From the NCBI RefSeq assembly GCF_016888165.1, contig NZ_JACSWC010000302.1, positions 1-34,701 of the forward strand: DNA of 34,701 bases. Reading direction: 5' to 3'. Both the position numbers and the translations under genes were made by a program. The notes under the pieces were generated by a model. It saw only the letters and a list, made by a program, of their open reading frames with translations, made no database searches and had not been told where the DNA came from. Within the stretch, counting starts at the first letter, position 1. Every line of letters begins with the position of its first letter. This document shows positions 1 to 34,701 of this stretch, one piece after another. The stretch is from Halomicronema sp. CCY15110. Lineage in GTDB: Bacteria > Cyanobacteriota > Cyanobacteriia > Phormidesmidales > Phormidesmidaceae.

Positions 1-20
1 CAACTCTCGATACTGGTAGG

Positions 21-36
21 TTGAGCGAAGTCGAAA
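21..36 (+). repeat. 16-nt intergenic repeat, copy 1
   Basis: The sequence TTGAGCGAAGTCGAAA lies in the non-coding start of the window. An inverted copy with one mismatch lies at 34666-34681. The copy is flanked by GGTT and AACC (19-38 region), so it could fold as a short stem. It resembles a small dispersed intergenic repeat; its function is unknown. Confidence 0.5.
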
Positions 37-96
37 CCGGATTGAACGGGTACTTTATTTAGTTGCAGATCCCTTACGGCTCCATCCTGGCGGGCT

Positions 97-543
97 CTAG
101 GGCCGTTGTGCTTGGCCCAGTTCTAAAAGCTCGCCATCGCGAAAGAGGGCACAGCGGTAGTCGCTCGCTCCAGGTGCTTCGGGGTCTAGGCCGCCACCGG
201 GATTGGCTGGCACAAAGAGCTGCCACTCATTTTCACCCATGAGGTTGGTGTAATAGGTGCCTGCGATGTTGTTATAGTCGCTTTCCTCTGCCGTCACAGG
301 GACGCCATTCATAAAGCTGAGGTTGTCGTCGCGATCGTAAATGCGAACGTACAGATCGCCCCGACTCGGTGATTCTGGATCAAGCTCATCATCCAGGTTG
401 TAGATTTTGATCGCAAAGCTGGGGGTGTCGCAATAGGCTTCCATGGTTTCGGCTTGGACGGGGAGCGCGATCGCGATCGCCCCCAGCATCATCCCCGTGG
501 AGCCAATGCCCCAAGCCCAGCGACGCCAGTAATCTTTAAACAT
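97..543 (-). CDS. Small exported protein, unknown family
   Basis: This 148-residue protein begins with a charged segment (MFKDYWRRW) followed by a hydrophobic stretch ending LPVQAE, a standard signal peptide with cleavage expected near residue 32. The ATG at 543 is preceded by GAGAGGAG at a good distance, so I prefer it to the TTG at 552. The mature part is acidic and has two cysteines (AYCDT and YRCAL) that could form a disulfide. A segment near the middle (VRIYDRDDNLSFMNGVPV) resembles the duplicated motif of the neighbouring secreted protein at 917-2092. No enzyme motif is visible. Likely periplasmic or extracellular; function unknown. Confidence 0.75.
   Translation of the reverse strand: MFKDYWRRWAWGIGSTGMMLGAIAIALPVQAETMEAYCDTPSFAIKIYNLDDELDPESPSRGDLYVRIYDRDDNLSFMNGVPVTAEESDYNNIAGTYYTNLMGENEWQLFVPANPGGGLDPEAPGASDYRCALFRDGELLELGQAQRP
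467..480. repeat. Two overlapping HIP1 octamers
   Basis: GCGATCGC occurs at 467-474 and again at 473-480, sharing two bases, inside the signal-peptide codons of the 97-543 gene. HIP1 (highly iterated palindrome) is a hallmark of many cyanobacterial genomes. Another copy lies in the signal-peptide codons of the pentapeptide gene at 4164-4171. Confidence 0.85.
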
Positions 544-916
544 ACAGGTCAACTCCTCTCATCAGGTTTCATCAGGCTAATCGCACCGACTAGCATCACA
601 GCGTGGCTAGGGGCGATCGGGCAATCATCCCAACATCCAACACTCAGGTTCACTTAAGGCTGAGTCAAAACCGAGTCGTCATAAAACTTGACGGAGCCCC
701 CTATACTCGTCGCCTAATTTGGGCCTCTACGGAAACGCTGATTTAAACTGAGCTGGAGCAGGCATTGGAAAATCAGAAAAATCGCACCATTTCAGAAAGT
801 TGACATAGAATTACGGGCGTATGAACGCATTCTCTGAGTCATAACGGCAGTATTTTCAGTTCCTTTGACCAGAATTCTGCGGGCTCAACGGGTGGTTGAA
901 GATGAGGAGCAACGTA
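544..916. other. Divergent intergenic region
   Basis: This gap separates two divergently transcribed secreted-protein genes and should hold both promoters. A TTGACA hexamer lies at 800-805 on the plus strand, but no good -10 box sits 16-18 bases downstream, so I do not call a promoter. TCATCAGG occurs twice close together near 558-575. No other gene is supported. Confidence 0.5.
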
Positions 917-2092
917 ATGCAGTCCCCCCTTATTGTTATTAGTAAAGTTGCCTCGCTAGCGCTGGCATCAACGTTGGTGATCAGTGCCGTTATCCACTCA
1001 GGCATGGCCAAAGCGGCTAGAGAAATGCCTGAGACAGCTCTACCAGAAACCCTGGTCGAAGATGAGCAGTCATTAGAAATCGCCCAATTTACTCGCGATA
1101 TTTTGGCTTACGACACAGGTGATTTTAGTGTGCGAGTGTTTGAAAGAGGTGGCGGCACCTTTATGAACGTCTTTGACAATATTCAAGGCATCACCCGTTT
1201 GAACGGGGCTCCCGCTTCCCTCAGTGCAGTTCAAGGACAAGATGCTTACGTCAGTTTTGGCAGCTTTAATGGGCGACAGGTGGAATACGCCTCTCAAGTC
1301 TTTGCCAAACCCCAGGATCCGGCGGGGGGCTTTGCCCGTTTCTTCATTCTCGACCAAAACTTTGGCCCTGGCGGCGAAGTCAGCGTCATTCGAGTAGAAG
1401 ACGCCGAACTCGTTTCAGTATTTAACGTGCCACCAGGCGTCGGGTTGCCGAGCGGCGGCGGCGGTACTACCCAGCCGGACACGCTTCTCTTTTTTGAAAC
1501 GCAAACCTATGCGGTGCGAGTCTTTAATCGTGGCGGTCAGCGGTTAATGAATGTCTTTAACCGTCGCACGAATAGTCAAGAGGTGAATGGTGCACTGGCT
1601 AGCCTGGTCAATCCTGTAGACCAGTTTGAGCAGTCGGTGAGCTATGTTGCCACGGGCGGGCTCACAAATCAGCCAGTGCGATATTACGCTCGTTATGACT
1701 ACTGCTCAGAAACCACCTTTTTGGAGGTTTACAACACTAACGGGGCTCGAATTCTCCGTGAGAACAGTGTCGGGAGTGGTCAGAATCGGATTCCTCCCGC
1801 TGATTTCCCCCCGGGCCAACCGTGCGGTGAAAACGGTAACGGTGGCAGTGGTGCTGGTCCAGATACGAGAGTCAATGACGCCTATATTACGGCGGTCTTT
1901 GGGGGAGAAAGCACCCTGAGAGAGGTGCAGCGCTTTTTCCCGGATGCCTTTTTAGATAGCTCATCGCGCCAGGGCGATTTCATTAATGTCGGGGCGTTTA
2001 GCAGTGAAGAAGACGCCATCATTCGGATGCTGGAACTGCGACGTGAAGGCTTTAATACGCGGGTCATATTCCGGGATGTGCGTTTCCGCTAA
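917..2092 (+). CDS. Secreted protein with duplicated domain and SPOR-like C-terminus
   Basis: This 391-residue protein has a signal peptide (hydrophobic stretch to about residue 30, GMAKA end). Two copies of one domain follow. The first, from about residue 65, has FSVRVFERGG, MNVFDN and LNGAPASL. The second, from about residue 190, has YAVRVFNRGG, MNVFNR and VNGALASL. They are joined by Gly-rich linkers near residues 178 and 305. The last 70 residues resemble a SPOR domain (FINVGAFSSEEDAIIRML, then REGFNTRVIF), a fold that in other proteins binds denuded peptidoglycan. GAGGAG seven bases before the ATG at 917 fixes the start over upstream candidates at 896 and 902. Likely periplasmic or cell-wall associated; exact role unknown. 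Confidence 0.85.
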   Translation: MQSPLIVISKVASLALASTLVISAVIHSGMAKAAREMPETALPETLVEDEQSLEIAQFTRDILAYDTGDFSVRVFERGGGTFMNVFDNIQGITRLNGAPASLSAVQGQDAYVSFGSFNGRQVEYASQVFAKPQDPAGGFARFFILDQNFGPGGEVSVIRVEDAELVSVFNVPPGVGLPSGGGGTTQPDTLLFFETQTYAVRVFNRGGQRLMNVFNRRTNSQEVNGALASLVNPVDQFEQSVSYVATGGLTNQPVRYYARYDYCSETTFLEVYNTNGARILRENSVGSGQNRIPPADFPPGQPCGENGNGGSGAGPDTRVNDAYITAVFGGESTLREVQRFFPDAFLDSSSRQGDFINVGAFSSEEDAIIRMLELRREGFNTRVIFRDVRFR

Positions 2093-2184
2093 CGGTTGAC
2101 GGTAGCGCTCGGGTGACCTCTGCTGCGCGGCGATCGCTGCTCCCATTGCTGGCAGTCGGGAGCGGGGCATTTGCTGCGGAGATT

Positions 2185-3084
<900 letters not shown>

Positions 3085-3219
3085 AGCAGCGCTGAAGGAA
3101 AATACAACACAAGCTAGCTTGCCACAGGCTCACGACCCAGTAGCAACGATCCCCATCGACCGGACTACCCAACGCCCCAGCCACCGTTCTGAGCTGAGCT
3201 CTGATTGCCTTACCGCTCT

Positions 3220-3411
3220 CTAAGTGGAGTGGCGCGTGATGAGTTGGAGGAGTTGGCGGCGAGCGACGGGTGCTTTGGGGATAGTGGCCTTAGCCGCTAG
3301 GTAGCGATCGCAGCATTCCAGCCGCTTCAATAGTGTGTAAAGTCGAGTATCGTTAGCCGCCAACGCCGCTGGCAGGCAATCAGACTTCCGTTGACAAGTT
3401 TGACAAAGCAT
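3220..3411 (-). CDS. Small Cys-rich hypothetical protein
   Basis: A 63-residue ORF begins MLCQTCQRKSDC and later has an ECC pair (LLKRLECCDRYL). The five cysteines, two as CxxC, could bind a metal or form an Fe-S or zinc site, but no family is recognised. It lies upstream of folP on the same strand, 135 bp away. No convincing ribosome binding site precedes the ATG. The ordered amphipathic middle and absence of low-complexity runs make it look more like a real gene than a shadow frame, but this is a moderate call. Confidence 0.45.
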   Translation of the reverse strand: MLCQTCQRKSDCLPAALAANDTRLYTLLKRLECCDRYLAAKATIPKAPVARRQLLQLITRHST

Positions 3412-4118
3412 ATTTCTGCAGGGAGTAAAGCTGAGTTAGCAATGTGGAGTGTGAAGCAAGTTCTTGACTGCCACAACCTAACATATTCACGAAAGAAATT
3501 AGGTTGCTGTGGAACGAGTCAATCGTTCCCTTGGTCTACATTTCCAAACGTCAAGGTTAGTCACAAAACTCCATGAATTCAAAATTCCATCGTTAGATGG
3601 AAACGAGCTAAATCAGGACTGTGGTTTAGCTACTCTATACTGACCAATTGACCCGGAAAATATCCATCACTTTTGTGAAGACTTCGAGAAGAGTCTCTAT
3701 CAATAGTCAGACACCGCAATCCCTAAGATTCTTGACAGACCGGCTTTCCGGCCTTGCACGACTGAAGAAATGTGAGATTATAGGAGTATGGCAAGTTGCC
3801 TTACTAGAAAAGTTCGAAGGCGCTGAAACCCTGTATAAGTTTGAAATGTAAGCTTAAGCTAAAGGTTTCAAATATTGTGCAGAGTTTGTAATCTAGGCCA
3901 CGTTTTCTAATGGATTTACTAAGCCGGGTCACCCCATATCGTAGCTAGTTTTAAGCTTTGAACCCGGACTGTCTGCATTGCTAACAGCGAACTGATTGCC
4001 TCAATCAATTGTTAGTAATCACTACTAGTAATCTATGTGAGTTCTCAGCGCGCCGAAGGTACGCAGGCAAGCTGCGGTCGCTCCCTTGCCATAATTTTTG
4101 TTGCAAAAGGGGGAACTC
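3412..4118. other. Gene-poor, AT-richer stretch
   Basis: About 700 bp without a convincing gene. It looks richer in A and T than the flanking genes. A 67-codon frame at 3648-3851 starts with TTG and has no ribosome site or recognisable motif, so it is not called. Two stable hairpins lie at 3474-3506 and 3511-3529. Closer to the pentapeptide gene, TAGTAATC is repeated (4012-4030 region). The stretch could hold an unrecognised small RNA or decayed mobile DNA. Confidence 0.4.
3474..3529. repeat. Two adjacent hairpins, possible structured RNA
   Basis: CAACCTAA (3474-3481) pairs with TTAGGTTG (3499-3506), 8 bp, and CCA at 3471-3473 can add pairs across a bulge. Immediately after, GGAACGA (3511-3517) pairs perfectly with TCGTTCC (3523-3529) around the loop GTCAA. 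Two stems in tandem in a non-coding stretch suggest a transcribed structured element or terminator. Neither stem is followed by a clear T-run. Confidence 0.4.
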
Positions 4119-4559
4119 ATGAAATTGTTCACCACTGCTATGTTGTCTATCGCACTGCCGATCGCGATCGCGATTCCCGCGCGGGCAGAAGATCTGGCTC
4201 AGGTTGAGCAGCTATTGACCACCAACAGCTGTTACGCCTGCGATTTATCCGGTGCCAACTTGTCGCAGGCTCATCTTATTGGGGCTGACTTGCGGCGGGC
4301 CGACTTGACCAATGCCAACCTCACTGAAGCGAATTTAGAAGGTGCGGATCTGGAGGGCGCAAATTTGCAAGGTGCCGTTCTCGCCGATGCGTTTTTGACC
4401 AACGCCAGCTTGCGGAATGCGGATTTGACCAACGTTGATTTGACCGAGGCCAAACTTTACTTTGTAGACGTGGCGGGAGCCACGCTGGATAACCTGGATA
4501 TTACTCGAGCCGAAATTGTCGGAACACCGATCAGCGTCGGCGGCAGCTATGACCAGTGA
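4119..4559 (+). CDS. Exported pentapeptide-repeat protein
   Basis: This 146-residue protein has a signal peptide (MKLFTTAMLSIALPIAIAIP, then ARAED). It then carries a CxxC-containing lead-in (SCYACDLSGANL) and about a dozen A(D/N)LXX pentapeptides (for example GADLRRADLTNANL), which form a right-handed quadrilateral beta-helix in this family. The short acidic tail ends GGSYDQ. The ATG at 4119 follows AAAGGGGGAA and starts a proper signal peptide, so I choose it over the TTG at 4098. Small periplasmic or thylakoid-lumen pentapeptide proteins with this NxCxxCDLSGANL lead are common in cyanobacteria; their biochemical role is mostly unknown. Confidence 0.85.
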   Translation: MKLFTTAMLSIALPIAIAIPARAEDLAQVEQLLTTNSCYACDLSGANLSQAHLIGADLRRADLTNANLTEANLEGADLEGANLQGAVLADAFLTNASLRNADLTNVDLTEAKLYFVDVAGATLDNLDITRAEIVGTPISVGGSYDQ

Positions 4560-4573
4560 GTAAACCACGAATC

Positions 4574-4591
4574 CCGAGTCCCGAGACTCGG
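4574..4591 (+). terminator. Possible terminator hairpin
   Basis: CCGAGT (4574-4579) pairs with ACTCGG (4586-4591) around a 6-base loop, 15 bp after the stop of the pentapeptide gene. The position fits a terminator. The stem is short and no T-run follows, so the call is weak. Confidence 0.3.
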
Positions 4592-4836
4592 CGCAGCGGC
4601 AGCTTAGGAGCCGCCGCAATTTCAGGCTGAGCGTTACGTTAGGATCGGGGGTCATTGCCACCGCTTTCGAGCGGCTTGACCGCAGGAGCGGTTAGGGGTT
4701 GATCGCCATGGCGATCGCTCTACAGATCGGCGATGCGCTGTGCCTGGCGAACCACAGCGGTTTCGACATCTTTACGGAAATGATGCTCTCGCTGTAATCG
4801 TCGATATACTGGCGGCAGTCATAGGGCTCTTGTGTC

Positions 4837-7338
4837 GTGCGATCGCGCTGTTTTCTCAAAAATTTACTGCCTGTGCGCCTGCGTCGAAGGCGTCACTGCT
4901 GGCTGATTTTGGCCGTGTTCACCAGTTGCTGGGGCGGAGCAAATTTTACCGGCCCAATGACGCCCAGCGCGATCGCGGCTCCCCCTGCGTCCCGCGCGAC
5001 AACGGGCTACATTTTGCCCATTCCCAAAAGTCGCTTCGCGGATTTATGGCAGGGGCTGTTGCGGGGCAAGGATGCCTTTCTCGCCGAGGTGCAGGTCGGG
5101 GGATTTGTGGCCCTGACCGGCGTGCAACCCCGGCACTCCATTCGCCTGCTGGAAGGGGCCACCTACCGGGTGAATGCCGATAACAGCATCACGTTTGTGC
5201 TGTCGAACGGGGTCGTGGTGCCGCCGCTATCGCGTGAAACCTATGAAATTATTCGCAGTACGGTGCCCCTAGGGCAGCAGCACGTCTTAGACGACAAGTT
5301 TTTTTGGCATTTGCAGCGCAATCCGGCCATTCCCCTCATTGCGGCGGATCTCGGGCGGGGCGAACATGAAGAACTGATCAGTAATAAAGTCTTCGACACC
5401 AACGCTTATTATCTCCGCCCCTTTTTAGGCCACCTTTTTTGGGCGGCGCAAAAGGCCGATGTGCCCTTGCAAGAACTAATTCCCTTAGTGGAAACTCACC
5501 TCACCACGCTGGAATTTCCCTACCTGCGCGAGCAAGACCTTTACGCGGGGGCGGGCTCAGTGCATTCGTTTTACAAATACGAGCAGGAGCTGACCAACAA
5601 ACAGTATTTGATGCGATCACTCCTCACCACGCCGGTGGAACCGTGGGTGCGCTTGGAGGCGATCGCCCAGGTCGAGGCCGCTTCCACCAAGCAGGACTAC
5701 ACCGATGCCGAATCCACCAGTACCACCATTTCCCTCGGTCGCCTGCCCCTACCGACCCCCACCGCAGCAGAAGATACCCCCGCTGTGCACGCGCTGAATA
5801 TCGCCTACCTGAACCAGCAGGGCGTTTCTCTGTTTCCCGCCGAGCTGGAGCAGGCCGCGCTAGCTTACCATCACCGCTATGCCCATCGACGCAGTCTTGA
5901 AACGGCTCTCAGAGAGCAGCTTACGACCCTGGCTGCCACCCACGGTGATGAGATTTTGACGGCGATCAACGACTACTACGATCGCGACTTTTGGGCGGAT
6001 ATTGGCCTGACCGATGAGTTGGGGCGGCGATCGGTCAACCAGATGGATACGTCGCGGATTTTGGGCCTGTTTGCCACCCGTACTGAAGCCATTACCAGTT
6101 GGCCCGCGGCTGAGAGTTATCCCATCGCGCGGCAGCACTTCGTTACCTTTTTTCAGAAAAATGCGCCGGGCTTACCTGCGTCGGAATTGCTGACGCTGCT
6201 GTTTTGTGATCAGGCCTTCAATCCGCAGTTTTGGCGCGCGCTGAAACGATGGCAGCCTGATTTGGTGGCCGACATCAACGCGGTACAGGCAGCCATTCAA
6301 CAGTTGGAAACGGGCTACACCGACGCAGCCAACCAGGAAGCCGAGGTGTTTCGCCTGCTGCAGCGCCATCAGCTCGATATTTCGACGGAGGCGTTTTCGC
6401 TGCTGTCGGTGGCGATGGCCAAGCGGTTGAGTGATTTGGTGTATGCCGAATTTCAGCCCAGCGATCGCAAAAGCGTCGAGTATCTGGAATTCACCCGCGC
6501 TATTTACCCGTTTTTGCGCGATATGCCCGACCTAAATAAGCAATGGGGCAACGGCCAAAATATCAAGCGCTACGGTCTCGACAATTATGTCGTCCCGAAT
6601 CTCATGGCCCTCACCCCCGACGAGGCCCCCACCCTCGATGCGATGGGCGACCTGTGGTTCAAAATGGTGTCTAATGGCGATCTCGAACGCTGGGATCGCG
6701 ATACCTTCATGCAGTTGGTGAGCACCGCCTGCAATCTCTCCTCCAACCAGACCCCGTCCCAACTGCCCCCAAGTCAGTTAGCACTTTTACACCTGGTCGA
6801 AAAGTATCGGCCCGAACTCAAGCGGGTTGCCGGGGCCGACGGCAATGCGGCCCCCGCCGTGTTGCACGGGCTCAACAATCTCGACTTTCGCCTCACGGGT
6901 TGGCCCGAGACTCGTACCCCTACCCCCCCGCGCACTCGTCGCCTGACCGACGGGAATATGCAACAAATTTTTCCCCAGCTGACTCCCGAGGCGGCGGCCA
7001 ATCTGACCTGGCGATTCTCTAATCACAGTGGTGAAGTCTCGGTGTCATTGCCTCTAGTCATGCTGCAAGACCCGCTCTTTGTCCTACAGGCCGATGGCGC
7101 GATTGACTTACTTTTTGCCGAAGGGGGACGACAACAGGTGTTGCCCCAGTTCAACCATCATTTTGACTCTATCTACGCCCCCGCCTACATGACCCGGATT
7201 GCCGTGCCGCGCCCGGCCGATGCCGCCACCGTCAAAGCGCTCAATCAGGTATTGCTGACCACCCAGGCCATGTATGGCGGTTACACGCCGCCGTATTTGA
7301 CCCTGCCCGCCCCCCTGCAGCCCACCTGGGGCGACTGA
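4837..7338 (+). CDS. Large exported protein, unknown family
   Basis: An 833-residue protein that I do not recognise. The N-terminus has an Arg-rich segment (RLRRRRHCW), a hydrophobic stretch (LILAVFTSCWGGA) and an Ala-rich end (SAIAAPP), a long signal peptide or anchor. The start is uncertain: GTG at 4837 or GTG at 4873, neither with a good ribosome site. The mature part is mostly soluble and helix-rich, with many Trp and Leu residues, a conserved-looking block NQWGNGQNIKRYGLDNYVVP-like around residue 570 (seen here as KQWGNGQNIKRYGLDNYV), and a beta-rich end near residues 700-800. No enzyme motif was found. It appears to stand alone. The frame is long, uninterrupted and has even codon use, so it is a real gene. 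Confidence 0.85.
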   Translation: MRSRCFLKNLLPVRLRRRRHCWLILAVFTSCWGGANFTGPMTPSAIAAPPASRATTGYILPIPKSRFADLWQGLLRGKDAFLAEVQVGGFVALTGVQPRHSIRLLEGATYRVNADNSITFVLSNGVVVPPLSRETYEIIRSTVPLGQQHVLDDKFFWHLQRNPAIPLIAADLGRGEHEELISNKVFDTNAYYLRPFLGHLFWAAQKADVPLQELIPLVETHLTTLEFPYLREQDLYAGAGSVHSFYKYEQELTNKQYLMRSLLTTPVEPWVRLEAIAQVEAASTKQDYTDAESTSTTISLGRLPLPTPTAAEDTPAVHALNIAYLNQQGVSLFPAELEQAALAYHHRYAHRRSLETALREQLTTLAATHGDEILTAINDYYDRDFWADIGLTDELGRRSVNQMDTSRILGLFATRTEAITSWPAAESYPIARQHFVTFFQKNAPGLPASELLTLLFCDQAFNPQFWRALKRWQPDLVADINAVQAAIQQLETGYTDAANQEAEVFRLLQRHQLDISTEAFSLLSVAMAKRLSDLVYAEFQPSDRKSVEYLEFTRAIYPFLRDMPDLNKQWGNGQNIKRYGLDNYVVPNLMALTPDEAPTLDAMGDLWFKMVSNGDLERWDRDTFMQLVSTACNLSSNQTPSQLPPSQLALLHLVEKYRPELKRVAGADGNAAPAVLHGLNNLDFRLTGWPETRTPTPPRTRRLTDGNMQQIFPQLTPEAAANLTWRFSNHSGEVSVSLPLVMLQDPLFVLQADGAIDLLFAEGGRQQVLPQFNHHFDSIYAPAYMTRIAVPRPADAATVKALNQVLLTTQAMYGGYTPPYLTLPAPLQPTWGD

Positions 7339-7382
7339 GCGATCGCGCTCCTAACGCCTATCCATTTCATCCGTTCAACATC

Positions 7383-7402
7383 AGTCGCGCGATCGCGCGA
7401 CT
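7383..7402. repeat. 20-bp perfect palindrome with HIP1 core
   Basis: AGTCGCGCGATCGCGCGACT is a perfect inverted repeat centred on a HIP1 octamer (7389-7396). It lies 45 bp after the 833-residue protein gene. It could act as a weak terminator stem or a protein-binding site, or may be only an extended HIP1. Confidence 0.7.
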
Positions 7403-7465
7403 CCGCTACGTGAGTTCGATGCAACTTTTAAGCTCCTGACTGACACCCCAGCGCGGGAGAATTCG

Positions 7466-7624
7466 TCACCAGTTCATCAGGGCTTCAAACCTTTCTCCCT
7501 CTGGTAGAGAGGTCTGAAGAGAGAGTTCGACCAAGCTGTCGAACTGACGTTCCACTGGATCGATACGAATTGAGCCGTTGTCTGGATTGACCACGGTTTG
7601 CCGGTAATTGCCGAGCGCCCCCAT
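7466..7624 (-). CDS. Short ORF or gene remnant
   Basis: A 52-codon frame from ATG at 7624 reads MGALGNYRQTVV, then PDNGSIRIDP and VERQFDSLVELSL, ending FEALMNW. Its composition is that of an ordered, soluble, acidic protein rather than a shadow frame. In-frame TTG codons at 7636 and 7645 could lengthen it slightly; a TGA at 7655-7657 bounds it. No ribosome site is evident. It may be a small gene, or the surviving C-terminus of a larger lost one. It lies 108 bp past the cphA stop, in the same orientation. Family not recognised. Confidence 0.4.
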   Translation of the reverse strand: MGALGNYRQTVVNPDNGSIRIDPVERQFDSLVELSLQTSLPEGERFEALMNW

Positions 7625-7731
7625 GCCCTCGCTCAACGTCTTCAACGTGTCGAGTCAAGCATGGGAGTCTAGGAAGAGGGAGCCACCGCAGAGTCGCTAC
7701 GACGTTAGTCCGGGACAGGTCACCGGGAAGC

Positions 7732-10425
7732 TTACTGACCGCCGACTGGCATGGGCTCCAGCGGGGAAGTGTCGAAGGACAAGTCAGTCGTGGGGTCTGG
7801 AGCTGGGTCAGCGACCGGATTGCGCGCCATGATCAGCTCGATCGCCCGGCTCACCTGCTCGGGAAAAATCACAACCAAGGCATCTTTAGGCGCATGATCC
7901 AGGGCTGATTCGATCGCAGTCACCTCATCCAATTCGACCGTATAGGGCAGCGCTGATGGGGTGCTTGCGGTGATGCCTTGAACAATGAAGTTGGCGGCTT
8001 CCCCAGCGGGACGCCCGCGACCATCGTCATCTTCTTTGACGATGACTTGATCAAAGAAGGTGGCAGCGAGCTGCCCTAAGCCGATCAGATCTTCATCGCG
8101 GCGATCGCCGGGGCCACCAATCACACCGACGGTGGGGCCAGCCCAATTTTTCACAAAGCTGCCCACGGCCTCATAGCCAGCATTATTGTGGGCATAATCC
8201 ACCAGTACGTGATAATCGCCCAGATTAAACAGGTTCATGCGCCCTGGCGCTTGCTTGGCCGAAGCCTCAAAACTGCGCAACGCGGCGCGAATCTGATCAA
8301 TCTGAATGCCTTGCACATAGGCCGCCAAACTGGCTGCTAAGGCGTTGGCAATCATGAAGTCAGCGCGGCCCCCCAGGGTGACTGGCACTTGTTTAGCATC
8401 TTCAAGGCGCAGCACCCACTCCTGCTGCAAAATCACGAGCTGACCGTCGCTATAAACAGCGGCGATCCCGCCTGCTTTGACATGCTGTTGCACGATGGGG
8501 TTTTGCGCATCCATTGAGAAGTACGCGACTTTGCCCGCCACGCGATCGGCCATCGCAGCCACCCGCTCGTCATCCGCATTCAAAATTGCATAGCCGTCGG
8601 GATGAACCGCTTCCGCAATCACAGACTTAACGCGAGCCATTTGGTCGATGGTGTCAATGTTGCCTAGACCCAGATGGTCAGCTGCCACGTTCAACACCAC
8701 GCCCACATCACAGTGGTTAAACGCGAGTCCCGATCGCAAGATCCCGCCGCGCGCCGTTTCTAACACGGCCATCTCCACGGTCGGATCCCGCAAAATGACT
8801 TGCGCACTCTGAGGGCCAGTGGTGTCACCTTTTTCGATCAGGCGATCGCCAATGTAAATGCCATCGGTGGTCGTAAATCCGACCGCATCATAGACCTGGC
8901 GGGCAATGTGAGCGATCAAGCGCGTAGTGGTCGTTTTGCCATTGGTGCCCGTGATCGAAACAACGGGGATGCGGTTGGGCGTTCCCGGCGGGAACAGCAT
9001 CTGTAAAATTGGGGCCGCGACATTCCGGGCAATCCCTTCGCAGGGAGCCAGGTGCATGCGCAATCCGGGAGCGGCGTTGACTTCGACGATGACGCCATCA
9101 GCCTCGCGTAGAGGCTTGGTGATATCAGTGGTGATGACATCAATGCCCGCAATATCCAGGTCAATGATGCGCGAAACTCGTTCGGCCAACCAAACGTTGT
9201 CAGGGTGAATATCGTCGGTGCGGTCAATGGCAGTGCCGCCGGTACTCAGGTTCGCCGTTTCGCGCAGATAAGCCACTTGGCCAGCGGCTAACACCGTATC
9301 CAAGTCAAACCCCTGACGACTCAACATGCCATCGGTCGCGGCATCTAGCTTGATTTGCGTCAGCACGTTGTCGTGCCCGTCTCCTCGCCGGGGGTTGCGG
9401 TTTTCGGTATCGACCAACGCCGCAATGGTTTGCTGACCGTCGCCGATCACTCGCGCTGGAATGCGCTCTGCCACCGCCACCACTTGATGGTTGACCACCA
9501 AAATGCGATGGTCGCGGCCGGCATAAAAGTGCTCAACAATCACGCCGTTGGAGATCTCTTTGGCGCGATCGTAGGCGGCTTCCGCATCGCGCCAAGCGCG
9601 AATATCGGTGGTGATTCCTCGTCCGTGATTGCCGTCTAAGGGCTTGATGACGATGGGATAGCCCCCGAGGCGATCGATGGTTGTTTCCAACTCGTCGAAG
9701 GCAAAAATCACTCTACCGGCGGGTACCGGAGCCCCCATCTCCTCTAGAACGGATTTCGTCCGTTCTTTGTCACAGGCCAGTTCCACCCCGAGCACATTGC
9801 TGAAGGAGGTCAAAGCCGCTTGCACCCGCTTCTGATACTTGCCATACCCCAGTTGGAACAAGTCACAATCTGCCAATTCCATCCAGGGAATGCCCCGCGC
9901 TTCGGCTTCTGCCACTAGAGCTTCTGTGGTTGCCCCCAGAGACGCCTCGGCCCGGAGTTCCTTCAAATCAGCCAGGTCCGTTCTCAGCTCCCGCTCTGGG
10001 TAGGTGCCCGTTTCCACAATGCTTTGGCAAAGCCGCACCGCTGCCCGAGTCGCATAGCGTCCGGCGGCTTCATTCTTATACTCAACTACGACTTGATAGA
10101 CGCCGGGGGTGGCGGTCTCACGGGTGCGCCCAAACCCCACTTCCATATCTGACAGCACTTGCAGCTCTAGCGCCACATGCTCCACGATGTGGCCCATCAT
10201 GGTGCCTTCACGCACCCGAGTCAAAAAGCCCCCGCGACACCCCGGCGAACAATAATGCTCTTCGAGGCTGGGCAACGCTTGCACTAACCCTTCGTAGAAG
10301 CCGGGCAAAGTGTCAGACGGACGATCCGCTAAGTCCTCTAAATCTAACTGGGCCACAATTAATTGAGGGCGGCGGAGGCTCCAGTAGTTGGGACCACGGA
10401 GGGTTTGAGTTTGCAGAATTTTCAT
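7732..10425 (-). CDS. cphA: Cyanophycin synthetase
   Basis: CphA polymerises Asp and Arg, using ATP, into cyanophycin, a cytoplasmic nitrogen and carbon store. The protein has 897 residues, within the family range. Domains in order: an N-terminal domain (1-160), an ATP-grasp domain (about 210-480, with KPLDGNHGRG at 261-270 and IVEVNAAPGLRMH near 446-458), and a Mur-ligase-like domain with P-loop GTNGKTTT at 493-500, then DYAHNNAGYEAV and GPGDRRDED. The ATG at 10425 gives the canonical start MKILQTQTLRGPNYWS; an upstream extension to 10533 does not look like CphA. It lies downstream of cphB on the same strand, 490 bp apart, with an NtcA-type promoter in between. Confidence 0.98.
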   Translation of the reverse strand: MKILQTQTLRGPNYWSLRRPQLIVAQLDLEDLADRPSDTLPGFYEGLVQALPSLEEHYCSPGCRGGFLTRVREGTMMGHIVEHVALELQVLSDMEVGFGRTRETATPGVYQVVVEYKNEAAGRYATRAAVRLCQSIVETGTYPERELRTDLADLKELRAEASLGATTEALVAEAEARGIPWMELADCDLFQLGYGKYQKRVQAALTSFSNVLGVELACDKERTKSVLEEMGAPVPAGRVIFAFDELETTIDRLGGYPIVIKPLDGNHGRGITTDIRAWRDAEAAYDRAKEISNGVIVEHFYAGRDHRILVVNHQVVAVAERIPARVIGDGQQTIAALVDTENRNPRRGDGHDNVLTQIKLDAATDGMLSRQGFDLDTVLAAGQVAYLRETANLSTGGTAIDRTDDIHPDNVWLAERVSRIIDLDIAGIDVITTDITKPLREADGVIVEVNAAPGLRMHLAPCEGIARNVAAPILQMLFPPGTPNRIPVVSITGTNGKTTTTRLIAHIARQVYDAVGFTTTDGIYIGDRLIEKGDTTGPQSAQVILRDPTVEMAVLETARGGILRSGLAFNHCDVGVVLNVAADHLGLGNIDTIDQMARVKSVIAEAVHPDGYAILNADDERVAAMADRVAGKVAYFSMDAQNPIVQQHVKAGGIAAVYSDGQLVILQQEWVLRLEDAKQVPVTLGGRADFMIANALAASLAAYVQGIQIDQIRAALRSFEASAKQAPGRMNLFNLGDYHVLVDYAHNNAGYEAVGSFVKNWAGPTVGVIGGPGDRRDEDLIGLGQLAATFFDQVIVKEDDDGRGRPAGEAANFIVQGITASTPSALPYTVELDEVTAIESALDHAPKDALVVIFPEQVSRAIELIMARNPVADPAPDPTTDLSFDTSPLEPMPVGGQ

Positions 10426-10915
10426 AGGCGGCAGAAGGGTGTTTGGGCAGATTTTGACAGGATAAAAGCTTTTAGCACAGGGGAGACACCGGAGATATGC
10501 AGAGCTGGCTGGCTTCCTAAGTTGCAAGTGCAAAGCAGAGAGATTTAGAAAAAATTAGCCTAAATATGCTGACTGGTTCACAGACTTACCTAGTCCATTT
10601 TGTAAACGATTCGCAGAAGAAAAGAAATGCCCTGGAGATGGAATTTCAGCAGTCAAAAAATAATGCCTAAAGTGACTCTGCGGGATAAAAACAATGCTGT
10701 GGTGCCGAAAAATAGAGTGTGAAGGGAATTCGATAACTGTAGTCGATAATACAACATTCATCTGAGAACCACAAAAGCTCGCAGCCATTGTTATCAGGTG
10801 ATGACATGTCTTTAAAGCAGACCAGCGGCATGGCGATGAAATCATTGATTCTGACTGACGCAAGTGATTGAAAGCGGCAGCGTCAGACCAGAGTTGCTGG
10901 CTGCCGTTGCCGCTC
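10426..10915. other. cphB-cphA intergenic region
   Basis: This 490-bp gap holds no supported gene; a 102-codon frame at 10555-10863 on the minus strand has no motif and crosses the promoter region. It contains the NtcA box and -10 described at 10709-10752, which imply a cphA leader of roughly 275 bases. No strong terminator for cphB was found, so read-through from cphB into cphA remains possible. Confidence 0.5.
10709..10752 (-). promoter_or_regulatory. NtcA-type promoter of cphA
   Basis: GTA-N8-TAC, the exact NtcA consensus, lies at 10739-10752 (GTATTATCGACTAC on the minus strand). After a 24-base spacer comes TATTTT (10714-10709), matching the TAN3T -10 box. NtcA-activated promoters have this box 20-24 bases upstream of -10, so both elements and spacing fit. 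Transcription would start near 10702 and run toward cphA. NtcA senses 2-oxoglutarate and activates nitrogen-stress genes, and cyanophycin genes are known NtcA-influenced targets in Anabaena. Confidence 0.75.
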
Positions 10916-11749
10916 CTACAGAGAGGGGGTCATTTCAATCACCGGGGTGCAAATTGAGCGGTTTTTGTAGTTGTAGCGATCGCCCGCACTCAACACATGA
11001 ACTTGCAGATCGTGCAGACTGAGGGGCGACGAGACATCCGACAGTCGATAGTTGGTATGGGTCAGGTCACCGGGATCAATAATCGTGACGGCCCCTTTGC
11101 CAATGACCTCAAACGTGCCGTCGCCACGAAACGCGGCGCAGGTATCTTCGTCAATGCCGATACCGAGCTTGTCGGGATAGGCCGCGATCGCGCTCAATAG
11201 TCGAGCCATGCGATTGCGGTTATGAAAATGCTGATCGACTAGTAATTCAGGAATGATGCCCAACCCATCCATCAGGTCAACGAGGGAACGATTCGGCGAT
11301 TCACCGCTGCTACCGCCGGAAATCATCTTTTCGCCCATGACCGCTGCGCCCGCGCTGGTGCCCGCAACCACCAACGTCCCTAGGTGCAAGCGCCGCATGA
11401 TGGCTGCCATGAAGGTGCTGTTGTTAAGGAAGTCGTATAACCGCACCTGATCCCCGCCGGAGAGAAAGACTCCAGTACAGCTGTCTAACAGCTCCAGCCA
11501 ACGATTTTCATCACATTCGTGGGGACTGCGAATGTCTAAAACTTGAACGTTCTGGGCTCCCAGTGCGGTGAAGATTTTGTCGTAACGAGCGCCGACCACA
11601 CTCGGCTCTTGAGACGCGCAGGGCACGATGCCAATCGTGGCTTGCTGACCGCCTGCACTGGCAAAAAAGGCTGTCAAGATGGCAAGCTTACCGACCTTAT
11701 CTTCTGCCCCTCCAATTGCCATGATGGGGTATCGGGTCGGAGTTATCAT
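10916..11749 (-). CDS. cphB: Cyanophycinase
   Basis: CphB is an exo-acting serine peptidase (family S51) that hydrolyses cyanophycin to beta-Asp-Arg dipeptides in the cytoplasm. The 277-residue protein matches family length. The nucleophile lies in GTSAGA (Ser132), with His174 in DQHFHNRNR and Glu201 in GIGIDEDT. These three positions coincide with the numbered catalytic triad of the Synechocystis enzyme. GGAEDK near the start and FLSGGDQVRL near residue 95 are also typical. The ATG at 11749 gives a standard N-terminus. It precedes cphA in the common cphB-cphA order. Confidence 0.97.
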   Translation of the reverse strand: MITPTRYPIMAIGGAEDKVGKLAILTAFFASAGGQQATIGIVPCASQEPSVVGARYDKIFTALGAQNVQVLDIRSPHECDENRWLELLDSCTGVFLSGGDQVRLYDFLNNSTFMAAIMRRLHLGTLVVAGTSAGAAVMGEKMISGGSSGESPNRSLVDLMDGLGIIPELLVDQHFHNRNRMARLLSAIAAYPDKLGIGIDEDTCAAFRGDGTFEVIGKGAVTIIDPGDLTHTNYRLSDVSSPLSLHDLQVHVLSAGDRYNYKNRSICTPVIEMTPSL

Positions 11750-11868
11750 AACCTAACAATCAAAGAAGTTTGTTCACAGCAGTGCATCAGCACTCATAAA
11801 GAATAGCTTAAAACCTGGCGGCTACACGACATTTTGGGCCGCTAGCTAGCGGATCGTTGGTCGGCGTC

Positions 11869-14046
11869 TCAGGCGGTGTTGCCCCGATGCCGCAGGGTTC
11901 CCTGGACGAGCCGAATCTCGTCATAGGAATAGGTGGCCCCCAAGCGATCGCGTACGTCATTGAGGTAGGGACTGTCCACTGCGGCTAAGGCTTGACGAAT
12001 CGCGGCTTGACGGTCAGCGGGGACGAGATCATCCAGGTTGATCGGGGCTCCGGCAGCGAGCAGGGCCGTTAGGTGTCCCACAATGGTGCTGTGGCGCAAG
12101 TTGCGCAAACGGGCAATGTCATCTAGCCCATGGCCTGCCTGGTAAAGTTCAAGGGTTTGGGCTTGGGTTGAGTTGGGGCTAGAGGCCCGCTTTGGCGCAG
12201 CCGCCGGGGGTTGAACGCCATGCTCTTCGCAATAGGCATTAATGGTCTCGACAAAGTCTTGGCCGTATTGTTCGAGTTTGCGACTGCCGACCCCGGAAAT
12301 ACGGCTGAATTGAGTCAGCGATCGCGGCATCCGTTGAGCCATTTGCCGCAGGGTACTTTCCGTAAACACGATGTAGGGGGGAATGCCCTGGGTGTCGGCG
12401 AGGCGTTTGCGCAGCGATCGCAGCTGTGCCAGGAGTCCGGCGGCTTCGGCTGAGGTTTCGGGGCTGTCTTCGCTGTCGCCCTTGAGTGTTTCGGGAATGG
12501 CGATCTGCACGGAGAGTTGCTGGCGCAGCACCTGCCAACTCGCCGCATTGAGCTTTAAGACAGGAAAACCATCGGTGGTTTCTTCCACTAGGCCCTGATG
12601 CAACAGCGATCGCCCCAGCAGTTTCCATTCCTCAGTGGAGCGGTCTTTGCCAATGCCGTAGGTCGAGAGCTGATCGTGCTGCAGTTCCAAAATCCGTTTC
12701 TTTTGGGAGCCCCGCAGCACATCGATAATATGCACCATGCCAAAGCGCTCACGACAGCGGGCCACACAAGAGAGAAACTTTTGGGCCTCGACCGTCCAAT
12801 CTTCCAGCGGTTTGGGATAGCGGCAGTTATCGCAGCGATCGCACTGCCCCGGAAACGTTTCGCCAAAATAGCTGAGCTGAATTTGGCGGCGACAAACCGT
12901 GCTTTCGGCATAGTCGAGCACCTGCCGTAGCTGCTGCCGAGCAATCTGTTGCTCTTGCTCATCCGACTTTTGCTCAATGATGTAGTTGATCAGCGAGACA
13001 TCGCTATAGCCGAAATACACCGTGCAGTGAGCGGGTTCGCCATCCCGCCCGGCCCGGCCCGATTCTTGGTAATAGCTTTCGAGGGTGCGGGGCAAGTCGT
13101 AGTGGGCCACTAGCCGCACGTCGGGTTTGTTGATGCCCATGCCAAAGGCGATCGTCGCCACCATCACCTGAACGTCGTCACGAATGAAGCGGTTCTGGTG
13201 CTCGCTGCGGGTATCGTCCGATAATCCTGCATGGTAGGGCAGCGCCGCCACCCCATCTTGCTGTAAGCGTCCGGCCAATTCGTCTACGTGCTTACGACTA
13301 ATGCAGTAAACGATCGCCGCCCCCGTTACAGCTTTAATTTGCCGCAGTAGGTGGGCATAGGCTTGACGATCCTTCGGTAAAACCTCGTAATACAGATTGT
13401 GCCGATTAAAGCTAGCGACAAAGGTCGCTGGCGTTTGCAGCGCCAATTGTCGGCAGATATCTTCCCGGACGCGGGTGGTAGCAGTGGCCGTGAGGGCCAT
13501 CATTGGCACATCGGGAAAACTCGTCCGCAACTGATGCAGTTGCCGATATTCCGGTCGAAAATCATGCCCCCATTCGGAGACGCAGTGAGCCTCGTCGATC
13601 GCAAATCCGGAAATACCGACCTGCTGTTGCAACCGCGATAAAAAGGGCCAAAAACTCTCGCTGAGCAGCCGCTCAGGGGCCACATAGAGTAGCTTGACCT
13701 CCCCAGCTAACAACTGCTGTTCGCGGGTTCTGACGTCGGCTAGGTTGAGGCTACTGTTCAAAAAGGTGGCCGCAATGCCATTGTTGCGGAGCGCATCCAC
13801 CTGATCTTGCATCAGCGCGATGAGGGGCGAGACCACCACCATGACGCCCAAACGCAACAGGGAAGGTAGTTGATAACACAACGATTTGCCGCCGCCCGTC
13901 GGCATCACGACGAGGCAATCTTGACGACTCAAAAACGTTTCAATCACGGCGCGTTGATCAAGCCGAAATTCGTCGTAGCCAAAAAAGTGCTTGAGCGCCG
14001 ACTCTAAGGAGGGAAATTGGGTAGAGGTAGAGGCAGGGGCAGACAT
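11869..14046 (-). CDS. recQ: ATP-dependent DNA helicase RecQ
   Basis: RecQ unwinds DNA 3'-to-5' in recombination and replication-fork repair. The 725-residue protein has Walker A GGGKS at 51-55, a DEAH box at 151-154 (IDEAHCVSEWGHDFRPEY), motif VI QESGRAGRDG at 327-336, and the RQC zinc site Cys385, Cys402, Cys405 and Cys408. A winged-helix segment follows (about 420-515), then an HRDC domain (about 534-612). A C-terminal helix-turn-helix (about 626-690, LDDIARLRNLRHSTIVGHL) is of the type found in many longer RecQ proteins. All core motifs are intact. The start at 14046 gives a short polar N-terminus; no clear ribosome site is seen. Confidence 0.97.
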   Translation of the reverse strand: MSAPASTSTQFPSLESALKHFFGYDEFRLDQRAVIETFLSRQDCLVVMPTGGGKSLCYQLPSLLRLGVMVVVSPLIALMQDQVDALRNNGIAATFLNSSLNLADVRTREQQLLAGEVKLLYVAPERLLSESFWPFLSRLQQQVGISGFAIDEAHCVSEWGHDFRPEYRQLHQLRTSFPDVPMMALTATATTRVREDICRQLALQTPATFVASFNRHNLYYEVLPKDRQAYAHLLRQIKAVTGAAIVYCISRKHVDELAGRLQQDGVAALPYHAGLSDDTRSEHQNRFIRDDVQVMVATIAFGMGINKPDVRLVAHYDLPRTLESYYQESGRAGRDGEPAHCTVYFGYSDVSLINYIIEQKSDEQEQQIARQQLRQVLDYAESTVCRRQIQLSYFGETFPGQCDRCDNCRYPKPLEDWTVEAQKFLSCVARCRERFGMVHIIDVLRGSQKKRILELQHDQLSTYGIGKDRSTEEWKLLGRSLLHQGLVEETTDGFPVLKLNAASWQVLRQQLSVQIAIPETLKGDSEDSPETSAEAAGLLAQLRSLRKRLADTQGIPPYIVFTESTLRQMAQRMPRSLTQFSRISGVGSRKLEQYGQDFVETINAYCEEHGVQPPAAAPKRASSPNSTQAQTLELYQAGHGLDDIARLRNLRHSTIVGHLTALLAAGAPINLDDLVPADRQAAIRQALAAVDSPYLNDVRDRLGATYSYDEIRLVQGTLRHRGNTA

Positions 14047-14066
14047 GTCACATCGCTAGCAGTTGC

Positions 14067-14189
14067 TCAGACCCTAGTGTACCGATAGGCGAAAAAGACG
14101 ATCACCCCAGCAGCGACAGCGGCGGTGACGGCAGCCCCACGGAGCCGTTCAACAACTGCATTGTGTCGCGATCGCTGGGTGCCAGTCGC
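14067..14189 (-). other. In-frame continuation past the TPR gene stop
   Basis: Directly after the TAA (14190-14192) of the TPR gene, the same frame stays open for 40 codons to a TGA at 14067-14069. It reads polar residues, then ERLRGAAVTAAVAAGVIVFF and AYRYTRV: a positively flanked hydrophobic helix, as in a C-terminal membrane anchor. This suggests that the TAA interrupts a once longer protein, or chance. It has no good start codon of its own. Confidence 0.4.
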
Positions 14190-14594
14190 TTAAGAAAAAC
14201 GCTTGGTTGCCGTTTTCAGTACTTGCCAGCCGCGCGTCCAAGGACGCTGAAGGGGCTGAGCTGGCTGCTGGTCAGCGGTGGCGGCCTGAGCATAACAGGC
14301 ATAGGCTTCGTCATACTGCCCCAAGCGATACAGGGCCACTCCCTTGAAGAGCCAGGCTTGGGGGTGCGTTGCACTCAGATCGAGGGTCTGGTTGCAGATT
14401 TGTAGCGCGGCTTCGGGTTGGTCGAGGTGCAATAGACAAACGGCTTGGTTAACCCAATCATCAAGGGTGCGATCGCCATCGGGCACCTGTCGAAAGACTT
14501 GCAAGGCCTGGTGATAATTGCCGGACTCAAGCAGCGACAACGCCATCTGGGCCGTTGAGGTTTTAAGCGTGATGGAAGGAAGCTGTTGTGACAT
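14190..14594 (-). CDS. Small TPR protein
   Basis: This 134-residue protein contains about three tetratricopeptide repeats: ALSLLESGNYHQALQVFRQV, then NQAVCLLHLDQPEAALQICN, then PQAWLFKGVALYRLGQYDEA, each with the usual small and aromatic positions. TPRs bind partner proteins; nothing shows the partner. The ATG at 14594 (MSQQLPS) is preferred to the TTG at 14600. It lies upstream of recQ on the same strand with a 143-bp gap. The frame continues for 40 codons after the stop into a membrane-like helix, so the protein may be a shortened form of an anchored one. Confidence 0.8.
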   Translation of the reverse strand: MSQQLPSITLKTSTAQMALSLLESGNYHQALQVFRQVPDGDRTLDDWVNQAVCLLHLDQPEAALQICNQTLDLSATHPQAWLFKGVALYRLGQYDEAYACYAQAATADQQPAQPLQRPWTRGWQVLKTATKRFS

Positions 14595-15385
14595 TACCAA
14601 CTAGAGGCTAAGGGGGCACATTGGCATCGGAGCAAAAAGTAATCGGCGGTCTTTAAGGTACCCAAAGGAGGCACCAGTATTGACATCAACGAGCCCGAGG
14701 ACATTTCCAAGGGGGGATTACTCAGCCGCTCGCTCGTTCGCCGTTCCTTTCTGTAGGCAGTAACTTTGCCCTCGGACGTCAACGGCAAGACTGTCGTCTA
14801 CTCCTATCTATACAGAAGTTTGTTGAGGCCCACAGCAAAGATCTGAAAAAATTTACCGTAGTCAGCTAATATTCACTTCCCGCACTTGACAAAGCTGGAT
14901 TTTAGCTGTGCTTGGCGAGGTTTTAGATTTGCGGATGGTTGGCCTGGCGATCGCAACAACAGTCGTCATTTTATGTATCGGCCTCTCCACTCCCCCAGCA
15001 ATACTCAGATGGCAGTAACCATCCCCTGAAGTGTTTTGTTTACGGCCAATCTTTGAACGATCGGCACATAGACGTTCCTTGCAATTCTGCATCAGGCATG
15101 GTGTCGACGGAGCGGGAACGGCTAAAAGCTAAAGATTCGGAGAATTGGAGGACAACCGTCATTTTGGGGCCGAGTCTTGAACTCTATGACCATCTCAATT
15201 CAAAATATTGATCATCCCGAGGGAGATCTTTGAGGTCGGGCAACGTCGGGTTTTGTTGCGCTTCTTAAACCAAAGTTAAAAAAAATAGTGAACCTACTCT
15301 ACTTAGACCGGTTTTCTTGTTTTCTGCTCATACAGCACTGGTGCCTTGTTTCGGCCCGCTGTTCAGCTCCCATGAAGGAATCACA
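14595..15385. other. Long divergent intergenic region
   Basis: About 790 bp between the TPR gene and the secreted-protein gene. Candidate frames at 14594-14788 (minus), 14862-15092 (minus) and 14939-15211 (plus) lack ribosome sites and family motifs and overlap one another. A 33-codon plus-strand segment at about 14649-14757, between two stops, reads VFKVPKGGTSIDINEPEDIS and could be a gene scrap, but it has no start codon. The AT-rich run near 15275-15290 may belong to the promoter of the downstream gene. Confidence 0.4.
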
Positions 15386-17095
15386 ATGCAACATTTTCGT
15401 TTCAAAGTCTCTATTGCGGCCTCTGCCCTAGTGGCCGGAACTCTCGCCATCAATATGGCATCAGCCGAACATCACGGGTATGAAATCTGGGGATCTGACC
15501 AGTCGAACTCGATCGCCGATGTCGAATCTCGCGGCATCAATGGTAGTTGGATTTGGGTCTGGGACAGTGAGGACGTAGAAAACCAACTCGCGACGGGTGA
15601 GGTCGCTGAACCCCTCGGCTGTGACGGCCAAAATCGACCTGGTGACGGGCCGTGCAACGTTTATGATGTGTTCCCAGCGGCGCTGGCTGAATATGGGGAG
15701 AATGGGGCCACGGGGAATCAACTCGGGACAGAGTTTGGTCGCCTGCATGGCATGCTGCCAGATCCGCAAAACCGCTATATGAATGTCAATTTGTTTTCCC
15801 CCGGCGGCGGGTATGTCGGCATCATCGACGGTGAAACGAAAGAAGCGGTTGCCCTATTTCGCGTCACGGGAACTAGCGCGGGTCGCTCCGTCCACATGTC
15901 ATTCTGGAATAGCGATGGCAGTGCCCTGCTGGTTGCGAACCTTAACGGTAAGGTGCTGGAACGCATCGATATCGCCCGCAATGCCGATGGCGAAATCATT
16001 GATGCCACTTTTAATCAGTCGGCGGCGCTGGGGGTGGGCAAGGACATGACCATTGGTGACCAGGCCAAAGTCTATCTCGGCGAAAACAGTCACGGCAATC
16101 CGATGCTTGGCAGCGTTGTGGGCAGCTATGACCTGGAGATGGCTTTCGGTGACCTGACTCCCCAAGGTTTTTGTAAGGAAAATGGGTGTGAAGATGGCCC
16201 CGATAGCGCCCTGGGCGGGCGGGCCAACAATGTCATCATTTGTCCGATCGTGTCGAACAGCAATCATGCCTATGTCACCTTTGGTGGCGGCGGGCTGCTT
16301 GTCGTGGATACGACTGTCACCCCCATGGCGATCGTCGGTGAATATGACAATCAGGTAGTCAATGGTGCCGGCTGTGGTGGCGTGCAAGCGGGCGATGAGA
16401 TGTGGCTAAATGCTGGGGTTTCTGCGTCGGAGGCCGGGGCGGAACAATCCACCTTTACCCTGTTTACGCTGGATGACGCGCAGTTTGAGACAACCTCCAA
16501 TGAGCCGAATATTCCGGCTCCTGCCATGGTCTTTAAGGACTTAACGAATACAGCAACGATTGGAAACCTAAGTGGCGAAGCGACCAACATCACAGGGCAA
16601 CTGCCGGGTCTCACCACCCGGCGGGATTCTCACGGCATGGCGCGATCGGGCGATTTCATTCACACCGTCGATCGCATCCAAAACAATGTTGAAGTGTTCG
16701 ATATCGCCACCCTAGCCCACACCACCTATGACCTCACTTCTGCTGATGGGCAAGGTGACGGATTAGGAGCCTGCGCCGCCGCTTCAGTGACCGATGACGA
16801 GGCGCTACCCAACAATGATCCCGCTCCCGATTTACTCGAAGCAACCCCTGACGGCAAATATTTGGTCGTGGCTCTCCGAGGCCCGGTGCCCGTTTCGGTG
16901 ACCCATGCGGCCCAAGGTAGCTGCCCTGGGGTTGGCATTATTGAACTCATGAATGATGGGTCCACTGGTCGGTTGGCCGGTGTGTTGCGAACGACCAATA
17001 CGATCGACAATGCCCCTGTGAGTGCGCCTGGGGGCTATGACTATATGGGGGCAGAGCGCAGTGACATTCACGGCGCTGCTATTCGTCGCAAGTAG
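15386..17095 (+). CDS. Secreted protein, possible beta-propeller
   Basis: This 569-residue protein has a clean signal peptide (MQHFRFKVSIAASALVAGTL, then AINMASA). The ATG at 15386 follows GAAGGA at proper spacing and beats the TTG at 15317. The mature protein begins EHHGYEIWGSDQSNS and contains repeated beta-rich blades with small GG and DG turns: GYVGIIDGETKEAVALFRV, SFWNSDGSALLVANLNGKVL, VVDTTVTPMAIVGEYDNQ, LLEATPDGKYLVVALRGP. This spacing suggests a YVTN or lactonase-like beta-propeller. Cys pairs (CDGQNRPGDGPC; CKENGC) suggest disulfides outside the cytoplasm. Catalytic residues cannot be assigned. It is followed by a strong hairpin and seems monocistronic. Confidence 0.85.
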   Translation: MQHFRFKVSIAASALVAGTLAINMASAEHHGYEIWGSDQSNSIADVESRGINGSWIWVWDSEDVENQLATGEVAEPLGCDGQNRPGDGPCNVYDVFPAALAEYGENGATGNQLGTEFGRLHGMLPDPQNRYMNVNLFSPGGGYVGIIDGETKEAVALFRVTGTSAGRSVHMSFWNSDGSALLVANLNGKVLERIDIARNADGEIIDATFNQSAALGVGKDMTIGDQAKVYLGENSHGNPMLGSVVGSYDLEMAFGDLTPQGFCKENGCEDGPDSALGGRANNVIICPIVSNSNHAYVTFGGGGLLVVDTTVTPMAIVGEYDNQVVNGAGCGGVQAGDEMWLNAGVSASEAGAEQSTFTLFTLDDAQFETTSNEPNIPAPAMVFKDLTNTATIGNLSGEATNITGQLPGLTTRRDSHGMARSGDFIHTVDRIQNNVEVFDIATLAHTTYDLTSADGQGDGLGACAAASVTDDEALPNNDPAPDLLEATPDGKYLVVALRGPVPVSVTHAAQGSCPGVGIIELMNDGSTGRLAGVLRTTNTIDNAPVSAPGGYDYMGAERSDIHGAAIRRK

Positions 17096-17125
17096 GACGC
17101 TGCATTCAGGTCAACGGATACAGCA

Positions 17126-17158
17126 ATGCCGCAGTGGGTAGGATCCCTGCTGCGGCAT
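17126..17158 (+). terminator. Hairpin terminator after secreted protein gene
   Basis: ATGCCGCAG (17126-17134) pairs perfectly with CTGCGGCAT (17150-17158), 9 bp, around a 15-base loop, 31 bp after the stop codon at 17095. The following bases lack a proper T-run, so it may be an RNA-stabilising 3' stem rather than a full intrinsic terminator. It lies between convergent genes. Confidence 0.6.
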
Positions 17159-17467
17159 CATTAGTCCAAAGCTGCTGGGATAGCCAAGGGCAGGCACTGA
17201 GCAGCGGTCACTTTTCAATATGAGCATGGCTGACTTGTATCGTCTGTCGCATGACGGCTGTTGCCTCATGCTGTGATGGAAGCTACCACCAGCAGTTCCT
17301 ATGTAAGTCTCGTCCTACCAGGCATCTAGGCAATTAGCCGTCGGGATGGCTGATGTTTGGCTTGCAATCTGAGCATCATTAAACAACTGTTTTGCCCTTT
17401 GCCGCTGTTTAGGGTGCCTTCTGTTGCTGAAAGCGTTTACTGATCAGTATTTCAGGCTAAGCAACGT

Positions 17468-17812
17468 TCATGAGTCTTGCGATCGCAGCAGTTTTAGCTC
17501 TTCTTCCATACTTTCAATGCGGGCTTGCAATTGTTCGTTAGCGGTCAATAGTTCCTGCGATCGCGCACTCAGATAGGGATCATTTTCCCACCAGTTGATG
17601 CCCATCTCGCGAGCCTTATCGACTGATGCCACCAGCAAGCGAATGCGAATGGTGAGCAGTTCGGTGGAGCCGACCGAGACTGAGATATCGCCCGCGATGA
17701 CGATGCCCTTGTCTAATACCCGTTCCAAAACATCGACCAACGTCGAGCCTTGGGTCGCGGTGGCCATTTGACGATTGGTACTAGCAGAGCGAGATAAAGA
17801 TTGGCCAGTCAT
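17468..17812 (-). CDS. gvpJ: Gas vesicle protein GvpJ
   Basis: GvpJ is a minor GvpA-like shell protein needed for gas vesicle formation. The 114-residue protein has the GvpA-type core at about residues 23-70 (STLVDVLERVLDKGIVIAGD, then GSTELLTIRIRLLVASVDKA), followed by GINWWENDPYLS, which marks J rather than A, and a coiled-coil tail (LLTANEQLQARIESMEEELK). The ATG at 17812 with AAGG upstream is preferred over the TTG at 17851. It is the last gvp gene on this strand; a 239-bp gap containing a hairpin separates it from gvpN, so it may have its own promoter. Confidence 0.93.
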   Translation of the reverse strand: MTGQSLSRSASTNRQMATATQGSTLVDVLERVLDKGIVIAGDISVSVGSTELLTIRIRLLVASVDKAREMGINWWENDPYLSARSQELLTANEQLQARIESMEEELKLLRSQDS

Positions 17813-17843
17813 GATTGCCCTTGTGTGCAGCGTGGGTGTCGAA

Positions 17844-17864
17844 GTCTGCAACGCCGTTGCAGAC
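17844..17864 (-). repeat. Perfect 9-bp hairpin upstream of gvpJ
   Basis: GTCTGCAAC (17844-17852) and GTTGCAGAC (17856-17864) form a perfect 9-bp stem with a 3-base loop, 31 bp before the gvpJ start. It could sit in the gvpJ leader or end gvpN transcripts. No T-run follows on the minus strand. Confidence 0.5.
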
Positions 17865-18051
17865 GTTTATCGTAGAAGGAAATGGATGAACACCGTCGGC
17901 TAATTAGGTGCGATCGCTTCAATTGTGCGGCAATGACCGACAACGGAGGGGAATCATTTACGTGCCTTAAGAAAACTTGCCAGAATCGGGCCTCCGGTGC
18001 GGCTCCAAGTGACTTGCCCAGCCAGATATCGCCATCACCCTACTGAGTCGG

Positions 18052-19308
18052 CTATGACTCACTGGACAATACGCGATAAATTGTGGGTTTACCAGCGCCA
18101 TTTTGCTTTTGCAAATAGTCCGCTTCGACGAGCGATCGCAAGGCATCTACCGCCTTAAACCGAGTGAGCGAAAGTTCCGACTCAATTTCTGATAGAGAAG
18201 CCGATTCCCTTGCGGTCAAAAAGGTCAAAATGCTGGACTCGATTTCGTCGAGTTCTGGCGCTGAGGCACTATCATCATTAGCCTCATCTGAAACCTTAGC
18301 AGATTCTTTAGCCTTACTTTTTGTCGTCGATTTGCCCTTTGAGCCCTTCGCCTCGACTGGCCGATCTGCTTGGGGTTGAGGGCTGACATCAGTGCCTATA
18401 CCCTCTGGGCCCAAGACTTCTGCGCTGGCGGTCAACTCGTTAAACAAATCCCATAAAGTATGGGTTGCCGGGGAGAGTTCATTGGTGACGCGAGACAACA
18501 AAACATCACTACAGACGTCTCGAAAATCAGCATCTTCCGTCATCATCGCGACGCCATGCTCATGGCAAATATTGGCGATCATCAAGCTAGGTCTTAGGCT
18601 CGTGGCGCTGTGGTTCCCCATTTGGGATTTAAATGCTTTGACCAAGCGTACAATCATCAGCGCATCAGCCGGTTCAATCCCGACTTTTTGGATCAGAATT
18701 TGCTGCTGAGTGAGCTCGTCCGGTTCGGGCATGTGGATCGTGATTAAACGATCCAGCAGCGCATCTTGAGTGCCGTGCACCCCCGCATACTCTTCGGGGT
18801 TAGAAGTGAAAATTGCCCGAAAATGCGGATTGACCCGCAAATATTCAGGTCGATGCCCGCTCGGGGGCAGCACCAGCAATTTTTCTTCTAGGGCCGATAG
18901 TAAAACGTTGTTGACTTCGGGACGCGAGCGATTGAACTCGTCATACACCAGGGTGAACCCTTCTCGGCAGGCTAAGGTTAAGCGCGAATCTACCCAGTTG
19001 TGTCGCAGTTCATCTTCAACTTTCACGACACTGTGGATATAGTTATCGACGACCTTTTTGCGGGTATAGCCAGACTGATTACCAATCAGATCTGAGGTCT
19101 TAAACTCATCGTCACCAAACACCAGCATGATGGGCCGACTCAATAGATCGGCTAAATGCAGGGCGAGGGTGGTTTTGCCAGTACCGGCGGGGCCGCGCAG
19201 GTGAACCGAATACCCCGATTGGAGATACCGCAGGGCTCGGCGGGCAATGCGTTCGACGGCGGGGGTACTGACAAAGTTGCGGGGACGGGCTTGTAAAACA
19301 GTGCTCAC
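18052..19308 (-). CDS. gvpN: Gas vesicle ATPase GvpN with winged-helix tail
   Basis: GvpN is an AAA+ (MoxR-like) ATPase that promotes gas vesicle growth. The 418-residue protein has Walker A GPAGTGKT at 39-46, Walker B LVYDEFNR at 120-127, and the sensor segment [19 protein letters not shown] near 166-184. The ATPase part ends near residue 295. A charged Lys/Ser-rich linker (about 300-352) leads to a winged-helix-like domain at about 353-414 ([20 protein letters not shown]) that is closely related to the end of the adjacent GvpC. At 418 residues it is longer than a plain GvpN. Translation starts with GTG at 19308 within a GTGA overlap with the gvpC stop, so the two are coupled. Confidence 0.95.
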
Positions 19309-20270
19309 AGAACGGCTTCCTCTTGGATACGGTAGGTTCGATCTTTTTGAACGATGAGCTCTTTTTGGATTAGCGATCGCAGGGCATCCACCGCTTGAAA
19401 CCGATTAATTCCGAGGGTGGATTCAATTTCAGTCAAGCGCGCCCCATCGTTGTGGTCTTGCAAATATTCGAAGACCGCTTCTTCCGTCGGCACCGCCGAT
19501 TGGGCGGTGGTCGCTTTTGGAGCCGCAGGTGCAGGCGCTTTTGCCCCAGCGGATTGGGCGGCGAGTTTCGTGGCGACGGGCTTCGCTTTGGCTCGGGGTT
19601 TACGCGCCGCCGTCTGACGACCCGTGGTGGCTGTTTTGGGAGCGGCAGCGGGAGCCGCTTGCGGCACCGCATCCCCCCAAACGGACTGTCTCAAGTGCTG
19701 GCGATACATCGCAAACTCTTCTCGCAGGACTCCGACATCGGCGGTCAAAGTTTCGCGATCGCGATGGCGCTGAGCCTGATCAACCACGGCGGCCGCCTGC
19801 CGATTTTCCTGGATTTCAGTTAAATAGTCGGCTACCACGTCTTCCAGTTCGGCCACATATTCAGACAAGTCTTGCTGTTGACGACTCCGCATCACATCGC
19901 GATCATGCCGGTGATCCGCCAACTTTTCTTGAGTGGCTTGCTGCAGCTCAAACAAGTCTGCTTGATTAGCCGCCCGTTGCTCAGCCACTGCACTGCGCAG
20001 TTCAGCGTCAAATGCCATTAACTTCTGAACCGTTTGCTTCGCCATGGCCCGGCGCTGTTGCTCGACCTGGGCTAAGTACAAACTGGTTTCGTCTTGCACT
20101 GCCGCATAATGTTCTGCCAGTTCCGCTCGCGTTTTGGCGGCGTCTACCTCACGAACCTGCTGACAATGTGCCAACTCGTCCAACACCGCTACCCGGCGTT
20201 GGATTATTTCTTCTCGGCGCGTCGTACGCGCTGCTTCCCATTCATCTCGGAGTGCCGCCACAGCCGTCAT
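19305..20270 (-). CDS. gvpC: Gas vesicle protein GvpC-like, with winged-helix tail
   Basis: GvpC binds the outside of the GvpA shell and stiffens it. Residues 1-200 of this 321-residue protein are one long charged coiled coil; [20 protein letters not shown] followed by MAFDAELR matches the pattern of cyanobacterial GvpC 33-residue repeats, and [11 protein letters not shown] near 149 is a second copy. The coil ends [12 protein letters not shown], like the GvpC tail. Residues 201-260 are Ala/Pro/Lys-rich, and 262-317 form a winged-helix-like domain ([20 protein letters not shown]) shared with GvpN. The ATG at 20270 has AGGGAG immediately before it, unusually close; a TTG at 20291 is the alternative. 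Between gvpA and gvpN, the classic position. Assignment rests on position and coil pattern. Confidence 0.8.
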
Positions 20271-20482
20271 CTCCCTACTAAAACTCTGCAAAGTGTGGTG
20301 AAAGGTCTCTACCGATTTCTACCAAGACTTCACTCTTCTGGTAAGAGTGGGGGTAACCATACCGATTCTGTAGCCGATAAATATGAAGTCCCAAGAGACA
20401 GAACTGCACCAGGCCAGAGATCCTGTATGGGTTAATCCAACCGCCCCGCTTCAAAGATGGGAAAACCAGTAGACAAACTCAG

Positions 20483-20533
20483 AAAAATTGAATGTTTGGG
20501 AAGAAGTTGCAGTGTTGCTTGCTTCTTCCCAAA
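20483..20533 (-). terminator. Intrinsic terminator or attenuator after gvpA
   Basis: A perfect 12-bp stem, TTTGGGAAGAAG (20495-20506) with CTTCTTCCCAAA (20522-20533), encloses a 15-base loop. On the minus strand it is followed within about 8 bases by TTTTT (20487-20483). It begins 27 bp after the gvpA stop and lies ahead of gvpC. Such a site lets abundant short gvpA messages end here while some transcription continues into gvpC and gvpN, matching the excess of GvpA over GvpC in vesicles. Confidence 0.85.
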
Positions 20534-20560
20534 CCGGGTTAATTAAAACCGCAAACCGGG

Positions 20561-20779
20561 CTAGGCGGCGGGAACAGCCGCTTGAGCCGTCAAGCCAACG
20601 GCTTCGGCATACTTCAAATAGGTATCGACGGATGCGATCACAACTCGGGCTTCAATCGCTAATAGTTCAATACCAACGAGAGATACACGAACCCAAGCAT
20701 CAATTACGATACCTTTGTCAAGAATCCGATCCACAACTTCAGCCAAGCTGGACGAAGAGTTTACTTTTTCAACAGCCAT
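20561..20779 (-). CDS. gvpA: Gas vesicle major structural protein GvpA
   Basis: GvpA forms the hydrophobic ribs of the gas vesicle wall. The 72-residue sequence ([60 protein letters not shown]) is the highly conserved GvpA core, at the usual length of about 70. The ATG at 20779 has GAGG 10 bases upstream; an in-frame extension to 20794 is not family-like. It heads the minus-strand gvpA-C-N-J cluster. A strong hairpin terminator follows the stop. The promoter should lie in the 340-bp region upstream (20780-21123), but no clear -35/-10 pair could be picked out by eye. Confidence 0.98.
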
Positions 20780-20888
20780 GGTAATAAACCTCAAAATCTG
20801 TTTGGTTCAGGAAATGCGAAATCTGTTGTTCAGCGACTCATGAGAACTATGTAGTGAGAACAACACATTTCATGTTTTGCACAGGTTT

Positions 20889-21083
20889 ATGTTGCCCAGC
20901 CTGGATGGAAACTCGCTATCAGTTACAGATCAAAATCATTCAGCAACAAACCTTGACAATGATCGGGACGTGTCCAGGGAAAGGTATTTGGTCGCGCTCA
21001 GCCTCATCTCACAAATACTGTTTACGATTGTCGCAGCAGGTCTAGCGCTTGTACAGGCATTAGCTAGTCCTGAAAGTCAGTAA
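20889..21083 (+). CDS. Possible small membrane protein
   Basis: A 64-codon frame from ATG at 20889 has a polar N-terminal half (SVTDQNHSATNLDNDRD), then RERYLVALSLISQILFTIVA and AGLALVQAL, a single membrane-spanning helix. It ends 40 bp before the DUF4079 gene on the same strand, so the two could be cotranscribed. Only a weak AGG precedes the start. It also sits in the region expected to hold the divergent gvpA promoter. No family recognised. Confidence 0.35.
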   Translation: MLPSLDGNSLSVTDQNHSATNLDNDRDVSRERYLVALSLISQILFTIVAAGLALVQALASPESQ

Positions 21084-21123
21084 GCACAGCATTCACTATC
21101 GTATTGTTGCGGTCTCCTCATCT

Positions 21124-21813
21124 ATGAATACCACCGACATTTTGCGGCTCGTCCACCCAGCGATCGCGGTTTTCTACGTTTTTCCCCTCATCGGGATTGT
21201 CAGCTACTTTGCCTTACAAACCCGGCAACGGCGCATAGCCGCGTCAACCAAGCAGAAATCTAAAATTCCGCCACAGGTCGGCCAAGAACACGTCAAAATT
21301 GGCCGCTGGTTGGCCGCCGCTGTGGTGAGCATCGCCCTCTTAGGTCTGGCTCACCCCATCATCAAAACCCTGATCAATAAAAATGCGCTGGCTGAGGAAA
21401 CATTTACGGTTATTTTCATCATTGCGATGTATGCCTTCACCGTGGCGACGTTGGTGTTGCTATATCGCGCCAAGAAACCGATCTGGCGGGCTGTTTTTGC
21501 CGCTCTTCCCAGCATGGGACTGATCATTCTGGGCGCACAGGAGGGGGTTTATCGCCGCACGAACGAGTGGTTTATCTCCCACTACTATTACGGCATCGTG
21601 GCGGCCCTGTTGATGATTATTTCGGTCGCTATCTTGCCGGAAATTTACCGTTCCAAAGCTTGGCGACGCAGTCACATTGCGCTCAACGCGATCGCGCTAC
21701 TGCTCTTCGTTGGCATCGGCATCACCGGCCCCCGCGACCTGTTAGAGATTCCCCTCTCTTGGCAAGAACCCGCCGTCTATCAATGCGACTTTGCTAACAA
21801 AACCTGCGAGTAG
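21124..21813 (+). CDS. DUF4079-type membrane protein
   Basis: The 229-residue protein has about six hydrophobic segments (starting HPAIAVFYVFPLIGIVSYFA, then near 62-82, 95-117, 125-142, 153-172 and 185-203). The pattern, including HP near residue 11, GRWLAAAV near 61 and the histidine-containing EWFISHYYYGIVAALLM, fits the DUF4079 group of cyanobacterial and plant membrane proteins, which have conserved histidines like cytochrome b561-type folds. The soluble tail has two cysteines (YQCDFANKTCE). It is likely in the thylakoid or plasma membrane; function unknown. The family call is from memory of the pattern and is moderately sure; membrane nature is clear. Confidence 0.75.
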   Translation: MNTTDILRLVHPAIAVFYVFPLIGIVSYFALQTRQRRIAASTKQKSKIPPQVGQEHVKIGRWLAAAVVSIALLGLAHPIIKTLINKNALAEETFTVIFIIAMYAFTVATLVLLYRAKKPIWRAVFAALPSMGLIILGAQEGVYRRTNEWFISHYYYGIVAALLMIISVAILPEIYRSKAWRRSHIALNAIALLLFVGIGITGPRDLLEIPLSWQEPAVYQCDFANKTCE

Positions 21814-21920
21814 TAGTTGAGGGTCGGCGAGCAACTCATATCCCGGTTGAGGTCTGTGGACGGGGAGATGAGTGGTGGGCGGATGGGTGAGTAGCGGATG
21901 AGTGGGCCGGTCTTGATCGC

Positions 21921-21933
21921 GGGCAAGATGCCC
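21921..21933. repeat. GGGC-AAGAT-GCCC intergenic mini-hairpin
   Basis: GGGCAAGATGCCC forms a 4-bp stem, extended loosely by flanking GC and GC. It lies in the 215-bp gap between the DUF4079 and UPF0182 genes, next to short imperfect repeats of GGATGAGTGG type. It resembles short palindromes dispersed in cyanobacterial intergenic DNA. Confidence 0.4.
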
Positions 21934-22028
21934 CGCCCAAAATTCACTTGCATCCTACCCTCACGCGCTTCCTCATGCTTCTGTAACACCCCGCGACCAC
22001 TCCCGCGATCGCCCCTTAAAATGCAGGC

Positions 22029-25000
22029 ATGTTAGAAAAACGACTCCGGTATTGGTCTGGCTGGCCGTGGCTCATCGTCATCGGCAGCGGACTGCTATTA
22101 GCGCAAGTCATGGCCTACTTTTGGGCTGAGGGGCTGTGGTTCCAAGATGCGGGCTACAGCGATGTCTTTGTGCTGCGAGTGCGGAGTCAAGTCTTATTAG
22201 GGGGGCTGGCAACGGCGCTGAGTGGGCTGGTGCTCTGGGGTAATTTGACCCTGGCGAAACGGTTGCCGACTCCGGCCACGAGTGGTCACTCTTCGGTCGA
22301 GCGGGAGCGATCGCGCCAAACCGGCATCGGGTTGTTGCTGCTATTGCTGTTGACCAGTGGCCTCACCCTGATACTCGGCATCCAAATGTTGTACTTGGGC
22401 CGCGTGGTCACCAGCTACTGGGATCTTAGTTCCTCGGTTTACAATCCCGCGCCGCCGCTGCCGCTGTGGGCCAAACCCGAGGCGATCCGCGCAGTGCTGG
22501 TGCAGTTGGTCACCTATCCCTGGCAATTGGCTGCCCTACTGGTGGTCATCATGGCCTTCATCTTTTTGCCGCAGATCTGTACTGCGATCGCGGCCATCTT
22601 TGCCAGCCTCGCGCTGGGCCTCGCCCTCTCGGAGCAGTGGACTAAAGTCTTGACCGCGATCAATCCCGTCCCCTTTGAGACAGCGGATCCCCTCTTTGGC
22701 AACGACATCGGGTATTACGTCTTTCGGCTGCCCTTTTTAGAAGTGCTGGAATTTTGGTTCATCAGCCTAATCTTCTTTACCCTGGTTAGCGTCACACTGA
22801 TCTATCTGCTGTCAGGCAATAGCCTCAGCAATGGCCGCTTCCCCGGCTTTACCTCACCTCAGCAGCGCCATTTGTACGGTTTGGGGGGCTTACTATTACT
22901 TGCTACCAGTCTGAACCATTGGCTCGGGCGGTTTGAAATTCTCTATTCGCCGCAAGGGGTAGTGTATGGCGCGAGCTATACCGATGTCAGAGTCGGCTTG
23001 CCGGTTTACACCGCGTTGAGCATTATTTCGCTCCTTTTGGGGATTGGAATGCTGTGGCGATCGCTCTTTTGGGCGATCGGCCTGCGCGATGTCATTGCCT
23101 GGGCTGGCGAAATTGCCCATCGCCAACACGCCACTTTGCCACCCCTCAACCAACGGCCCCTGACGACCCGTCCCCTGATTTGGGGCTTGGCCCTCTATCT
23201 CATCTTGGCCATAGTGGGAGGACTGCTCGCCCCCCGGCTGGTTCAGCAAATCATTGTGCAGCCGAATGAGTTACAACGCGAGCGCCCCTTCATTGAACGA
23301 GCGATCGCGCAAACTCGCGCCGCCTTTGACTTAGCCGATATCAATGTGCAGCCCTTTGTGCCGCAAGGTGATCTCACCTTTGACGATCTGGAAGAAAATC
23401 GCCTCACCCTCGACAACATTCGGCTGTGGGATACGCGGCCCCTGCTGCAAAGTAACCGCCAGCTCCAACAGATTCGCCTTTACTACGAATTTGCCGATGC
23501 CGACGTTGATCGCTACTCCCTGATTCAAGACGATGATTCCACCACGCTGCGGCAGGTCTTGATTTCCGCCCGCGAACTGAACTTTGAGCGCGTGCCCGAA
23601 GTGGCCCAAACTTGGGTAAACGAGCACCTGGTTTATACCCACGGCTACGGCTTCACCATGAGCCCGGTCAATACCGCCGATGATGACGGCCTACCCACCT
23701 ACTTCATTCGCGACATCGACCATACCCCCAGCGACGAAGCCGTGCGCCGCAGCATTCCCGTCGGTACGCCCCGCATTTACTTCGGCGAATTGACCAACAC
23801 CTACGTCATGGTCGATACCGAGGTCCAAGAACTGGACTTTCCCAGTGGTGACGATAATGCCTATACGACCTACGCCGGCAATCGTGGCATCTCCCTGGCC
23901 AATCCCCTGACCCGGCTGCTATTTGCCTGGCACCTCAAAGACTGGCAAATGCTATTTACCGAAGACTTTAACGACGCGACCCGGTTGTTGTATCGCCGTC
24001 CCATCACCGATCGCGTACAGACCATCGCGCCCTTCCTGCGCTTCGACGCCGATCCATACCTCGTCGTGGCGGATATTGGCGATGACAGTGAAACGTGGGG
24101 CACCAACGCCTCTGCTGCCAACACGACCCCTCCCGAGGAACCCAACTATTTGTATTGGGTAATCGATGCTTACACCACGAGCGATCGCTATCCCTATTCC
24201 GACCCGTTAGAAAACGATTTCAATTACATTCGCAACTCGGTCAAAGTGGTGATCGATGCCTACAGCGGCGCGATTCGGTTCTACATGACCGACGTTGATG
24301 ACCCCATTATTCAAACTTGGAGTCGATTGCTGCCCGGCATGTTTGCCCCCATTGCCGATATGCCCCCTGCCCTCTTCGCCCACGTGCGCTATCCCCAGGA
24401 TTACTTTCAGGTACAGTCCAACCAGTTGATGACGTACCACATGACCGACCCGCAAGTGTTTTATAACCGGGAAGACCAGTGGCGCGCCCCCAATGAAATT
24501 TACGCCAACGAAGCCCAAGAGGTGCAGCCCTATTACCTGATCATGCGGCTGCCGAATCAGCAACAGGAAGATTTCATTCAACTGCGACCCTTTACCCCGG
24601 CGCAGCGGAATAACCTAGTGGCCTGGCTAGCGGCGAGTTCGACCGGCGATCGCTATGGCGACATGCTGCTCTATCGCTTCCCCAAGCAGGTACTCGTGTT
24701 TGGGCCGGAGCAAATTGAAGCCCGCATTAACCAAGACCCGGCCATTTCCCAACGCATCTCCCTGTGGAATACCCAGGGGTCACGGGCCATTCAGGGCAAC
24801 TTGCTGGTCATTCCCATCGAGCGATCGCTGCTCTATGTGGAACCCTTGTACCTGGAAGCCGAGCAAAACAGCCTGCCCATTTTGGCCCGCGTCATTTTGG
24901 TATACGGCAATCGCATCGCCATGGCCGAAACCTTGCCCGATGCCCTAGACGCCATCTTTCAGGGCGAACGCGAAACCGCTGCCCCTGTCATCCGTGACCT

Positions 25001-25100
25001 GGAAGCGGATAGCCAAATTGACACGATTTTGCCCGGGGTACTCGATGAACCCGCAGGCACTGATGCGGGTGCTGCCGATGCTGAGATCGAGCCGCCATAA
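22029..25100 (+). CDS. UPF0182 family membrane protein
   Basis: This 1023-residue protein matches UPF0182 (COG1615) in layout. The first 410 residues carry about seven membrane helices with the typical opening WPWLIVIGSGLLLAQVMAYF, WAEGLWFQDAGYSDVF, and DPLFGNDIGYYVFRLPFLEV near residue 220. The rest is a large soluble domain, with the expected NEHLVYTHGYGFTMSPVN near 530, PRIYFGELTNTYVMVDT near 580 and IRNSVKVVIDAYSGAIRFYM near 735. The tail is acidic and Ala/Pro-rich. Length is near the family range of 900-1000. The function of this family is not established. It starts with ATG at 22029 and converges with the EamA gene, 77 bp apart. Confidence 0.93.
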   Translation: MLEKRLRYWSGWPWLIVIGSGLLLAQVMAYFWAEGLWFQDAGYSDVFVLRVRSQVLLGGLATALSGLVLWGNLTLAKRLPTPATSGHSSVERERSRQTGIGLLLLLLLTSGLTLILGIQMLYLGRVVTSYWDLSSSVYNPAPPLPLWAKPEAIRAVLVQLVTYPWQLAALLVVIMAFIFLPQICTAIAAIFASLALGLALSEQWTKVLTAINPVPFETADPLFGNDIGYYVFRLPFLEVLEFWFISLIFFTLVSVTLIYLLSGNSLSNGRFPGFTSPQQRHLYGLGGLLLLATSLNHWLGRFEILYSPQGVVYGASYTDVRVGLPVYTALSIISLLLGIGMLWRSLFWAIGLRDVIAWAGEIAHRQHATLPPLNQRPLTTRPLIWGLALYLILAIVGGLLAPRLVQQIIVQPNELQRERPFIERAIAQTRAAFDLADINVQPFVPQGDLTFDDLEENRLTLDNIRLWDTRPLLQSNRQLQQIRLYYEFADADVDRYSLIQDDDSTTLRQVLISARELNFERVPEVAQTWVNEHLVYTHGYGFTMSPVNTADDDGLPTYFIRDIDHTPSDEAVRRSIPVGTPRIYFGELTNTYVMVDTEVQELDFPSGDDNAYTTYAGNRGISLANPLTRLLFAWHLKDWQMLFTEDFNDATRLLYRRPITDRVQTIAPFLRFDADPYLVVADIGDDSETWGTNASAANTTPPEEPNYLYWVIDAYTTSDRYPYSDPLENDFNYIRNSVKVVIDAYSGAIRFYMTDVDDPIIQTWSRLLPGMFAPIADMPPALFAHVRYPQDYFQVQSNQLMTYHMTDPQVFYNREDQWRAPNEIYANEAQEVQPYYLIMRLPNQQQEDFIQLRPFTPAQRNNLVAWLAASSTGDRYGDMLLYRFPKQVLVFGPEQIEARINQDPAISQRISLWNTQGSRAIQGNLLVIPIERSLLYVEPLYLEAEQNSLPILARVILVYGNRIAMAETLPDALDAIFQGERETAAPVIRDLEADSQIDTILPGVLDEPAGTDAGAADAEIEPP

Positions 25101-25177
25101 TCAACGTGGCCGAGGCCAATAGTGGGCTTTAGGTCCTTGCCAGCCAGCACGTCCGGTCAGGGGATTCAGCCAGCAAC

Positions 25178-25609
25178 TCAGCGTTGCGGATTGATGCCAA
25201 ATAGGACGATCGAGATCGCGGCCAGAGCCGCCGCGACCCAATCTTTTGTCGCCAAACTCTCGTGGGAAATGCTGACCGCCAGCCCAATCGTGACCAAAAA
25301 GCTCAAGCTGCGCAGCGTCGCCGCCACCGACACATCAATCACGCTCACGGCATAGTTAAAGGCCCACACACTGGTGAACAAAAACACCGCGAGTAAAGCG
25401 GGCCAGAGGAGCGCCGTTTTCTCAAACGGTTGCTTTTCGCCAAAGACAAGCCAGACGGCCACCGCGATGATCAGGCTGAACAAGTAGTAGAAAAAAGTCG
25501 TATTAGTTGGCCCAATGGCCGCTGTACTTTGCTTGTAGAGATAGGTACTGATGCCTAAGGTCAGCATCGACAGCAGTGCTAACAATAAACCGCTCAAGCT
25601 GGTGGGCAT
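25178..25609 (-). CDS. Single-domain EamA/DMT-type membrane protein
   Basis: The 143-residue protein has about five hydrophobic segments and the EamA signature layout: LSMLTLGISTYLYKQSTAAI, then FFYYLFSLIIAVAVWLVFGE, and the final WVAAALAAISIVLFGINPQR. Full EamA transporters have two such domains of about 140 residues; this is one domain, so it presumably works as a dimer. The ATG at 25609 with GGAGG upstream is clearly the start, not 25648. Substrate cannot be deduced. It lies alone on this strand. Confidence 0.85.
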   Translation of the reverse strand: MPTSLSGLLLALLSMLTLGISTYLYKQSTAAIGPTNTTFFYYLFSLIIAVAVWLVFGEKQPFEKTALLWPALLAVFLFTSVWAFNYAVSVIDVSVAATLRSLSFLVTIGLAVSISHESLATKDWVAAALAAISIVLFGINPQR

Positions 25610-25769
25610 AAATCCTCCATAGACGTGATTCACTGCCAAGCCAACCACTCAAATTATTGGCGCAGCTTTGGATAGTGAACTACGGAATCACCAGGATTTG
25701 TCGCCTAATCTTGTGGTCGAAGCATCAGGAGGTGCAAGTGAAAGGTCATTCCACACCGCGATCAGGTAA

Positions 25770-25832
25770 AGGCACCCGGTCCCTGGGTCGTGACCTCAGG
25801 ATGTTTGGTGATCCGACAGGGACCGGGTGCCT
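25770..25832. repeat. Long perfect inverted repeat
   Basis: AGGCACCCGGTCCCTG (25770-25785) is an exact reverse complement of CAGGGACCGGGTGCCT (25817-25832), 16 bp, separated by 31 bp. It lies between the EamA gene start and the TPR gene end, 25 bp past the TPR stop. It may terminate the minus-strand TPR transcript or be one copy of a dispersed repeat; no T-run is seen on either side. Confidence 0.8.
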
Positions 25833-25857
25833 GGAAACGGGAAATGTGCTTGGATCT

Positions 25858-26928
25858 CTACACAGATTCTGTGAGGTAGTGGATATAGCGCTTGACCCGC
25901 TCAAAATCGCCCTGAGCAATGCAGGCCATCTTAAGGCTCGACAAGGCCTGTCGCTGCAGCGACAAATCTTGCAGGCGGATGGCCGCTTTGAGCCGTTCTT
26001 CGCGAGCTTGCAGCGCCTTGGCGGTATCGCCCAAGATGTCGTAATTAATCGACAAGCTCTCTAGCGTTTGGATTTCGCCGCGATCGTCTTGGAGTTGGCG
26101 CACGAGTTGCAGCCGCTCTTGCAGGTACACCACCGCGCGAGTGTAGTCGCCGATCGCATAACAAGCACTGTGCAAATTGCGCAGAATTTTGTTGACCACC
26201 GGCAGTTCCATGCGATCACGGCTGAGTCGGAGCAGGCGATCGTAATATTCGATAGTTTTTTGCGAGTTGCCAAGCGCATGATAAGCATTGCCCAAATTGC
26301 GCAAAATCTGCTCTAGTGCCACGAAGTCTTGATGGGCTTCAGCAATTTCCAAACTTTGCTCATAGAGGGCGACCGCTTGGTCGGACTTGCCTTGCACCCG
26401 ATAAATTAGGGCCAAATTGCCCAAGGCACGCATTTCGGCTTCGCGATCGCAAACGGTTTGGGCCAGTCGCAAACTATGCGCCATGCAGGTTTCGGCATTT
26501 TTCAACTCGCCCAGATGGCGATAGCTGTTGCCCAAACAGCTCAGGGCTTGGTGTTGGAGAGCCTGATCGGTTAACTGTTGCGACAGCGCCAACCCCTGAC
26601 GAGCATAGTCAGCAGCCCACAGGTAATCGGCCAGTGTGTAACATAGATGCGCCATGACGAGCACGACTCGGGCCGTTGATCGCGGCTGCGCCAAAACTTG
26701 AAACGCTTGTAAAGCCTTTTGAAAATCGGCCAAGGCGGCTACCGTATTGCCTTGGCGTTGGTGGGCTGCGCCCTGCTTCAGCGACTGCTTGGCCTCGGCG
26801 ACTAGACAGGTTTGTTGCTCAGGGGTGAATGCTTGCGTAGAGAGTGCTTCATGAGAAGCTACTAGGGTTTCCTCTAGGAGGAGCTGTTCAACTGCTGCTT
26901 TGCTCGGGATATGTTGCATCGTGGTCAC
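25858..26928 (-). CDS. TPR-repeat protein
   Basis: This 356-residue soluble protein consists of about seven 40-residue tetratricopeptide repeats of the longer TPR_12/LGN-like kind, with leads such as ALSCLGNSYRHLGELKNAET, MRALGNLALIYRVQGKSDQA and ILRNLGNAYHALGNSQKTIE. No catalytic domain, membrane segment or signal peptide is present, so it is probably a cytoplasmic scaffold binding other proteins. GTG at 26928 has AAAGG four bases upstream; the ATG at 26919 lies 13 bases from it, so I keep the GTG, with some doubt. It appears monocistronic. A perfect inverted repeat follows the stop. Confidence 0.85.
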   Translation of the reverse strand: MTTMQHIPSKAAVEQLLLEETLVASHEALSTQAFTPEQQTCLVAEAKQSLKQGAAHQRQGNTVAALADFQKALQAFQVLAQPRSTARVVLVMAHLCYTLADYLWAADYARQGLALSQQLTDQALQHQALSCLGNSYRHLGELKNAETCMAHSLRLAQTVCDREAEMRALGNLALIYRVQGKSDQAVALYEQSLEIAEAHQDFVALEQILRNLGNAYHALGNSQKTIEYYDRLLRLSRDRMELPVVNKILRNLHSACYAIGDYTRAVVYLQERLQLVRQLQDDRGEIQTLESLSINYDILGDTAKALQAREERLKAAIRLQDLSLQRQALSSLKMACIAQGDFERVKRYIHYLTESV

Positions 26929-27533
26929 GGTACCTTTCTAAGCAGAAAATCTACTCAGAGTCTCTATTAAAAGTGCTTGAAAAACAGGGACTCTTGGGGG
27001 GCATAACCCAAGAGGGTTTGGGGGGGAACGAAAAAAGCGCGATAACCATGATCCCAAGTCAGCAAGTTTTCCCGTTGAGATTCCCCGAACATCAGAGGGC
27101 GGCCTTTCGGTAGGCTTTCTCGCCTGGGCACCGCTAGGGATACCAAATATGAGTTAGCGTCCTGCGGACAATTTCTTCTACCTCATAATTGGGGCTGCAA
27201 AAATGAAGAAAATTTATCTGTGATGTCATCTTAGTTAAAGTGTTTATGAAGCGTAACCGTGCATATAACCAGAACTTGACGTGTGTCGTTGGCCGCTAGA
27301 TCCGCGTATTTTCGTGGTTTCATGAGCGGGTAGAGGGTGCGTTGACAGGTTGGGGCCATCATGATCGCGCGATCGCCCCCGTGCCCTTACCGAGCTCATC
27401 GTTGCCGTTGTTGATCGCTGGGCATCACTAGCTGCATGACATGGTGATTACTGGGCAACGGTGGGCAAATGGCCAATATACTGCTGGCGATCGCCAGCCA
27501 AAATTAAACAAGCATCTAGGAGAGAATAATCTG
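26929..27533. other. Divergent intergenic region
   Basis: About 600 bp between the TPR gene and the radical SAM gene with no convincing gene. A hairpin, CTCTTGGG (26991-26998) with CCCAAGAG (27007-27014), is followed by a G-run. The part at 27180-27260 is AT-rich and could hold the promoter of the downstream gene. If the radical SAM protein starts at ATG 27441 rather than TTG 27534, the last 93 bp are coding. Confidence 0.4.
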
Positions 27534-29183
27534 TTGACTGCGCCATTTCACTTAGAAAAACTGCTGTTTACGCCCGCAACCCCTGTAGATCAGGCGACGC
27601 CAGTGGTGTTTGCGTTTCCCAATGAATACACCATTGGCATTACTAGCCTGGGGTATCAGATCATTTGGGCCATGCTGGCGCAGCGGGCCGATTTGGCGGT
27701 GTCGCGCTTGTTCACCGATGGGCACGAGCCCTTGCCCACCCAGATTGAGCTGTTGGGCTTTTCCATGTCGTGGGAGCTGGACTACGCCAACATCCTCACC
27801 CAGTTGGAATCGTTGACGGTGCCGATCTTGTCGAGCGATCGCGGCAACGAGCATCCCCTGGTATTTGGCGGTGGCCCGGTGCTCACGGCTAATCCCGAAC
27901 CCTTTGCCGCCTTTTTTGATGTGGTGCTACTGGGGGACGGTGAGGTCGTGCTGGAGGCGTTTATCGATGCGTATCAAACCGTGCGGGGCAGCGATCGCGC
28001 CACCCAACTGCGCCGCTTGGCCCAGGTGCCCGGCGTTTACGTGCCGGCGTTGTACGAGCCGATCTACGACAGTCCCACCGGCCCGATCGCAGCCATTCAG
28101 CCCGTGGATGCCGACATTCCCCCCGTGGTAGAAAAGCAAACCTATCGCGGCAACACCCTCTCGACCTCGTCGGTGGTGACGGAGAAGGCCGCGTGGGAAA
28201 ACATCTACATGGTGGAAGTGGTGCGGAGCTGCCCCGAAATGTGTCGGTTCTGCTTGGCGAGTTATCTCACCCTGCCCTTTCGCACGGCCCCGGTGGCGGG
28301 TGCCCTGATGCCTGCGGTCGAAAAAGGTTTGGCCGTCACGAATCGCCTCGGCCTCCTCGGAGCGTCCGTCACCCAGCATCCCGAATTTGATGAGCTGCTG
28401 GACTATCTCAATCAACCTCGGTTTGACGACATGCGGCTGAGTATCGCCTCGGTGCGCACCAACACGGTGAACCAAAAGCTGACGGAAACCCTGACGCGCC
28501 ACGGCACTAAATCCATCACGATCGCGATCGAAAGCGGTGCCGAACGGGTGCGGCAGATCGTCAACAAAAAACTGGCGACCGAAGAGATTGTGGCGGCGGC
28601 AGTGAATGCCAAGGCGGGGGGGCTCAGCGCGCTAAAGCTGTACGGCATGGCGGGCATTCCGGGCGAACTGCCGGAAGATTTGGACACCACTGCTGACCTG
28701 ATGTTGCAGCTAAAAAAAGCAGCTCCGGGTTTGCGGCTCACGTTGGGCTGTAGCACCTTTGTGCCCAAGGCCCACACGCCGTTTCAGTGGTACGGGGTGA
28801 ATCCTCAAGCGGATAAACGGCTGAAGCGGTTGCAAAAACGCCTGCGGCCCAACGGCATCGACTTTCGCCCCGAAAGCTATAACTGGTCAATCATTCAGGC
28901 GATGATTTCGCGGGGCGATCGCCGCCTCACCCCGCTGCTGCTGCAAGCTCGGGAATTTGGCGATTCCCTGGGCAGTTATAAACGGGCGTTCAAAGCCTTG
29001 AAGGGCGAACTGCCGCCGCTCGATTTTTACGTCCACGCCCATTGGGAACGGGAGCAGCCTTTGCCGTGGGAGCATTTGCAAGGCCCCCTGCCCAAAGCCA
29101 CATTGCTGAAACATTTGGACAGCGCCACCACTCACTTTGCGCCCGATCCGCCAACCCCGGTACTGGCGGCTGGCCATCCCTGA
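27534..29183 (+). CDS. Radical SAM protein with B12-binding-type N-terminus
   Basis: This protein of about 549 residues has an N-terminal domain of the B12-binding type (FAFPNEYTIGITSLGYQIIW, then ELLGFSMSWELDYANILTQL, then PLVFGGGPVLTANPEPFAAF and LLGDGE). The radical SAM core follows with a CX3CX2C cluster at Cys233, Cys237 and Cys240 (SCPEMCRFC). TITIAIESGAE-like sequence (KSITIAIESGAERVRQIVNK) supports the fold. Members of this family generate a 5'-deoxyadenosyl radical; the substrate is unknown. TTG at 27534 has AGGAGAG nine bases upstream, so I prefer it; ATG at 27441 gives 580 residues but adds a non-family leader. A hydrolase gene follows by 61 bp on the same strand. Confidence 0.9.
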   Translation: MTAPFHLEKLLFTPATPVDQATPVVFAFPNEYTIGITSLGYQIIWAMLAQRADLAVSRLFTDGHEPLPTQIELLGFSMSWELDYANILTQLESLTVPILSSDRGNEHPLVFGGGPVLTANPEPFAAFFDVVLLGDGEVVLEAFIDAYQTVRGSDRATQLRRLAQVPGVYVPALYEPIYDSPTGPIAAIQPVDADIPPVVEKQTYRGNTLSTSSVVTEKAAWENIYMVEVVRSCPEMCRFCLASYLTLPFRTAPVAGALMPAVEKGLAVTNRLGLLGASVTQHPEFDELLDYLNQPRFDDMRLSIASVRTNTVNQKLTETLTRHGTKSITIAIESGAERVRQIVNKKLATEEIVAAAVNAKAGGLSALKLYGMAGIPGELPEDLDTTADLMLQLKKAAPGLRLTLGCSTFVPKAHTPFQWYGVNPQADKRLKRLQKRLRPNGIDFRPESYNWSIIQAMISRGDRRLTPLLLQAREFGDSLGSYKRAFKALKGELPPLDFYVHAHWEREQPLPWEHLQGPLPKATLLKHLDSATTHFAPDPPTPVLAAGHP

Positions 29184-29244
29184 AGGGTGCGGCCCAACCC
29201 TCCCCCACCGTCCCATAATGAAGGGTAGCGATCGCGAGAGTTTC

Positions 29245-29964
29245 ATGACTTTGCCCACGGTAATCATTCCCGGCTATTTTGCGGGGGCGGCTCCTTACAA
29301 ATCTCTGGAAGCGGACTTAAACCAGCGTGGTCTTTGGACAACGGTGGTGCCGCTGACCCAAGCCAGTTGGTTTCCCACCATCGGCGGCCGCTCGGTGCAG
29401 CCGATCTTGCAGGCCCTGGCAGAGACGGTCGAGCAGGCGATGGCGGCGACTGGGAGCGATCGCGTTAATCTGGTGGGCCACTCTGCCGGGGGATGGATTG
29501 CCCGGATTTATCTCGGCGATGAGCCCTATGATGTGCATCCCGCTGACCGCGATCGGCGCAACTGCTGGTCGGGCCACCGCTACGTGCAGACCCTGATCAC
29601 CCTGGGTACGCCCCACACCAGCCAAGAGCGCTGGACTCGCCGCAACCTCGACTTTGTCAATCAGACTTACCCCGGTGCGTATCACCCCGACGTGCGCTAC
29701 ATCTGCTTTGCGGGCAAGGCCGTATTTGGGCAACGGTGGCGCACCTGGTTTACTTACAACAGCTATCAGATTACGGGCGGCAATGGCGCTTGCTGGGGCG
29801 ATGGCATTACGCCCATCCCAGCGGCTCATTTGGACGGAGCGACTAACCTGGTGCTGGATGAGGTGCACCATTCTCCCAAACCGGGAATCGCTTGGTACGG
29901 CACGCCTCAAGTGGTGGATCAGTGGGCCACTGATCTCAATGTGGATTCGCTGCAAAGCCGATGA
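29245..29964 (+). CDS. Alpha/beta hydrolase, lipase-like
   Basis: This 239-residue protein begins TLPTVIIPGYFAGAAPYKSL, the opening strand and oxyanion region of lipase-type hydrolases. The nucleophile elbow is GHSAGG (Ser80), and later GDGITPI and VHHSP supply the likely acid and histidine. There is no signal peptide, so it is probably cytoplasmic or membrane-peripheral. It may act on membrane lipids or small esters; the substrate is not shown. The ATG at 29245 has GAGAG upstream; ATG at 29218 is possible. It lies 61 bp after the radical SAM gene and may be cotranscribed. Confidence 0.88.
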   Translation: MTLPTVIIPGYFAGAAPYKSLEADLNQRGLWTTVVPLTQASWFPTIGGRSVQPILQALAETVEQAMAATGSDRVNLVGHSAGGWIARIYLGDEPYDVHPADRDRRNCWSGHRYVQTLITLGTPHTSQERWTRRNLDFVNQTYPGAYHPDVRYICFAGKAVFGQRWRTWFTYNSYQITGGNGACWGDGITPIPAAHLDGATNLVLDEVHHSPKPGIAWYGTPQVVDQWATDLNVDSLQSR

Positions 29965-30080
29965 GGCGAAGGGTTGACTCTGGTTGTGCACCGGCGTTTA
30001 TCTCGGTTTGCCATGGCTCTTGCGGAGTAGGCAAGTTCAAGACTTGGTGAGAGCAGTAGCAAGATTCATGCCAGGGCCGT

Positions 30081-30095
30081 TGCGGTGCAGCCGCA
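30081..30095. terminator. Small stem between convergent genes
   Basis: TGCGG (30081-30085) pairs with CCGCA (30091-30095) around TGCAG, in the 134-bp gap between the hydrolase gene and plsC, which converge. CTCTTA follows on the plus strand. It could be a weak terminator. Confidence 0.25.
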
Positions 30096-30098
30096 CTC

Positions 30099-30740
30099 TT
30101 ATCGACCTAAATCATGGAGCTGATGAATCGCCGCTGCACATTGTTCGGTGGTTTGTTGCAGCAACGCCTTATCGGTCTGGGCGGGGGGCGGAATGGGCTC
30201 GCCGATGCGCACCGTGAGGGGCAGCGATCGCGGCACTTTGCGCCCTTTGGGCAAAAGGCGATGGGTGCCCCACAGACTGACGGGCAGCAGCGGCGCTTGG
30301 GCTTTCGCCGCAATCAGCGCGGCCCCCAGCTTAGGGTTAGGAATGCGGCCATCGGCGGTGCGGGTGCCCTGCAAAAAGACCCCCACGGCCCACCCCTGGT
30401 CGAGTTGTTTTAACGCTTCGCGAATGGCACTGCGATCGGCACTGCCCCGCTTGACGGGATACGCCCCATATAAGCGAATGGCCGGAGCCAGCACCGGCAC
30501 CTTAAACAGTTCCTCCTTGGCCATATAAGAGACGGGGCGGCGCACACAGCTCGACAAAATGGGCGGGTCAAAATCACTAGCGTGGTTGGCGACGACAATC
30601 AGCGGCCCCTGCTTGGGAACATGCTGCGCCCCTTCGACCCGCCCCCGAAAGTACAAGCGAAACGTCGGACTGACCACCGTCCATTTGAACAGGTAGTACA
30701 ACAGCAAACTCGCCAGGGGTTCGCGATCGCGACTAGCCAT
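30099..30740 (-). CDS. plsC: 1-acylglycerol-3-phosphate acyltransferase
   Basis: PlsC acylates lysophosphatidic acid to phosphatidic acid at the membrane. The 213-residue protein has the HX4D motif at NHASDFD (His53, Asp58), YMAKEELFKVP near 72-82, YPVKRGSADRSAIREAL near 94-110, and QGTR at 124-127 where most relatives have EGTR. Length is in the usual 200-250 range. It sits 17 bp after fabD on the same strand, an operon that links acyl-chain supply to phospholipid synthesis. The Glu-to-Gln change in the third motif lies in the glycerol-phosphate binding region, but similar variants are tolerated in the family. Confidence 0.93.
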   Translation of the reverse strand: MASRDREPLASLLLYYLFKWTVVSPTFRLYFRGRVEGAQHVPKQGPLIVVANHASDFDPPILSSCVRRPVSYMAKEELFKVPVLAPAIRLYGAYPVKRGSADRSAIREALKQLDQGWAVGVFLQGTRTADGRIPNPKLGAALIAAKAQAPLLPVSLWGTHRLLPKGRKVPRSLPLTVRIGEPIPPPAQTDKALLQQTTEQCAAAIHQLHDLGR

Positions 30741-30757
30741 AACAAGACGCCTCAGGG

Positions 30758-31642
30758 CTATAGAGCAGTGAGCTGCTCAAGGGTACCGACATTGGTGAGC
30801 TGCAACGATTTGACCGTGCGCTTGATCAGTCCTGTCAGCACATTGCCCGGCCCGACCTCGATGACTTGCTCGATGCCGAGGTCGGGTAGCGAGAGGGAAA
30901 TCTCGCGCCACCGCACCGACCCGGTCATTTGTTGGGAAAGGCGCTGCTTTAGCGTCTTGGCATCAGTAGCGGGGGTGGGGTCAACGTTCGACAGAACCGG
31001 AATCTGGACATCGCGAAACTCCACCGCATCCAGCACCTGCTGAAATTCGCGAGACGCTGGAGCCATTAATGGCGAATGGAACGCCCCGCTGACATTCAGC
31101 TTGACCGCGCGCTTACTCTTCACAGCGGCGATGACCGCATCCACGCCTTCGGGCGTCCCCGAAATCACGACCTGCCCAGGATTGTTGTCGTTGGCCAATA
31201 CCACGCCTTCGGTTTCGGCAATTTTGGCATCCAACTCGTCGCGGTTAAAGCCCATCAGGGCCGCCATCACCCCTTCGGAGGTTTGGGACATGAGTTCACC
31301 ACGCAGCTTCACCAGCCGCAACCCCGGCCCAAAATCAAACGCCCCGGCCGCATACAACGCACCATATTCGCCCAGGCTATGCCCGGCGACGAGAGCGGGT
31401 TCATGGCCTTGTTCGCGTAACCAGTCCACCAACAGGCTTTCCAGCACGTAGAGGCAAGGCTGGGTGTACAAGGTATTCGAGACCTTGTCGTCTTCGCTCT
31501 GACAAATGGCGGCGACTGACCAACCCAGGATTTCATCCGCGATCGCCAACCGCTCTTGGCTGGTGGCATGGGTCATCAAGTCGAGTCCCATCCCCACCGA
31601 TTGCGAGCCCTGACCAGGAAATACCCAGGCTGTGTTCACCAT
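30758..31642 (-). CDS. fabD: Malonyl-CoA:ACP transacylase
   Basis: FabD moves malonyl groups from CoA to acyl carrier protein to feed fatty-acid elongation in the cytoplasm. The 294-residue protein shows FPGQGSQSVGMG near the start, the nucleophile in GHSLGEYGAL (Ser89), LRGELM (Arg114) and GAFHSPLM (His189), all family-typical. ATG at 31642 follows AAGG. plsC follows by 17 bp. In many cyanobacteria plsX and fabH lie directly upstream of fabD; here a 362-bp non-coding gap and a divergent kinase gene replace them. Confidence 0.97.
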   Translation of the reverse strand: MVNTAWVFPGQGSQSVGMGLDLMTHATSQERLAIADEILGWSVAAICQSEDDKVSNTLYTQPCLYVLESLLVDWLREQGHEPALVAGHSLGEYGALYAAGAFDFGPGLRLVKLRGELMSQTSEGVMAALMGFNRDELDAKIAETEGVVLANDNNPGQVVISGTPEGVDAVIAAVKSKRAVKLNVSGAFHSPLMAPASREFQQVLDAVEFRDVQIPVLSNVDPTPATDAKTLKQRLSQQMTGSVRWREISLSLPDLGIEQVIEVGPGNVLTGLIKRTVKSLQLTNVGTLEQLTAL

Positions 31643-31716
31643 GACTGCCTTCTTTGTCTATCAAAATTTAAGATCTTGCATCTCTCACTCTCTCAAGAAA
31701 TGGCCGTTTCGCAAAG

Positions 31717-31890
31717 TTGCCGCTTTCCTGGCCAGCAATTCTCAGGATCGCTTTCGGGGATTGAATGATGACGTTCACGCTGAGGGAGTCGTTCGCTCAG
31801 CGTTCTCCGAAGTCAGAAAGCCTACTTCGCCTTGCGCCCGGTTCAGGGTGAACGGTGAGCAGTTCAAACTGAGAATTGCCGCTTTCCTGG
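31717..31890. repeat. Repeats in the fabD-kinase gap
   Basis: TTGCCGCTTTCCTGG occurs at 31717-31731 and again at 31876-31890. CAATTCTCAG (31736-31745) is the reverse complement of CTGAGAATTG (31869-31878). Between them lies a hairpin, ACGCTGAG (31777-31784) with CTCAGCGT (31796-31803). The whole has the look of a duplicated or decayed repeat element between fabD and the kinase gene; no gene is visible in the 31643-32004 gap, which should contain both divergent promoters. Confidence 0.6.
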
Positions 31891-32004
31891 TTCAGCCAGT
31901 GACTGCTGTGGTTGGTCGCTGGCGGCACGAGCGAGTTGTCGAAATTTGGGGGGCGCGCGTGTGAATCTGCTGGGGACGGGTACTCTAGCAAGCAAACCAA
32001 CTAG

Positions 32005-34479
32005 ATGAATGCCTTCAGCGCACTACCCTTGCTTATGGATGCTGCCGTTGCCTCTTCTACGCTGCCCAACGCCCTGCAACAATTGGTGACTGGCTCACCA
32101 GAATGGCTGGCGTTGTTTGATCGCGATCGCCGGTATTGTCAGACTAGTCCGTCCTTGGCGGCTGTGCTGAACGCTAGCCAACTGGAATGGCTAGGACAGC
32201 ATAATGCCGCTCTGGCAGAGATGACTCAACAGGCCGGGCTGCCCAAAGTTTGGCGCAAGTATTGGCAACAAGTCGACGACGCTTTGCTGACGGTGATACA
32301 GGAACAGCAGGCGGAAAAACGGGTGCACGCCCTCCCGAACGAAGACGGTGACTTGCAACTCTGTGAAGCAACGTATACCCCGATTTACGATGCCCAGGGA
32401 CAGGTCGAAGCGGTGGTCAGTATGAGTCATCCCACCGTGATTCCCTCGGCTATGCAGGCAGCGGAAGTCAAAAGTCTGGCTGTCGCCCAGTTGGAAGCCT
32501 ATCCAGACGCGATCGTAGGAGCCGAAATGCCTGATCTGACGGCGGCCTCATTGGCCAATTTAGCCGGGCCGCTGGCCCCCGTAGCCGCGTCACCAGTAGC
32601 CTCGCGGCTACCCACGCCAGGGGTCGGGCAGCCCGGACTACAGGTACACCAAACGGCTGAATTCCTCCAGGTTGTGCTGGACAATATTCCGCAATACATT
32701 TTTTGGAAAGACCTGAATTCGGTTTATCTGGGCTGTAACCAGCGCTGGGCCGAGATGGCGGGCTTTAACAATCCCAGTGAGGTGGTGGGCATTACCGATG
32801 ACGATTTGCCGTGGACGCCCGAAGAAGCTGACTGGTACTTGAAGTGCGATCGCCGGGTGATGGCAACGGACACCCCCATGCTGCGTATCAAAGAGTCGCA
32901 GATGCAGGCCGACGGCAAACTCAGCTGGCGAGAAACCAGCAAACTCCCGCTACACGATGCCCAGGGCAACGTCGTGGGGTTGCTCGGCACTATTGAAGAC
33001 ATTACCGAGCGCAAAATTGCTGAGGATTTGCTGAAGCAGTCGGAAGCAACCTATCGCAAGCTGGCGAAACAAGAAGAGCTACTCAATCAAATTTCGAATC
33101 AGATCCGCCAGTCGCTCTCCGTCGCCGAAATTCAACAGCGCACGGTGCAAGAGGTACGCCAACTCTTCGATGTTGACCGCATGTTGATCTATCGCTTTGA
33201 CAAAGACTGGCTGGGTCGGGTCGTGACCGAATCGGTGGAGGCTCCGTGGCGATCGCTGCTCAATGAAGCCACCCAAGATACCTGTTTTCCCGAAGAACAT
33301 GCGGCGATGTACTTGGAGGGGCGAGTCCGCACCATTCCCAACGTCGCCACTGCCGATCTGGATGAATGTCATCGTGACTTTTTGCTCGACATGCAAGTGC
33401 AGGCCAACGCGATCGTGCCCATCCTCGTCCGTGATGAACTGTGGGGCCTATTGATCGCCCATCAGTGCTCCGGCCCCCGCGACTGGCAAGAGGAAGAGAT
33501 CAAATTGCTGAAGGCGCTCGCGGCCCAGGTCAGCATTGCCATTCAGCAAGCCGAACTGTACGCCCAAACGAAGCAAAGCGGTGATCTGGCCCAGCAAAAA
33601 GCTGCTGAACTCGAAAATGCGTTGCAAACCCTGCAAAAAACACAAACCCAACTCGTCCAGACGGAAAAAATGTCCGGGCTGGGGCAAATGGTGGCGGGCA
33701 TCGCCCACGAAATTAATAACCCGGTCAACTTTATCTACGGCAATATTCCCCACATTAAGGAACACCTCACCGACCTCACCGACCTCTTAAGCCTCTACCG
33801 AGAAAATTATCCCGAGCCCGTGGAAGCGGTTGATGATTTCATCGAGGAAATTGACCTTGATTATGTGTTAGAAGACCTCAATAAAATCTTGAAGTCGTTT
33901 CAGATTGGGAGTCAGCGCATTCAGCAAATTGTGACCTCGCTGCGGACCTTTTCACGCCTCGATGAAGCGGAGAAAAAAGACGTCAATTTGCATGAAGGCA
34001 TCGACAGCACGTTGTTGATTTTGCAACATCGCCTTAAGGCAAAAGCCGATCGCCCGGTCATTCAGGTGGTCAAAGACTACGCCGACTTGCCCTTGGTGGA
34101 GTGCTATCCCAGCCAACTCAACCAAGTCTTTATGAACATTTTGGGCAATGGCATTGATGCTCTAGAGCAAGAAATCACTGCCGGCGGCAGGGCACAGAAA
34201 TCTGAGCCGCCGACGATCGCGATCGCCACCGAACAACTCCAGGGCGAGGTATTAATTCGCATTCGCGATAATGGGCCGGGCATTGCGGAAAAACATCGGG
34301 CGCGGCTCTTTGATCCCTTTTTCACCACCAAACCAATTGGCAAAGGCACGGGACTCGGCCTTTCCATTAGCCACCAAATTGTCACCGAACGCCACGGCGG
34401 ACGCCTCATCGTCGTCTCCGAAGCCAATCAGGGCACCGAATTTCAGATTTATGTGCCCTTAACCCATGTTTCTGCCTAG
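32005..34479 (+). CDS. PAS/GAF sensor histidine kinase, cyanobacteriochrome-like GAF
   Basis: This 824-residue protein has no membrane helix, so it should be cytoplasmic. Domains: a PAS-like region (about 22-145), a low-complexity Ala/Pro-rich stretch (about 150-215), a PAS/PAC domain (about 218-340, ending VVGLLGTIEDITERK), a GAF domain (about 357-520), then a coiled coil and a histidine kinase. The phospho-acceptor is His568 in GIAHEINNP; N-box NQVFMNILGNGIDAL, DNGPGI and GTGLGLS complete the ATPase. The GAF has Cys427 in DTCF and Cys455-His456 (DECHRDFL), 28 residues apart, as in DXCF cyanobacteriochromes, which bind phycocyanobilin or phycoviolobilin. No response-regulator gene is adjacent. 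The start at 32005 lacks a strong ribosome site. Confidence 0.93.
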   Translation: MNAFSALPLLMDAAVASSTLPNALQQLVTGSPEWLALFDRDRRYCQTSPSLAAVLNASQLEWLGQHNAALAEMTQQAGLPKVWRKYWQQVDDALLTVIQEQQAEKRVHALPNEDGDLQLCEATYTPIYDAQGQVEAVVSMSHPTVIPSAMQAAEVKSLAVAQLEAYPDAIVGAEMPDLTAASLANLAGPLAPVAASPVASRLPTPGVGQPGLQVHQTAEFLQVVLDNIPQYIFWKDLNSVYLGCNQRWAEMAGFNNPSEVVGITDDDLPWTPEEADWYLKCDRRVMATDTPMLRIKESQMQADGKLSWRETSKLPLHDAQGNVVGLLGTIEDITERKIAEDLLKQSEATYRKLAKQEELLNQISNQIRQSLSVAEIQQRTVQEVRQLFDVDRMLIYRFDKDWLGRVVTESVEAPWRSLLNEATQDTCFPEEHAAMYLEGRVRTIPNVATADLDECHRDFLLDMQVQANAIVPILVRDELWGLLIAHQCSGPRDWQEEEIKLLKALAAQVSIAIQQAELYAQTKQSGDLAQQKAAELENALQTLQKTQTQLVQTEKMSGLGQMVAGIAHEINNPVNFIYGNIPHIKEHLTDLTDLLSLYRENYPEPVEAVDDFIEEIDLDYVLEDLNKILKSFQIGSQRIQQIVTSLRTFSRLDEAEKKDVNLHEGIDSTLLILQHRLKAKADRPVIQVVKDYADLPLVECYPSQLNQVFMNILGNGIDALEQEITAGGRAQKSEPPTIAIATEQLQGEVLIRIRDNGPGIAEKHRARLFDPFFTTKPIGKGTGLGLSISHQIVTERHGGRLIVVSEANQGTEFQIYVPLTHVSA

Positions 34480-34701
34480 CGGTATTTGCCCGATCCAGCT
34501 CTCTGTATCCAACTGTCTGTAAAGTTAAGGCTGACCTGACTGCGATCGGCGGCAGAGGTTAAGGACACGGGTCTTGACGGAAGCGAAAGCCGCGCTCACT
34601 GCCTTGCTGCTCCTTTCTAAGGGTGTAAGTAGCTGGGCCTAATTAAACGATAGCCTGGTGGCTGATTTCGACTCCGCTCAATCAGCGATATTGCTTGGCA
34701 G
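34480..34701. other. Non-coding end of the window
   Basis: No gene is visible in the 222 bp after the kinase stop. The segment holds the second copy of the 16-nt intergenic repeat near its end. Confidence 0.5.
34666..34681 (-). repeat. 16-nt intergenic repeat, copy 2
   Basis: TTTCGACTCCGCTCAA is the reverse complement of TTGAGCGGAGTCGAAA, 15 of 16 matches to 21-36. It is flanked by CTGA and TCAG, giving a CTGATT/AATCAG stem. The first copy has GGTT/AACC arms instead, so the core is conserved while the arms differ but stay complementary. Confidence 0.5.

Follow-up and report, generated by a model that had tools for sequence, protein, structure and literature searches.

A probable DXCF-type cyanobacteriochrome histidine kinase in Halomicronema, and relatives that differ in their chromophore cysteines

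Main

TePixJ (PDB 3vv4, 4fof and 4glq), a protein named as a methyl-accepting chemotaxis protein, carries a GAF domain in which bilin is held by two cysteines. In the account of its pocket in PMC6955287, the canonical Cys522 is attached to the side chain of the A ring and the second cysteine, Cys494, to C10 of the bilin; nine residues are named there near the chromophore (D492, C494, H498, W499, R507, C522, H523, Q526 and N535), with H498 and W499 contacting the B-ring propionate. In some GAF domains of this DXCF type the blue state is reported in PMC5240096 to convert to a green, teal, yellow or orange one; in the teal DXCF and the red/green types, phenylalanines on beta2 and alpha4 are described there as trapping the D ring in a twisted form. 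Red/green (XRG) cyanobacteriochromes carry a WXDXXL motif, although members lacking the Trp are also described in PMC11284453. A literature search combining DXCF with Leptolyngbya returned no match, from which we claim no absence from print.

Here we analyse a sensor kinase gene in a 34,701-nucleotide stretch of DNA from Halomicronema sp. CCY15110, referred to as the window. We conclude, with a probability of roughly 0.87, that its product is a histidine kinase of the DXCF cyanobacteriochrome type, a known kind of photoreceptor. An earlier note, made from the letters of the window, had proposed a probable light sensor; this proposal is supported by homology, by a cysteine pair in register, by most pocket residues, by the predicted fold and by the chromophore pathway that the genome encodes.

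A histidine kinase with two PAS domains and a bilin-type GAF domain

The open reading frame encodes an 824-residue product in which Pfam recognises the kinase domains and the order PAS-PAS-GAF-HisKA-HATPase. Its features are as follows.

32005-34479, plus strand: sensor histidine kinase open reading frame, 824 aa, PAS-PAS-GAF-HisKA-HATPase
32092-32430, plus strand: N-terminal PAS domain, residues 30-142 (PAS_4, 36.2 bits against a cut-off of 23.1)
32677-33015, plus strand: second PAS domain, residues 225-337 (PAS_4, E 2.8e-24 for the whole protein)
33124-33543, plus strand: bilin-type GAF domain, residues 374-513 (Pfam, PDB sequence matches and fold model)
33277-33288, plus strand: DTCF motif, residues 425-428, with Cys427 (33283-33285) aligned with TePixJ Cys494
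33367-33372, plus strand: Cys455 (33367-33369) and His456 (33370-33372), aligned with TePixJ Cys522-His523
33682-33774, plus strand: HisKA match, residues 560-590 (27.8 bits against a cut-off of 26.9)
34108-34464, plus strand: HATPase_c domain, residues 702-820, with DNGPGI and GKGTGLGLS

The PAS-kinase architecture recognised earlier is thus borne out, with one correction: a further PAS domain lies at residues 30-142 and emerges from a Pfam search of the N-terminal 212 residues alone. The GAF domain is likewise where the earlier note had placed it, its span of 33073-33564 now narrowed to 33124-33543. Judged from its motif, His568 in GIAHEINNP (33706-33708) is the likely phospho-acceptor. A structure model of the full-length kinase reaches a pLDDT of 54.6, at which the signalling helix after the GAF domain is not established, and our claims are made independently of this model.

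Both cysteines lie in register with TePixJ

DTCF with Cys427 and the Cys455-His456 pair, 28 residues apart, stand exactly in the frame and numbering first claimed, and the flanks quoted with them (WRSLLNEA, GRVRTIPNVATADL and VQANAIVPILVRDELWGLL) occur in the translation of the open reading frame. The proposed likeness to TePixJ in spacing also holds: the chain of PDB 3vv4 aligns in register and without gaps, its Cys494 and Cys522 being likewise 28 apart, and 55 of 145 residues are identical (38%). The earlier note had named absence of other bilin-pocket residues as evidence that would count against its reading, and most of those compared are present. Six of the nine TePixJ positions are kept (D492, C494, R507, C522, H523 and N535), so that D425, R440, H456 and N468 accompany the cysteines in the present GAF, whereas three are changed (H498 to Glu431, W499 to His432 and Q526 to Phe459). 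The retained Arg weighs little, because the R507 contact is named in PMC6955287 only from a symmetry mate.

Comparison with relatives places these differences in a wider family. Of 551 relatives, the 80 named loci among the matches listed bear cyanobacterial names. From 164 domain hits at E up to 1e-15 we retained 137 relatives, leaving out rows shorter than 150 residues or contained in another; the family genome G027 drops out of this set by the same filter and was read from separate comparisons. The cysteine pair is present in 111 of these 137 relatives, at a spacing of exactly 28 in 104. Among the 111 (residue counts that leave out L004, a second copy of the query), D425 is found in 94, F428 in 104, Y436 in 106, G439 in 108 and N468 in 101, and the TePixJ letters at the three differing pocket positions fall outside the six commonest. 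The remaining 17 two-cysteine rows have Pro, Lys or another residue in place of the Asp and keep both cysteines (for example L100, L117, L159, L161 and L163).

A generic GAF domain with two cysteines placed by chance would account for the motif without any photoreceptor ancestry. We find no point in favour of this reading and give it almost no credence: D-x-C-F-26-C-H arose in 0 of 284,000 shuffled GAF sequences, the match to phytochrome-type GAF domains extends across the whole domain, and the pair is common to most relatives.

Fold and sequence place the GAF among phytochrome-type photoreceptors

A PDB search with residues 354-525 gives 101 distinct sequence matches at an E of 0.001 or less. 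The best 60 of the 101 are mostly phytochrome-type photoreceptors, with TePixJ, RcaE and near-infrared fluorescent proteins engineered on the phytochrome-type GAF fold among the leading matches. The best sequence match is 6oap (E 2.3e-42), with TePixJ 3vv4 at 4.7e-32. A structure model of the GAF domain (pLDDT 88.3) superposes on 6oaq with a VIA Z of 27.0 (rmsd 1.5, 173 aligned) and on TePixJ 4fof with a Z of 24.1 (rmsd 2.8, 158 aligned); 6oaq, 6oap, 6ob8 and 3w2z are level by fold, all ahead of TePixJ.

The closest known systems compare with the domain as follows. The GAF of the dual sensor histidine kinase 6oap/6oaq is nearest by sequence and among the nearest by fold, but it has D-Q-Y-F where the present GAF has DXCF and hence lacks the DXCF cysteine. 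Insert-Cys cyanobacteriochromes share the GAF fold and the canonical Cys-His, yet the present GAF aligns with TePixJ without a gap and has no insertion loop. XRG cyanobacteriochromes share the same two features; at the site of their WXDXXL motif the present GAF reads T-Q-D-T-C-F, with Thr423 replacing the Trp. Canonical phytochromes have the GAF fold, but a Pfam scan of the kinase at E 0.001 gives no PHY match after it. TePixJ agrees in its DXCF and CH motifs, their spacing of 28, the absence of an insertion and the fold, and differs in overall identity, in three of the nine named pocket residues and in output, which here is a histidine kinase. A quick tree of 142 rows assigns no named subgroup, since 53 of its 139 inner branches are open and TePixJ sits on a long branch without a starred grouping.

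Four features of the DXCF class can be read from the sequence and the genome: a GAF domain of the phytochrome superfamily, a canonical Cys followed by His (His or Tyr in the class) in the helix, a second Cys within Asp425-Thr-Cys427-Phe428 in register, and a chromophore pathway. Covalent bilin at both cysteines and a blue-absorbing dark state with a reversible photocycle would be the further marks of the class. The genome, 99.93% complete, encodes two proteins of the haem oxygenase family and a single Fe_bilin_red protein, which scores 347 bits, against a cut-off of 206, on the NCBIfam model for phycocyanobilin:ferredoxin oxidoreductase. The present sensor is one of several in this organism, because the two-cysteine pattern with Asp or Glu occurs in 7 of 30 GAF loci examined (of 55 GAF matches), this kinase included. 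Three other loci of the same genome (L002, L003 and L006) have two-cysteine GAF domains with E-P-C-F in place of D-x-C-F.

Proposed photocycle and colour

Bilin binding, the photocycle with its colours, the output and the direction in which the kinase is controlled are inferred, mostly by analogy with TePixJ. The GAF domain would take up phycocyanobilin and attach it at Cys455, and the bound pigment would probably be isomerised partly or fully to phycoviolobilin. In the dark, Cys427 would add to C10 of the bilin, shortening the conjugated system and giving a blue-absorbing state; blue light would turn the D ring from 15Z to 15E, break the Cys427 bond and form a green-absorbing state. The signal would then pass through the helix after the GAF domain to the dimerisation and phosphotransfer helices and alter autophosphorylation of His568. 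No partner response regulator was identified for the kinase.

The positions aligned with the two trapped-twist phenylalanines of NpR6012g4, whose structure we take to be PDB 6bhn, are occupied by Val406 and Met463 in the present GAF and by Val473 and Leu530 in TePixJ, so neither is Phe in either protein. That the Phe aligned with Val406 is the beta2 residue is a reading of the alignment; the alpha4 position was set from the NpR6012g4 Phe and from UG1 Tyr777, which according to PMC5240096 lies 36 residues past the DXCF-motif Tyr741, and Met463 stands there in place of the Phe of the teal-DXCF subgroup. With Val406 and Met463 in these places a blue/green photocycle is favoured over a blue/teal one, and Phe459 in the place of Gln526 keeps blue/green a candidate only.

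A bilin-binding GAF with another photocycle, whether blue/teal, blue/orange with unisomerised phycocyanobilin or another dual-Cys cycle, is a realistic possibility, if a lesser one. Phe459 speaks for it, as do Thr423 and Thr426 in place of Ile490 and Pro493 and the range of colours reported for DXCF GAF domains, and the lack of Phe at both trapped-twist positions speaks against it. Such a photocycle would be a variant within the DXCF explanation, so that its likelihood overlaps with the one given above.

Neighbouring genes are shared with one genome

The earlier note had placed the kinase beside fabD-plsC and 11 kb from gvp genes, and had offered a link to buoyancy as unproven. The distance requires correction, as gvpN, the nearest tested gene with a gas-vesicle name, ends at 19308, 12.7 kb away. 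The following features of the window bear on its neighbourhood.

7732-10533, minus strand: cyanophycin-synthetase-like protein, adjoining a peptidase S51 family protein
10916-11749, minus strand: peptidase S51 family protein, adjoining the cyanophycin-synthetase-like protein
17468-17851, minus strand: Gas_vesicle family protein, kept in G001 in the same order as gvpN
18052-19308, minus strand: gvpN, kept in G001 in the same order as the Gas_vesicle protein

One point in favour of a functional tie of the kinase to gas vesicles or to fabD-plsC is that the genome G001 keeps the entire block, which runs from the gas-vesicle genes past UPF0182, fabD and plsC as far as the kinase. Among the 14 other genomes, however, G001 is the only one with gvpN, the gas-vesicle protein, fabD and plsC near the kinase; none of these four was found near it in the other 13, where the flanks covered were about 28 kb per side in G005, G003, G012 and G033, 36 to 48 kb in all in G014, G085 and G017, and shorter in the rest, which include three contigs of less than 9 kb. 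The buoyancy link is therefore unsupported and such a tie highly improbable, and we rejected a gas-vesicle or fatty-acid partnership because, within the flanks covered, these neighbours are common only to the present genome and G001. Nor did a conserved partner gene emerge, the widest non-kinase neighbour groups occurring in 4 of 16 sources (the window and 15 loci of 14 genomes).

The pair at 7732-11749 resembles what we take to be the usual arrangement of cyanophycin synthesis and breakdown genes. Two long open reading frames of the window (4837-7338, plus strand, 833 aa; 15317-17095, plus strand, 592 aa) have no Pfam match at E 0.001.

The cysteine pair is conserved in one clade and absent from six related kinases

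We searched 63 genomes of the family with residues 1-545 of the kinase. Fifteen match at E of 4.1e-131 or below with alignments reaching residue 214 or before, and the next-best match below this set has an E of 1.5e-72 and starts at residue 298. Both cysteines are present in eight of the fifteen (the present genome, G001, G005, G012, G003, G002, G030 and G014), the canonical Cys alone in one (G022, with E-R-Y-F and Cys-His) and neither in six (G021, G033, G085, G083, G027 and G017, represented by loci L173, L176, L178, L179, L180 and L181). In a tree of 26 rows from which the motif columns were left out, G014 and G022 group with G043 away from the remaining rows, a placement of modest support that makes their orthology less sure.

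The nearest relative, G001, is 88% identical over the kinase, and comparison with it gives a dN/dS of 0.048 for the GAF domain and 0.049 for the kinase domain (simple Nei-Gojobori estimates for 10 chosen pairs, with no ratio at infinite dS and weak ratios at dS above 2). The GAF domain is under strong purifying selection. The cysteine pair is present in 5/5 rows of a well-supported clade (the present genome, G001, G005, G003 and G002; support 100/99), within which GAF identity falls to 60%. Conservation of the pair is nevertheless clade-bound and not general to the kinase: G003, G002 and G030 (60% GAF identity each) and G012 (61%) keep both cysteines, but G021, at the same 60%, has neither.

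In the six kinases lacking both cysteines, D425 is replaced by Asn in 6/6 and the canonical Cys by His in five and Gln in one. The same 26-row tree brings the six together with moderate support (75/94), so that they need one change, and one change is found in 74% of 200 bootstrap trees. Two of these genes look broken, G017 lacking much of the kinase and G027 having a frame break in a genome only 73% complete, and the G021 gene is interrupted by a contig end; long open frames persist in G033 (839 aa), G083 (752 aa) and G085 (850 aa). Between cysteine-less GAF domains dN/dS is 0.137 for G083 against the broken G017 and 0.079 for G033 against G085, a weak value since dS is 3.0.

The architecture therefore does not demand a bilin, as these six kinases belong to the same group, and the present GAF might itself descend from a bilin-binding domain that has lost its pigment, with the PAS domains sensing something else and the GAF serving structurally. 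The loss of both cysteines in six kinases of the group, one at 60% GAF identity, lends this reading what weight it has; it is quite improbable for the present gene, which retains both cysteines, the Asp and the His, belongs to the clade with an invariant pair and has a GAF evolving at the low ratio given above. We thus return to the DXCF photoreceptor as the preferred reading of the present kinase.

For its relatives, the most economical account is that light sensing by way of the GAF domain was lost once, after which the gene decayed in some genomes and took on some other use in others. A bolder and unlikely interpretation is a natural sensor switch, in which a two-cysteine photoreceptor in the present clade would stand against a cysteine-less sister set under purifying selection in its intact members; the latter may hold bilin non-covalently or bind another ligand such as haem, one kinase having swapped light for another signal.

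Discussion

Through this analysis one cyanobacterial family gains a probable histidine kinase that senses blue and green light, and a clear bench prediction follows from the DXCF assignment. The close relatives, some with both chromophore cysteines and others with one or neither, offer a natural series on how the input of a photoreceptor is lost or changed while the kinase is kept.
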